A stretch of DNA of 64,000 bases from Streptomyces natalensis ATCC 27448 (lineage in GTDB: Bacteria; Actinomycetota; Actinomycetes; Streptomycetales; Streptomycetaceae), in contig NZ_JRKI01000061.1 of NCBI RefSeq assembly GCF_000935125.1, forward strand, positions 1 through 64,000, in the 5' to 3' direction. A model generated the notes under the pieces. That model saw only the letters and a list, made by a program, of their open reading frames with translations. It searched no databases and was not told the DNA's origin. Shown here piece after piece: positions 1 through 64,000 of the stretch (position 1 is its first letter; every line of letters starts with the position of its first letter). The position numbers and the translations under genes are program-made.

Positions 1-236
1 GGTTGGCCTTCCAGGCTTTCGCCTTTTCGACCTTTCCGACTTTAGCAGATCCGCGCCTTGCCGTTTCCCTTTCGGATTACGGTTCGGCGGAATTGATTTC
101 CCGTCGGAGGGGGGTGCCTTTCGGCGATCCGACTTTAACAGAATGTTGTGGGTCGGAATTCCGCCACCGTCCGGAGAGGCGTTCCGCGCATGCAAGCGCG
201 GGGTGCTTCCCGTTTGGGCGGAGCCGTAAACCTACT
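1..236. other. Gene-free left edge
   Basis: No reading frame here has convincing Streptomyces codon bias. The stretch is less GC-rich than the rest of the window. It contains an imperfect 14-bp direct repeat (13 of 14 identical) at 36-49 and 129-142. It is probably the intergenic space after rnj; whatever gene lies to the left is outside the window. Confidence 0.5.
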
Positions 237-276
237 GGAGCGGGGTGCCCGGATGCAAATCCGGGCACCCCGCTCC
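237..276 (-). terminator. rnj terminator hairpin
   Basis: A perfect 17-bp stem (237-253 pairs with 260-276) closes a 6-nt loop, 41 nt past the RNase J stop codon on the minus strand. It has no long U-tract, which is usual for Streptomyces terminators. Confidence 0.85.
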
Positions 277-316
277 TACTTGAGGGCGTTCGTACGACTT
301 CGTACGGGCGTGAGCG

Positions 317-2002
317 TCAGACCTCGACGACCACGGGGAGGATCATCGGGCGGCGGCGGTAGTTGTCCGACACCCACTTGCCGACCGAGCGGCGGATCAG
401 CTGCTGGAGCTGGTGGGGCTCCGTGATGCCGTCCTGGGCCGACTTGGCGAGGGCTTCTTCGATCTTGGGGACGACGGCGGAGAAGGTCGCGTCGTCGATG
501 CCGGAGCCACGGGCGTGGATGTTGGGGCCGCCGACGGTCTTGCCGGTGGTGCTGTCCACGACCACGAAGACCGAGATGATGCCTTCGTCGCCGAGGATGC
601 GGCGGTCCTTGAGGTGGGTTTCCGTCACATCGCCGACCGAGAGGCCGTCGACGTAGACATAGCCCGCCTGGACCTTGCCGGTGATCTTGGCGACGCCGTC
701 GACGAGGTCGACCACGACGCCGTCCTCGGCGATGACGATGCGGTCCTTCGGTACGCCGGTCAGGGCGCCCAGTTCGGCGTTGGCCCGCAGATGGCGCCAT
801 TCGCCGTGCACCGGCATCAGGTTCTTCGGCTTGCAGATGTTGTAGAAGTACAGCAGCTCGCCGGCCGAGGCGTGGCCCGAGACGTGCACCTTGGCGTTGC
901 CCTTGTGGACGACGTTGGCGCCCCAGCGGGTCAGGCCGTTGATGACGCGGTAGACCGCGTTCTCGTTCCCCGGGATGAGGGACGAGGCCAGGATGACGGT
1001 GTCGCCCTGGACGATGCGGATCTGGTGGTCGCGGTTGGCCATACGGGAGAGCGCGGCCATCGGCTCGCCCTGGGAGCCGGTGCAGACGAGGACGATCTCG
1101 TCGTCCGGGAGGTCGTCGAGGGTCTTGACGTCGACGACCAGGCCGGCCGGGACATTGAGATAGCCCAGCTCGCGGGCGATGCCCATGTTGCGGACCATCG
1201 AGCGGCCGACGAAGGCGACGCGTCGCCCGTACTCGTGGGCCGCATCGAGGATCTGCTGGATGCGGTGCACATGGCTGGCGAAGCTGGCGACGATGATGCG
1301 CTTCTGGGCACTGGCGAAGACGCCGCGCAGCACGTTGGAGATATCGCGCTCGGGCGGGACGAAGCCCGGCACCTCGGCGTTGGTCGAGTCGGACAGGAGA
1401 AGGTCGATGCCCTCCTCGCCGAGCCTGGCGAACGCCGGGAGGTCGGTCAGGCGGCGGTCCAGCGGGAGCTGGTCCATCTTGAAGTCGCCGGTGTGCACGA
1501 CCATGCCCGCGGGGGTGCGGATCGCGACCGCGAGGGCGTCCGGGATGGAGTGGTTGACCGCGACGAACTCGCAGTCGAAGGGGCCCAGCCGCTCGCGGTC
1601 GCCCTCGGCGACCTCCAGCGTGTAGGGGCGGATGCGGTGCTCCTGGAGCTTGGCCTCGATCAGGGCGAGGGTCAGCTTGGAGCCGATCAGCGGGATGTCC
1701 GGCTTCTCGCGCAGGAGGTAGGGGACGCCGCCGATGTGGTCCTCATGGCCGTGCGTGAGCACGATGCCGTCGATGTCGTCGAGGCGGTCCCGGATGGACG
1801 TGAAGTCCGGCAGGATCAGGTCGATTCCGGGCTGCTCCTCCTCCGGGAAGAGCACTCCGCAGTCGACGATCAGCAGTCGGCCGCCGTACTCGAAGACCGT
1901 CATGTTGCGGCCGATCTCCCCCAGGCCGCCGAGGGGGGTGACGCGCAGGCCGCCCTTGGGAAGCTTCGGCGGAGCGCCGAGCTCGGGATGCGGATGACTC
2001 AA
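317..2002 (-). CDS. rnj: Ribonuclease J
   Basis: Metallo-beta-lactamase/beta-CASP ribonuclease, 561 aa, with combined endo- and 5'-3' exonuclease activity in mRNA decay and rRNA maturation. The zinc motif HGHEDH lies at about residues 84-89 and the fold continues with the usual TGD block and a C-terminal GSG-rich domain, at full family length. I choose the TTG at 2002-2000: the protein then begins M-S-H-P-H-P, as I recall for Streptomyces RNase J, with a GGAG-type ribosome site just upstream. The longer frame to 2068 begins with unlike sequence. It lies 113 bp downstream of dapA, same strand, and ends at a strong hairpin. Confidence 0.95.
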   Translation of the reverse strand: MSHPHPELGAPPKLPKGGLRVTPLGGLGEIGRNMTVFEYGGRLLIVDCGVLFPEEEQPGIDLILPDFTSIRDRLDDIDGIVLTHGHEDHIGGVPYLLREKPDIPLIGSKLTLALIEAKLQEHRIRPYTLEVAEGDRERLGPFDCEFVAVNHSIPDALAVAIRTPAGMVVHTGDFKMDQLPLDRRLTDLPAFARLGEEGIDLLLSDSTNAEVPGFVPPERDISNVLRGVFASAQKRIIVASFASHVHRIQQILDAAHEYGRRVAFVGRSMVRNMGIARELGYLNVPAGLVVDVKTLDDLPDDEIVLVCTGSQGEPMAALSRMANRDHQIRIVQGDTVILASSLIPGNENAVYRVINGLTRWGANVVHKGNAKVHVSGHASAGELLYFYNICKPKNLMPVHGEWRHLRANAELGALTGVPKDRIVIAEDGVVVDLVDGVAKITGKVQAGYVYVDGLSVGDVTETHLKDRRILGDEGIISVFVVVDSTTGKTVGGPNIHARGSGIDDATFSAVVPKIEEALAKSAQDGITEPHQLQQLIRRSVGKWVSDNYRRRPMILPVVVEV

Positions 2003-2115
2003 AAGACTCTCCTCACCACACGCGCCACGCTGCCGTCGAGGCACGTGGCGCGCATGACATTCGTGCACTTGCTGTGTGGCGGTTGTTGGTCCGTATTCAG
2101 TTGTGAAGTCTGTGA

Positions 2116-3015
2116 CTAGAGCTGTACGCCGCCGGCCGCGAGGTCGCGCTTGAGCTGCTCGGTCTCCTCGGGGGAGAGCTCGACGAGCGGCAGGCGCAGC
2201 GGTCCGCCGGGCAGGCCCTGGAGGCCGAGGGCGGCCTTGGTGGTGATGACGCCCTGCGTGCGGAACATGCCGGTGAAGACCGGCAGCAGCTTCTGGTGGA
2301 TCTCGGTCGCCTTGGTGACGTCGCCGTTGAGGTGGGCGTCCAGGAGGGCGCGCAGCTCGGGGGTGACGACATGGCCGACGACGGAGACGAAGCCGATGGC
2401 GCCGACCGAGAGCAGCGGGAGGTTGAGCATGTCGTCGCCGCTGTACCAGGCGAGGCCGGAGCGGGCGATGGCCCAGCTGGCGCGGCCGAGGTCGCCCTTG
2501 GCGTCCTTGTTGGCCACGATCCGGGGGTGCTCGGCGAGCCGGACGATGGTCTCGGTGTTGATCGGGACGCCGCTGCGGCCGGGGATGTCGTAGAGCATGA
2601 CCGGCAGGTCGGTGGCGTCCGCGATGGCCGTGAAGTGGCGCAGCAGGCCCTCCTGCGGGGGCTTGCTGTAGTACGGGGTCACCGCGAGCAGGCCGTGGGC
2701 GCCGGCGTCCTGGGCGGCGCGGGCGAGCTCCAGGCTGTGGTGGGTGTCGTTGGTGCCGGCTCCGGCGACGACGAAGGCGCGGTCTCCGACCGCATCGACC
2801 ACGGCACGGACCAGCTGGGCTTTCTCGGCGTCACTGGTGGTCGGTGACTCTCCGGTGGTGCCGTTGAGGACGAGGCCGTCATTGCCGGCGTCCACCAGGT
2901 GGGCGGCGAGCTGCTGCGCGCCGTCGAGGTCGAGGGCGCCATCCGCCGTGAACGGCGTGACCATGGCGGTCAGCACCCGCCCGAAGGGGGTCTGCGGTGT
3001 GGAAGTCGGAGCCAT
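2116..3015 (-). CDS. dapA: 4-hydroxy-tetrahydrodipicolinate synthase
   Basis: DapA, 299 aa TIM barrel, condenses pyruvate with aspartate semialdehyde in the first committed step of lysine/diaminopimelate synthesis in the cytosol. Family signatures are visible: GTTGE near residue 52, the PYY block near 114, catalytic Tyr in LYDIPGR (about Y142) and the Schiff-base lysine in VANKD (about K170). ATG at 3015 gives the family length; an upstream in-frame ATG at 3144 would add 43 unlike residues. dapB lies a few kilobases away on the same strand, so two steps of one pathway are near but not in one operon. Confidence 0.95.
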   Translation of the reverse strand: MAPTSTPQTPFGRVLTAMVTPFTADGALDLDGAQQLAAHLVDAGNDGLVLNGTTGESPTTSDAEKAQLVRAVVDAVGDRAFVVAGAGTNDTHHSLELARAAQDAGAHGLLAVTPYYSKPPQEGLLRHFTAIADATDLPVMLYDIPGRSGVPINTETIVRLAEHPRIVANKDAKGDLGRASWAIARSGLAWYSGDDMLNLPLLSVGAIGFVSVVGHVVTPELRALLDAHLNGDVTKATEIHQKLLPVFTGMFRTQGVITTKAALGLQGLPGGPLRLPLVELSPEETEQLKRDLAAGGVQL

Positions 3016-3076
3016 GGGTCCCACGCTACTCGTAGCGCACCGCGGGGTGCGCGTCTGGGGAGCCGGGATGTGGACT

Positions 3077-3112
3077 CCGGCACTGCCTGCTCGGGGGTTC
3101 AAGCAGTGCCGG
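3077..3112 (-). terminator. Hairpin between thyX and dapA
   Basis: A 10-bp perfect stem (3077-3086 with 3103-3112) with a 16-nt loop lies downstream of thyX and about 60 nt upstream of dapA. It may end thyX transcription or belong to the dapA leader; sequence alone does not decide. Confidence 0.5.
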
Positions 3113-3213
3113 GTCCGTTTGTTCAGAGTAGATGAACTTCTCAAAATGCCGCAATCCGGACACTTCGCACGTCAGTACTTGCACGGGCGGTGCCCGGCCC
3201 GGCGTTCGTCGCC

Positions 3214-3981
3214 TTACGGAGCGATGCGGCCGTTCGCGTTGAATGCGCCGTAGGTGAGCGGCATGAGCTTGGCCCAGTGGGCCTCCATCTGCTCGCCGAC
3301 CATCTCGATCTCGCGCTGCGGGAAGGACGGGACCTTGGCCAGTTCGTGCTGGGTGCGCAGGCCCAGGAAGTGCATCAGCGAGCGGGCGTTGCAGGTCGCG
3401 TACATCGAGGAGTACAGGCCGACGGGCAGGACGGCGCGGGCCACCTCGCGGGCGACGCCCTCGGCGAGCATCTCCTGGTAGGCCGCGTACGCCTGGCGGT
3501 AGCTGTCCTCCATGACGCGGGTGGTCAGCTCGTGCTGCGCCGGGGTGCCCTCGACGAATTCGTACTTGCCGGGACGGCCCTGCTGAACGAGCTTGCGGGA
3601 CTGCCCGGGGACGTAGAAGACCGGCTCCAGCTGGCGGTAGCGGCCGGATTCCTCGTTGTACGACCAGCCGACGCGGTGCCGCATGAACTCGCGGAAGACG
3701 AAGATCGGCGCGCTGATGAAGAAGGTCATGGAGTTGTGCTCGAAGGGGCTGCCGTGGCGGTCCCGCATGAGGAAGTTGATCAGACCCTTGGAGCGCTCGG
3801 GGTCCTTCTGAAGCTCCTCCAGGGACTGCTCGCCGGCGGTGGAGACGCGGGCCGCCCAGAGCACGTCGCTGTCCGAGGCGCTGTGCTTGACCAGCTCGAC
3901 CGTCACCTCGCTGCGGAAGCTGGGGGCGGCATCGGCTGCGCTCTGCGTGCCTGGGGTGCTCTCGTCGGGGGTGTGGGACAC
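3214..3981 (-). CDS. thyX: FAD-dependent thymidylate synthase
   Basis: ThyX, 255 aa, makes dTMP from dUMP using methylene-tetrahydrofolate, NADPH and flavin. The signature is present as RHR (residues 101-103) followed by eight residues and Ser112, then GRY; the textbook form has seven residues between, and one extra is a known family variant. HGSPFEH (about 76-82) is the flavin/dUMP block. The start at 3981 gives a 25-residue N-terminal extension of low complexity. It stands alone, divergent from the small membrane gene at 4227. Confidence 0.95.
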   Translation of the reverse strand: MSHTPDESTPGTQSAADAAPSFRSEVTVELVKHSASDSDVLWAARVSTAGEQSLEELQKDPERSKGLINFLMRDRHGSPFEHNSMTFFISAPIFVFREFMRHRVGWSYNEESGRYRQLEPVFYVPGQSRKLVQQGRPGKYEFVEGTPAQHELTTRVMEDSYRQAYAAYQEMLAEGVAREVARAVLPVGLYSSMYATCNARSLMHFLGLRTQHELAKVPSFPQREIEMVGEQMEAHWAKLMPLTYGAFNANGRIAP

Positions 3982-4226
3982 CGGCGGTTCCTTCCGTTCG
4001 ATCCTCGTCCGGCGCCCAGCCTACGGGCCACCACTGACAGCCGGGGAAAGGTCCGGAAATGGCCCCTGATGCCGTGTTAGCCGCAAAACGGGCCCCCCGG
4101 TGAGCGAGGAGCGGGGCGGGGGTTGATATTTTTCACAGAAGTCACTGAAAACGGGCACCAAAGGGGCGACGACGACGTCTAACCCTGTGACAGTGCCCAC
4201 TTCGAGGTTCCTAGGAGAGCCCGCTC

Positions 4227-4466
4227 ATGTTCCGCCGGCGAGAGCCCGTCCCGTTCGCCTTCGTAGCCGAGGCAGACCGGTTCCGCAGCAATGTCACTCC
4301 CCCGCCGCGCCAGCGCGCCTCCCGTACGCAGCTGCTGGGCCATTCCCTGATCACCCTCACCGTGGTGGGCGGCCTGGCAGGCGCCCTGCTGTTCGGCCTT
4401 CCGTCGCTACAGCAGGACGGCTCGGGGCCGAGCCGGGTGCATCAGTCGGAGGCGGCACACCGCTGA
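4227..4466 (+). CDS. Small single-pass membrane protein
   Basis: 79 aa, unrecognised function. An AGGAG site lies 8-9 nt before ATG 4227. The N-terminal half is basic and polar with an R-rich start, one hydrophobic segment spans about residues 42-63, and the tail is short and polar. It is divergent from thyX with about 245 bp between. Codon bias looks native. A membrane-anchored accessory peptide is the most that can be said. Confidence 0.65.
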   Translation: MFRRREPVPFAFVAEADRFRSNVTPPPRQRASRTQLLGHSLITLTVVGGLAGALLFGLPSLQQDGSGPSRVHQSEAAHR

Positions 4467-4567
4467 GTGGTCCGGGCGGAGCGCAAGAGCGAGTGGTTCC
4501 GCTCCGCCCGGCCCGCTAGCCTCACCGGTCACAGCTTTCCGTATGCGTGCCATTGTGAGGTTCCGCC

Positions 4568-5137
4568 GTGCCCCTCCCCTTCCTGACGGCCGACCGTGAC
4601 CTCGATGGCCACGGCAGCCCGGAGGATCCGGCCGCACCCGTGCACACCGGGCCCGGCCATTGGCGCCGTCCCTACCGCCCCGGACCGTGGCGGGTGGGGA
4701 CGGCGGCCGTGTTTTTCCTGCTCGCCTCGTTCGTCCTGCTCTCGGCCATGATCATCGGTCTGGCCGGTTCGCTCACCGGGGCCGCGGTCTGCGGGGCGGT
4801 GGCGGCGCTGCTGATCGTCTTGGCCCTGCGGATGCTGCGTGTGGGGGTGTGGGTGAGCGCCCATGGGCTGCGGCAGGTGGCGCTGCTGCGGACGACGACC
4901 GCCCCCTGGAGCGCGGTCGCCGCGATCCGTACCGTGCAGCAGCCGGTGCGCTGGCTGGGCCTGCCGCGTACGGTGCAGGGCCAGGCCGTGATCGCCCACC
5001 GCGCGCCCGAGACGGCGCCGCGGATCCTGATCACGGACCACGACGGCGATTTCCAGTCACGCCCCGAGGCGTTCGAACGGGCGGCGGATGTGCTGGAGGC
5101 CTGGGCGGCGGAGTACCGGGGTGGGGGAAACCTTTAA
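4568..5137 (+). CDS. PH-domain-like membrane protein
   Basis: 189 aa, GTG start with GTGAGG just upstream. Two adjacent hydrophobic segments (about residues 50-70 and 75-95) form a hairpin, followed by a soluble domain whose G-L-R-x-V-x-L and W-x-x-V-x-x-I pattern resembles small bacterial PH-like domains found in many actinobacterial membrane proteins. No catalytic motif is seen. It converges on the gene at 5163 with only 25 bp between. Role unknown. Confidence 0.7.
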   Translation: MPLPFLTADRDLDGHGSPEDPAAPVHTGPGHWRRPYRPGPWRVGTAAVFFLLASFVLLSAMIIGLAGSLTGAAVCGAVAALLIVLALRMLRVGVWVSAHGLRQVALLRTTTAPWSAVAAIRTVQQPVRWLGLPRTVQGQAVIAHRAPETAPRILITDHDGDFQSRPEAFERAADVLEAWAAEYRGGGNL

Positions 5138-5162
5138 GGTTCCTGCTCCGCCCCGTCCGACG

Positions 5163-5615
5163 TCAGGCCCGTACCGGCTTCCCCTCGCGCAAGGCGATGG
5201 CGCGCTGCATCGCCTTGCGGGCGCGCGGGGTGTCGCGGGCGTCGTGGTAGGCGATGGCCAGGCGGAACCAGGTGCGCCAGTCGGTGGGGGACTGTTCGGT
5301 TTCGGCGCGGCGTTTGGCGAAGACCTCGTCGGCGGAGTCGCGGTCGATGCGGCCGCCGGGGGTGCGGCGGAGCTCGTCGACGGGGAGTCCGCCCTCGGCC
5401 TCCAGTTCGCGGGCCAGGAGGCCGGCCTTGCGGGCGAACTGGGTGGTGTGCCAGAGGAACCACACGCCGATGAGCGGCAGGATCAGGACGGCGACGCCGA
5501 ACGTGACCGTGACCGCGGTGCCCTGCTCGATGAGCAGGACGCCGCGGCTGCCGACCAGGCCGAAATAGACGACCAGGACGGCCGCCAGGACGAAGTAGGT
5601 GATCTTTGCGCGCAC
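5163..5615 (-). CDS. Membrane protein with TPR-like tail
   Basis: 150 aa, GTG start 14 nt after the dapB stop, so probably co-transcribed with pnp-M16-dapB. Two membrane helices (about 5-25 and 33-53) are followed by a charged region and a C-terminal helix pair (W-R-T-W-F-R-L-A-I-A-Y) resembling a single tetratricopeptide unit. No enzyme motif. Probably a protein-protein contact module on the inner membrane face; function not known. Confidence 0.75.
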   Translation of the reverse strand: MRAKITYFVLAAVLVVYFGLVGSRGVLLIEQGTAVTVTFGVAVLILPLIGVWFLWHTTQFARKAGLLARELEAEGGLPVDELRRTPGGRIDRDSADEVFAKRRAETEQSPTDWRTWFRLAIAYHDARDTPRARKAMQRAIALREGKPVRA

Positions 5616-5629
5616 GGTGGGTTCGTCCG

Positions 5630-10025
<4,396 letters not shown>

Positions 10026-10101
10026 CAGGAATATCTCCTCGTTTGCGTCCGTTGCCCGTGTGGCAGCGGACCTTCTGCGGTGGAGCGCCGTGCGGGCCGG
10101 T

Positions 10102-10131
10102 CTTCGATCGAAGCTCCCGGAGATCTCCGGG
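10102..10131 (-). promoter_or_regulatory. Paired palindromes in rpsO-pnp spacer
   Basis: Two perfect palindromes sit 2 nt apart: 12 nt at 10102-10113 and 16 nt at 10116-10131, about 80 nt before the pnp start. The rpsO-pnp spacer of Streptomyces is known to hold a pnp promoter and an RNase III-cleaved hairpin; these are good candidates for that element. Confidence 0.5.
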
Positions 10132-10250
10132 GGCCACTACCGAGGACCGGCGGCCAGGAGGCGCTCCCCTGCGTTCGCTTTCGCGATATGGCACCAGACT
10201 ACAAAGCTTCCGCCCGCCACGGGATGGCGACGGTGTCCGGCGCGTACGGC

Positions 10251-10285
10251 AAAGGGAGCGGCCCCCGGTGGGAACCGCTCCCTTT
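10251..10285 (-). terminator. rpsO terminator / attenuator
   Basis: An 11-bp perfect stem (10251-10261 with 10275-10285) beginning 8 nt after the rpsO stop, ending on the minus strand in a short T-rich run. It would terminate or attenuate read-through from rpsO into pnp. Confidence 0.8.
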
Positions 10286-10293
10286 ACGGCGTC

Positions 10294-10581
10294 TTACTTG
10301 GCGCCCGCCGCACCGCGGCGGATGCCGAGGCGCTCGACCAGCTGGCGGAAGCGGGTGATGTCCTTCTTCGCCAGGTACTGGAGCAGGCGGCGGCGCTGGC
10401 CGACCAGCAGCAGCAGACCACGGCGGGAGTGGTGGTCGTGCTTGTGGGTCTTGAGGTGCTCGGTCAGGTCCGAGATGCGGCGGGTGAGCATCGCGACCTG
10501 GACCTCGGGGGAGCCGGTGTCACCCTCCTTGGTGGCGAACTCGGTCATGATCTGCTTCTTCGTAGCGGCGTCGAGCGACAC
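10294..10581 (-). CDS. rpsO: 30S ribosomal protein S15
   Basis: S15, 95 aa including stop-adjacent basic tail, binds the central domain of 16S rRNA. The conserved [11 protein letters not shown] block and the LVGQRRRLL helix are present. GTG start with AAGGAG seven nt upstream. It is separated from ribF by the T7SS locus, whereas in many bacteria truB-ribF-rpsO-pnp are contiguous. Confidence 0.97.
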
Positions 10582-10670
10582 GCGGTACTCCTTGGGGTTC
10601 CGGTCCTTGAGCGCCCCTGGTTTACGTCACAGGGAATCTTGGATGACTCGAGCGGACCGTCACACAGCGT
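10582..10670 (-). promoter_or_regulatory. rpsO 5' leader
   Basis: The minus-strand leader can pair CCCTG with CAGGG around a 10-nt loop and GGTCC with GGACC across it, ending at the ribosome site. S15 autoregulates through leader RNAs in several phyla, including Actinobacteria. This is a candidate only, not folded. Confidence 0.25.
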
Positions 10671-10684
10671 ACCAGCAATGAAAC

Positions 10685-10712
10685 GGCCCCCCGACCGGGT
10701 GGTCGGGGGGCC
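10685..10712 (-). terminator. eccD terminator
   Basis: A 12-bp GC-rich stem (10685-10696 with 10701-10712) with a 4-nt loop, 23 nt beyond the eccD stop. Confidence 0.85.
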
Positions 10713-10735
10713 GCAGCCGGGTGACGGCGGAGGCG

Positions 10736-12199
10736 CTAGTTGCCGGTGAGGCCGCGCACCTTGTTGTAGACGTCCAGGACCGCCAGGCACAGCGGGACCA
10801 GGGACAGCAGGACCAGGCCGTCGAAGATGTCGAAGATCCGGCCCCAGAAGGGGGTGACGCCCTTGCGGGGGACGACCAGGCCGACGCCGACGAGGACGGC
10901 GGCACCCACCGCGATGCTGCTGGAGAACCAGACGGTGCGGATGTTCAGCGGACCGGAGTCCTGGTACGTCTGGAGCTGGACGAAGATGTCCATCGGCGGG
11001 TGCAGGACGATGCCCAGGATCAGCAGGACGATGGTCAGGATGCCGGCGATGGTCAGGCAGGCGACCTGCGCGGTGTAGTCGAAGAGCCGGGCGCGCAGCA
11101 TGATCGTGATGCCGGCGGTCATCGCCAGCAGCTGGGCCCACATGTTGTCGGAGAAGCCGAGGACGATACCGGCGGAGCCGACGACCAGGGCGGCGCAGCC
11201 GGCGACGAGGCCGAGGAGCAGCTCGTGGCCGCGCTTGGCCTGGTTGCCGATCTTGACGAAGTCGACGGACTCGGTGTCGCCGCCGCCCTCGAAGGAGCCC
11301 TTGGCGATCTGGTCGGGCGACTTGTAGCCGATGGGCAGCCGGGCGAAGCGGGCGGACAGGCCCGGCAGCCAGGCGACCATGGCGATGGCGACGACGGCGG
11401 TGACGGCGGCGACCTCGCTGGGTGCGGCGTCGGTGAGGATCGCGCCGAAGACGGCGAGGGTGCCGATGGCGGAGAGGAAGGCGGCGGCCACGAAGGGGGC
11501 GTCACCGCGGGGCAGCAGGACCACCAGGAGGACCGAGGCGATCAGTACGGTCACGCAGCCGACCAGGAGCTGGAGGCGGCCGGGGCCCTCGGTGGGGTCG
11601 CACGGGAAGATGCCGGAGCCGGCGATCAGCAGATGCGGCAGGGCGGCCAGGCCCAGCGCGATGGAGGAGCCGTGGTCGTCGTAGACGCGGGCGCGGACGC
11701 CGGCCAGCGCGACCAGGACGATGCCGACGACGCCGGCGATGATGCCGGGCAGGCGGTGCATATCGCGGTCGACGGGGTTCGAGAACCACAGCGCGAACGC
11801 CATCATGACCAGCAGCAGCACGCCGGCGGTGAGGCCGACGGTGTGCATGAGGTCGTCGCTCCAGCGGCTGCGGTTGCGCTTGACCGCGGAGGCGACGGCG
11901 TCGGAGACGTCGTCGAAGACCGGGAGCGGCAGCGATTCGGCGAACGGCTTCAGCAGCAGCAGGTCGCCGTCGAGGATCTGCTGCTGGGCGAGTGACTGTC
12001 CGGCATCGAGTACCGTGCCGTCGCGGCGTACGAGGTGGTAGCCGGTCGGTGCACCCTCGGCCTGGGACTGCCCGGAGAGCCGCAGGATCTCCGGATAAAT
12101 GTCGACGAGTGCGACGTCCTCCGGCAGAGCCACATCGATCCGTGCATCCGGCGCGGCGACTGTGACCCGGCAAAAGCCGGTGCCAGTGCTCGTGCTCAC
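10736..12199 (-). CDS. eccD: T7SS integral membrane protein EccD
   Basis: EccD, 487 aa, the polytopic core of the ESX inner-membrane complex. Residues about 8-88 form a YukD/ubiquitin-like domain (C-R-V-T-V at the start, D-G-D-L-L-L-L at its end). The rest shows about 11 hydrophobic helices from residue 120 to the end, interrupted by a cytosolic loop near 295-325. GTG start at 12199. It is divergent from eccC with 260 bp between, so the two may share a regulatory region. Family length and topology fit well. Confidence 0.92.
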   Translation of the reverse strand: MSTSTGTGFCRVTVAAPDARIDVALPEDVALVDIYPEILRLSGQSQAEGAPTGYHLVRRDGTVLDAGQSLAQQQILDGDLLLLKPFAESLPLPVFDDVSDAVASAVKRNRSRWSDDLMHTVGLTAGVLLLVMMAFALWFSNPVDRDMHRLPGIIAGVVGIVLVALAGVRARVYDDHGSSIALGLAALPHLLIAGSGIFPCDPTEGPGRLQLLVGCVTVLIASVLLVVLLPRGDAPFVAAAFLSAIGTLAVFGAILTDAAPSEVAAVTAVVAIAMVAWLPGLSARFARLPIGYKSPDQIAKGSFEGGGDTESVDFVKIGNQAKRGHELLLGLVAGCAALVVGSAGIVLGFSDNMWAQLLAMTAGITIMLRARLFDYTAQVACLTIAGILTIVLLILGIVLHPPMDIFVQLQTYQDSGPLNIRTVWFSSSIAVGAAVLVGVGLVVPRKGVTPFWGRIFDIFDGLVLLSLVPLCLAVLDVYNKVRGLTGN

Positions 12200-12335
12200 C
12201 TGGCGGTTCCCCCTATCCGTTGGGCGTTTTGTCGCTTCGCGCGCCGTTTATATCGAGCCTTCTCTTGCCAGGCCATGGCGCGCTTGCGAGGCGTCAGCGT
12301 ACCGTCCGATTCGGCGACTGCCCCACCCACCCCGA

Positions 12336-12360
12336 GACTTGACGGTTAACAGTAGGATCA
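12336..12360 (+). promoter_or_regulatory. Possible promoter in eccD/eccC spacer
   Basis: The divergent spacer holds TTGACG (12339-12344) and TAGGAT (12353-12358) around a GTTAAC palindrome. The spacing between the hexamers is too short for one sigma-HrdB promoter, so only one of them is likely used. eccC begins about 100 nt downstream. Confidence 0.25.
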
Positions 12361-12459
12361 ACGCCTGGTTCGGGCCAACCAAGAACTTGGCTCGGGGGGA
12401 CCGTCGAATCCAACGGGGGCGGTCCGAGACTGCGAGATGCATGAAGGACTGATGCCTCG

Positions 12460-15400
12460 GTGAGCGTTGTCATCGTCAAGCGCCCGCCCCGCGCGCTGCC
12501 ACCTGAAGTCCCCTCCGAGGAGGTGACACTTGAGGCACCGCCGGAACTTCCCCGCGAAGGGGAGCCGGAGAACCTCTTTATGACCTTTATGCCCATGATG
12601 GGCATGGCGTCATCAGCGGGGTTTTTGTTCATGGGCAATCAGCCGTTCATGAAAATCATGGGCGGCTTTATGGTGGCGTCCACTCTGGCAATGGCGATCA
12701 TGCAGATCGTCAAAGCCCGCCAGGGCCCTTCCGGACAAATGGTCCAGGAGCGCCAGGATTACCTCAAGTACCTGACGCAGAAGCGGAAAGAGGTACGCCG
12801 CACCGCGCGCAAGCAGCGCGACGCCCAGCTCTACATCCACCCGGATCCGGCCCAGTTGTGGTCGATCGTGGCCGAGGGCAAACGGGTATGGGAACGCCGG
12901 GCGACCGACCCCGACTTCGGGCAGGTACGCCTCGGGCTCGGGCCGCAGCAGCTGGCCACCCCGCTGAGGGCTCCGGAGACCGCCCCGGTCGACGAGCTGG
13001 AGCCGCTCACCGCGCATGCGATGAAGGAATTCCTGGACAAGCACGGGCAGTTGGACAGCCTGCCGCTTGCCGTCTCGCTGCGCGCCTTCTATCACTTGAC
13101 CGTCTCCGGTGACCCGGACACGGTCTACGGCGCCTCCCGGGCGATCCTCGCCCAGCTGTGCACCCTGCACTCCCCCGAGGACCTGGTCGTGGCGGTCGTC
13201 GCCGCGCCCGGTGCGCAGGCGGAGTGGGAGTGGACGAAGTGGCTGCCGCAGGTGCAGCACAAGAGCACCGACGGCGCCGGCAGCCGCCGGATGGTCGTCG
13301 GCGACCTCGGCGAGATCGAGGAGCTGCTGGCGGAGGAGCTCGACGGACGCGGGCGGTTCAACCCGCAGGGCACCCCGGTGACCGACACCCCGCACGTGAT
13401 CATCGTGCTGGACGGCGGCGATGTGCCGATGGACTCGGTGATCGCCGGGGCCGAGGGCCTTCAGGGCGTCACCATCCTGGAGGTCGTGCCGGGCGACCTG
13501 GACGAGGTCCGCGGTGGTCTGGCCGTCCAGGTGTGGCCGGGCAAGCTGGTGCTGGAGTCGGCGAGCGGTGCGGTCTACCACGGTGTGTGCGACACCCTCT
13601 CGATTCCCGAGGCGGAGTCGCTGGCGCGTCAGCTCGCGCCGCTGCGGGCCGGTGCCGGCTCGGACGGCGAGGATCCGCTGCTGTCCTCCATGGACTTCAC
13701 CGACCTGCTCAACATCGGCGACGCCGGTTCCCTGGACGTCTCGCGCACCTGGCGGCCCCGGACGCTGGCCGAGCGGCTGCGCGTCCCGCTCGGTGTCGAC
13801 AAGGACGGCCAGCCCGTCATGCTCGACATCAAGGAAGCCTCGCAGCAGGGCATGGGCCCGCACGGCCTGTGTGTCGGTGCGACCGGTTCCGGTAAGTCCG
13901 AGGTGCTGCGCACCCTGGTGCTCGCCCTCGCGGTGACGCACTCCTCCGAGACGCTCAACTTCATCCTCGCCGACTTCAAGGGTGGCGCCACCTTCACCGG
14001 TATGTCGGAGATGCCGCACGTCGCGGCCGTCATCACCAACCTCGGTGAGGACGTCACCCTGATCGACCGCATGCGCGACTCGATCACCGGTGAGCTCCAG
14101 CGCCGTCAGGAGCTGCTGCGCTCGGCGGGCAACTACGCGAACATCACCGACTACGAGAAGGCGCGTGCCGCGGGTGCCCCGCTGGAGCCGCTGCCGTCGC
14201 TGGTGATGATCATCGACGAGTTCTCCGAACTGCTGGCCGCCAAGCCCGACTTCATCGAGATGTTCATCCAGATCGGCCGTATCGGCCGTTCGATGGGTGT
14301 GCACATGCTGCTCGCCTCGCAGCGTCTGGAAGAGGGCAAGCTGCGCGGTCTGGACACGTTCCTGTCCTACCGGCTGGGTCTGCGGACGTTCTCCGCGGCC
14401 GAGTCGCGGACCGCGATCGGTGTGCCGGACGCCTACCACCTGCCGAACGTTCCCGGTTCCGGCATCCTGAAGTACGACACCGAGACGATGGTGCAGTTCA
14501 AGGCCGCGTACGTCTCCGGTACCTACCGCGGTCCCGGTGGCGGCGGCCGCGGCGGCAGCGGCGGCGGGTCGACGCAGATGCCGGTGCCGTTCACCGCGGC
14601 CCCGGTGATCGAGCAGATCATCGAAGAGCCCGTCATCGAGGTGGACGAGCCGGAGATCGACGACGCGCTGGCCGACACCGTGCTGGACGTCATGGTCCAG
14701 CGCATGCAGGGCCAGGGCCCGCCGGCGCACCAGGTGTGGCTGCCTCCGCTGGAGGAGGCCCCGACGGTCAACCAGCTGCTGCCGACTCTCGCGGTCACGC
14801 CCGAACGGGGCGTGCACGCGGCGGAGTACACCGCGCTCGGCAAGCTCGTGGTGCCGGTCGCGCTGGTGGACAAGCCGTTCGAGCAGCGGCGTGACGTGAT
14901 GTACCTGGACTTCTCCGCCGGTGCCGGTCACGGTCTGGTCGTGGGTGGTCCGCAGTCCGGCAAGTCGACCCTGATCCGGTCCACCATCGCCTCGTTCGCG
15001 CTCACCCACACCCCGTCCGAGGTGCAGTTCTACTGCCTCGACTTCGGCGGCGGCGGCATGCTGACGATGGAGGGCCTGCCGCACGTCGGCGGGGTCGCCT
15101 CGCGTCTGGACGCGGAGAAGGTCCGCCGTACGGTCGCCGAGGTCGTCGGCATCCTCAACGAGCGCGAGGAGTTCTTCCGGGCCAACAGCATCGACTCGAT
15201 CGGGACCTACCGCCAGCGGCGGGCCTCGGGCGCCTTCCCCGACCAGAAGTGGGGCGACGTCTTCCTGATCATCGATGGCTGGGGCACGTTCAAGACCGAC
15301 TACGAGCAGATGGACCCGGTGATCCTGGACATCGCCGCCCGCGGTCTCGGTTTCGGTGTCCACCTGATCCTCGGCGCCGCCCGCTACACCGAGGTCCGGC

Positions 15401-16416
15401 CCGCGCTGCGCGACCAGCTCCTCAACCGTGTGGAGCTGCGCCTGGGTGACCCGATGGAGTCGGAGTTCGACCGCAAGCGCGCGGAGAACGTCCCGATGGG
15501 CAAGCCCGGCCGCGGTCTGTCCCCGGAGAAGCTCGACTTCCTGGCGGCGCTGCCGCGGATGGACGGGATGAGCGACCCGGAGACGATCAGCGACGGCATC
15601 GCCAACCTGGTGCAGACGGTCAGCGAGAACTGGCAGCACGAGCCCGCCCCCAAGGTGCGGATGCTGCCCACGATGCTGCACGTCAACGAGCTGCCCAAGG
15701 GCAGCGACTACCCGGATCACGGCATCGCGATCGGTGTCGACGAGACCACGCTCTCGCCGGCGTTCATCGACTTCGAGACCGACCCGCTGCTGGTCATCTA
15801 CGGCGAGAGCGAGTCCGGAAAGTCGTCGCTGCTGCGGCTGCTCGCCAAGCAGATCGCCGAGCGGTACCCGTCCGACAAGGCGCTCATGGTGGTCGGCGAC
15901 TACCGCCGCGCCATGCTCGGCGAGCTGCCCGAGAGCCATCTGTACAAGTACTGCGCCGCGGGCCCGCAGCTCCAGGAGGTCATCAGCGGCCTGGCCGGTT
16001 CGCTCGGCCGCCGGATGCCCGGACCGGACGTCACACCGGAGCAGCTGCGCAACCGCAGCTGGTACGACCTGCCGGACGCGTTCATCATCATCGACGACTA
16101 CGACCTGGTGGCGACCAGCAGCGGCAACCCGCTGATGCCGCTGGTCGAGTACCTGCCGTTCGCCCGTGACGTGGGTCTGCGCGTGATCATCGCGCGCAGC
16201 TCCTCGGGCGCCGGACGGTCGTCGTTCGAGCCCGTGATGCAGCGCACCAAGGAGCTCGGCGCACAGGGCCTGATCCTCTCCGCCGACCCGGCGGAGGGCC
16301 CGCTGATGGGCAACATCAAGGGTCAGTCGCTGACGCCCGGCCGGGCCACGTTCATCACGCGTAAGCGCGGTGCGCAGCTGGTCCAGACGGGCTGGCTGCC
16401 GGGCCAGGGCCAGTAA
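12460..16416 (+). CDS. eccC: T7SS FtsK/SpoIIIE-type ATPase EccC
   Basis: EccC, 1318 aa, the motor and substrate receptor of the ESX system, as one chain (EccCa+EccCb fused). Two membrane helices lie at about 39-84. Three P-loop modules follow: Walker A G473-ATGSGK-S480 with Walker B IIDE (D586/E587); GGPQSGKS (829-836) with IIDG (D939/G940, no Glu); and GESESGKS (1115-1122) with IIDD (1212-1213). Only module 1 has a canonical Glu, consistent with the known picture that modules 2 and 3 bind nucleotide and substrate. A Gly-rich linker lies near 690. GTG start; a second strand partner is eccD. Confidence 0.96.
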   Translation: MSVVIVKRPPRALPPEVPSEEVTLEAPPELPREGEPENLFMTFMPMMGMASSAGFLFMGNQPFMKIMGGFMVASTLAMAIMQIVKARQGPSGQMVQERQDYLKYLTQKRKEVRRTARKQRDAQLYIHPDPAQLWSIVAEGKRVWERRATDPDFGQVRLGLGPQQLATPLRAPETAPVDELEPLTAHAMKEFLDKHGQLDSLPLAVSLRAFYHLTVSGDPDTVYGASRAILAQLCTLHSPEDLVVAVVAAPGAQAEWEWTKWLPQVQHKSTDGAGSRRMVVGDLGEIEELLAEELDGRGRFNPQGTPVTDTPHVIIVLDGGDVPMDSVIAGAEGLQGVTILEVVPGDLDEVRGGLAVQVWPGKLVLESASGAVYHGVCDTLSIPEAESLARQLAPLRAGAGSDGEDPLLSSMDFTDLLNIGDAGSLDVSRTWRPRTLAERLRVPLGVDKDGQPVMLDIKEASQQGMGPHGLCVGATGSGKSEVLRTLVLALAVTHSSETLNFILADFKGGATFTGMSEMPHVAAVITNLGEDVTLIDRMRDSITGELQRRQELLRSAGNYANITDYEKARAAGAPLEPLPSLVMIIDEFSELLAAKPDFIEMFIQIGRIGRSMGVHMLLASQRLEEGKLRGLDTFLSYRLGLRTFSAAESRTAIGVPDAYHLPNVPGSGILKYDTETMVQFKAAYVSGTYRGPGGGGRGGSGGGSTQMPVPFTAAPVIEQIIEEPVIEVDEPEIDDALADTVLDVMVQRMQGQGPPAHQVWLPPLEEAPTVNQLLPTLAVTPERGVHAAEYTALGKLVVPVALVDKPFEQRRDVMYLDFSAGAGHGLVVGGPQSGKSTLIRSTIASFALTHTPSEVQFYCLDFGGGGMLTMEGLPHVGGVASRLDAEKVRRTVAEVVGILNEREEFFRANSIDSIGTYRQRRASGAFPDQKWGDVFLIIDGWGTFKTDYEQMDPVILDIAARGLGFGVHLILGAARYTEVRPALRDQLLNRVELRLGDPMESEFDRKRAENVPMGKPGRGLSPEKLDFLAALPRMDGMSDPETISDGIANLVQTVSENWQHEPAPKVRMLPTMLHVNELPKGSDYPDHGIAIGVDETTLSPAFIDFETDPLLVIYGESESGKSSLLRLLAKQIAERYPSDKALMVVGDYRRAMLGELPESHLYKYCAAGPQLQEVISGLAGSLGRRMPGPDVTPEQLRNRSWYDLPDAFIIIDDYDLVATSSGNPLMPLVEYLPFARDVGLRVIIARSSSGAGRSSFEPVMQRTKELGAQGLILSADPAEGPLMGNIKGQSLTPGRATFITRKRGAQLVQTGWLPGQGQ

Positions 16417-16430
16417 CCGGTCACCCGCAC

Positions 16431-16476
16431 AACGGCGGTGGGGCGTCCCTCCCAGGAGGGGCGCCCCACCGCCGTT
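16431..16476. terminator. Bidirectional terminator after eccC
   Basis: A perfect 15-bp stem (16431-16445 with 16462-16476) between converging genes, followed on the + strand by a short T-run. It probably serves both eccC and the gene at 16538. Confidence 0.85.
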
Positions 16477-16537
16477 TCGTTTCTGTGGTGGGTGCTGCGC
16501 GTCCGGAGCCGTCCGGAGGCGCAGCACACCGTACGGG

Positions 16538-17245
16538 TCAGCCGAACGCGCCGTGCCGGCCGGTGTCCGGGGTGGTGGCCGCCGGGCCCTTCGCCGGCTG
16601 GTCCTTCGACTGCTTCGCGGAAGCAGGTGCCGCAGCCGGAGCGGGCGCGGGAGCCGGTGCCGCCTCCGGGACGCCCGGCTCGCTCCGTACGCCCTTGGCG
16701 AGGCCCTCGCCGCCGCGCGTCTTGGCCTCGCCGTCCTTGGCCCCTCCGAACGGATCGGACCCGTGGGCGGCCGCGGAGGTCTCCCACTGGTGCGTGACGA
16801 CCGGTCCCTGGCGCTGGCCGCCACCGCCCTTGCCGCCGCGCTTGGAAAAGGCGCTGCCCAGGCCGTTGGCGAGCTGCCCGAACGCCATGAAGCCGTAGGT
16901 CGTCGACCCGTTGCCGGACGACGACTGCGCACCGCCGGCGTTCTGCGGCGCGGCGTGGTCCTGGTCGTCCTTGTGCTCGTCCGGATGGCCGTCCTGCTGC
17001 GAGGCGGCGTTGTCGAGGTCCGCGGCGGCCAGTTCGAAGGCCGGCAGCGAATCGTCGACGGACCGCCTGAGGCCGTGCCACTCCGCGGCGAACCCTTCAC
17101 CCGCCGGACCGTGCCAGTTGGCCGCCGCCGCGGCGCCGACATGGCGGTCCAGATCGCGGACCATGCCGTCCAGGTGCTTGCCCATCTCGCGCCAGCCGGC
17201 CGCCGCTTCGTGCAGCGCCTCGGGGTTACGTCGTCGCTCGCTCAC
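16538..17245 (-). CDS. WXG-fold protein with disordered tail
   Basis: 235 aa. Residues 1-85 are a helical hairpin with W44-H45-G46 at the turn, the same position as in the EsxA/EsxB proteins of this locus. The remainder is low complexity (Gly/Gln, then Ala-Pro repeats), ending G-R-H-G-A-F-G. No transmembrane helix or signal peptide. Its GTG overlaps the stop of the upstream gene as GTGA, so the pair at 17242-17568 and this gene should be made together, perhaps as a heterodimer. It is a candidate T7SS substrate or chaperone. Confidence 0.75.
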   Translation of the reverse strand: MSERRRNPEALHEAAAGWREMGKHLDGMVRDLDRHVGAAAAANWHGPAGEGFAAEWHGLRRSVDDSLPAFELAAADLDNAASQQDGHPDEHKDDQDHAAPQNAGGAQSSSGNGSTTYGFMAFGQLANGLGSAFSKRGGKGGGGQRQGPVVTHQWETSAAAHGSDPFGGAKDGEAKTRGGEGLAKGVRSEPGVPEAAPAPAPAPAAAPASAKQSKDQPAKGPAATTPDTGRHGAFG

Positions 17246-17568
17246 TTCATGCCCCCCTGCTTCTCGACGCTCCGCAGGGCGTCGACCAGCTCCTCCTCGG
17301 CCGCATGCACATTGGCGACCGTCTCCTTGATGCCGCTGCCGACCTCCGCGAGCCGCTTTTGCAGCTGGGTGAGGGCCTGCTCGGCCTCCTCGTACAGCTC
17401 ACGGTACGGCCGGGCCGCCTCGTCGCTGCCGAATCCGTCCCGCAGCGCCTCGGCGTCCGCCCGCCGTCTGAATGCGGCAAGCTGCCGGCTCAGTTCTTCT
17501 GCGCGGATCTCGAAGGACGCACCGAGCTGGTGCAACTCCTCCGTACTGAGCCGGACTTCGTCGGACAT
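17242..17568 (-). CDS. WXG100-like helical protein, partner of 16538
   Basis: 108 aa, almost wholly helical, Glu/Ala/Arg-rich with heptad-like leucines. A G-F-G turn near residue 46 stands where WXG would be. It starts at ATG 17568 with GGGGAG upstream; the longer frame to 17607 has no ribosome site. Size and two-helix pattern match WXG100/EspC-type proteins, but the Trp is missing, as in one member of some Esx heterodimers. It is translationally coupled to the WHG protein downstream. Confidence 0.7.
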   Translation of the reverse strand: MSDEVRLSTEELHQLGASFEIRAEELSRQLAAFRRRADAEALRDGFGSDEAARPYRELYEEAEQALTQLQKRLAEVGSGIKETVANVHAAEEELVDALRSVEKQGGMK

Positions 17569-17805
17569 TTTTTCTCCCCGAATTGAATGACAGCTACCTG
17601 CCAACATCGCCTCAGGTCTAGCACACCCGCAATAGGGCGTAACGCCGGTGCCGAACAGCGGCCGGGCGGAACGCCGAATGCACCCGGAGCAATATGCGGC
17701 AATACCGACAACCCCACCTTGACGACCCGTTCGCGTCCTTCCTTACACTCAGGACACCGGGGCGGCACATGCGGTTGCTGCGACATTACGTCCGAGGGGG
17801 CAGGG

Positions 17806-18210
17806 ATGAGTAACGAGCGGGAGATCCAGGACGAGGACCTGATGGATGTCGCCCATGACCCGGAGCAGGCAGCACGGCTGCGCAAGGCGCTGAAGGTCCT
17901 GGAGTCGAACCCCAACGTGGGCGGCAAGCTCCAGGAGATGGCCAAGGAGGTGCTCTCCGGCCGGATCAGCATGAAGGACGCCATCGAGACGCCGGGCTAC
18001 ATGGACGCACTCGGCGACCGGCTCGACACGATCCGGCAGGCGGCGGAGAACCAGACGCCGGAGGAGCGCGAGGAGGCCCGCGCGAAGTTCGCCGCCTGGC
18101 AGCGCGAGCAGGAGGCGAAGGAGGAAGAGGAGCGCGCCGAGCGCGACGCCCCGTCACGGGGCTTCGTCACCGGCTCCTCGCGGCGGGGCGGACCCAGCCA
18201 CCGGCGCTGA
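17806..18210 (+). CDS. Charged coiled-coil protein, unknown
   Basis: 134 aa, not recognised. It starts at ATG 17806 behind GAGGGGGCAGGG. The first 70 residues are amphipathic helices with an M-K-D-A-I-E-T-P-G-Y block; residues 85-120 are a Glu/Arg-rich probable coiled coil; the tail is Ser/Arg/Gly-rich. It is divergent from the 17242 gene with a 237-bp gap and ends before a 9-bp tandem repeat and a long hairpin. Its setting suggests a T7SS accessory, nothing more. Confidence 0.6.
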   Translation: MSNEREIQDEDLMDVAHDPEQAARLRKALKVLESNPNVGGKLQEMAKEVLSGRISMKDAIETPGYMDALGDRLDTIRQAAENQTPEEREEARAKFAAWQREQEAKEEEERAERDAPSRGFVTGSSRRGGPSHRR

Positions 18211-18268
18211 TCTCCGCAAGCGGAACGGAAACCCGCGCAAAGAGCGCAAAGATCTCAAAGAGTTCGGG

Positions 18269-18304
18269 GATCACAGGGATCACAGGGATCACAGGGATCA
18301 CAAC
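18269..18304. repeat. 9-bp tandem repeat, four units
   Basis: The unit GATCACAGG occurs three times exactly (18269-18295) and a fourth time as GATCACAAC (18296-18304), in the 3' spacer after the gene ending at 18210. Confidence 0.85.
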
Positions 18305-18318
18305 TCCGATACGGCGAC

Positions 18319-18373
18319 ACGGAAGAAAGCAGATCGGCCCGCGGAGAATTCGGGCGGATCTGCTTTCTTCCGT
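18319..18373 (+). terminator. 17-bp hairpin terminator
   Basis: Perfect 17-bp stem (18319-18335 with 18357-18373) enclosing 21 nt that can itself pair CCCG with CGGG. Its A-rich/T-rich ends give a T-rich 3' arm on the + strand. It should terminate the 17806-18210 gene. Confidence 0.8.
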
Positions 18374-18477
18374 ACGTGGCGATCCCGGCTGCGCCGGTGG
18401 CTTGTGGGGCGGGCTCCGCCCGGAACATAAGATCGAGCCGGTACACGCAGGAATCCACGAAGGTGGAGACGGGATTG

Positions 18478-20493
18478 ATGGGGGACGAGGAAGCGATGAG
18501 CGCCGCAGAGGGAGCCATGAGCGCTCCCCGCTACGCACCGCATCCCTACGTCGGCGGGCGCACCGCCGCGCTCCGCGCACTCGCCGCCTGGCGGATGTGC
18601 TGGCCCGGCGCTCCCCGCGTCATCGCCCTCACCGGAAACCCGGGCAGCGGCCGCTCGCGCCTGCTCACCGGCTTCCTGATGATGTGCGACCCCGAACACC
18701 GCAAGAAGCTGCCGCTGTACGACCTGGACCCGGCCACCGTGCCGCCGGATCTCCCCGCACCCGCCGTGCCCGGCCCCGCGGGGCGCACCGCGGCCCAGGT
18801 GCTGGAGCTCCTCGCCGATCACTTCGGCCTCGACGCGGCCCGCAGTGAAGACATCTTCACCGAACTCGCCGCTCTTGAAGAGCCGGTGAGCATCGTGGTC
18901 CCGGACGTCGACCGGGCCGGGCCGGTACGCGCCGCCGACGAGCCGGCCCGCCTCGTCGCGGACGTGCTCAAACCGCTCGCCGCCCTCAAGACGGTCCAGC
19001 TGCTGGCCGATGTGCCGCGCGCACTCGCCGCGGAGCTGGCCGACGCGCTGCCGAGCGGCCAGGCGCAGATCATCGACCTGGATGCGGCCGAGTGGGCCGA
19101 CCCCGAGGGCCTGGTGCGGCACGCCGAGACCGCCCTCGGCGACGCCGCCGGAGCGGCGCCGGAACTCCCGTACACCACCGACCCGGTGGCCCGCCGGGCG
19201 CTCGCCGAGGCGATGGCCGGGCGGGCGGACGGCAGCCACCTGACCGTCCGGCTGGGCGTGCAGTCGCTGCTGACGGCGCCCGACGGCTTCGACCCGGCGG
19301 ACGCCTCCCTGCTGCCCGGCAGCATCGGCGAGGCGCTCGATCTGCACGCCCGCCGGCTGGGCTCCGATCCGCAGACCCTGCGGTCGGTCCTGACGCCGCT
19401 CGCCTTCGCCGAGGGCGCGGGGCTGCCGGCCCGGCTGCTGGCGCCGCTGGCGAGTGCCGTCGCGGGGCGGGACATGAGCCGGGAGGTCGCCGAGGGGATG
19501 CTGCTCGCGGCGCCGTTCATCGAGCCGGTTGCGGACACGGCGGACGAGGCCGACGTCGAGGACGTTTCCGGCTCCGGCGACGGTCCGGCCGCCGACCGCC
19601 CCCTGCTGCGCCTGATACACCCCGCCATCGCCGACGACATCCGCTCCGGTCTGCCGGACCCCCAGGACGCCCAGGCCAGAATCGCCATGGCGCTGCTGGA
19701 GGCGGTGCCCGAGCAGGACTGGTCCCGGGCCGACCCGTACGTCCGCGACCACCTCGCGGCGCACACCCTTGAGGCCGGTCTGCTCCCCCAACTCCTCACC
19801 GACCCGGGCCTGTTCGCGCATGCCGACCCGGTGGTGCTGCGGGCCGCCGTCGAGGCCGTACCGCTGGAGCAGCTGGGCGCACCGGCCCGTACGTATCTGC
19901 GGACCGCGCCGCTGCTCACCCGCTCGCAGGCGCCGGTGGTGATGCGGGCGGCGCTGCTGGAGACCGCGTTCGTCGAGGACGGGCTCGGTCCGCACGCGGA
20001 CGCGCTGCACACCCTCGGACTCGGACTGCCCTGGCGCACCCTGTGGAGCGTCCCGCTGGCCGGTGTGGCCGCGGTGACGACGGGGCTGCTGCCCCCGGAG
20101 GGCGAGGGCGCCGACGCGCGCCCGGTGGCGGCCTTCCTCGTGCCCGAGGGCACCCCGGGCTCCCGTCCGAGGCCGGGCGGGGGCAAGGGGGCGCTGCTGC
20201 TCCATGATCTGCTGCGGGCCGGTCACGTCGACGCCGACCCTGCACGGGTGCAGCGGCCGTCGCAGGAGGCGGCCGAGGCGGCGCCGTACGGCTTCAGTCC
20301 GGGCGCCGACTCTCTGCGGGTGTGGGACCGGCCCAGCCGGGAGGTGGTGACGGTGGTGCTCTCCGACACCCCGTTCACCGGCGCCGACCTCTCACCCGAC
20401 GGCGTCCTGGTCCTGGCCACCGGGCTCGGCGTGACGGCGCGTCAGATCCTTGCGACCGTGCCCGGCGGCGGGCCGCACCACGGCGCTGGATGA
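18478..20493 (+). CDS. P-loop NTPase-like protein, likely frameshifted at 3' end
   Basis: 671 aa. A P-loop (G53-NPGSGR-S60) has Arg in place of the invariant Lys, so ATP hydrolysis is doubtful. A long helical middle follows, with no recognised repeats, then a short WD-like segment near the end (S-L-R-V-W-D-R-P, L-S-P-D-G). It resembles the NTPase plus beta-propeller regulators of actinobacteria in outline. The last residues lose that pattern; the next frame continues in sensible codons (T-A-L-D-D-Q-G-N-R-W-S-L) to a stop at 20578, which suggests a one-base shift near 20430-20480. ATG 18478 has GGTGGAG upstream; ATG 18496 is the alternative. Confidence 0.7.
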   Translation: MGDEEAMSAAEGAMSAPRYAPHPYVGGRTAALRALAAWRMCWPGAPRVIALTGNPGSGRSRLLTGFLMMCDPEHRKKLPLYDLDPATVPPDLPAPAVPGPAGRTAAQVLELLADHFGLDAARSEDIFTELAALEEPVSIVVPDVDRAGPVRAADEPARLVADVLKPLAALKTVQLLADVPRALAAELADALPSGQAQIIDLDAAEWADPEGLVRHAETALGDAAGAAPELPYTTDPVARRALAEAMAGRADGSHLTVRLGVQSLLTAPDGFDPADASLLPGSIGEALDLHARRLGSDPQTLRSVLTPLAFAEGAGLPARLLAPLASAVAGRDMSREVAEGMLLAAPFIEPVADTADEADVEDVSGSGDGPAADRPLLRLIHPAIADDIRSGLPDPQDAQARIAMALLEAVPEQDWSRADPYVRDHLAAHTLEAGLLPQLLTDPGLFAHADPVVLRAAVEAVPLEQLGAPARTYLRTAPLLTRSQAPVVMRAALLETAFVEDGLGPHADALHTLGLGLPWRTLWSVPLAGVAAVTTGLLPPEGEGADARPVAAFLVPEGTPGSRPRPGGGKGALLLHDLLRAGHVDADPARVQRPSQEAAEAAPYGFSPGADSLRVWDRPSREVVTVVLSDTPFTGADLSPDGVLVLATGLGVTARQILATVPGGGPHHGAG

Positions 20494-20670
20494 CCAGGGC
20501 AACCGATGGTCACTGGTCGGCGAGGCAGATGTGGCACGGGTTGTTCTGAGCCACCGCGAGGCGTCGAGAGACTTGTGAAATTCGGGTGGTCGATGTCACC
20601 CCCTGGCGCCTTGAACCGAAGAAGCGTCAGTACGATGAGAGTTCACGTTCGCTTATGAAGGGTACCTGAC

Positions 20671-20985
20671 ATGGGGGACTCCGGGTTTCGGGTTGATCAC
20701 GAAACAATCGGAAGTTATGCGTCAACGGTCCAAGCACAGATGGAGCAGCTCAGCCAGATCCAGTCCGCGGTATCGGCCATCCGCCTCTCGTCCACCGCAT
20801 TCGGCCACCTGCCGAACGCCCAGAACCTGGCCGAGCAGTACAACGAGCACGCGGACGCGAGTCGGCAGAACCTCTCCGACCTCGTGGACGCCCTGTCGAA
20901 CACGGCAGACGGACTCACGTACACCGCGCAGAACTATGCCGAGCATGACCGTGAGGTCAGCGCTACCTTCGTGCGGGGTGCGTGA
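20671..20985 (+). CDS. EspC/DUF2580-like T7SS protein
   Basis: 104 aa, two amphipathic helices, no signal peptide. It matches the DUF2580/EspC type of T7SS-associated protein in size and pattern (G-F-R-V-D near the start, a mid-protein turn with F44-G45-H46). It carries the C-terminal secretion motif YxxxD as Y89-A-E-H-D93. ATG at 20671. Its stop overlaps the next start as TGATG, so it is likely made with the Pro-rich protein that follows, perhaps as its partner. Confidence 0.8.
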
Positions 20986-22832
20986 TGAGTAGGTTTGGCG
21001 GCTCGCACCGCTCGCACACTCCGCACCCGTCGCCGTCGCCGTCGCCAACGCCGCACCCGGCACCGACTCCGCGCCCGCAGCCGACCCCGGAGCCGACCCC
21101 GACGCCACACCCGGGCCCGACGCCGAACCCGACGCCACACCCAGGCCCGACGCCAAACCCGACCCCGGAGCCGTCGCCAACGCCGCACCCCGGCCCGACG
21201 CCACACCCGGGCCCCAACCCGACTCCGGAACCGACACCGAACCCGCACCCGGGCCCCAACCCGACCCCAGAGCCAACGCCGAACCCGGCGCCCGATGACC
21301 CCGCGGGGGGCGGCGACGAACCCACCAAGTGGACGGACGGCCTCAAAGAGTTCGGCAAGAGCGCGGGCGGGCCGCTCGGCGAAGGCGTCGGCGAATGGGC
21401 CAAGAACAAGCTCACCGGGGGCTCCGAAGAGAACCCCAACGGTGAACCTGCCCCCGGCGGCGAGGCCCCCGGCGGCGAAGGCGGCGGCTACGGCGAACCA
21501 GCCCCGTACCCCGCCCCACCGGGCGGCGCCCCGTACGGAACGCCGGGTGGCGAGGCCGGCGGCGGCTACGGCGGCCCAGGCGCCGTCGGCGGCGAGGGCT
21601 ACGGCAGTGGCGGCGAGGGCGGAGGCTACGGAGTACCCGAGCCCTCGCCCGTGCCCGGAGGCCCCGGCCAGTACTCCACCATGCCCGCCTACGGAGGGCC
21701 GCCCGGCGGCCTCGGCGGGTACCCGTCCGGTCCGGGCGGATCCTCGGGCGGCTACCCGGGCGCAACCACGGGCATGACGCCCGCCGGTGACGCCTACGGG
21801 TGGATCCGCACGCCCAACCCGGCGCCCATGCCCATGCTCCAGGAGGCGCAGCACCCCGAACGGGGCGGGCTGGGCGGCATGCTGGACGAGGCCGTCGAGT
21901 GGGCCCTGGAGAAGTCCGGCCTGCTGGAGATGCTGGAGAAGGTCACCGGTGACCTCGCCCAGCTCAACGAGGCCGCCGACGCGTGGCAGACCCAGGCCAA
22001 GGCCGTGCAGCTGGTGGCCGAGGACCTGAGGTCCAGCGCCAACCCCGTGTCCCAGCAGTGGGAGGGGCAGGCGTCCAGCGCCTTCAGCGGTCACATGGGC
22101 GAGATCGTCAAGGCGCTCGATTCGACTGCCGAGGAGATGCAGTCGACCGCGAAGATCATCAACTCGGCCGCGCAGGAATGCGCGCAGGCCGAGGGCATGA
22201 TCATCGAGATCATCAGCGAGGCGATCGAGGCGTTGATCGCCTCCCTCGCCGCCGAGGCCGTGATCGCCGTTCTGACGGCAGGTATCGGCCTGATCGCGGA
22301 CGCGCTGATCACCGAGGGGGAGATCGCGGTCTTCGTCGCCCGCGTCGCCAAGGTGTCCGAAGAGCTGGCCACGAAGCTGGAAACGCTGCTGAAGTCCCTC
22401 AAGGAACTGGGCCAGGCCGTCAAGGCCGTCCGGGGCCTCAAGACCGCCAAGACCGCTCTCAGCGGGATCAAGAAGGTCGAGACGGCCGTCGAGGGGGTCC
22501 GCGAGATCGGGCAGGGCGAAGGCATGGTAGCCAAGGGCGTCGCGAAGGCCGACGAGTTCATCACCGGCAAGGTCAATGAGGGCGTCGACAATGTGGTCAG
22601 GTCGGGCCTCGGCATCGAAGATGACGACCCCGTGCAGCGGAGCGAAGACCGCAGCGTGGGCGGCTTTGGCAAGGCGGCGGGCAAGTCGGCCTGGGAAGCG
22701 GCCAAGGAGGGTCTGACGAGCGACACCAACAAGAACGCCGTCGAGCAGGAGATCCTGCACGACACGGGTCTCGCCCACGACCCGGAGCCCTACCGCGTCG
22801 ACAAGAACAAGATCGACACGCCCTTCGGGTAA
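20985..22832 (+). CDS. Pro-rich WXG-domain protein, candidate T7SS substrate
   Basis: 615 aa. Residues about 10-105 are tandem P-T-P-x-P-G-P repeats; 110-290 are Gly/Pro/Tyr-rich; 300-420 form a WXG100-like hairpin with W359-E-G361; 430-480 is strongly hydrophobic ([17 protein letters not shown]) and could insert in a membrane; the rest is helical and Lys/Glu-rich. No known toxin domain, and no YxxxD/E at the tail. It overlaps the EspC-like gene by one base. Start ATG 20985 is preferred over GTG 20982. It may be a large wall-spanning T7SS substrate. Confidence 0.75.
21016..21300 (+). repeat. Pro-rich coding tandem repeats
   Basis: Degenerate repeats of CCGACGCC-ACACCCGGG-type units, 12-24 bp, encoding P-T-P-H-P-G-P and P-N-P-T-P-E-P blocks. 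Copy number is likely to vary between strains. Confidence 0.8.
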
Positions 22833-22871
22833 GGGGCGCCGGCCGTCGCTCGGCGGTCAACAACTGAATGA

Positions 22872-22908
22872 CTGAGGGGGCACCGTGGCGTCCACGGTGC
22901 CCCCTCAG
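22872..22908. terminator. Bidirectional terminator
   Basis: A perfect 17-bp stem (22872-22888 with 22892-22908) and 3-nt loop between the converging genes that end at 22832 and 22950. Confidence 0.9.
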
Positions 22909-22949
22909 CGCTTGCTCTGCGGGGAGATGACCTCGGGGCTACATGGCAA

Positions 22950-23720
22950 TCAGCCCAGCAGGGCCGCGCATTGCTGCGCGTCGTCCTTGTCGTACATGTT
23001 GAGCGCGATCCACGAGCCATCGCCGAAGGCCAGGTCGAGCCGGTGCGTGAACCAGGAGCCGGGCACATCACGCCGCAGCCCGTAGCCGCCGCGCGGGATC
23101 TCGAACAGCCCGAGGGCCTCGTAGACCTGCTCGCGCTGGTAGGCGCGGTGCCGCCCCAGCAGCAGCATCCGCTGGTCGGTCAGCACCAGCGTGAACAGGT
23201 CGTGATCGGCCTTGCCCTGATCGCCCGGGGTGGTACGTACGGCCCTCCAGAAATGCCGCGCCGTGCTGTTCTCACCGCCGCTCCACGAGCCGCGGTGGAA
23301 GGGCCGGCGCATCGCGCGGTACGCGGCCCGGTCCATGCGCATCCCGAACGTCTCGCGGCGCATGATGCTGGGGAAGATCAGCTCCGCCGCCCACCGGGGC
23401 AGAACGAAAACCCAGAACCCTCGCCAGATACCCCACAGGAAGCCCAGGAGGATCCGCATGGGCGCCGATGCGGCGGTCGCCCCCACACCGAATTCCTGGT
23501 GGAAGGAGAGCGGCAGGAGAGGATCGAGAGCACCGGGAAACACGCCGATCAGCGTCTCACCGGGGCGCAGATGCGGGGCCGCGGTCTGCTGAAGCGCCGG
23601 ATGCCCGACGGGCGCGGGGGCACCGCCCCAACCAGGTGTCCCGCCCGCGGGGGCACCACCCCAACCCGGCGTTCCGGGTGCCCCACCAGGGGGCTGCTGG
23701 TAGTAGCCGCTCACCGTCAC
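22950..23720 (-). CDS. Membrane-associated protein with PH-like tail
   Basis: 256 aa. The first 45 residues are P-G-W-G-G-A-P repeats, then hydrophobic stretches near 85-110 (F-L-W-G-I-W-R-G-F-W) and a C-terminal domain with V-L-T-D-Q-R-M-L-L-L-G, the strand pattern of small bacterial PH-like domains. A similar Gly/Pro tail appears on the mycosin at 26334, hinting at a shared location. No catalytic motif. It converges on the Pro-rich WXG gene. Confidence 0.65.
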   Translation of the reverse strand: MTVSGYYQQPPGGAPGTPGWGGAPAGGTPGWGGAPAPVGHPALQQTAAPHLRPGETLIGVFPGALDPLLPLSFHQEFGVGATAASAPMRILLGFLWGIWRGFWVFVLPRWAAELIFPSIMRRETFGMRMDRAAYRAMRRPFHRGSWSGGENSTARHFWRAVRTTPGDQGKADHDLFTLVLTDQRMLLLGRHRAYQREQVYEALGLFEIPRGGYGLRRDVPGSWFTHRLDLAFGDGSWIALNMYDKDDAQQCAALLG

Positions 23721-23798
23721 GTCCTCCTCAATTACGCGCAGTAGTTCGACGGCCCAAGCTACCGCAGCGCCCCCTCACCGCTCCCCTCACGGCCCCCC

Positions 23799-24254
23799 TC
23801 AGGGCAGCAGCAGCCAGTCCGCCGCCAGCGCGGACGCCAGGCCGATACCCAGCAGCCAGGTGCCGAGCCGGGTACGCCCGTGCCGACTGAGTTCGATGAC
23901 GATGCCGCAGAGTACGAGCGCGGCACCGTAGACCCCGACCACCAGCACCGACGTACGCGACGCCAGGCGCGCCACGAGCACCGCCGCCATCGCGGCCATC
24001 AGCACGGAGGCCAGGACAATGCGTATTCGTCGGGCCTGACGAGGTGTCAGCCCATCGTGATCGTCGGCAGAGGGCTCTTCCACCTCGGGCTCATCCCCGT
24101 CGAGCTCTTCCGCCTCGGGCTTTTCCGCCCCGGGCCGCTCGGCGTCAGGCTGATCAACGCCAGGATCTTCAACACCGTGCTCATCACTGCCGGTTGCGCC
24201 ACTGCCGGTTTCTCCCATGAGCAGGAATGCTACGGGACGAATGATCGTCCGCAT
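23799..24254 (-). CDS. Acidic two-helix membrane protein
   Basis: 151 aa, unrecognised. An acidic linker with E-P-E-V-E-E-P-type repeats (about 20-65) is followed by two hydrophobic helices (about 77-98 and 103-122) and a third weak one at the end. ATG 24254 has GGGGAG six nt upstream, better than the upstream start at 24272. It shares its strand with the genes at 22950 and 24421 but has gaps on both sides. Confidence 0.6.
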   Translation of the reverse strand: MRTIIRPVAFLLMGETGSGATGSDEHGVEDPGVDQPDAERPGAEKPEAEELDGDEPEVEEPSADDHDGLTPRQARRIRIVLASVLMAAMAAVLVARLASRTSVLVVGVYGAALVLCGIVIELSRHGRTRLGTWLLGIGLASALAADWLLLP

Positions 24255-24420
24255 GTTCCACTCCCCCGACACTCGCCCGCCCCGCTCCAGGCCACTGACC
24301 AGCGACGCTCCCCCTCAGCCTGCGCCACCAGCAGGCCGGAAGGACGGAATAACCGAATCGCGGTCAAGAACAGCGTCGAGGACGTTCCACGCTTTCCGAC
24401 CCCCTTCCTCCCCGACGGCT

Positions 24421-25002
24421 TCAGTGCGCTGCGGTACGTGCCGCCGCCGCGACGTACTCCGCCCAGACGGTCTTGCCCGGACCACCCGGCCGCGGCACCA
24501 CACCCCATCCGTCCGCCAGGCACCGCACGATCAGCAACCCGCGCCCGGCCTCGGCGAGCGCCCCAGCGCACCACGCATCCGCTACCCCAACTCCGACGGC
24601 CGATCCGGCCGATGTAGCCGATGTGGCTGCTGTGACTGCGGGGCCGACCGTGGGCATCCTCTCGCCCCGCGTATCGGACACCTCGACGCGGAATCGCAGC
24701 GCGTCGGGAGTCCCGAAAGCGTCCGCCACCCTGAGGACCGTCATGCGCAGCGCGAAATCCCGCCCGGGAACGTGGCCGTGCCGAACCGCGTTGGCGACGA
24801 GTTCGCCGACGATGGCGGTGACGGACTCATTGGTCTCGCCGTCGTAGGGATACCCCCACTCGTCGAGCTGGTGCGACGCAAGACGGCGGGCCAGCCGGGC
24901 ACCACGCGGTGTGGAGGTGAAACGCATCCCGAACTCGCCGATTCCGGCGGCGGTTTCACTGTTTCGGGAAATTGCCCCGGAAGAGCGGACTGTGCTGTTC
25001 AT
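24421..25002 (-). CDS. RsbW-like ATP-binding (anti-sigma type) protein
   Basis: 193 aa HATPase_c (GHKL) domain of the kind used by anti-sigma factors and their Streptomyces relatives. N-box E-L-V-A-N-A-V-R-H-G (about 65-74), G1-like V-S-D-T-R-G-E (about 105-111) and G2-like G-R-G-L-L-I-V (about 153-159) are intact, with an Ala/Ser/Val-rich insert between G1 and G2. ATG 25002 follows GGGAGGGTGGGGG. It is divergent from the XRE-type gene at 25127; this trio with DUF397 recurs in Streptomyces as WhiJ/AbaA-like regulatory sets. Confidence 0.85.
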   Translation of the reverse strand: MNSTVRSSGAISRNSETAAGIGEFGMRFTSTPRGARLARRLASHQLDEWGYPYDGETNESVTAIVGELVANAVRHGHVPGRDFALRMTVLRVADAFGTPDALRFRVEVSDTRGERMPTVGPAVTAATSATSAGSAVGVGVADAWCAGALAEAGRGLLIVRCLADGWGVVPRPGGPGKTVWAEYVAAAARTAAH

Positions 25003-25126
25003 GGCCCCCACCCTCCCGTCCGACCCCTACCTTTGACGAGGAGTAATGCGCTGACCACGATGCGTTGTACGCACCGGGAATGCGCGGGTACGCAGCGGGC
25101 GGCACGGCCCCGGGAGGGCGGCGGAC

Positions 25127-25957
25127 ATGGACGACGACGAACAGCAGGCGGAGTACGAGCCCGGATCGGGGATCTTGCTGGTGTTCGGGCGACAGCTCAA
25201 GCGCCTACGCGAATGGGCAGGAATGGAACGCCCGGAATTCGGCGCGAAGACCGGCTACTCCGCTGCCACCATCGCCTCATACGAGCAGGGGCGGCGCATC
25301 CCCCCGCCCAAGTTCATCGACAAGGCGGACGAGGTACTGGGGGCACACGGCGTTCTGGTGGAGATGAAGGAGGAGGTGGCGAGGGCCCGGTATCCGGCGT
25401 TCTTCCGGGATGCGGCGCGGTTGGAGGCGACGGCGGTCGGGCTTCATGTGTATGCGGCGCAAGGGCTGCCGGGGCTGCTACAGACAAAGGAGTACGCGCG
25501 GGCGGTCTTCGCCATGTGGCGGCCCCTACTGGACGAAGAGACCATCCAGCAGCGAACTGCGGCACGGCTCGACCGCCAGCAGGTCTTTGCCCGCATGCCG
25601 GCGCCGACGATCAGCTTCGTCATCGAGGAGGCGTTGCTGCGCCGTCCCCTCGGTGGAAAGGCGGTCATGCGGGGCCAGTTGGAACAGATCCTGCTGCACG
25701 GCCAGCGCCGCAATGTCGAAATCCAAGTGATGCCGACCGCCCGGGAGGAGCACGCAGGACTGGGTGGGGCCTTCACCTTGATCGAGTCACGCGAAGGGCG
25801 GAGGATCGCCTATGTGGAGGCGTACAGGGACAGTCGCCTGCACTCGGACCGGAAAGCGGTCCGGGAGATCGAGGAGCAGTACGGAATCCTCAGAGCGCAG
25901 GCGCTCACGCCGCGCGAGTCGCTGGCCTTTGTCGAGAAGTTGCTGGGAGAAGCATGA
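25127..25957 (+). CDS. XRE-family regulator with DUF5753 domain
   Basis: 276 aa. N-terminal helix-turn-helix (about residues 18-70; F-G-A-K-T-G-Y-S-A-A-T-I-A-S-Y-E recognises as the HTH core), then a DUF5753/Scr1-type domain (about 90-270: Y-A-A-Q-G-L-P-G-L-L-Q-T-x-E-Y-A-R). WhiJ belongs to this family and controls Streptomyces development. The stop overlaps the DUF397 start as ATGA, so both are translated together. Confidence 0.9.
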   Translation: MDDDEQQAEYEPGSGILLVFGRQLKRLREWAGMERPEFGAKTGYSAATIASYEQGRRIPPPKFIDKADEVLGAHGVLVEMKEEVARARYPAFFRDAARLEATAVGLHVYAAQGLPGLLQTKEYARAVFAMWRPLLDEETIQQRTAARLDRQQVFARMPAPTISFVIEEALLRRPLGGKAVMRGQLEQILLHGQRRNVEIQVMPTAREEHAGLGGAFTLIESREGRRIAYVEAYRDSRLHSDRKAVREIEEQYGILRAQALTPRESLAFVEKLLGEA

Positions 25958-26166
25958 ACAACGAAGAGACTGCGCAGGCCGTGACTGAGTTGGCCTGGTT
26001 CAAGAGCAGCTACAGCAGTGGCGCGGGCGGCGAATGCGTCGAGATCGCATCTGGCGCCACCGCCGTGCATATCCGCGACTCGAAGGACCTCACACGGTCC
26101 GCGCTGACAGTACCCCCCGCCGCCTGGGCCACATTCGTCGGCTTCGCCATAGCCGAGGCGCCCTGA
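25954..26166 (+). CDS. DUF397 protein
   Basis: 70 aa. Family hallmarks: W-F-K-S-S-Y-S-S near the start, E-C-V-E-I-A, V-x-I-R-D-S-K-D and a terminal W-A-T-F-V. DUF397 proteins partner XRE/DUF5753 regulators in Streptomyces and are thought to modulate their DNA binding. Start ATG 25954 overlaps the upstream stop. Confidence 0.92.
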   Translation: MNNEETAQAVTELAWFKSSYSSGAGGECVEIASGATAVHIRDSKDLTRSALTVPPAAWATFVGFAIAEAP

Positions 26167-26268
26167 CGGATACGGCGGGGCGCTCTCCTCCCCCGAGACA
26201 CGAGGGGCAGAGCACCCCACTACCCACCCCGTGTGGCGGCTCTCCGAACTCCCTTCCCTCTCAAACGA

Positions 26269-26304
26269 ATTGGGGTCCGCAGCCCGAAGGCCGCGGACCC
26301 CAAT
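26269..26304 (-). terminator. mycP terminator
   Basis: A 12-bp stem (26269-26280 with 26293-26304) with a 12-nt loop, 30 nt past the mycosin stop. On the minus strand the 3' arm ends AAT. Its sequence resembles the hairpin at 27716-27750. Confidence 0.8.
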
Positions 26305-26333
26305 CTCTTTCCGCTCTTCTCTACTTCACAGCC

Positions 26334-27692
26334 TTACCGGCCAGGCGGCTGCGTGGGCGGCGCCGGCGGGTACGAACCGGGCGCGCCGGGCTGCTGCTGA
26401 TACGGCTGCTGCTGGTTCGGCATGAACCCACCAGGACCGCCGGGCCCACCCGAGCCACCGTAGCCACCGGGACCACCGGGCGGCGGGCCGTTACGACCGT
26501 TCTTCTTCTTGGCCACGAGGACCACAACCAGGATGATGACGAGGACGGCCACCACACCACCGACGATGCCGATGATGACGCCGGTGCTCATACCCTTGTC
26601 GCTGTTGATGTTCGCCGACGTGTCGTCGTTGCCTGCTGCGCTGGAGGGCTTGGGAGTCGCGCCACCGCTCAGCGCCGGGAACGGGCCGTCCTTGGGGCCA
26701 GCGGGAACGTTCTTGGTCAGCGCGCTGTAGGGCTTGATGAAGCCGTAGCCGTAGTGCTGGTCGGGAAGCTTCATGCCCTGCTTGCTCGCCGGGATACCAG
26801 CCGTCTTGATCAGGCGGTTGGCCACCTGACCAGCCGTCAGGTTCGGGAATTTGGAACGAATAAGGGCCGCGGCTGCGGAGACGTAGGCGGTGGCGTCGGA
26901 GGTACCGTTGGCCAAGTGGTACTTACCCTTAGCCTCTTCCATGGCGCTTGCGGACCTGATACGCGCACCCGGAGCAGTCAACTTGACGTAAGGACCATAG
27001 TTGGATTTGCCCCAGACGTAACCATGGTCGTCCACTGCCCCCACTGCGAGAACACCTGGGGACCCAGCCGGATCTTGAGGAGTATCCACCCCGTCATTAC
27101 CTGAGGCCGCGACTACGAGCACGTCATGTTTGCGGGCATAGTCGATGGTCTGCTGCTCCTCTGGAGTCACCTCCCAGCCGCTGATACCGATCGACATGTT
27201 CACAACTTTCGCGCCCTTGTCGACTGCATACTTCAGCGCTTCAGCATATTTTGTCTGCTGCCCAGTCTTGGGATTCTCTTCGGTCGAGATGTTGATTGCA
27301 ACCGGAAGAATCTTAGCGTCGGGGGCTAGGCCCTTTACCCCCTCGGATCCACCAGCCCCATGACCGTGACCGGCAATCAGCGACGACATCGCCGTGCCGT
27401 GCTCCCCGTCATCACCAGAGCCCTGGTCTGCACGGCCACCAGTCACGAAGCTCTTACCCGGCAGAACCGATCCTGTGAGATCAGGGTGACTTCCGTACAC
27501 GGGCCCGTCGATTACTGCGACAGTAACGCCCTTACCCGTGGAAATCTTCCAGATCGACGCCGCATCGAACTTTTTCAATGGCCACTGGTCGTTCCTAATC
27601 TGGTCTGCCGAAGCAACCGGCGCGGTGCCGAAGAGCAGTGCCCCCGCCACTACCGCGCCGCTCACCGCACGCAGCGTCCGCGTGAAGCTCAT
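26334..27692 (-). CDS. mycP: Mycosin (T7SS subtilisin-like protease), atypical active site
   Basis: 452 aa. Signal peptide (residues 1-29), S8 protease domain, transmembrane helix at 371-394, then K-K-K and a Gly/Pro/Gln-rich cytosolic tail. Mycosins are membrane-anchored extracytoplasmic parts of ESX complexes. Catalytic residues are D62, H98 (H-G-T) and S265, with N199 as oxyanion residue. The flanks differ from the family: D-G-P instead of D-T-G, and G-T-S-D-A-T-A instead of G-T-S-M/F-A-x-P. Lower activity or changed specificity is possible. It is the last gene of a minus-strand run, behind a strong hairpin. Confidence 0.88.
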   Translation of the reverse strand: MSFTRTLRAVSGAVVAGALLFGTAPVASADQIRNDQWPLKKFDAASIWKISTGKGVTVAVIDGPVYGSHPDLTGSVLPGKSFVTGGRADQGSGDDGEHGTAMSSLIAGHGHGAGGSEGVKGLAPDAKILPVAINISTEENPKTGQQTKYAEALKYAVDKGAKVVNMSIGISGWEVTPEEQQTIDYARKHDVLVVAASGNDGVDTPQDPAGSPGVLAVGAVDDHGYVWGKSNYGPYVKLTAPGARIRSASAMEEAKGKYHLANGTSDATAYVSAAAALIRSKFPNLTAGQVANRLIKTAGIPASKQGMKLPDQHYGYGFIKPYSALTKNVPAGPKDGPFPALSGGATPKPSSAAGNDDTSANINSDKGMSTGVIIGIVGGVVAVLVIILVVVLVAKKKNGRNGPPPGGPGGYGGSGGPGGPGGFMPNQQQPYQQQPGAPGSYPPAPPTQPPGR

Positions 27693-27715
27693 GCCAAAAC
27701 ACCTTCCTCACAGAG

Positions 27716-27750
27716 TTGGGGCCCGCAGCCCGAGGGGCTGCGGGCCCCAA
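27716..27750 (-). terminator. Terminator or attenuator upstream of mycP
   Basis: A perfect 16-bp stem (27716-27731 with 27735-27750) with a 3-nt loop, 32 nt past the 27782 gene stop and 24 nt before the mycP start. Confidence 0.85.
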
Positions 27751-27781
27751 GCGTCTCTACCGATTGCTTGTCCGGCCGTTC

Positions 27782-29365
27782 CTACTCGATGACCCGGGGA
27801 GCCACATTACGCTCCGGCGTCCAGGTCTCCTCCTCCTCCACCAGGTAATCGGGACGGTTACCGTCCTGCCCCTTGCCCTCGCCCTTACCGCCGTGGGCAC
27901 CATGGGCGCCGCCCATCATGCCTGCCGGGCGACGTCCGCCACTGCCGGAACCGGTACCGGCTGCGGTTCCCCCGCGGCTGCGGTGCAGACCGGAACCACC
28001 CTGGCCTCCGCCGCTGGCCTTACCACCGGTCGAGCCGACGAGGCCGCCCTTCTGGCGAGCCTGCGCACCACCACCGGTGCTGACGCCAGCGCGTCCGCCG
28101 CCTGCGCCCTTTCCTGCGCCACCGTGGGCGCCGCCCATACCCGGCATACCGGGCTTACCGGTGCGAGCCCCAGCGCCACCAGGGCCCGACGCGCCGCCCT
28201 TGAGACCGGACGCGCCGCCCTTGAGACCAGACGCGCCACCCTTGAGACCAGACGAACCGCCCTTGGGGCCGGATGCGCCGCTGATACCACCCTTGCCGCC
28301 CGGCATGCCAAGGCCGCCGCCCGCGGGAACGTTGACGCCTGTGCCACCGCCGCCACCGCCACTCGGCATGTGAACACCGGCGCCGCCGCCACCGCCACCA
28401 CCGGGGATCTTGACCCCGGGACCGCCGGTGCCGCCGGGGCCGCCACTGTGGGCGCCATCCAGGCCGGTCGTCACATCGGGACCGGGCACCTTGGGCTTCA
28501 TGGAACCCATTCCGCCACTAATGCCTGGCGTTTGGGGCGACTCAGGCGTTTTGGGCATGGGGGCGGCCTTCATGCCTCGCGTGGGGATCTTGACGCCGCC
28601 CCCGCTGCCAGCTCCGCCACCGGCGCCGCCACCGCCACCGCCACCGCCCATTCCGCCTGTCGGGAACGGCATCGGCATGGTGCCTACACCGCCATCACCA
28701 CCACCGTTGTGCTCGGGGATCTTGTCCTCCCGGTTACCGATAGGTGGCGGCTTCAGGGACGACGCCCTCACAACATAGGACGTCCCCAGATCCTCCATGG
28801 CCGCAGCAGCCTGAAGTCGCTTCTTCTGGTGACCGGTCAGGTTTTCCTTGTTCAACTCAAGAACCTGCTTGGTGTCCGCGCCAGCCTTCAGCGCGTCATT
28901 CAGATCGTCGTCGTCGACCGTATCCGAATCAAGTTGGTCCCAGACGTCATCGCCCCAGTTCCAACCGTCGTGGACCGGCGAGACCTTGGAGACAGCCGTC
29001 GACAGGTCCTCAGCTGTCTGGTGCATCACCTTCGCCGCGTGGCTGGCATAGGGAGCACCGGCCTTGAAGTTGGCACTGATCTGCTCCGCCCGCTTGCGGA
29101 ACCTGTCGGCTGTGTCACCGTGCCAGTGCTCCAGCACCTTCTTCACGGCGTCGTCGAACGTCTTCTGGATACCGCCGCCACCATCACCCGGACCGACCAG
29201 CTGGTCGTGAAGGTCCTGCCAGTGCTGCGCAACGTCCCGGACCTGCTGGACGCTGGCGCCGTCCAGCATGCCCTTCAGGCCGTCGAGGTCGTGCAGATTG
29301 AACTTGGTTGTGAATCTCTCCCCCGAGTAACCACCCGAGGGCGCACCGCTCGCATCTCCACCCAT
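27782..29365 (-). CDS. Gly-rich WXG-domain protein, candidate T7SS substrate
   Basis: 527 aa. Residues 20-200 are helical with W81-H-G83 at the turn of a WXG100/PPE-like hairpin. Residues 215-500 are Gly-rich with G-V-K-I-P and S-G-L-K-G-G-A repeats and few charged residues. The last 23 residues end in a conserved-looking acidic tail with Y507-L-V-E-E511, matching YxxxE. No signal peptide. It follows the 29417 gene by 51 bp and precedes mycP. This shape (WXG head, Gly-rich stalk, acidic tail) recurs in Streptomyces ESX loci. Confidence 0.8.
   Translation of the reverse strand: MGGDASGAPSGGYSGERFTTKFNLHDLDGLKGMLDGASVQQVRDVAQHWQDLHDQLVGPGDGGGGIQKTFDDAVKKVLEHWHGDTADRFRKRAEQISANFKAGAPYASHAAKVMHQTAEDLSTAVSKVSPVHDGWNWGDDVWDQLDSDTVDDDDLNDALKAGADTKQVLELNKENLTGHQKKRLQAAAAMEDLGTSYVVRASSLKPPPIGNREDKIPEHNGGGDGGVGTMPMPFPTGGMGGGGGGGGAGGGAGSGGGVKIPTRGMKAAPMPKTPESPQTPGISGGMGSMKPKVPGPDVTTGLDGAHSGGPGGTGGPGVKIPGGGGGGGAGVHMPSGGGGGGTGVNVPAGGGLGMPGGKGGISGASGPKGGSSGLKGGASGLKGGASGLKGGASGPGGAGARTGKPGMPGMGGAHGGAGKGAGGGRAGVSTGGGAQARQKGGLVGSTGGKASGGGQGGSGLHRSRGGTAAGTGSGSGGRRPAGMMGGAHGAHGGKGEGKGQDGNRPDYLVEEEETWTPERNVAPRVIE
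28186..28275 (-). repeat. Three-unit coding repeat
   Basis: Near-identical 24-bp units encode three consecutive G-G-A-S-G-L-K blocks in the Gly-rich protein. Confidence 0.7.
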
Positions 29366-29416
29366 GTGTAGACCCCCTTCTCCTTCACCTACAGGCCAAC
29401 CGCTGTGCTGCCCACG

Positions 29417-29722
29417 TCACTTCATGCTGTTGTCGTGCTCGGCGTCCTCGTAGGCGTCCTTCGTCTGCTTGGACTTCTTGCCGAAATCGTCGATCATGTC
29501 CTCAATCAACTTGACGACATTCCGCTCGATGTAGTCCTTCATCTGGTTGTGGGCGTTGTGCATCCGATCCCGCTCTTCAAAACCCTTCCCCAGCGCCCCA
29601 TCCGACAGAAACGTCTGGTTCTTGGCCTTGTCCTTCGGGCCGCCCATGTCCTTCAGGACCTGGTTCAGCTCCTTGACGACCTGGTCCAGCGCGTCGAGAT
29701 CGACACCGTATTCCTTACCCAT
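29417..29722 (-). CDS. Helical Esx-like protein with YxxxE tail
   Basis: 101 aa, wholly helical, Lys/Asp-rich, with Y91-E-D-A-E95 near the C-terminus. The turn reads G-A-L-G-K-G-F rather than WXG. GGGGAGG lies within the last codons of mycP2, and the ATG overlaps the mycP2 frame by 8 nt, so coupling is likely. It may pair with the WXG head of the 27782 protein. Confidence 0.78.
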   Translation of the reverse strand: MGKEYGVDLDALDQVVKELNQVLKDMGGPKDKAKNQTFLSDGALGKGFEERDRMHNAHNQMKDYIERNVVKLIEDMIDDFGKKSKQTKDAYEDAEHDNSMK

Positions 29723-31019
29723 GCTGGGCCTCCCCGTGAGTTGTCAGTCCGTTCTTGCGGCGCCAGTCGCGTATGGCGATCGAGGAGCCGACGACCGCGG
29801 CGACGGCCAGGAGTCCGCCGCCGACAATGTAGATGGCGAAGCGCCCCTGCCGGTCCTCGGCGGTCTCTCCGAGGGTGACGGCGACCGGTTCGACGTCAGA
29901 GGCGCCGGCTGCGTTGGTGACCTTGTCCGGCGTGGGGTCACCAGTGGGGCGCGTGTCGTCGTTGAGGGCGGCGACCGGGTTGACGACACCCCAGCCGATG
30001 TTCTTGTCCTTGCCCTTGCGTACGCGGTCGGCCGTCTGCTCCAGGTGCGAGATGATCTGCGCCGGGCTCCACCGCGGCTTGTCGTTCTGGTGCTTGGCGA
30101 TCAGGAGGGCCGCGGCACCCGTGACGTACGGCGAGGCGAAGCTGGTGCCCTGGTCGACGCAGTTGCCGCCGCCGGGCACGGTGGAGACCATGTTGACGCC
30201 GGGAGCGGCGATGCCGACGAACCGACCGGGCTGCGAGAACGGCGCGCGTTCGTTGTTGCGGTCGGAGGCGGCGACGGCCAGGACGTTGTCGAAATCGTCA
30301 CTGAACGCGGCGGGGTAGTTGTTCTGCTCCTTGCCGCTGGCGCCGTCGTTGCCGGCCGAGGCGACGATCAGAACGCCCTTGTTCTTGGCCGTGCTGACCG
30401 CGTCCTTGAGCGGCCCCAGCTGGCTCTCGCTCGCGAGCGTGCCCTGCGAGATGTTGATGAGGTCGACGCCGTCCGAGACCGCGGCTTTGATGGCCTTGGC
30501 CAGGCTGACGGGGGTACCGGCCTGCTGGTCGCTGGTCGTCTGGTACGGGATGACCTTGGCACCGGGCGCGAGGCCGTAGAAGCCGGACGACGGGACTTTC
30601 TGGGCGGCGATGATGCCGGCGACCTTGGTGCCGTGGCCGACCGTGTCCACGGTCGCGGTCGCCTTGCCCTTCGTGACGAAGGACTTACCGGAGCCCAGGA
30701 TGGCCGGCCGGATCTGCGAGTTGCCCTTGTCGATACCGGTGTCGATGACACCGACCTTCACGCCCTCGCCTTTGCCGCTGGCCCACATCTGGTCGACCAG
30801 CAGCCGCTGGAGCGACCAGGGGGTCTCCTTGATGTTGCTGGCGCCGAACTTGCACTCACCGCTGTGGAGAGTGGTGTTGTCGTCCGCGACCGCCGGCGCG
30901 GCGGTGACACCCGACAGGCCGACGATGCACGCCGCCGTGACCAGTGCGCCCGTCGCTCGGCGACGGTGCCCGGCTCGTTGACCAATGGCGCGAGATCCCA
31001 CGAGTTGTCTGCTCTCCAT
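29715..31019 (-). CDS. mycP: Second mycosin, canonical active site
   Basis: 434 aa. R-rich start, signal peptide (about 1-45), subtilase domain, transmembrane helix (about 394-416) and a short basic cytosolic tail. All catalytic signatures are standard: D93 in V-I-D-T-G, H129 in G-H-G-T, N224 in S-A-G-N-D, and S293 in G-T-S-F-A-S-P. It shows the two mycosins of this locus are different in both active-site flank and tail. First gene of a run 29722-27782-mycP. Confidence 0.93.
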   Translation of the reverse strand: MESRQLVGSRAIGQRAGHRRRATGALVTAACIVGLSGVTAAPAVADDNTTLHSGECKFGASNIKETPWSLQRLLVDQMWASGKGEGVKVGVIDTGIDKGNSQIRPAILGSGKSFVTKGKATATVDTVGHGTKVAGIIAAQKVPSSGFYGLAPGAKVIPYQTTSDQQAGTPVSLAKAIKAAVSDGVDLINISQGTLASESQLGPLKDAVSTAKNKGVLIVASAGNDGASGKEQNNYPAAFSDDFDNVLAVAASDRNNERAPFSQPGRFVGIAAPGVNMVSTVPGGGNCVDQGTSFASPYVTGAAALLIAKHQNDKPRWSPAQIISHLEQTADRVRKGKDKNIGWGVVNPVAALNDDTRPTGDPTPDKVTNAAGASDVEPVAVTLGETAEDRQGRFAIYIVGGGLLAVAAVVGSSIAIRDWRRKNGLTTHGEAQHG

Positions 31020-31199
31020 GCGTGGCGGATGTGGCGGATGTGATGAGGGCGGAGGTGGTGAGGGGCGCGGGGCGAGGGGTTTGAATCTTGTGGGGGGAGG
31101 AAGCTGTGAGGTGGAGAAGGGGTGAGGCTGTGGTGGAGAAGGGGAGAACGGGAGGTGTGGTGGGGCGGGAGTTGACCTGGCACGCAGGTGGACGGCAGA

Positions 31200-31230
31200 A
31201 GGGCGAGCGCACGTGCAGCGCGCTCGCCCT
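31200..31230 (-). terminator. esxB terminator
   Basis: An 11-bp stem (31200-31210 with 31220-31230) with a 9-nt loop, 68 nt past the esxB stop. The G-rich stretch 31020-31199 between it and mycP2 holds no gene that I can support and probably carries the mycP2 promoter. Confidence 0.75.
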
Positions 31231-31298
31231 CAATCACCAGTGTGCGAGCCTTCGAGGGCTGCTCAGCCGGTTGCTGTCCGTACTCGCGTGATGCGAGG

Positions 31299-31592
31299 TC
31301 AGCTCGCCCAGATACCGGCGTTCTTGTGCTCGGCGCTCTGGTAGTTCTGAGCGGCCGTGTCCAGCGCCTTGGCGATGGCCTCGAGCGTCGAGTGCAGAGA
31401 GGCGGCGCGCTGGTCCCACTCGCGCTGGCGGGCCTGGTAGCCCTCCTGCGCCGAGCCTTCCCAGCTCGCGGCGATCTTCTTGACGCCGGACTCGAGGTCG
31501 TCGAGCTGCTGGCGGATGTTGTTAGCCGTCTGACGGACGTCAGAACTTGCCTGCTGGATCGTCGCAAAATTAACGAGGATCTGGCCGGACAT
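31299..31592 (-). CDS. esxB: EsxB, WXG100 secreted protein
   Basis: 97 aa helical hairpin with W44-E-G46 at the turn and YxxxE at Y84-Q-S-A-E88, the bipartite ESX export signal. No signal peptide. With EsxA it should form a 1:1 four-helix heterodimer exported by EccC. Start ATG 31592 behind a GAGGAG site. It lies 120 bp after esxA; the gap can form an 8-bp hairpin (31642-31649 with 31657-31664). Confidence 0.95.
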   Translation of the reverse strand: MSGQILVNFATIQQASSDVRQTANNIRQQLDDLESGVKKIAASWEGSAQEGYQARQREWDQRAASLHSTLEAIAKALDTAAQNYQSAEHKNAGIWAS

Positions 31593-31712
31593 GGTGTCTC
31601 CTCAGGAGTTGATGATGTCTGGTCGATTCACTTGCCGCAGCGACCAGCCCGGAATCGGCTGGTCTGACTGCGACGGCTGGGCCGTTGCGTCGCGGTCAGC
31701 GACGCGGCCCCA

Positions 31713-32033
31713 TCATCCGAACGGCGAAGCCTGGGCGGTGACGTGCGACATCGACTGCTGCTGCTCCTCTTCGGAGGCGGCGTAGTTCTTCGTGGTCGAG
31801 TCGATCGCTTCCTTGATCTCGCCCAGGAGCTGGTTGATCCGGTTGCCGTCCTCGTTCACCTGGGACTGCAGCTGGTGGTACGAGGAGGCCGCCTGGCCCT
31901 TCCAGCCCGAGGTGATCTGGTCGACGACCGAGTTCAGACGCGAGAGCTCACCCTGAATTGCCTGGTTGACCGAGGCGATCTTGCCGGCGAAGGCATGCAT
32001 CTCCTCCTCGGTCGTTGTGAACTGACCAGCCAT
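31713..32033 (-). CDS. esxA: EsxA, WXG100 secreted protein
   Basis: 106 aa, WXG100 fold with W44-K-G46 and Y84-A-A-S-E88, matching EsxB residue for residue in spacing. Start ATG 32033 is used; the frame is open to 32099 but the added residues are unlike the family. It has GGGG-type ribosome sequence upstream. Named after S. coelicolor, where esxA precedes esxB. Confidence 0.95.
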   Translation of the reverse strand: MAGQFTTTEEEMHAFAGKIASVNQAIQGELSRLNSVVDQITSGWKGQAASSYHQLQSQVNEDGNRINQLLGEIKEAIDSTTKNYAASEEEQQQSMSHVTAQASPFG

Positions 32034-32120
32034 AGTCAACGTCCCCCATGAGACTTGTACGTTGTCCGCGCGATGCCGAGGCGTGTACGCGGCTGGCATC
32101 TCCTGCTGACGCCTCCTGCC

Positions 32121-32150
32121 ACATTACCCACTCTTCTGGGTTACTCCCAA
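32121..32150 (-). promoter_or_regulatory. Likely esxA promoter
   Basis: On the minus strand TTGGGA (32150-32145) and TAATGT (32126-32121) are spaced by 18 nt, giving a leader of about 80 nt to esxA. Confidence 0.4.
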
Positions 32151-32164
32151 CAGGGGGTGGCGTC

Positions 32165-32181
32165 TTGTGACGGGATCACAA
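32165..32181. promoter_or_regulatory. Inverted repeat upstream of esxA
   Basis: TTGTGA and TCACAA arms separated by 5 nt, 15 nt upstream of the -35-like box. It resembles a CRP half-site pair but with a 5-nt rather than 6-nt spacer. Confidence 0.4.
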
Positions 32182-32356
32182 CATCGTCAACTACGCGTTG
32201 AGAGAAAGGCGTTCAGCAGAAACGGACAGAAGCGGTGGAATTGGTCACGAAATGCGCCGATCGCTTCTTGGTCCGGAGCACCTCGCTGAGCGAATAGCAA
32301 AAGCGAAGGGCACAAACGAGACGAAGGCGCGGGCAATGGCGAAGGCAATACGGCGG

Positions 32357-32399
32357 CGGGGCCGCATCCGGACCGTGAACGGTTCCGGATGCGACCCCG
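32357..32399 (-). terminator. eccB terminator
   Basis: 16-bp stem with one mismatch (32357-32372 with 32384-32399), and an inner CCG/CGG pairing around TGAA. It lies 21 nt past the eccB stop. Confidence 0.85.
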
Positions 32400-32419
32400 C
32401 AGCAGTCAGCCGTCCGGCG

Positions 32420-34093
32420 TCAGGACTGCTGCGGCTGGCTCGCAGCGTGGGTGTTCAGCTGGGGTCCCGCATTGAGCAGCTTGGACCACGCCGACAGGAG
32501 GAGCGGCGGGTGCGCGTCGCCGTAGCCGAGGTGGACCTGGGCCTGGTCGATGTCCTGCTTGTCACTGCCGGCCTTGTTGGCGGAGTCGTTGTTGCTCGGG
32601 ATCGAGTAGCGCAGGCCGGTGTCGGTGACCAGGAAGAGGTTGCCGGACTTGTCCGCGGCGTTGTTCACCTGCCGGTAGAGCAGGCCGCTGCCCGGAGTGA
32701 CGTACGAGGTGGCACCGGGGGCGATCTTCGCCGGGTAGTCCTTGCCGACCCATGTGCCCATGTCCGGGACGCCGTTGGCGAAGCCGAGCTTGTCGACGCC
32801 CGGGTACTTGGTGGTGGTGCCCTTGTAGACGCTGCAGGAGACGCCGTTCTTGGTGGGGGCGCCCAGGCCGCCGGTCTGATCGCCGTGCGCGAAGTCGTTG
32901 GCGGCGGTGACCTCTTCGGTGGGCCACGGGCTGGGGATCAGGTCGTTCCCGGGGAGCGAGCCCCTGAAGGTCGACGGGTGGTTCATGGAGTCCAGGATGG
33001 GGTGTTTGATGTTGCCGGTGGCCACGGGCACCGGGTCCAGGGCCTTGCCGGTGCCGCCGTTCACCTTCTCCGCGTTCTTGCCCTGCTCCAGGATCTTGGC
33101 GACGAAGTTGCTGACCTTTTCGACGCCGTTGAACTCCACCACGTACTTCTGGCCGTCACTGGCCTCGAGGATCGAACCGATCTTGCGCGCCGCCGCCGGG
33201 AGGCCGTCCGTCACGGCCGGCGTCCTGCCGGCATTGTCGACGACCGGCATGTCGATCGGGAGCGGGCTCTTGACCAGTGTGTTCATGAAGTCCGCGGTGA
33301 CCTTCTGCGGTTCGGCCTCGGAGCCGAAGATGATCTGCCGCAGGGACCGGTCCTCGTCGGTGTCGAAGTGCTTGAGACCGACCCTCGCCTCCTTGATCCC
33401 CTGAAGCTGGTCAGCGATCATCTGGAACGCGAAGCCGCGCTGGTCCACCAGCCAGCGCGCACCGTCCGGATCCTCGACGTACAGCGCGTGGTTGTAGTCG
33501 ACCTTGCCCTTCTTGGTGTTGTCGACGAGCTGCTTGTCCTTGCCGTCGAGGACGAAAACGGCCTGCTCGGTCTTGCCGTTCGCCTCGGTTCCGGGGCGGT
33601 CGCACACCGCCCAGGTCTTCGGCTTGTCGACGGTGGAGGCGCTGGGCAGCCGGTCGGGGGCGTAGGGAATGCCGATGGCCGGGCCGTGTGCCAGCTTCCC
33701 GTCGAGCTCGGATTCCTTGATCTTGAGGACCTGGAACTTCTTCGGGTCGAGAAGGAGTTTGGCTGAGGCGAGGTTCAGGACGGGGTGGAGCAGCTTCGTC
33801 TTGTTCCCGTTGGCGTCGTGGCTGGGCAGAACGACATAACGGGTGGTGGATTCATCACCAACGAGGACATTTGCCCCTACGGTGTCCCATCCCTGCGGTG
33901 CGACCGGCTTGATAATGCCGCAGGCCCCGAATCCCACGAGCACCAAGACCCCCATGATGATACTCGGCACCACCGCCTTCAGCGGCTTGGGGGCGCTCTC
34001 GATCGAACCGTTCGGCAGCGGCTTCAGAAATGCCGCATTCGTACGCTTTCGCGCAAACGAATACGCATTCAGCTCGTCCCGACGTGATGCCAT
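32420..34093 (-). CDS. eccB: T7SS membrane protein EccB
   Basis: EccB, 557 aa: short cytosolic start with S-R-R-D-E-L-N-A-Y-S-F-A-R-K-R, one helix at 41-61, and a large extracytoplasmic domain with four repeats and Cys residues (C-D-R-P, C-S-V-Y) that may form a disulphide. It binds the mycosin outside. ATG 34093 follows GGGGAGAG; the upstream ATG 34144 lacks a site. It is divergent from eccE with 199 bp between, holding a near-palindrome ACCCGTACGGTACGGGT (34184-34200). Confidence 0.94.
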   Translation of the reverse strand: MASRRDELNAYSFARKRTNAAFLKPLPNGSIESAPKPLKAVVPSIIMGVLVLVGFGACGIIKPVAPQGWDTVGANVLVGDESTTRYVVLPSHDANGNKTKLLHPVLNLASAKLLLDPKKFQVLKIKESELDGKLAHGPAIGIPYAPDRLPSASTVDKPKTWAVCDRPGTEANGKTEQAVFVLDGKDKQLVDNTKKGKVDYNHALYVEDPDGARWLVDQRGFAFQMIADQLQGIKEARVGLKHFDTDEDRSLRQIIFGSEAEPQKVTADFMNTLVKSPLPIDMPVVDNAGRTPAVTDGLPAAARKIGSILEASDGQKYVVEFNGVEKVSNFVAKILEQGKNAEKVNGGTGKALDPVPVATGNIKHPILDSMNHPSTFRGSLPGNDLIPSPWPTEEVTAANDFAHGDQTGGLGAPTKNGVSCSVYKGTTTKYPGVDKLGFANGVPDMGTWVGKDYPAKIAPGATSYVTPGSGLLYRQVNNAADKSGNLFLVTDTGLRYSIPSNNDSANKAGSDKQDIDQAQVHLGYGDAHPPLLLSAWSKLLNAGPQLNTHAASQPQQS

Positions 34094-34292
34094 TGTTGCT
34101 TTCTCTCCCCGCCTGTTGGATGCACATCGAACCGCCCCCGGCACTCACGCCGTAGCGCCCTCTACTATGCCGTGTGTCGAACGACCCGTACGGTACGGGT
34201 GCCACCTTCCGACGCACCAGTCCAAGCATTCAGTCTCAGCGGCGGCCGAAACGCCCAGAGGCCACATCACCAGTAGAGGAGCAGGCCGGGGG

Positions 34293-35678
34293 ATGTCCAG
34301 CGCCACCAGGGCTCGACGCCGCAACGGGCGGCAACAGCAGCAACAAGCATCCGCTGCACCGCAATACGCGGGAAATGCCGGCCAAAACGACACAGCGCCG
34401 GGCAATAGGCGAAATAGAGGCCGGAGTTCCGCTGCCCGCCCGGCCGGTCCGGTGGCACCGCGGCTGCGCCAGCAGGCCGGCACCATCGGCGGTGTCCGGG
34501 TACAGCAACTGGCCATCATCGAACTCGCCGCCGCGCTGGTGCTGGTGGGCTGGACGATCCACCCCGCCGCCCTGACCGCGGCCGTCGTGGTGGCGGCGCT
34601 GCTGGTCGTCTTCGCGCTCGGCCGGCGGCGCAAGATTCCGCTGCCGGAATGGATCACGACGGTCCAGGCGATGAAGCGCCGCGGCAAGAACAGCTCCGCG
34701 GCGCTCGCCGCCACGCAGAACGTCGACCCGGCGCTGGCGCCCGTCGTCGAGTGCGAGCCGGCGCTGCGGACGTACGAGTACACGACCGAGTCGGACCAGC
34801 GCGCCATCGGATTCGTCGGCGACGGCACGTTCCTGACGGCCATCGTGCAGGTGACCGCCCGCGACGAACCGCTGCGGCCGCACCGTGGCAGCCACATGCT
34901 GCCGCTGGACGTGCTGCACACCGCGCTGGACGTGGAGGACATCCACCTGGAATCGGTGCAGTTCGTGCAGTACACCCAGCCGGCGCCGGCGCCGCATCTG
35001 CCCGAGCAGGCCGTCGCGGCCCGTTCGTACGCGCCGTTGCAGGCGCAGTCGCAGACGCCGGCCGTGCAGCTGTCGTGGATCGCGCTGAAGCTGGACCCGG
35101 AGCTGTGCGCCGAGGCCATCGAGGCCCGCGGCGGCGGGGTGGAGGGCGCCCAGCGCTCGCTGCTGCGCGCCGCCGACCAGCTCGTCAGCCGGCTCACCGC
35201 ACGGGGCGTACGCGCCAAGGTGCTCAACGAGCGTGAGGTCGTGGCCGCGGTCGGCACCGCCGTGTGTGTGAGCCCGCGGGCCGCCAACGGCGCGATGGGA
35301 GGCGGCGGCCGGGCCGGCCGCCGTACCCAGGAGACGACCCGGGCGATGCGCTGCGACGACCGCTGGCACTCCACCTACTGGATCGGCCGGTGGCCCCAAC
35401 TGGGCCAGGGCGGTGCCCCGTTGGCCGCCATCACCCAGCTGCTGACCAGCACCCGCGCGATGGCCAGCACCTTCTCGCTGACCGCCACGCACGGCAGCGG
35501 CCGCCTGCCGGCCATCACCGGCTACATCCGGCTGTCGACCCGCAGCGACAACGAACTCACCGCGGCGCAGAATGAGTTGGAGCGCCGCTCCGGTTCCGTG
35601 AAGGTCGGTCTCGTACGGCTCGACCGCGAGCAGCTGCCCGGCCTGCTGGCCACGCTTCCCCTCGGAGGTACCCGCTGA
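34293..35678 (+). CDS. eccE: T7SS membrane protein EccE
   Basis: 461 aa. Basic, Gln/Arg-rich start, two close hydrophobic helices (about 68-88 and 90-110), then a soluble domain with W-I-G-R-W-P and the type VII EccE core (I-x-x-L-T-S-T-R). EccE sits at the edge of the ESX membrane complex. Start ATG 34293 is my choice; GAGGAG is 12 nt upstream. The stop overlaps the next start as TGATG. Confidence 0.85.
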   Translation: MSSATRARRRNGRQQQQQASAAPQYAGNAGQNDTAPGNRRNRGRSSAARPAGPVAPRLRQQAGTIGGVRVQQLAIIELAAALVLVGWTIHPAALTAAVVVAALLVVFALGRRRKIPLPEWITTVQAMKRRGKNSSAALAATQNVDPALAPVVECEPALRTYEYTTESDQRAIGFVGDGTFLTAIVQVTARDEPLRPHRGSHMLPLDVLHTALDVEDIHLESVQFVQYTQPAPAPHLPEQAVAARSYAPLQAQSQTPAVQLSWIALKLDPELCAEAIEARGGGVEGAQRSLLRAADQLVSRLTARGVRAKVLNEREVVAAVGTAVCVSPRAANGAMGGGGRAGRRTQETTRAMRCDDRWHSTYWIGRWPQLGQGGAPLAAITQLLTSTRAMASTFSLTATHGSGRLPAITGYIRLSTRSDNELTAAQNELERRSGSVKVGLVRLDREQLPGLLATLPLGGTR

Positions 35679-36517
35679 TGGCCACTCCCACCTACCAGTC
35701 CCGCGTCACCGTCCAGAGCGACGGCTGGCGCAACGCTCCGATCGGCTCCGACAACGGCCGCCGGCTCAACCACCAGCCCCGCCCGGAGGAGGAGCAGTCC
35801 GGCCCCACCGGGCCCAAGCCCCGGCCCGGCTTCGGGCTGCGCGGGCCGCGCCGCAACGCGCATGTGCTGACGGCCGAGTCGCTCGGTGCGCTGACGCTGC
35901 CGGTCGGCGACGACGGCGTGATCATCGGTATCGATCCGCAGAACCAGCCCGCGGTGCTCAGCATGCTGCGCCCGGCGCCGATCGAGATCGCGCTGATCGG
36001 CAGCATGTGGATGGCCCAGGTGCTGGCGCTGCGTACGGTCGCCACTGGTGCGCGGGTCGCGGTGGAGACCGCGCGGCCGCAGGCATGGGGGCAGATGGCG
36101 CAGGCCGCGGGCGGCGGGCAGCAGTGCGTGTCGATCCACGAGGTGCGCCAGATCGCGCCGCAGGGACCGTCGGTTTCCAGCCCCGTGCTGGTCGTCCGGG
36201 ACATGGGTGCCCGGCCGCCGCGCAATCAACTCGCGCCCAGCCCCTGGCAGTCGGTGCTCACGGTGCTGCCGTTCCTGGGCCCGCGTTCGCCGCAGATGCT
36301 CGCCCGCGTCGACCTGGTCGGCCTCCAGCGGCTCTCCCCCGAGGAGGCGGAGGTTGTGACGCGCATCATGCGGCTGCCCGAGCAGGTCGGCGCGGTGCTG
36401 CCGACGCTCAGCGACAACGCCATGCTGTGGGCCTCGCGCGACGGCCACCAGTTCGTCATGACCCAGCCGACCGAGGCGGAGACCCAGCTGCTCGGCGGGC
36501 CGCGCCGGATGGACTGA
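35678..36517 (+). CDS. T7SS-linked conserved protein, unknown
   Basis: 279 aa, cytosolic, no signal peptide or transmembrane helix. It begins with 60 polar residues, then a globular domain with V-L-T-A-E-S-L and I-G-I-D-P-Q-N-Q-P-A-V-L-S. A good CGGAGG site precedes ATG 35678, and it overlaps eccE by one base. No motif I recognise. Tight coupling suggests a structural or assembly partner of EccE. Confidence 0.7.
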   Translation: MATPTYQSRVTVQSDGWRNAPIGSDNGRRLNHQPRPEEEQSGPTGPKPRPGFGLRGPRRNAHVLTAESLGALTLPVGDDGVIIGIDPQNQPAVLSMLRPAPIEIALIGSMWMAQVLALRTVATGARVAVETARPQAWGQMAQAAGGGQQCVSIHEVRQIAPQGPSVSSPVLVVRDMGARPPRNQLAPSPWQSVLTVLPFLGPRSPQMLARVDLVGLQRLSPEEAEVVTRIMRLPEQVGAVLPTLSDNAMLWASRDGHQFVMTQPTEAETQLLGGPRRMD

Positions 36518-36576
36518 CCACGGCCGGGGCCGGTCGTGCGCATGTGGTGCGCGCGGCCGGCCGGAGGCACGAAACC

Positions 36577-36602
36577 ACGGGCGCATCCTCGGATGCGCCC
36601 GT
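36577..36602 (+). terminator. eccE operon terminator
   Basis: Perfect 12-bp stem (36577-36588 with 36591-36602) with a 2-nt loop, 59 nt after the stop at 36517. Confidence 0.8.
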
Positions 36603-36634
36603 AGGTGTGCCAACGGGGCTCGAAGACGACATGA

Positions 36635-36732
36635 CACCGACTGCCGTTATGGGCCGACTCTTGATTAGGCTGTGTCCAGTGCGCGCAGAGCGCCGAAGCA
36701 CATGACTACGGCAGTCGGTGACGGCAGTCGGT
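36635..36732. promoter_or_regulatory. Inverted and tandem 12/13-mer repeats
   Basis: A 13-bp perfect inverted repeat (36635-36647 with 36708-36720), followed at once by a second direct copy (36721-36732). Candidate operator for the EspI-like gene. Confidence 0.55.
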
Positions 36733-36870
36733 CCGGGGATGGAGACAAGCAGTGTTGGCGCAGCCCCGAGTGGTGTGTTCCGACGTCCACGACATCCGAT
36801 TCATCCGATCGATCCGCCTGTATCCGGTCCTGCCGTTCAGGTGCGTTGCAGCAGTAGACCAGGAGGCACA

Positions 36871-39444
36871 GTGAGGGACCAGGAGGCTTTCCGTCCGGAC
36901 GGGAACGATCCTGACGATGACCAGTCCGAGTTCGATCTGACCGGCGAATTCAAGATCGATTTTGCCGCTCCGGCCTGGTATGCCAGCAACGACACCAGCG
37001 GAGGCGCCGGTGCCGCCGCCGCGCAGCCTCCTGCGCCCGCACCAGCGCCCGAGGCGGGGCCCACCGGGCAGCCGCAGGCGGGGCCGCCGCAGGGCCCGCC
37101 CGGTGTGCCGCCGCAGGGCGGCCCGGCCCAGGGTGCGCCGGCGCCGGCGGACGCCGCGCCGCCCGGGTTCCCGACGCTGCGCCCCAACGAGCCCGCCGAC
37201 GGGGCCCCTGCCGCCGCGCCGCAGACCCCGGAGGCCGCCCCGGCCGCGTCCGGCGGTGGCTCCGGCGAGGACCGGGTGCGTTCGGGCACCGGTGTCGATC
37301 CCTCGGCCTCGCTGTGGGACGACGATGACGACGACGAGCCGCAGGCGCAGGACGCGCCGGCGGAGGCGTCTGCGGCGCAGCCTGAGGCGCCCGCGCCGCA
37401 GGCGCCCGAGCAGCCCAGGCCCGCCGAGGCCCAGGCCGCACCGGCCCAGCAGGCCCCCGCGCAGCCGCAGCCGCAGCCGCAGCAGGGCGTCCCCGCGCAG
37501 GCCCAGCCGCAGCCGGAGGCCGCCCCGCAGCAGGCCCCCGTACCGCCGCAGCAGGCCCAGCAGCAGCCCCAGCAGGGAGCACCGCAGCAGGGCGCTCCCT
37601 GGGCCGCGGACGGCCAGCAGCAGCCACAGCAGCAGGGCCAACTGCCGCCGCTGCCGCCGGAGTTCCAGCCCGCGGACCCGCGGCTGGCCCAGGCCGGTCA
37701 GCCGCAGGCCCCGCAGCAGGCCCAGCAGCCCCAGCAGGCCCCCGTGCAGCAGCAGGCAGCGCAGCAGCAGCCCCAGCAGGGCTATCCGCAGCAGGCCCAG
37801 CAGCAGCCGCAGGGGTACCCGCAGCAGGCCCAGCAGCCGCAGCAGCAGCCCGCGTACGGCTATCCGCAGCCCGCCTACGGCTACCCCCAGCAGCAGGCCC
37901 AGCAGCCGCAGCAGAACCCCAATGCGGCGCAGCAGCAGCCCGCTTACGGCTATCCGCAGCAGCAGCCCTACCCGCAGCAGGGCCAGCAGCAGCCGCAGCA
38001 GCAGCCCGCATACGACCAGCAGCAGGCGCAGGCCCAGCAGGCGGCCCAGGCCCAGGCGCAGGCCCAGCAGCAGGCCGCCGCCCAGGCCCAGCACGCACAG
38101 CAGCAGGCCCAGCAGCAGCAACAGCCGCAGCAGCCCCAGCCGTTCCCCGGTCAGCAGGGCGTCGACCCCAACGCCGCGGCGAACTACGCCCAGTACTCGC
38201 AGCCCGGCCAGCAGCAGCCCCAGCGGTCGGCCCCGGGCGCACCGCTCGGCTACAGCGCCGCCGTCGAGCTGACCTCCGACCGCCTGCTGCGCAACCAGCC
38301 CAAGAAGCGCAAGCCGGGTGCCAACGCGCAGCCGTCGAAGTTCAAGCTGGGCGCGAAGAAGGAGCTGGAGGAGCGTCAGCAGAAGCTCCAGCTGATCCGT
38401 ACGCCGGTGATGTCCTGCTACCGGATCGCGGTGATCAGCCTCAAGGGCGGCGTCGGCAAGACCACGACGACCACCGCGCTGGGCTCCACCCTGGCCTCCG
38501 AGCGGCAGGACAAGATCCTGGCGATCGACGCCAACCCGGACGCCGGCACGCTCGGCCGACGGGTGCGCCGCGAGACCGGTGCGACCATCCGTGACCTGGT
38601 GCAGGCGATTCCGCATCTGCACAGCTACATGGACATCCGCCGGTTCACCTCGCAGGCCCCCTCGGGTCTGGAGATCCTCGCCAACGACGTCGACCCGGCC
38701 GTCTCGACGACCTTCAACGACGACGACTACCGCCGGGCGATCGACATCCTGGGCAAGCAGTACCCGATCATCCTCACCGACTCGGGTACCGGCCTGCTCT
38801 ACAGCGCGATGCGCGGGGTCCTCGACCTCGCCGACCAGTTGATCATCATCTCCACCCCGTCCGTGGACGGTGCGAGCAGCGCCAGTACGACGCTGGACTG
38901 GCTGTCCGCACACGGCTACGCCGACCTGGTACAGCGCGGTATCACGGTCATCTCCGGGGTCCGCGAGACCGGCAAGATGATCAAGATCGACGACATCGTG
39001 TCGCACTTCGAGACGCGCTGCCGCGGTGTGGTCGTCGTCCCCTTCGACGAGCATCTCGCCGCCGGCGCCGAGGTCGATCTCGACATGATGCGGCCCAAGA
39101 CCCGCGAGGCGTACTTCCACCTCTCCGCCCTGGTGGCCGAGGACTTCGCACGCCAGCAGCAGGCGCAGGGCATGTACGCGCAACAGCAGATGGGCGGCGA
39201 CCCGTACGCCCAGCAGCAGTACGCCCAGCAGGGCCAGCAGCCGCAGCAGGGCCAGCAGCCGCAGCAGGGCTATCCGCAGCAGCAGGGCCAGCCCGCGCAG
39301 CCGCCCGCCGGTTACCCCCCGCAGCAGGGCGGCTGGCAGCAGCAGCCCGGCCAGCCCCCGTCCGGCTGGCAGCAGCAACAGCCGGCGCCGGACGCTCCCC
39401 TGCCGGACGGCGGCGGCTGGACCCAGCAGCCGCCTCCGCAGTGA
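36871..39444 (+). CDS. EspI-like MinD/ParA ATPase with Gln/Pro-rich arms
   Basis: 857 aa. Residues about 40-450 are Ala/Pro/Gln-rich with acidic patches (D-D-D-D-D-E); 520-770 is a deviant-Walker MinD/ParA ATPase (K525-GGVGK-T531, with L-A-I-D-A-N-P-D as switch); 780-857 is again Gln/Gly/Tyr-rich. Mycobacterial EspI has the same plan of a disordered Pro-rich arm and ParA-type ATPase. GTG 36871 with AGGAGG is preferred to the frame start at 36718. Role in T7SS is inferred from context and domain order. Confidence 0.85.
37430..38170 (+). repeat. Gln/Pro/Ala codon repeat tract
   Basis: Long imperfect repeats of CAGCAG, CAGCCC and GGCTATCCGCAG units encode Q-Q, Q-P and G-Y-P-Q-Q blocks. Probable replication-slippage tract. 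Confidence 0.75.
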
Positions 39445-39467
39445 GCCGGACGTAGCGAAAAACAGGC

Positions 39468-39498
39468 GAAGGGCCCCGCACCTGGTGCGGGGCCCTTC
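39468..39498. terminator. Bidirectional terminator
   Basis: Perfect 15-bp stem (39468-39482 with 39484-39498) around a very small loop, between converging genes. Confidence 0.9.
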
Positions 39499-39550
39499 AC
39501 GTGCACAGGGTCACCACAACTGCTCAGAGCCCACCACCACCGGATCAGGG

Positions 39551-40138
39551 TCACAGCATCCAGGTCACCAGCAGGCTCACCGCCGCGCCCCCGAGGCCCA
39601 CCAGGTAGAGCCGGTTGCGTACCGTCCCGGCCCGCGTGCCGGACACCGAGCGGTTGATCAGGGCCGCCTGGACACCGCTCCGCGGCAGCATCCCGGTCGC
39701 GGCGAAGGGCACGCCGAAGGCGGCCACCAGCCACCCGGAGAAGAACAGCGCGATCCAGCGGGCCACTTCGCCGGGACCGGTGCGCACATACTCGCCGTCC
39801 GCCCCCTGCACGGCGATCCGGTCGCCCGGTGTCGCGTCCGCCCGGACCGTCGCCACCTCGTCCGTGCTGCGGCCGTCGTCGGAGCGGAAGGTGCCCTCAC
39901 ACACGGTGGGCCCGCTGGTGGGGTGGCTGCTCCCGGCCGCTCGCAGGGCGTGGCAGCTCGTGGCCGTCAGGGTGCCGGGCGACCCGGCCAATCCGCCGGC
40001 ATACGCGATACGGGAGCACGCCAGGCCGAACACGACCAGGGCGAGGACGAAGAACACGGCACCCAGCACCCGGCCACCGGGTCCGGGCCGGGGCAGCGAC
40101 GGTGCCGTCGCGAGCGGCGTCAGTTCCGGCAGTTTCAC
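39551..40138 (-). CDS. Three-helix membrane protein, unknown
   Basis: 195 aa. Hydrophobic helices at about 24-44, 128-148 and 176-195, with a soluble loop (50-125) containing two Cys (T-S-C-H and V-C-E-G) likely outside the membrane and possibly disulphide-bonded. GTG start. It lies between the EspI-like gene and ribF, 47 bp from ribF on the same strand; it could be T7SS-linked or independent. Confidence 0.7.
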   Translation of the reverse strand: MKLPELTPLATAPSLPRPGPGGRVLGAVFFVLALVVFGLACSRIAYAGGLAGSPGTLTATSCHALRAAGSSHPTSGPTVCEGTFRSDDGRSTDEVATVRADATPGDRIAVQGADGEYVRTGPGEVARWIALFFSGWLVAAFGVPFAATGMLPRSGVQAALINRSVSGTRAGTVRNRLYLVGLGGAAVSLLVTWML

Positions 40139-40185
40139 GCTGTTCCCCCGGCTTTCTTCCCCCGAGTGTCCCCGGCTGCGTCGCG

Positions 40186-41133
40186 TCAGTCCGCCGCGGC
40201 GATCAGGTCCCGCGCCTGCTTCACATCGATCGCCATCCGCTCCAGCAGCGCGTCGAGGGTGTCGAACTTCTCCTGGCCGCGGATATAGGCGAGGAAGTCG
40301 ACGGCGACGTGCAGGCCGTACAGGTCCAGGCCGACGCGGTCGATGGCGTAGGCCTCGACGGTGCGGACCTTGCCGTCGAACTGCGGGTTGGTGCCGACGG
40401 AGATCGCCGCAGGCATCGCCTCGCCCTCGACGTGCAGCAGGCCCGCATAGACGCCGTCGGCGGGGATGGCGGTGTGCGGCAGGGTCTCCACGTTGGCGGT
40501 GGGGAAGCCCATCTCGCGGCCGCGCTGGGCGCCCCGTACGACGACGCCCTCGACGCGGTGCGGCCGGCCCAGGACCTCCCGCGCGCCGGTCATATCGCCC
40601 TCGGCGACCAGCCGGCGGACCAGGGTGGAGGAGAACGGCTCGCCGCCGCCCGCCGTACCGCGTTCGAAGAGGTCGATGATCTCCACCGTGAAGTCGTAGG
40701 TCCGGCCGAGCTCGGCGAGGGTGTCGACGGTGCCGCTCGCCCGGTGGCCGAAGCGGAAGTTGGGGCCCTCGACGACGAGCCGGGCGTGCAACTTGTCCAC
40801 CAGGACCTTGACCACGAAGTCGGCCGGCGCCAGCTGCGAGAACTCCTTGGTGAACGGCAGGATCAGCACGGCGTCCACGCCCAGCTCCGCCATCAGCTCC
40901 GCACGCCGGTGGTGCGGTGCGAGCAGCGGCGGATGGGTGCCGGGGCGCACCACCTCGCTCGGGTGCGGGTCGAAGGTGACGACCACCGCGGGAACGCCCA
41001 GCTCACGGGCGCGCTCGACGGCCTTGCCGATGATCAATTGGTGGCCGCGGTGCACACCGTCGTACGAGCCGATGGTGACGACGCTGCGTCCCCAGCCCTC
41101 GGGGATGTCCTCCAAGCCACGCCAGCGCTGCAC
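40186..41133 (-). CDS. ribF: Riboflavin kinase / FAD synthetase
   Basis: RibF, 315 aa, makes FMN and FAD. The N-terminal adenylyltransferase domain has G-S-Y-D-G-V-H-R-G-H (about 22-31) and the C-terminal kinase domain P-T-A-N near 200. GTG 41133 gives the usual start Q-R-W-R-G-L; the longer frame to 41283 has no ribosome site. Confidence 0.95.
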   Translation of the reverse strand: MQRWRGLEDIPEGWGRSVVTIGSYDGVHRGHQLIIGKAVERARELGVPAVVVTFDPHPSEVVRPGTHPPLLAPHHRRAELMAELGVDAVLILPFTKEFSQLAPADFVVKVLVDKLHARLVVEGPNFRFGHRASGTVDTLAELGRTYDFTVEIIDLFERGTAGGGEPFSSTLVRRLVAEGDMTGAREVLGRPHRVEGVVVRGAQRGREMGFPTANVETLPHTAIPADGVYAGLLHVEGEAMPAAISVGTNPQFDGKVRTVEAYAIDRVGLDLYGLHVAVDFLAYIRGQEKFDTLDALLERMAIDVKQARDLIAAAD

Positions 41134-41567
41134 TGTGCCCGCTCCTCGCCCGAACCCTTGTCCGTCCCAAGCGCCATTTCGCCATGACGCAGGTCTAAGA
41201 CTGCCATGCCCGGGGAGGTGCTTCGCGCGAAGGGTCTCCCGCAGGCGCTCCGGGGCCGCCACGGGCGCCGCGCGGAACGCCAACTCCGGTGTCCCGCCGA
41301 GGGGATGGCGGCAAAAGCGCCCCCTTCCGCGCGGTGATTCACTCCGAGCGCCGCGCCGAAGGAGTGAATCACCGCACCGCGATGGACAGAGTCAAGGCGA
41401 GGGGGATGGTGGACCGCGGGCCGCGCCCACGCCCATCCGGCCGGTCGGCGGTCCACCACCTCCCCCGGGGCCCGGCGGCCCCGCGGCGTCCGCAAACGGC
41501 CGGTGGCCGGTCCCGTACGCCTGCGCGCACCGGAACCGGCCACCGCCGCACCCCGCCGTCTCCCGCG
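41134..41567. other. truB-ribF spacer with two inverted repeats
   Basis: 434 bp. A perfect 15-bp stem (41331-41345 with 41361-41375; 15-nt loop) and an 11-bp stem (41407-41417 with 41448-41458; 30-nt loop) lie in it. No supported gene. The spacer separates two genes that are often nearly contiguous. Confidence 0.6.
41331..41375. repeat. 15-bp inverted repeat
   Basis: Arms 41331-41345 and 41361-41375 are exact complements containing GTGATTCACTCC. It may be a terminator for truB, though the loop is long. Confidence 0.7.
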
Positions 41568-42548
41568 TCAGCCGAAGACGGCCAGGCTCTTCGCCTTCCC
41601 GCCCTGGTTCTCCACCAGCGCCAGGAACGTGCCGTCCGGCCCGAACGCCGCCACGGGGCCCTCGGCCTCGAAGCGCGGGATCGGGATCCGGGCACCGTTC
41701 ATCAGCAGCCGCGCCTGCGGCTCGGCCACGTCCCAGCGGGTGAACGCCGCGGCCGCCGCCTCCCCGATCGGCATGACCGGCAGCCCCGGGCCCTCGGCGT
41801 CGTCCACCGCAGCCTGGAGCTGCTCCAGGGTGCGCGCCCGGTCCAGCTTGTACGGGCCCACCCGGGTGCGCCGCAGCGCCGTCAGATGGCCGCCGACCCC
41901 GAGCCCGGCGCCCAGGTCGCGGGCCAGGGCGCGGATGTACGTACCGGAGGAGCACTCCACCGAGACCAGCAGGTCGGTCACCGGGGTGCCGTCCGCCGCC
42001 TCGGTCTCGGTCACCGAATACAGGACGAACGAGGAGACGGTCACCGGCCGGGCCGGGATCTCCACGTCCTCGCCGTCGCGCACCCGCGAGTAGGACCGCT
42101 TGCCGTCGATCTTGATGGCGCTGACCTTCGACGGCACCTGCATGATCGCCCCGGACAGCGCGGCGATCCCCGCGTCGATGTCCTCCCGGGCGAGGCCGTG
42201 CGCCGCCTTGGACGCGGTGATCTCGCCCTCCGCGTCATCGGTCACCGTCGTCTGGCCGAGCCGGATCGTGCCGACGTACTCCTTCTCCGTCAGCGCCAGA
42301 TGACCGAGCAGCTTGGTGGCTCGCTCGATGCCGAGGACGAGGACGCCCGTGGCCATCGGGTCGAGCGTGCCGGCATGCCCGACCCGGCGGGTGCGGGCCA
42401 TACCGCGCATCTTCGCGACGACGTCGTGCGAAGTGAAACCGGCCGGCTTGTCGACAATCACAAGGCCCGCCCGTCGCCCACCACCACCCTTGCCGGAGAG
42501 CGCTGCGCGCTCGCCCCTCTCGGATGGCTTGTTGCTCTCACGCTTCAT
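41568..42548 (-). CDS. truB: tRNA pseudouridine-55 synthase
   Basis: TruB, 326 aa, makes pseudouridine 55 in the T-loop of tRNA. The catalytic D63 lies in G-H-A-G-T-L-D-P, followed by M-A-T-G-V-L and the K-E-Y block; the C-terminal extension (about 245-326) resembles a PUA fold. Its ATG overlaps the rbfA stop as ATGA. Confidence 0.96.
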   Translation of the reverse strand: MKRESNKPSERGERAALSGKGGGGRRAGLVIVDKPAGFTSHDVVAKMRGMARTRRVGHAGTLDPMATGVLVLGIERATKLLGHLALTEKEYVGTIRLGQTTVTDDAEGEITASKAAHGLAREDIDAGIAALSGAIMQVPSKVSAIKIDGKRSYSRVRDGEDVEIPARPVTVSSFVLYSVTETEAADGTPVTDLLVSVECSSGTYIRALARDLGAGLGVGGHLTALRRTRVGPYKLDRARTLEQLQAAVDDAEGPGLPVMPIGEAAAAAFTRWDVAEPQARLLMNGARIPIPRFEAEGPVAAFGPDGTFLALVENQGGKAKSLAVFG

Positions 42549-43009
42549 TCTGCCGCTCGGCCCTCGTCGTCCGCCTCGTCGGCGTCTTCGCCCGGCTTGC
42601 GGTACGGGTCGGCCTCGCCGGCGTACTGGGCGCCCGAGGAGACCTCGCGCACCTTGGCGTCCGAGGCCCGCGCCTTGTCGAGCAGGTCCTCGATGGTCCG
42701 GGCGTTGTCCGGGAGGGCGTCCGCCACGAACGACAGGGTCGGCGTGAACTTGGTGCCGGCCGCCGCCCCGACCGCTGAGCGCAGGATGCCCTTGGCGCTT
42801 TCGAGGCCCGCGGCCGCGCTGGCCCGCTCCTCGTCGTCCCCGTAGACCGTGTAGAAGACCGTAGCCTCCCGCAGGTCGCCGGTGACCCGGGTGTCCGTGA
42901 TGGTCACGTGCGAACCGAGCCGCGGGTCCTTGATGCCACGCTGGAGCTTCTGGGCGACCACCTCCCGGATGAGGTCCGCCAGCTTCTTCGCCCGCGCATT
43001 GTCGGCCAC
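42545..43009 (-). CDS. rbfA: 30S ribosome-binding factor A
   Basis: RbfA, 154 aa, a KH-like factor for 16S rRNA maturation. A-R-A-K-K-L-A-D-L-I-R-E and the D-P-R-L block are present; the tail is acidic. GTG at 43009 has AAGGAG upstream. It overlaps truB by ATGA and follows the DUF503 gene by 64 bp. Confidence 0.95.
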   Translation of the reverse strand: MADNARAKKLADLIREVVAQKLQRGIKDPRLGSHVTITDTRVTGDLREATVFYTVYGDDEERASAAAGLESAKGILRSAVGAAAGTKFTPTLSFVADALPDNARTIEDLLDKARASDAKVREVSSGAQYAGEADPYRKPGEDADEADDEGRAAE

Positions 43010-43073
43010 TGGTCCGTCTCCTTCTTGTCTTTCACAATTGTGCTTCCACCGGCGGCGCGATGCCCCTTGCGGG

Positions 43074-43367
43074 TCAGTCGTCGTCGCCGTGCAGCCGTCG
43101 GCGCACCGACAGCAGCTCCACTTCGGGCCGTGCGGCGACCAGGCGCTCGCAGCGGTCCATGACATCCGTCAGATGCCCGGCGTCCCCGGACACCACCGCC
43201 AGGCCGATAGTGGCCCTGCGGTACAGGTCCTGGTCCCCGACCTCGGCCACGCTCACCGCGAATTTGCGGTGCAGCTCGGCGACGATCGGGCGGACGACCG
43301 AGCGCTTCTCCTTCAGCGACCGTACGTCGCCGAGAAGCAGGTCGAAGGACAGCGTCCCTACGTACAT
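43074..43367 (-). CDS. DUF503 (YlxP-like) protein
   Basis: 97 aa, small alpha/beta protein of the infB-rbfA spacer found in many Gram-positives; function unknown, linked to ribosome biogenesis by context. Signature: M-Y-V-G-T-L-S-F, L-K-E-K-R-S-V-V-R-P-I. ATG 43367 is chosen over 43406 because it is where the family begins. Confidence 0.88.
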   Translation of the reverse strand: MYVGTLSFDLLLGDVRSLKEKRSVVRPIVAELHRKFAVSVAEVGDQDLYRRATIGLAVVSGDAGHLTDVMDRCERLVAARPEVELLSVRRRLHGDDD

Positions 43368-43473
43368 GCACGACGGGTAAAGCCACCCGTGGGGCCTTGG
43401 GGTCACCTCCGGCGGTGGCCGGGGGCGTACGGATCATCCGAACCGTGGGTCCTTCGCACCGTACACGCAACGG

Positions 43474-43514
43474 CCGGGGCCGATCGACGGATTTCCTCCG
43501 CCGACCGGCCCCGG
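43474..43514 (-). terminator. Hairpin after infB
   Basis: A 12-bp stem with one mismatch (43474-43485 with 43503-43514), about 65 nt after the infB stop; partial terminator before DUF503. Confidence 0.55.
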
Positions 43515-43578
43515 TGAAGCGCCCACCCGTCGCCCGGCCACCACCTCTGGTGGACCGCGCTACGCGCGGGCTGCGGCA

Positions 43579-46692
<3,114 letters not shown>

Positions 46693-46740
46693 TTCGCTCC
46701 TTTTAGGTCCGGGTTGCGCCGGACCGTCGCTACTTCATGG

Positions 46741-46773
46741 GCGTACTCATCGCGTACTCATCGAGTGCTCATC
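46741..46773. repeat. 11-bp tandem repeat in infB leader
   Basis: GCGTACTCATC twice exactly (46741-46762) and a third diverged copy GAGTGCTCATC (46763-46773), 49-81 nt upstream of the infB start. Confidence 0.75.
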
Positions 46774-46870
46774 GCAATCTCGACCTACTTCCGACTCGCG
46801 AGGTACCTGACCGCACGGTTCTCCGTGCGCTGTGCGTTCTTACTGTGCTTTTACTGCTTGCGCCATTGCA

Positions 46871-47161
46871 TTAACGGGCCGCTGTGGCCCCGTCCCGCTC
46901 GACGGCCCGGCGCAAAGCCGCCGTGTCGTACGGTCCCGGGCCCCGAAAAGCCCGGGCAAACGCCCGGCGGCGGACCGCCAGGTCGAGGCAGCCCGGTGCG
47001 GGATGCACATACGCACCCCGGCCGGGCAGCGTACCGCGCCGATCAGGGACACACTCACCCTCGATCACCACGATGCGCAGCAAATCGCCCTTGGCCGCTC
47101 GCTCCCGACAACCCAGACAGGTGCGCTCAGGGCATGCGCGGGCATGCGTCCGGCCAGACAC
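46871..47161 (-). CDS. ylxR: YlxR (RnpM-like) RNA-binding protein
   Basis: 96 aa YlxR/DUF448. C-L-G-C-R near the start, G-R-G-A-Y-V-H (about 47-53) and the C-L-D-L-A block are intact. B. subtilis YlxR (RnpM) modulates RNase P. GTG 47161 with GGGGAGGT upstream. In the canonical nusA-ylxR-infB order. Confidence 0.93.
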   Translation of the reverse strand: MSGRTHARACPERTCLGCRERAAKGDLLRIVVIEGECVPDRRGTLPGRGAYVHPAPGCLDLAVRRRAFARAFRGPGPYDTAALRRAVERDGATAAR

Positions 47162-47232
47162 TGCTTAAGTCTACCTCCCCGTAGCGACCTCACCCCGATG
47201 GGGTAAAGCCCGAACGTCGGCACAAAATTCCC

Positions 47233-47260
47233 GCCGCGGCCCCTGTCAGAGGGCCGCGGC
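47233..47260 (-). terminator. Hairpin between nusA and ylxR
   Basis: 10-bp stem (47233-47242 with 47251-47260), 8-nt loop, 13 nt past nusA. It may attenuate or process the operon mRNA. Confidence 0.65.
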
Positions 47261-47272
47261 GCATCCGGACGG

Positions 47273-48265
47273 CTACTCCTGCGGAGCGTGCTGTTCCGTA
47301 TCGGGCCGGATGTCGATCCGCCAGCCGGTGAGCCGGGCGGCGAGGCGGGCGTTCTGCCCTTCCTTGCCGATGGCCAGCGACAGCTGGTAGTCGGGCACGG
47401 TCACCCGCGCGGAGCGCGCCGCCAGGTCGACGACCTCGACCTTGCTCACCCGCGCCGGGGAGAGCGCATGGGCGACCAGTTCGGCCGGATCCTCCGACCA
47501 GTCCACGATGTCGATCTTCTCGCCGTTGAGCTCGGCCATCACGGCCCGCACCCGGCCGCCCATGGGCCCGATGCAGGCGCCCTTGGCGTTCAGCCCGGAC
47601 CGCGTCGACCGCACCGCGATCTTCGTCCGGTGCCCGGCCTCGCGCGCGATGGCGGCGATCTCCACCGACCCGTCCGCGATCTCGGGGACCTCCATCGCGA
47701 ACAGCTTCTTGACCAGATTCGGGTGGGTCCGCGACAGCGTCACCGACGGCCCGCGCACGCCCTTGACGACCCGCACGACATACGACCGCAGCCGCGTGCC
47801 GTGTGCGTAGTCCTCACCGGGCACCTGCTCCTGCACCGGCAGGATCGCCTCCAGCCGACCGATGTCGACCAGCACGTTCTTGGGATCCTTGCCCTGCTGC
47901 ACCACACCGGTGACGACATCGCCCTCGCGCCCGGCGTACTCGCCGAAGGTGATCTCCTCCTCGGCGTCCCGCAGCCGCTGGAGGATGACCTGCTTGGCGG
48001 TGGTGGCCGCAATCCGGCCGAAACCCGAGGGGGTGTCGTCGAACTCGCGCGGCTCGGCGCCCTCCTCCAGGTCGTCGGGGTCCTCCTTCGCCCACACCGT
48101 CACATGGCCGGTGTTGCGGTCCAGCTCCACCCGCGCCCGCCGGCGGCTGCCCTCGGTGCGGTGGTATGCGATGAGGAGGGCCGACTCGATCGCCTCGACC
48201 AGCAGGTCGAACGAGATCTCCTTCTCCCGCACCAGACCCCGCAGGGCACTCATGTCGATGTCCAC
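47273..48265 (-). CDS. nusA: Transcription termination/antitermination factor NusA
   Basis: NusA, 330 aa: N-terminal RNAP-binding domain, S1 (about 110-180), two KH domains (about 190-330). As in other actinobacteria it lacks the C-terminal acidic repeats of E. coli. GTG at 48265 has GGAGGAGG upstream and lies 2 nt past the rimP stop; ATG 48253 is a second choice. Confidence 0.96.
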
Positions 48266-48267
48266 GG

Positions 48268-48765
48268 CTACGCCTCCTCCTTCTTCTCGTCCTTACGGCT
48301 GAATTCCAGCTCGACCCGGGCCCGCTCGATCTCGTCGAACGCGACCCGCCGCTCGGTCGGCTTGCGGCCCTTGACCCCCGGCACCTCGAGATCGAGGCCG
48401 TCCTCGTCCACGGACATGATCCGCGCGACGAGCTCGCCACCGTCACTCAACCGGGCCTTGATGAGCCTTCCGACGGCGCGGCGGTAGTGCCGCAGCTCGG
48501 TCAGTGGCCGGTCGGCGCCGGGAGAGGTCACCTCAAGGGTGTAGGGGGCGCCGCCCATCACGTCGGTCTCGTCCAGCGCCTGCGACACCTCGCGGCTGAC
48601 GGCCGCACAGTCGTCCAGCTGGACGCCGTCGTCGGAATCGACCACGATCCTCAGCACCCTCCGCCGGCCCGCGGGGGTCACCTCGATCTCTTCCAGATCC
48701 AGGTCTCGCGCGGCGACGAGCGGTTCAAGCAGTCCGCGCAGCCTCTCGTTCTGGGTGGTGCTCAT
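48268..48765 (-). CDS. rimP: Ribosome maturation factor RimP
   Basis: RimP, 165 aa, assists 30S assembly. L-E-V-T-S-P-G and the D-R-P-L block mark the family. First gene of the rimP-nusA-ylxR-infB-DUF503-rbfA-truB run; the promoter should lie in 48766-48915, shared with the divergent lipoprotein gene. Confidence 0.95.
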
Positions 48766-48915
48766 CCGGGTGACTCCTCGGCCGCGTGTGCTGTTGTGGG
48801 TAGATCGCGTGTCGGGTCAAAGCCTATCTGTTCCGGCGGGGTACTGACGATTCGGTGGGCGGGCACGGATACTCTCGCCTGCGGTGATCACAACGAAAGA
48901 CCCCGGGAGCCGAAT

Positions 48916-49377
48916 GTGGCGCACGCGCGAAGAAGGACCCTGCTGACCGCCGCCGCCCTCGGCGGCGCGGCCTGGCTCACCGCCTGTTCCGAGGACCCGG
49001 CCCCCCAGCGGGCCGAACGCTCCTCGTCCGCCGACCATCTGCGCCGAGGCGCCGCCCGGGACAGCACCGCGCTGCTGGCCCGCTACGACGCCGCCCTGGC
49101 CGCCCACCCCGCCCTGGCACCGGCCCTGCGGCCGCTGCGCGCCGAAGTGGCCCGCCACGCCGAGGCGTTCGGCGCCGGGAAACCGCGCACCGGCGTGTCG
49201 CACCCCCCAGCCGCACCGGACGCGCCGACGGCCCGCAAGGAGCTGGCCGAAGCCGAGCGCAATCTGGCCGACCGACGTACCCGGGCGCTGCCCGGCGCCC
49301 CGCCCGAGCTGGCCCGCCTGCTGGCCTCCGTGGCGGCCGCCGGCGCCGGCCACGCCTATCTGCTGGCCAGGTCGTAA
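48916..49377 (+). CDS. Tat-type lipoprotein, ferritin-like neighbour
   Basis: 153 aa. A-R-R-R-T-L-L-T twin-arginine signal and a lipobox L-T-A-C with Cys24; the mature part is helical and Ala/Arg-rich. GTG 48916 has GGGAG six nt upstream; earlier in-frame codons lack a site. It is followed by a DUF4439 protein of similar helical composition, so the two probably act together on the outer membrane face. Confidence 0.75.
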   Translation: MAHARRRTLLTAAALGGAAWLTACSEDPAPQRAERSSSADHLRRGAARDSTALLARYDAALAAHPALAPALRPLRAEVARHAEAFGAGKPRTGVSHPPAAPDAPTARKELAEAERNLADRRTRALPGAPPELARLLASVAAAGAGHAYLLARS

Positions 49378-49407
49378 CCACCACAACACCCCGAAGGCAT
49401 CCGCACC

Positions 49408-49875
49408 ATGACAGCAACAGAGCTCACCGCGGCCCAGGCGGCCCTGGCGGCCGAATACGCCGCCGTGTACGGCTACGGCGTGGTCGGCGGCCGGATCTCC
49501 CCGGCCCGCCGCAAGGAGGCCCAGGAGGCGTACGACGCCCATCGCGCACGGCGGGACGCGCTGCGCCGCACCGTACGGGACCTGGGCGGCACGCCGCACG
49601 CCGCGGCGGCCGCCTACGAGCTGCCCTTCCCCGTCCCGGACGCGGCGGCCGCACTGCGCCTGGCAGCGGAGCTGGAGGACCGGCTGGCGGCCGTCTACGC
49701 CGATCTCGTACGGTCCGCGGAGAAGTCCCGCCGCCTGGACGCGGCGGCCGCGCTGCGGGAGGCGGCAGTCCGGTCGGTGCGCTGGCGGGGCAGCGGCGTA
49801 GCCTTCCCTGGGCTCGCGGAGCGGGCGGCCGGTGCACCGGCCCCGTCCCCGAGCGCGCCCTCGAACGCGCTGTGA
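49408..49875 (+). CDS. DUF4439 ferritin-like protein
   Basis: 155 aa four-helix protein. E-L-T-A-A-Q-A-A-L-A-A-E-Y-A-A-V-Y-G-Y-G is the family start. Metal ligands of true ferritins are only partly kept, so iron binding is open. It follows the lipoprotein by 30 bp. Confidence 0.82.
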   Translation: MTATELTAAQAALAAEYAAVYGYGVVGGRISPARRKEAQEAYDAHRARRDALRRTVRDLGGTPHAAAAAYELPFPVPDAAAALRLAAELEDRLAAVYADLVRSAEKSRRLDAAAALREAAVRSVRWRGSGVAFPGLAERAAGAPAPSPSAPSNAL

Positions 49876-49900
49876 ACCACCGGAAAGGGACAGCTCAGGC

Positions 49901-50806
49901 ATGGCAACGGCACCCATCGAACCGCCCCAGCGGTTGGTGAGTTCGCTGAGCAGCGATCCGGAAAGTCCGCAGCGGCGGTGGCTCGCCGCGCTTCCGACGC
50001 TGCTTCAGGAGCAGCTGGTGTCCTGGGATCTGACGCTGGAACGGGTGCACTCCCCCGGTGGCCGCAGCAGCCTGGTGGCGCTCGTACGCCAACAGGACGG
50101 CACCCCCGCGGCCCTGAAGTTCCCCGCGCCGGGGCGGCCGCACGAGGCCGAGGCCCTGGGCATATGGGACGGCTGGGGCGCGGTCCGGCTGCTGCGCCGC
50201 GACGAGACGACCGGCGCGCTCCTGCTGGAACGCCTGCACGGTGCGGTGTCCCTGCGTTCGCTGCCCGAGGCCAAGGCCCTCCTGGAAGCGGCCGGCACGG
50301 TGCGCCGCCTGTGGGTGGAGCCGGGCCCCGACCACCCCTTCCCCACCCTGGCCGGCCAGACCGAGCAGGCCGTGCGGACGCTGAGCGCGGCGCAGGCCGA
50401 CAGCCCCGCCGCCGCGCCCCTCCTGGCGGAGGCGCGCGAACTGCGCGAGGCCCTGCCCACGACGGCCACCGAACACCTCCTGCTGCACGGCGCCTTCCGC
50501 CAGGGCAAGGTCCTGGCGGGCGAGCGCGCGCCGTGGCTGGCCGTCGGTCCCGCGCCCCTGGTCGGCGAGCGCGCCTACGACCTGGCCGCGCTCGTCCTGG
50601 ACCGCTTCGAGGACCTGATGGCGGGATCCGGCGCGGCGGCCGCCGCCCGCCGGCGCGTGGCCAAGCTGGCCGACTCCCTGGACGTGGACCGCGACCGCCT
50701 GCGCGACTGGACGCTGTGCCGCGCCGTCCTGACCGCCGTACGCGAAACGGCCGCCGGCGACCGCCAGCGCGGCGAACTGCTGCTGGAGTTCGCGGCCTGG
50801 CTGTAG
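49901..50806 (+). CDS. Aminoglycoside-kinase-fold protein, probable pseudokinase
   Basis: 301 aa of the APH(6)/streptomycin-kinase-like family. The catalytic loop that should read H-G-D-x-x-x-x-N is H-G-A-F-R-Q-G-K: both the Asp and the Asn are gone. The nucleotide lysine region (A-A-L-K-F) is present. ATG 49901 has GGAAAGGGA upstream. It is likely to bind but not phosphorylate, or to have another role. Confidence 0.8.
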   Translation: MATAPIEPPQRLVSSLSSDPESPQRRWLAALPTLLQEQLVSWDLTLERVHSPGGRSSLVALVRQQDGTPAALKFPAPGRPHEAEALGIWDGWGAVRLLRRDETTGALLLERLHGAVSLRSLPEAKALLEAAGTVRRLWVEPGPDHPFPTLAGQTEQAVRTLSAAQADSPAAAPLLAEARELREALPTTATEHLLLHGAFRQGKVLAGERAPWLAVGPAPLVGERAYDLAALVLDRFEDLMAGSGAAAAARRRVAKLADSLDVDRDRLRDWTLCRAVLTAVRETAAGDRQRGELLLEFAAWL

Positions 50807-50834
50807 GGCCTGTCCGACGGGTCGGACAGGCCCT
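50805..50834. terminator. Bidirectional terminator
   Basis: 14-bp perfect stem (50805-50818 with 50821-50834) with a 2-nt loop, overlapping the stop codon of the + gene and 20 nt past the proS stop. Confidence 0.88.
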
Positions 50835-50853
50835 GTAGGTACCGCCGTACGCC

Positions 50854-52587
50854 TCAGGCGCTGAGCCTGGCCACGGCCTCCTCGACCGTCAGCTCCTCGC
50901 GCTCGCCCGTGCGCCGGTCCTTGACCTCGACCACGCCCTCACCGGCCCGGCGCCCGGCGACCACGATCGTCGGCACGCCCAGCAGCTCCGCGTCGGTGAA
51001 CTTCACACCGGGCGAGACGCCGGGCCGGTCGTCGACCAGCACCCGCAGCCCCGCGGCCCCCAGCTGCTCGCCCACCGACAGCGCCAGCTCGGTCTGCTTG
51101 GCCTTGCCCGCCGCGACGACGTGCACATCGGCCGGTGCGACCTCGCGCGGCCAGCACAGCCCGGCCTCGTCGTGGGTCTGCTCGGCGAGGGCGGCCACCG
51201 CACGGGAGACGCCGATGCCGTACGAACCCATGGTGACCCGTACCGGCTTGCCGTTCTGGCCGAGGACGTCGAGCTCGAAGGCGTCGGCGTACTTGCGGCC
51301 GAGCTGGAAGATGTGGCCGATCTCGATGGCGCGGTCGATCCTCAGGCCGGTGCCGCACTTCGGGCAGGGGTCGCCCGGCTCCACGACGACCACGTCGAGG
51401 TACTCGTCGACCTCGAAGTCACGGCCCGCGACGACGTTGCGGGCGTGCTTGCCCTCCTTGTTGGCTCCGGTGATCCAGGCCGTACCGGAGGCGACGCGCG
51501 GGTCGGCGAGGTAGCGGAAGGACTTGCCCGCCAGGCCCTGCGGCCCCACGTAGCCGCGGACCAGCTCCGGCCGCTCGACGAAGTCCTCGGCGGTGACCAG
51601 TTCGACGACGGCCGGCGCGAGGTGCTCGCCGAGCTTGCCGAGGTCGACCTCGCGGTCGCCGGGGACGCCCACCGCGACGATCTCACCCGCGGCGCCAGCC
51701 GCTGATGTCTCAGTCACCTTGACCAGCAGGTTCTTCAGCGTCGCCGAGGCCGGGACGCCGAGGTGCTCGGCGAGCTTCTCGATGGTCGGGGTGTCGGGGG
51801 TGTCCAGCTCCTCGACGGGGCCGTGGCCGGAGCCGTCGACCGGCTCGACCTTGACCGTCACGGCCTCCGTGTTGGCCGCGTAGTCACACGCCGGGCAGTC
51901 GACGAAGGTGTCCTCACCGGCGGCCGCGGGCGCCAGGAACTCCTCGGACGCGGAGCCGCCCATCGCGCCGGAGACGGCGGAGACGATCCGGAAGTCCAGG
52001 CCCAGGCGCGCGAAGATCTTCTCGTACGCGGCGCGGTGCAGCGCGTAGGACTCCGCCAGCCCCTCGTCGGTGACGTCGAAGCTGTAGGAGTCCTTCATCT
52101 GGAACTCGCGGCCGCGCAGCACGCCGGAGCGGGGACGGGCCTCGTCGCGGTACTTGGTCTGGATCTGGTAGAGCATCACCGGCAGGTCCTTGTAGGACGT
52201 GCACTGGTCCTTGACGGTGAGGGCGAAGATCTCTTCGTGCGTGGGGCCGAGGAGGTAGTCGGCGCCCTTGCGGTCCTTGAGGCGGAAGAGGAGGTCGCCG
52301 TACTCCTCCCAGCGGTTGCTGACCTCGTAGGGCTCCTTGGGCAGCAGGGCCGGCAGCAGCACTTCCTGGGCGCCGATGGCGTCCATCTCTTCGCGGACGA
52401 TGCGGGAGACGTTCTCCAGGACCTTCTTGCCCAGCGGCAGCCACGTCCAGATGCCGGCGGAGGAGCGGCGGACGTACCCGGCGCGGACGAGCAGCTTGTG
52501 GCTGGCGGTCTCGGCGTCGGCCGGGTCCTCGCGCAGTGTCTTGATCATCAAGCGGGACATGCGCTGAACCTGTGCGGCGTTGGCCAT
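50854..52587 (-). CDS. proS: Prolyl-tRNA synthetase
   Basis: Bacterial-type ProRS, 577 aa class II enzyme: motif 1 near 65-85, motif 2 ([12 protein letters not shown], about 157-168), an INS editing domain at about 230-390, motif 3 (S-Y-G-I-G-V-S-R), and an anticodon domain at the end. ATG 52587. It is a single gene here. Confidence 0.97.
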
Positions 52588-52676
52588 GGGAGTTTCTCCT
52601 GCGTAAGAAAGGTGACTCCCAGGAGGTTAGCCGCAGGGGTGTGGCGCACGGAAATGCGTTCCGCCGCACCAAAAGC

Positions 52677-53213
52677 TCACGGCCGTATCAGCGGAAGCGG
52701 CGCGCCCATCACGGCGTACGGCGTCGGCGCGCTCGGGAACAGGACCCGTCGCGCGATATCGCGGTACCCGAGCGACCGGTACAGCCCCCGGGCCGGGCTC
52801 TCCACATCGATCGCGGACAGGATCGACCGCGGCTCGGCCACCTCGTCGGTGATCCGGGTGATCAGCGCCCGCCCGATGCCGCGGCCCTGGTAGGCGGGGT
52901 GGACGTGCAGCTCGGTGATGACGAAGGAGTCGTCCAGCCAGTGATCGAGGTGCTCGCTGCGCAGATACGGTTCGACGACGGTGGACCACCAGTGCGCCCG
53001 GTCGTTGGGCATTCCGTACACGAACCCGACGAGGTGCCCCTGGGGGGTGGTGGCCCCCAGGGCCCGCGCGCCGCGGCAGCCCAGATGGCGCAGCACGATG
53101 TGCCGCCGTACCGCGACCTCGTCCTGGCTCAGGCCGAACGCCAGCGCCTGCACCGCGAGCGCGTCATCCACGCGGGCGGCGAGATCGAGAGGGCCGACCG
53201 CGACGTCATCCAT
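52677..53213 (-). CDS. GNAT acetyltransferase
   Basis: 178 aa. Acetyl-CoA motif A: V-H-P-A-Y-Q-G-R-G-I-G-R-A-L (about 112-125), and motif B with L-Y-R-S-L-G-Y. Substrate not predictable. ATG 53213. Confidence 0.85.
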   Translation of the reverse strand: MDDVAVGPLDLAARVDDALAVQALAFGLSQDEVAVRRHIVLRHLGCRGARALGATTPQGHLVGFVYGMPNDRAHWWSTVVEPYLRSEHLDHWLDDSFVITELHVHPAYQGRGIGRALITRITDEVAEPRSILSAIDVESPARGLYRSLGYRDIARRVLFPSAPTPYAVMGAPLPLIRP

Positions 53214-53254
53214 GGTCGCGAGCGTACAAGGCGGTTACACGGCGGCACCACCGC

Positions 53255-54100
53255 TCAGAACAGCACGCTCATGAAGGCCCCGACCTCCCGGAACCCCACC
53301 CTCCGGTACGCCGCACGGGCCGCGGCGTTGAAGTCGTTGACGTACAGGCTGGCCACCGGCGCCACATCGCTGAGCGCATAGCGCAGCACCGCCGCCATCC
53401 CCGTTTCCGAAAGGCGCTTGCCCCGGTAGGCGGGATCGACCCAGACCCCCTGGATCTGGCAGGCCCGCGGTGTCGCGGCGCCGATCTCGGCCTTGAAGAT
53501 GACCTTGCCGTCCTCGATACGGGCGAAGGACCGCCCGGCGCCGACCAGCTCGGCGACCCGGGCCTGGTAGAGCAGCCCGCCGTCGCCGGCCATCGGGGAG
53601 ATGCCGACCTCTTCGGTGAACATGGCCACGCACGCCGGCATGATCAGGTCCATCTCGTTCTTGCGGATCCGGCGGACGTAGGGGTCCGGCGGGATCTCGG
53701 CGGACGGCGCGGACGTCACCATCAGGGGCTGATGGGCGCGCACCTCGCGGGCCGGTCCCCAGTACGGCTCCAGCAGCGACCACAGCTCGGCGGTGGGGCC
53801 GGCGGGGCCGACGACGGAGGAGCAGCGCCGGCCCTGGCGGCGCGCCCGTTCGGCGAAACCGTGCACGGCCTCCGAGGTGGCGCACACCGGGACGAGATTG
53901 GCGCCGGCGTAGCACAGCGATTCCAGCCGTCCCCCGACGTACCAGCCCCACATCTCGCCGCCGAGGCGCCAGGGGTCGAGCCCGGCGATCTGCACACGGG
54001 CGGCGACGAAGGCGTTGGCGACCGGGTCGCGGTCCAGGACCGCGAGCGCATCGTCGAGCTCCCCGGGCTCGAGGACCTTGATGGTGGTGGTCGTCAGCAC
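53255..54100 (-). CDS. GNAT acetyltransferase, two-domain (DUF4081)
   Basis: 281 aa. N-terminal DUF4081-like half (about 1-120), then GNAT with V-D-P-A-Y-R-G-K (about 226-233) and A-A-Y-R-R-V-G-F. Common in Streptomyces near ispG. GTG start. 41 bp upstream of the other acetyltransferase, so probably one operon. Confidence 0.85.
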   Translation of the reverse strand: MLTTTTIKVLEPGELDDALAVLDRDPVANAFVAARVQIAGLDPWRLGGEMWGWYVGGRLESLCYAGANLVPVCATSEAVHGFAERARRQGRRCSSVVGPAGPTAELWSLLEPYWGPAREVRAHQPLMVTSAPSAEIPPDPYVRRIRKNEMDLIMPACVAMFTEEVGISPMAGDGGLLYQARVAELVGAGRSFARIEDGKVIFKAEIGAATPRACQIQGVWVDPAYRGKRLSETGMAAVLRYALSDVAPVASLYVNDFNAAARAAYRRVGFREVGAFMSVLF

Positions 54101-54201
54101 GTGTCGGAATGCCTCACCGTTACGGGCCTGGGAGGCCAGGCGGGAGCAGGTCTTGGCACTTTACCTCCCCCTGCGGGCGGGCACCCGGCCCGCGCGGAGA
54201 C

Positions 54202-54256
54202 CGCTGCCCGCAGGCGGGCAGCGATGAGCCCCGCGACCCGGTGGGCGGCGGGGCTC
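54202..54256 (-). terminator. Two hairpins after ispG
   Basis: 9-bp stem 54202-54210 with 54215-54223, and 9-bp stem 54226-54234 with 54248-54256, 16 nt past the ispG stop. Confidence 0.75.
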
Positions 54257-54272
54257 GGGGGCTCGCGGGGGA

Positions 54273-55430
<1,158 letters not shown>

Positions 55431-55548
55431 CTGACGAGCAACCCCAAGGTGTGGATCATGGTCCCGGATTCGGCGGGCTCCGGCATCCGAGGTTACGGCA
55501 CCGGTATGTCGATAGGCACATCGCGCTCCAGCGGCCCCTCGAAAGAGA

Positions 55549-55589
55549 ACGGCCGGACGCCTCCAAACGCCGCGGAGGTGTCCGGCCGT
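55549..55589 (-). terminator. rseP terminator
   Basis: 16-bp stem with one G-U (55549-55564 with 55574-55589), about 30 nt after the stop. Confidence 0.85.
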
Positions 55590-55617
55590 CGCCAAACCCG
55601 AATTTCGGTCGATGCCG

Positions 55618-56919
55618 TCAGGTCAGTTTCACCGGATTCACGACATCGGCCACCAGCACCAGCAGCGTGAAGCAGATGAAGATCCCGGCGACGACGTAGG
55701 CCACCGGCATCAGCTTGGCGACGTCGAAGGGGCCGGGGTCGGGCCGCCGGAAGACCCGGGCGAAGGAGCGGCGGATCGCCTCCCAGACGGCGCCGGCGAT
55801 ATGCCCGCCGTCCAGCGGGAGCAGCGGCAGCATGTTGAACAGGAACAGCGAGAGGTTGAAGCCGGCGACCAGGAAGAGCATGGTCGCCACCCGCTGCTCC
55901 GGCGGGATGTGCAGGGAGAAGACCTCGCCGCCGACCCGGGCCGCGCCGACCACGCCCATCGGGGAGTCCTGCTTGCGCTCGCCGCCGTTGAACGCGGCGT
56001 TCCACAGGTCCGGGATCTTGCCGGGCAGCTGGACCAGCGAGGAGACGCCCTGCTGGACCATGCTGCCCATACGGTCCACGGACTGGCCGAAGGACTGCTG
56101 GACGACGCCGCTGGCGGGGGTGAAGCCGAGGAATCCGGCGGTGACGAACTGGCCGGGGACGTAACCGCCGTGCCCGTCCGTCTTGGCGACCTTGTTCTCT
56201 ATCAGGTCGGCGTGCAGCGTCCTGCGCGCGCCGTGCCGCTCGACGACGAGGGTGGCGGGCCCGGTGGTGTCGCGGATCTGGCTCTGGAGGGTGTTCCAGT
56301 CCGGTACGGCGTGCCCGTTGAACGTGACGATCTTGTCGCCGGCCCGCAGGCCCGCGGCCTTGGCCGGGGAGTCCTTGGCGCCGGAGGGGCATTTGTCGGT
56401 CTTGGCGGCCGCGGAGATCACGCAGTCCGAGACGGAGCCGACCTGGGTGGTCTGGGTGTTGATGCCGAAGCCCATCAGCACGCTCATGAAGATCACGACC
56501 GCGAGGATCAGGTTCATGAACGGCCCGGCGAACATCACGATGATGCGCTTCCAGGGCTTACGGGTGTAGAAGAGCCGCTGTTCGTCGCCGGGCTGGAGCT
56601 CCTCGAAGGCCGCCGAGCGGGCGTCCTCGATCATGCCGCGGAACGGTGAGGTGGACCGGGCCTGGAGCTTTCCGTCGTCGCCGGGCGGGAACATGCCGAT
56701 CATGCGGATGTAGCCGCCGAGCGGGACGGCCTTGATGCCGTACTCGGTGTCGCCCTTCTTGCGGGAGAAGAGCGTCGGCCCGAAGCCCACCATGTACTGC
56801 GGCACCCGGATGCCGAACATCTTGGCCGTGGAGAGATGGCCGAGTTCGTGCCAGGCGATGGAGAACAGCAGGCCGACGACGAAGACGACTATGCCGAGGA
56901 TGGTCATCCAGGTCGTCAT
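55618..56919 (-). CDS. rseP: RseP/site-2 M50 zinc metalloprotease
   Basis: 433 aa. H24-E-L-G-H28 in the first membrane helix, PDZ domain (about 195-270), and L-D-G with [10 protein letters not shown] near the C-terminus. Cleaves membrane proteins, e.g. anti-sigma factors. ATG 56919 overlaps the dxr stop (ATGA). Confidence 0.95.
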
Positions 56920-58190
56920 ACGCGAGCCTCCGATGATGTCCGTGCCGCACGGGCGGCCAGTTCGCGGGCGCGGGCACGCGCCCAGGTTTCCGCCTGCAAG
57001 ACGTCCGCCACGGTCAGTGAGGTTCCGTTGGCCGGTACGCCGTGTTCGGCGACCACTTCCGCGACCGTATCCACAATCCCTGTGAACGGCAGCCCGCCCG
57101 CCAGGAACGCATCGACGCACTCCTCGTTCGCGGCGTTGAAGACGGCCGGGGCGGTGCCGCCGAGGTCTCCGACGTGGCAGGCGAGGGCCACGGACGGGAA
57201 GGCCCGGGTGTCGAGCGGGAAGAACTCCCAGGTCTGGGCCTTGGTCCAGTCCACGCCCGGCGCCGCGTCCGGGACCCGCTCGGGCCAGCCCAGGCCCAGG
57301 GCGATCGGCATCCGCATGTCCGGCGGGCTGGCCTGGGCCAGGGTGGAACCGTCCGTGAACTCCACCATCGAGTGGATGTAGGACTGCGGATGGACCACGA
57401 CCTCGATGCGGTCGAAGGGGACGTCGAAGAGCAGATGGGCCTCGATGACCTCCAGACCCTTGTTGACCAGGGTCGCGGAGTTGATGGTGACGACCGGGCC
57501 CATGGACCAGGTGGGGTGGGCGAGGGCCTGTGCGGGGGTCACCTCGGCCAGCTCGCGCTGCGTACGGCCGCGGAACGGGCCCCCGGAGGCGGTGACGACG
57601 AGCTTGCGGACCTCGCTGCGCTCGCCGCCGGCCAGCGCCTGGAAGAGCGCGGAGTGCTCGGAGTCGACGGGGACGATCTGGCCCGGTTCGGCGACGGCCT
57701 TGACCAGCGGGCCGCCGACGATCAGCGACTCTTTGTTGGCCAGCGCCAGCACCCGCCCGGCCTTGAGGGCGGCGAGGGTGGGGGCCAGGCCGATGGAGCC
57801 GGTGATGCCGTTGAGGACGGTGTGGCAGGGCGAGGCGGCCAGATCCGTGGCGGCGTCGGGGCCCGCCAGGATCTCGGGCAGCGGCTCCCCCGCTCCGTAG
57901 CGGGCGGCCAGCGCCTCGCGCAGCGCGGGGACGACGTCCTCCCGGGCAACCGCGACGGCCGCGACCCGCAGCTGGTGCGCCTGGTCGGCGAGCAGGTCCA
58001 CCCGGCCGCCGGCCGCGGAGAGCGCGGTGACCCTGAAGCGGCCGGGGTTGCGCAGGACGATGTCGATCGCCTGCGTGCCGATCGAACCGGTCGAGCCGAG
58101 GATCACGATGTCGCGCGGGCCCGCCGGCTCGGTGGCGGCCGGTTCGTACCGCAGGTGCGGATGTGCGAGGGAGTCCGTCATGCCGTCCAT
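56916..58190 (-). CDS. dxr: 1-deoxy-D-xylulose-5-phosphate reductoisomerase
   Basis: Dxr, 424 aa, MEP pathway, NADPH. G-S-T-G-S-I-G near 32, A-N-K-E-S-L near 150, V-D-S-E-H near 177, and the [14 protein letters not shown] block. Start at 58190 is kept; ATG 58181 is an alternative. Translation-coupled to rseP. Confidence 0.96.
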
Positions 58191-58210
58191 TGTTGCCGGT
58201 CGGCGCGGCT

Positions 58211-58246
58211 CCTCGTACGGGGGACCCGGAGGCCGCCCGTACGAGG
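58211..58246 (-). terminator. Acyl-CoA dehydrogenase terminator
   Basis: 11-bp stem (58211-58221 with 58236-58246) between the 58262 gene and dxr. Confidence 0.7.
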
Positions 58247-58261
58247 CCGGGGCGCCTTACC

Positions 58262-60181
58262 TCACGGGACGGGGCGGCGGACTGAGTCCTTGGTGCTGGG
58301 GCCGGGGGTGGCGTCCGCGATCCAGAGGCCGTCGCCGCTGGGGTCGATGACGCCCTCCTCCAGCCAGGTGTAGCTGCCGTCAAGGACCCGGGAGACGATC
58401 TTGCGGTCGAGGTCGTCGGTGTTGGTCCACAGCCGGCCGAACAGCTCCTCGATGCGCAGACGCGACTGGCGGCAGAAGGCGTCGGCGAGCTGATGTGCCT
58501 CGCGGCCGTGCTCGCCGGACATCCTCAGATGCTCGGCGCGGACACAGGCCGCGCTCATCGCGAACAGCTCGGCGCCGATGTCGACGATCCGGCCGAGGAA
58601 GCCCTGTTTGGTCTCCATCCGGCCCTGCCAGCGGGACATCGCGTAGAAGGTGCAGCGGGCTAGCTTGCGCGAGGCCCGTTCTGCATAGCGCAGATGCCCG
58701 GCGAGTTCGCCGAACTCCTGGTAGGTGCGCGGCAGTTGGCCCCGTCCGGTGACGAGCTGGGGCAGCCAGCGGGCGTAGAAGCCGCCGGCCCTGGCCGCGG
58801 CCCGGCCCTTGTCGGCCAGCGAGGTGTCGGGGTCGATGAGCGCGCCGGCGACGGAGAGATGGGCGTCGACGGCCTCGCGGGCGATCAGCAGATGCATGAT
58901 CTCCGTGGAGCCCTCGAAGATCCGGTTGATGCGCATATCGCGCAGCACCTGCTCGGTGGGGACGGCGCGTTCGCCGCGGGCGGCGAGCGATGCGGCGGTC
59001 TCGAAGCCGCGGCCGCCGCGGATCTGGACGAGTTCGTCGGCCATCCGCCAGCCCATCTCGGAGCCGTAGAGCTTGGCCAGGGCGGCCTCGATACGGATGT
59101 CGTTGCGGCTCTCGTCGGCCATCTGGGAGGCGAGGTCGACGACGGCCTCCAGGGCGAAGGTGGTGGCGGCGATGAAGGCCACCTTGCCGCCGACGGCCTC
59201 GTGTTTCGCGATGGACTTGCCCCACTGCTCGCGTGCCGTGGACCATTCGCGGGCGATTTTCAGACACCACTTGCCGACGCCGGCGCACATCGCGGGCAGC
59301 GAGAGACGGCCGGTGTTGAGGGTGGTCAGGGCGATCTTGAGACCGGCGCCCTCGGGGCCGATGCGGTTCGCGGCGGGGACGCGGACCTGGTGGAAGCGGG
59401 TGACGCCGTTCTCCAGGCCGCGCAGGCCCATGAAGGCGTTGCGGTTCTCGACGGTGATGCCGGGTGAGTCGGCCTCGACGACGAAGGCGGTGATACCGCC
59501 CTGGTGCCCCTCGGAGGCGGGCACCCGCGCCATGACGACCAGCAGGTCGGCGACCACACCGTTGGTGGTCCACAGCTTCACGCCGTCCAGAACGTAGTTC
59601 TCGCCGTCGGGTACGGCGGCGGTGGCCAGGCGGGCCGGGTCGGAGCCGACGTCCGGTTCGGTGAGCAGGAACGCGGAGATGGCGCTGCGGGCGCAGCGCG
59701 GCAGGAAGGCGTCCTTCTGCTCCTGGGTGCCGAAGAGTTTGAGCGGCTGCGGGACGCCGATGGACTGGTGGGCGGAGAGCAGGGCGCCGATGGCGGGGCT
59801 GGCGGATCCGGCCAGGGCCAGGGCGCGGTTGTAGTAGACCTGGGTCAGGCCGAGGCCGCCGTACTTGGTGTCGATCTTCATGCCGAGCGCGCCGATCTCC
59901 TTGAGGCCCTGGAGGGTCTCGTCGGGGATCTTGGCCTCGCGTTCGATGCGGGCGCTGTCGACCTTCGTTTCGCAGAAGGCGCGCAGGGTGGCCAGAAACT
60001 TCTCGCCGCGCCGGACGTCGTCCACCGCCGGGGTGGGGTGCGGATGGATGAGGTCGAGCCTGAAGCGCCCCAGGAACAGTTCCTTGGCGAAGCTGGGCTT
60101 GCGCCAGTCCTGCTCACGGGCCGCCTCGGCGACCTGCCGCGCTTCGCGCTCGGAAACCTTGCGGATGGACGGAGCCGTCAT
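58262..60181 (-). CDS. Acyl-CoA dehydrogenase, long form
   Basis: 639 aa flavoenzyme of VLCAD/FadE type. Family blocks L-T-E-P-D-V-G-S-D (about 180) and the R-I-F-E-G-S-T-E-I region (about 443) are present, plus a C-terminal helical extension. ATG 60181 with GAGGTGAGC upstream. It should feed beta-oxidation. Confidence 0.93.
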
Positions 60182-60577
60182 CAGGAGCTCACCTCGCCGC
60201 GGTCGGGAGTGCTGCACCGAGGGCCGGGGGCGGCCGTCGGACGGTGCTACTTGTGAGGGTTACCCGATCCGAGGGGGTTGCACCAGTGGTGCCGCGGGGA
60301 AGCGGCGAGCGGGCGGATGCGTATGCGCCATGGGCCGTCCGGGGTACGGCCTCGGCCACCCGGGGGCGGGCCGTATCGGCCATTCGGGGGGCCGGGCGGG
60401 GGAGGGACGCGGCGCGCTCCGGAACGGGGGTGTCCGGAGCGCGCCGCGGCCGGGCCGGCGCCGGGGGGTGCGCCGGCCGGAGCCCGGACGGCAGTACGGC
60501 CCAAGGGATGGCCGTCGCTGTCCACCGGTCCGGGCCGGTCCGGTGCGGCGGGGAGCAGGCCCGCCGCCGAGACCCGT
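60182..60577. other. Spacer with two hairpins
   Basis: 396 bp without a supported gene. Two tandem hairpins: 60411-60423 with 60433-60445 (13 bp) and 60453-60461 with 60470-60478 (9 bp), on the side of the aldehyde dehydrogenase stop. Confidence 0.6.
60411..60478 (-). terminator. Aldehyde dehydrogenase terminators
   Basis: The two hairpins above, 100-170 nt past the stop at 60578. Confidence 0.7.
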
Positions 60578-62032
60578 CTAGAGGGCCAGTCCGGTCAGGA
60601 CCAGTACGCGCTCATAGGTGTAGTCGTCCATCGCGTAGCGCACGCCCTCGCGGCCCACACCGGACTGCTTGGCGCCGCCGTACGGCATCTGGTCGGCGCG
60701 GTAGGACGGCACATCGCCGATGATCACGCCGCCGACCTCCAGGGCGCGGTGGGCGCGGAAGGCGGTCTGCGTGTCGTGGGTGAAGACACCGGCCTGGAGG
60801 CCGTACTTGGAGTCGTTGACCGCGGCGAACGCCTCGGCCTCGCCGTCGACCTTCTTGATGGTCAGCACCGGGCCGAAGACCTCTTCACAGGCCAGGGTGG
60901 TGTCGGCGGGCACGTCGGCCAGGACGGTCGGCGCGTAGGAGGCACCGTCGCGCTTGCCGCCGGCGAGCAGCTTGGCGCCGCGCTCGACGGCCTCGTCCAC
61001 CCAGGACTCCACGCGCTTGGCCGCGGCCTCGTTGACCAGCGGGCCGACCTCGGTGGCGTCGTCGGAGGGGTCACCGGTGACCTGGGCGTTGACCGCCGCG
61101 ACGATCTTGGGGACCAGGCGGTCGTAGACGGAGGCGTCGGCGATGACGCGCTGCACCGAGATGCAGGACTGGCCGCCCTGGTAGTTGGAGAAGGTGGCGA
61201 TCCGCTGCGCCGCCCAGTCCAGGTCCGCCTCGGAGGACCAGTCGGGCAGGACGACGGCCGCGCCGTTGCCGCCGAGCTCCAGGGTGCAGTGCTTGCGCGG
61301 CACCGAGTCGAGGATGTCGTAGCCGACCTTCTCGGAGCCGGTGAAGGAGATGACGGGCAGCCGCTCGTCCTTGACCAGGGCCGGCATCGCCTCGTTGCCC
61401 ACCGGGAGGATCGACCAGGAGCCGGCCGGCAGGTCGGTGCCGTCCAGCAGCTCGCCGATGATCAGGCCGGAGAGCGGGGTGGCCGGGGCGGGCTTGAGGA
61501 TGATCGGGACGCCGGCCGCGATGGCCGGGGCGATCTTGTGCGCACACAGGTTCAGCGGGAAGTTGAACGGGGCGATGCCCAGGACCGTGCCGCGCGGGAA
61601 GCGGCGGGTCAGGGCGAGGCGGCCGGCGCCGCCCGCGTCGGTGTCCAGGCGCTGGGCCTCGCCGCCGTTGAAGCGGCGGGCCTCCTCGGCCGCGAAGCGG
61701 AAGACGGAGACGGCCCGGCCGACCTCGCCGCGCGCCCACTTCATCGGCTTGCCGTTCTCCGCGGAGATCAGCTGCGCGATCTCCTCGGTGCGCTCCACCA
61801 GCTGCCGGCCGACGTGGTCGAGGGCGGCGGCCCGCACATGGGCGGGGGTCGCGGCGAGCTCGTCCTGGACGGCGACGGAGGCCGCGATGGCCTCCTCGAC
61901 CTGGGCCTCGGTGGGGATGCTCACCGTGCCGACGAGACGTCCGTCCCAGGGGGAGGTGACGTCGAAGGTGGCGTCGCCGGTGGTCTTGCGGCCGGCGAGC
62001 CAGAAGGCGGTGGGGGCTGCAGAGTTCGGCAC
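60578..62032 (-). CDS. NAD(P)-dependent aldehyde dehydrogenase
   Basis: 484 aa. F-T-G-S-E-K-V-G (about 232), E-L-G-G-N and the catalytic Cys in Q-S-C-I-S (about 292). GTG 62032 is chosen; GGGA lies upstream. Adjacent to a PucR regulator read in the same direction, so regulation of this gene is plausible; the substrate is unknown. Confidence 0.92.
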   Translation of the reverse strand: MPNSAAPTAFWLAGRKTTGDATFDVTSPWDGRLVGTVSIPTEAQVEEAIAASVAVQDELAATPAHVRAAALDHVGRQLVERTEEIAQLISAENGKPMKWARGEVGRAVSVFRFAAEEARRFNGGEAQRLDTDAGGAGRLALTRRFPRGTVLGIAPFNFPLNLCAHKIAPAIAAGVPIILKPAPATPLSGLIIGELLDGTDLPAGSWSILPVGNEAMPALVKDERLPVISFTGSEKVGYDILDSVPRKHCTLELGGNGAAVVLPDWSSEADLDWAAQRIATFSNYQGGQSCISVQRVIADASVYDRLVPKIVAAVNAQVTGDPSDDATEVGPLVNEAAAKRVESWVDEAVERGAKLLAGGKRDGASYAPTVLADVPADTTLACEEVFGPVLTIKKVDGEAEAFAAVNDSKYGLQAGVFTHDTQTAFRAHRALEVGGVIIGDVPSYRADQMPYGGAKQSGVGREGVRYAMDDYTYERVLVLTGLAL

Positions 62033-62272
62033 AGTAATCCCGGCCCTTCCGAAGTGGTGGAGTGGTGCATGGAGTTCCGTGAGCGGCTCGGTGAGCGCTC
62101 CGTGCCTCCACGGTAGGGGCGGGGCGGCCGGGTGGCGTTTGTCCGAACCGTAGCAATCGGTGGGCGTGTCCCTCCGGGATGGAGGGGGCGGTGGGGCGGC
62201 GGGCCCCTTTCGCACCCCGGGCGGCGCCGAGGTCGGGCGGCTCGTTCCCCGGACAGCTCGTCCCCAAGCGGC

Positions 62273-63919
62273 TCACTCCTCGGGCGGCGCCGAGGTCGCC
62301 TTGAGCGCCAGCCACAGCTCCATCCGCACATCCGCATCGTCCAGCGAGCGGCCCAGGATCTCCTCCACCCGCCGCATCCGGTAGCGCAGCGTATGGCGGT
62401 GGACGCCCAGGTCGGCGGCGGCCGCGTCCCACTGGCCGTGCCGGGCGAGCCAGGCCCGCAGCGACGCCACCAGATCGCCGCGCCCGGTCGCATCGTGCTC
62501 CCGCAGCGCCCGCAGCAGCCCGTCGGCGAAGGCCCGTACGGCGTCGTCGGCCAGCAGCGGCAGCACCGACCCCGCCGCCACGTCCTCGTGCTCGACCAGG
62601 GTGCGGCCGCGGCGCCGGGCGACGTGGAGGGCCGCTTCGGCCTGGCGGTAGGCGGTGGCCGCGGCCGTCGGGCCGGCCGGGGCGGACAGTCCCACGGCCA
62701 GCTGCTCGGTGCGGCCCGTCGCGCCGCGGACCGGGCGGGCGCCGTTGCGGGGCTGCGTTCCGGCGCGGGCCTGGGCCGCGGCGGCGAAGGCGGCGCAGGC
62801 GTCCGCGGCGGCGCCGCCGTCCGCGACCAGCACGATCAGCCGGCTGCCGTCCGGTACGGCGAGCACCGCCTCGCCGGTGCGGGCGGCGGCCGAGTCCATC
62901 GCATCGGCGAGCGCCTCCAGGACGGCCGGTGTGCCGCCCTGCCCCTGCGGGGCGGCCGCCTGATCGTCGGCCGGGACCGGCTCGGCCACCACCACCCGGA
63001 ACGGGGCGTCCAGCAGCCCGCCGTAGAGCCGGCCGGCCACCGCCCGGGCATGGTCCGGCTCCCCGGCGAGCAGCATCTTGAGCACCGCGGCGCCCAGGCG
63101 CTGCTCGGCGTCCTGGAGGGCACGGGAGCGTTCGGTGGTGAGGGTGAGCAGCGCCACGGCGGAGTGCACGGCGTAGCGCTCGGCGGTGCCCAGCGGCGCC
63201 GCGGTGCCCACCGCCAGCACCCCGCGCGCCCGCCGGCCCGTACCGAGCGACTGGAGCTCCACCCGGTCGTCGCCGTCCGTGTCGCTCACCACGGAACTGG
63301 CGGGTGCGGGACGCTCGCGCAGCCGCGCCACGTCCTCGGCCAGCCGGGCCGCGCGGCGGGCCGCCCAGTCCGGTGCGGCGGCCACCACGGCTCCCGACGC
63401 GTCGTACAGCGCCGCCCATCCGTCCAGGTGAGCGGCCAGCCGCGCCAGCAGCTCGGCCGGGCCCTCGGCGCTGAGCGCCGCCCGGGTCAGCTCCCGCTGC
63501 GCCTCGAATCCGGCGGTCACCGCCCGGTACTGGTCGGCGGCGACCGCGGCCGAGACCGCCTTGCTGATGGCGATGAACGGCGTCCGGCGCGGCACCCCCA
63601 GCAACGGCAGCCCCTCCTGCCGCGCCGCCTGCACCAGCGCCTCGGGCACCTCCTCGTAGTTCACCCCGACGGCGAAGCCGAGCCCGATCACCCCCGCCTG
63701 CGCCACCCTGCGCACATACCGCCGGGTGGCCTCCGGGTCCTGCGCGTCCAGTTTGAGCGCGGTGATCAGCAGCAGCTCCCCGCCCTCCATGTAGGGCACC
63801 GGATCGATCAGCTCACTGGCATGCGCCCAGCGCACCGGCACGTCCAGCCCGTCCTGCCCCGCGAGCACGGTCAGCTTGAGCGCGGTGTGGTTGACCAGGG
63901 AAGCCAGGGTGTGGGGCAT
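62273..63919 (-). CDS. PucR-family transcriptional regulator
   Basis: 548 aa. N-terminal PucR domain (about 10-130), a middle GGDEF-like domain, and a C-terminal HTH_30 (V-H-R-H-T-L-R-Y-R-M-R-R-V-E near 510). Typical of Streptomyces purine or amine catabolism regulators. Upstream of the aldehyde dehydrogenase on the same strand, 240 bp gap. Confidence 0.9.
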   Translation of the reverse strand: MPHTLASLVNHTALKLTVLAGQDGLDVPVRWAHASELIDPVPYMEGGELLLITALKLDAQDPEATRRYVRRVAQAGVIGLGFAVGVNYEEVPEALVQAARQEGLPLLGVPRRTPFIAISKAVSAAVAADQYRAVTAGFEAQRELTRAALSAEGPAELLARLAAHLDGWAALYDASGAVVAAAPDWAARRAARLAEDVARLRERPAPASSVVSDTDGDDRVELQSLGTGRRARGVLAVGTAAPLGTAERYAVHSAVALLTLTTERSRALQDAEQRLGAAVLKMLLAGEPDHARAVAGRLYGGLLDAPFRVVVAEPVPADDQAAAPQGQGGTPAVLEALADAMDSAAARTGEAVLAVPDGSRLIVLVADGGAAADACAAFAAAAQARAGTQPRNGARPVRGATGRTEQLAVGLSAPAGPTAAATAYRQAEAALHVARRRGRTLVEHEDVAAGSVLPLLADDAVRAFADGLLRALREHDATGRGDLVASLRAWLARHGQWDAAAADLGVHRHTLRYRMRRVEEILGRSLDDADVRMELWLALKATSAPPEE

Positions 63920-64000
63920 AGGACCTTCGATGACGACGGGGACCCGGCCGGGGCGGCGGGGGTGTTCGGCGGGAACTTTTGCGCCGTCCCGTACGAACGG

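What the first reader, a model, noticed from the sequence alone, without database searches (positions are those of the whole stretch)
36635..36732. Three copies of ACGGCAGTCGGT upstream of the EspI-like gene
One inverted and two tandem copies, over about 100 bp, flank a possible promoter. This geometry suits a dimeric regulator with looping, or an RNA hairpin.
Basis: seen in the sequence. Interest (0 to 1): 0.5.

Follow-up and report, generated by a model that had tools for sequence, protein, structure and literature searches.

The report
Promoter box repeated before SCO5717-type gene
The three repeats are real, but one of them is the front half of a promoter that most of the Streptomyces loci compared here share in front of the same type VII secretion gene, and the other two are a locally duplicated, mirror-image copy of it with an unproven regulatory role.

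Summary
In detail: ACGGCAGTCGGT occurs inverted at 36636-36647 and in tandem at 36708-36719 and 36721-36732, and nowhere else in the window. Three copies of a 12-mer arose in 1 of 20,000 shuffles of the intergenic stretch. The host is a Streptomyces of the noursei/lydicus kind; the downstream gene is an SCO5717-family ATPase in a type VII secretion locus.

Comparison changes the picture. Copy 1 does not flank the promoter: its core CTGCCG is the promoter's upstream half. CTGCCG-N16-GATTAGG(C/G)TG was found in 47 of 121 Streptomyces genomes, once each, never in the reversed control. All 69 matches checked lie before this gene. Of 66 testable named loci, 60 carry it with at most 2 mismatches.

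Copy 3 is a clade-level inverted partner (10-12 of 12 positions in 20 of 27 loci). Copy 2 comes from a 13-bp tandem duplication shared with the noursei/albospinus group, intact only here and in one near relative. Arm changes do not compensate, so an RNA hairpin is disfavoured. Best reading: promoter box plus clade-specific extra operator copies; regulator unknown.

The parts
36577..36602 (+). 12/12 inverted repeat with a 2-nt loop after the upstream gene, no T run; possible terminator
   Evidence: pair I5; one search finds no T-tailed terminator; recognisable in L002-L005
36636..36647 (-). copy 1 (inverted); holds the upstream promoter box CTGCCG at 36641-36646
   Evidence: (A/G)(C/T)CGACTGCC in 27 of 27 clade loci (9 of them picked with a pattern that contains it); CTGCCG or one mismatch in most named non-clade loci
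36666..36671 (+). predicted -10 element TAGGCT, 19 nt after CTGCCG; start of transcription inferred near 36678
   Evidence: fits TANNNT reported by Jeong et al. 2016 (passages read); a generic sigma-70 consensus scan does not flag it
36708..36719 (+). copy 2, upstream member of the 13-bp tandem; present but decayed in 8 other clade loci, absent in 18 of 27
   Evidence: tree
36721..36732 (+). copy 3, in the predicted 5' leader, ending 8 nt before GGAG
   Evidence: usual clade form ACGGC(A/T)G(T/C)CGAT
36752..36874 (+). small open frame (40 codons) whose TGA overlaps the GTG of the next gene; coding not shown
   Evidence: no codon-position bias of changes
36812..36847 (+). leader block almost invariant in the clade (35 of 36 columns in 27 loci)
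36871..39444 (+).
   Evidence: NCBIfam NF041021 48.7 bits over cut-off 35; CbiA and AAA_31 above Pfam cut-offs

Best explanation
This is the promoter and leader of the SCO5717-family (EspI-like) ATPase gene of a Streptomyces type VII secretion locus. Copy 1 is the extended upstream (-35 region) box of a promoter found once per genome and shared widely in the genus: GGCCTGCCG or similar in other species, CGACTGCCG in this clade, 19 nt before TAGG(C/G)T. Copy 3 is an inverted relative of that box in the first 60 nt of the predicted transcript, specific to this clade. Copy 2 arose from one 13-bp tandem duplication in the ancestor of the window's species and the noursei/albospinus group. Shown by sequence: the conserved box and -10-like element, at most one per genome, always before this gene where checked, the clade-level inverted pair, the later duplication. 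Inferred: that these elements act as a promoter, and that a protein which reads the box also reads copies 2 and 3 and uses them as a downstream operator, as a roadblock or short loop. The regulator is not identified.
For: CTGCCG-N16-GATTAGG(C/G)TG: 47 of 121 Streptomyces genomes and 60 of 147 genomes of the order, all hits inside the genus, none in the 15 genomes of other genera (some genomes are in both calls); never more than one per genome; 0 in the reversed control in both. 69 of 69 checked matches (30 of the 47, plus 39 in named loci) lie 216-309 nt before the GEF-IDY motif of this gene (which looked 100-420 nt downstream). Of 80 named loci, 66 hold the gene start with enough upstream sequence, and 60 of these have the signature with at most 2 mismatches; one shuffle per locus never did better than 4. 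Inverted partner, same scoring for both groups: 10 or more of 12 positions in 18 of 21 clade matches against 0 of 48 non-clade matches (counted by me from its rows); 20 of 27 clade loci. Tandem group: 8 of its 9 loci have 12/12 arms, the 18 single-copy loci 7-11. The tree of 2.8 kb puts the window beside the noursei/albospinus group (support 90/88), all 7 rows of which carry copy 2.
Against: Copy 3 is not more conserved than the leader around it (mean column identity 0.92 against 0.86-0.95). The inverted pair and the promoter signature each occur once in the own genome, so no regulon supports a dedicated regulator. Once present, copy 3 is inherited, so its persistence in relatives is not independent evidence. 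Distances between the arms drift over about half a helical turn. The -10 and start site are predicted, not mapped, and a generic sigma-70 scan finds no promoter here. 6 of 66 named loci lack the signature, and 74 of 121 genomes lack its exact form. The tree from the ATPase part alone leaves the window unresolved.
Confidence: 0.45

Rival explanations
1. Only a promoter: copy 1 is just an ordinary -35 hexamer of the principal sigma factor, copy 3 resembles it by chance, and copy 2 is a neutral slippage duplication. Copies 2 and 3 have no regulatory function.
For: CTGCCG shares T, G and the fifth-position C with the reported -35 motif NTGACC (passages read), and four named loci have CTGAC at the same place (L089, L091, L104, L120). 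TAGGCT fits TANNNT. Copy 3 is no better conserved than its surroundings. Copy 2 decayed in the noursei group.
Against: The inverted match extends beyond the hexamer to 12-13 positions and is 12/12 in 8 of 27 loci. Non-clade matches show no downstream partner of 10 or more of 12 (0 of 48). Three copies of a 12-mer arose in 1 of 20,000 shuffles. A 19-nt spacer is longer than the usual 17-18 (general knowledge).
Confidence: 0.35
2. RNA hairpin or attenuator: copy 1 pairs with copy 2 or 3 in a transcript that reads through from upstream, or in an antisense RNA.
For: The single strand 36625-36745 folds at -55.3 kcal/mol, z = -3.6, 0 of 200 shuffles as good.
Against: Copy 1 lies upstream of the predicted start. 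In 26 aligned loci, 1 of 12 pairs has a double change, in 2 sequences, which 402 of 500 shuffles reach; 8 of 26 sequences break the A-U pair at column 9; 89.1% of cells pair against 88.9% in shuffles. RNAalifold does not choose this helix, and none of its 15 pairs has a double change. No Rfam family reached its gathering score; the only match (a human lncRNA family, 23.7 bits against a cut-off of 55, E 0.0035, minus strand 36860-36893) is taken as chance.
Confidence: 0.07
3. DNA looping by a dimeric or tetrameric regulator held between copy 1 and copies 2/3.
For: Inverted orientation around the -10 element, start-to-start distances of 72 and 85 bp in the window; the tandem group keeps 11-12 of 12 arm identity.
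Against: Start-to-start distances are 61-66 in 17 single-copy loci and 74-85 for copy 3 in 9 tandem loci; mean phase vectors 0.73 and 0.69 are not sharp (L039, whose copy is disrupted, was left out). No regulator found.
Confidence: 0.12

Closest known systems
Streptomyces principal-sigma (HrdB-type) promoters, -10 TANNNT and -35 NTGACC (Jeong et al. 2016, PMC4895711; HrdB regulon paper PMC6344877; passages of both read)
   Same: TAGGCT fits the -10 motif; the -35 motif is reported as weakly conserved or absent, so a divergent box is ordinary
   Different: here the upstream box is conserved across species (GGCCTGCCG-like or CGACTGCCG), the spacing is 19 nt throughout, and the combination was found at most once per genome
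WhiJ9 operator of S. [quoted passage not shown]
   Same: a small cluster of about 10-bp repeats in a Streptomyces intergenic region
   Different: other sequence; all three are direct repeats lying 113 bp upstream of the iosA start, while here one inverted copy sits in the promoter and two lie downstream of the predicted start
ParA/SopA-type autoregulated partition promoters (recalled, no call)
   Same: the gene downstream encodes a ParA/MinD-like ATPase and the repeats lie on its own promoter
   Different: no DNA-binding domain was matched in the protein; no binding data

Membership tests
HrdB-type Streptomyces promoter | -10 hexamer TANNNT | tested here: met
   TAGGCT at 36666-36671; TAG(G/T)CT at the same distance in the clade loci; motif definition
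HrdB-type Streptomyces promoter | -35 hexamer NTGACC at normal spacing | tested here: inconclusive
   CTGCCG agrees at T, G and one C, and the spacer is 19 nt; generic consensus scan negative
HrdB-type Streptomyces promoter | mapped transcription start 6-8 nt downstream | not testable with these tools
Operator of a dimeric regulator | several copies of one motif around one promoter | tested here: met
Operator of a dimeric regulator | motif conserved above its surroundings | tested here: not met
   copy 3 0.92 against 0.86-0.95 in leader stretches beside it; copy 1 0.94 against 0.92 before it and 0.89 after it
Operator of a dimeric regulator | same motif pair at other promoters of the genome | tested here: not met
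   the inverted pair occurs once in the own genome, the promoter signature once; single weaker sites were not searched genome-wide
Operator of a dimeric regulator | a protein that binds it | not testable with these tools
   needs pull-down or gel shift
RNA hairpin element | compensatory changes between the arms | tested here: not met
WhiJ-type direct-repeat operator | CGNNCTCAAC repeats | tested here: not met
   sequence of the three copies compared by eye with the consensus quoted
SCO5717 family (gene downstream) | NCBIfam NF041021 N-terminal model above its cut-off | tested here: met
   48.7 bits, cut-off 35
Mycobacterial EspI | orthology with ESX-1 EspI | not tested
   no mycobacterial EspI sequence was compared; only a ParA/MinD-like ATPase domain is shown

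The most novel reading that the evidence does not exclude
The promoter is read by a dedicated protein with a single target in the genome, possibly the SCO5717-type ATPase itself in a ParA/SopA-like feedback loop. Copies 2 and 3 would then be a recently amplified autoregulatory operator of the type VII secretion locus.
Probability: 0.08. Interest if true: 0.6.

Novelty: new member of a known kind. Interest (0 to 1): 0.3.

Why it matters
It replaces a local curiosity with a precise, testable regulatory site: a promoter signature, at most one per genome, that marks the start of an SCO5717-type ATPase gene in 60 of 66 testable named Streptomyces loci. In the held library of papers I found none naming SCO5717 or this 12-mer. 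If copies 2 and 3 prove functional, the clade is a natural series (one downstream copy, decayed tandem, intact tandem) for watching an operator being added to a promoter of a secretion system that, in Streptomyces, has been linked to development (passages of PMC8401907).

Tried and rejected
RNA hairpin: rejected as main reading. Coding function of the small frame 36752-36874: open in the clade loci, with an in-frame 9-nt and a 3-nt insertion in the window, but changes fall about equally on all codon positions and one relative lacks the start codon (L055), so not claimed. Miniature transposon with 13-bp ends: considered on sight and dropped, because copy 1 is part of a promoter that sits at the same place in many species. 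Regulon search: the inverted pair and the promoter signature each occur once in the own genome; in the window a looser promoter pattern occurs at chance level (19 found, 17.7 expected). Generic sigma-70 promoter and T-tailed terminator scan: nothing found in 36400-37000. Literature on regulation of this locus in Streptomyces: nothing specific seen in the listings.

Failed or weak steps: one search used a pattern with one N too many (not even the window matches) and is not used. 9 of the 27 clade loci were picked with a pattern that fixes the promoter spacing, so only the 18 named ones, picked by protein similarity, test it. 14 of 80 named loci lack the gene start or enough upstream sequence and were dropped (listed there). 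One search gave 26 of 27 distinct loci to the alignment, because one became identical once shortened. L039 was left out of the phase summary. 17 of the 47 matches were not fetched and so not checked for position. In one search copy 3 is the best match to ACGGCAGTCGAT among 65 offsets, which flatters it; one search scores all loci alike over 71 offsets. In one search the script reported copy 2 as the best match for the window, so its distances of 72 and 85 are taken. The tree (ATPase part only) did not resolve the window and was replaced.

Full report
What is there. The three copies are exact and at the stated place: 36636-36647 on the minus strand, 36708-36719 and 36721-36732 on the plus strand. 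Copy 1 with copy 2 forms a perfect 13-bp inverted repeat with 60 nt between, and copies 2 and 3 start 13 nt apart. Three copies of one 12-mer appeared in 1 of 20,000 shuffles of the intergenic stretch 36518-36870; single inverted or direct pairs were much commoner (928 and 140).

Setting. The window is from a Streptomyces. By path its nearest named rows at this locus are S. albospinus, S. piniterrae, S. sioyaensis, S. lydicus and S. kronopolitis, and it groups with the noursei/albospinus branch. Around the site lie EccE (TIGR03923, above cut-off), EccB (T7SS_ESX1_EccB above the Pfam cut-off; TIGR03919 144.5 bits, below its cut-off of 154), mycosin (TIGR03921, above cut-off) and two WXG100 genes. 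The gene downstream starts with GTG at 36871 behind GGAGG and belongs to the SCO5717 family (NF041021). It has a ParA/MinD-like ATPase domain from residue 519.

Close relatives. A first search with the 473-bp region gave, besides the window, 8 loci with long matches among 199 genomes of the genus (alignment). Widening it gave 27 distinct clade loci including the window; 9 of them were picked with a pattern that contains the promoter block, the 18 named ones by protein similarity. In all 27, TAG(G/T)CT begins 30 nt after the start of copy 1. Copy 3 is present as ACGGC(A/T)G(T/C)CGAT or close to it; the identity of the best downstream copy with the reverse complement of copy 1 is 12/12 in 8 loci, 11 in 5, 10 in 7, 9 in 4, 8 in 2 and 7 in 1. 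Copy 2 is recognisable in 9 of 27 loci, always 13 nt from copy 3, and intact only in the window. One more genome fetched later (L166), differing from the window at few positions over 561 bases, has all three copies intact, while L167 has the single-copy form. A tree of 2.8 kb of neighbouring DNA puts the window beside the noursei/albospinus group, 90/88; the ATPase part alone did not resolve it. One 13-bp tandem duplication in their ancestor explains the pattern.

The wider genus. The non-clade loci examined do not have the 12-mer, but most have GGCCTGCCG or similar at the same place, with the same 19 nt to TAGG(C/G)T. The signature CTGCCG-N16-GATTAGG(C/G)TG hits 47 of 121 genomes of the genus and 60 of 147 of the order (the two samples overlap). 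No genome has more than one hit, the reversed pattern has none, and none of the 15 genomes from other genera has one. Of the hits I checked, 69 of 69 are 216-309 nt before the same gene. Among 66 testable named loci, 60 have at most 2 mismatches; the other six have 4 to 6, which is the range of the shuffles (4 to 7). The most informative positions are the T of the box and the ATTA and last T of the -10 region.

Reading. Copy 1 is therefore the upstream element of a conserved promoter-like signature and not a site that flanks one. TAGGCT fits the TANNNT of Jeong et al. 2016, and -35 elements are reported as weak in HrdB promoters (passages read). A generic sigma-70 consensus scan does not flag it. 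A plain -35 box explains the core of copy 1. It does not explain the 12-13 bp inverted match with copies 2 and 3, which non-clade loci lack: 10 or more of 12 in 18 of 21 clade matches against 0 of 48 non-clade matches, which reach 7-9. The simplest functional account is that a protein which sees the box also sees the downstream copies. That step is inferred.

Results against it. Copy 3 is not better conserved than the leader beside it (0.92 against 0.86-0.95; copy 1 0.94; the -10 region 0.997; a leader block at 36812-36847 0.999). The pair occurs once in the own genome. Arm spacing drifts from 61 to 66 and from 74 to 85. The arms do not covary as RNA, and the consensus fold does not choose them, although the window's own sequence folds well (z = -3.6). 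These results lower the looping and hairpin readings and leave 'promoter plus decorative duplication' as a strong rival.

Verdict. Real, ordinary in its core (a promoter), with a clade-specific elaboration whose function is open. The useful result is the promoter signature, at most one per genome, before the SCO5717-type ATPase gene.

Noticed in passing
window 36812-36847: A 36-nt leader block invariant at 35 of 36 columns in 27 clade loci, more conserved than the start of the gene itself; it holds CTGCCGTT, an 8-mer also present in copy 1 with its next base. Function unknown.
   Followed up: partly
window 36752-36874: A 40-codon frame with a GGAG 7 nt before its GTG and a TGA overlapping the next gene's GTG ([10 protein letters not shown] core, conserved in the clade loci); substitutions show no codon-position bias.
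   Followed up: partly
e.g. L068:3261-3322, L089:2740-2801, L105:3174-3235: In many of the 39 distinct non-clade leaders printed, the stretch just before the ribosome site is a conserved CACGGCA..AGGGTGCTCGACCACACCAGGAGG that could form a hairpin (by eye); not folded.
   Followed up: no
window 25127-25957 and 25954-26166: An XRE-type regulator (HTH_31 with DUF5753) overlapping a DUF397 gene, the WhiJ/BldB-like pair type, about 3.5 kb from the mycosin gene at 29715-31019, with a second subtilase gene (26334-27692) between.
   Followed up: no
window 35678-36517: A 279-aa frame that starts on the last base of the EccE stop codon and matches no Pfam or NCBIfam family at the thresholds used.
   Followed up: no
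L072, L123, L126: In these three loci the promoter signature lies only 169 nt before the GEF-IDY motif, against 244-310 nt in the other non-clade named loci that have it, so their leader is about 80 nt shorter.
   Followed up: no
L079, L082, L086, L107, L116, L122: These six named loci lack the promoter signature (4-6 mismatches); L082, L086 and L116 keep GATTAG(T/G)CT with a different upstream part.
   Followed up: no
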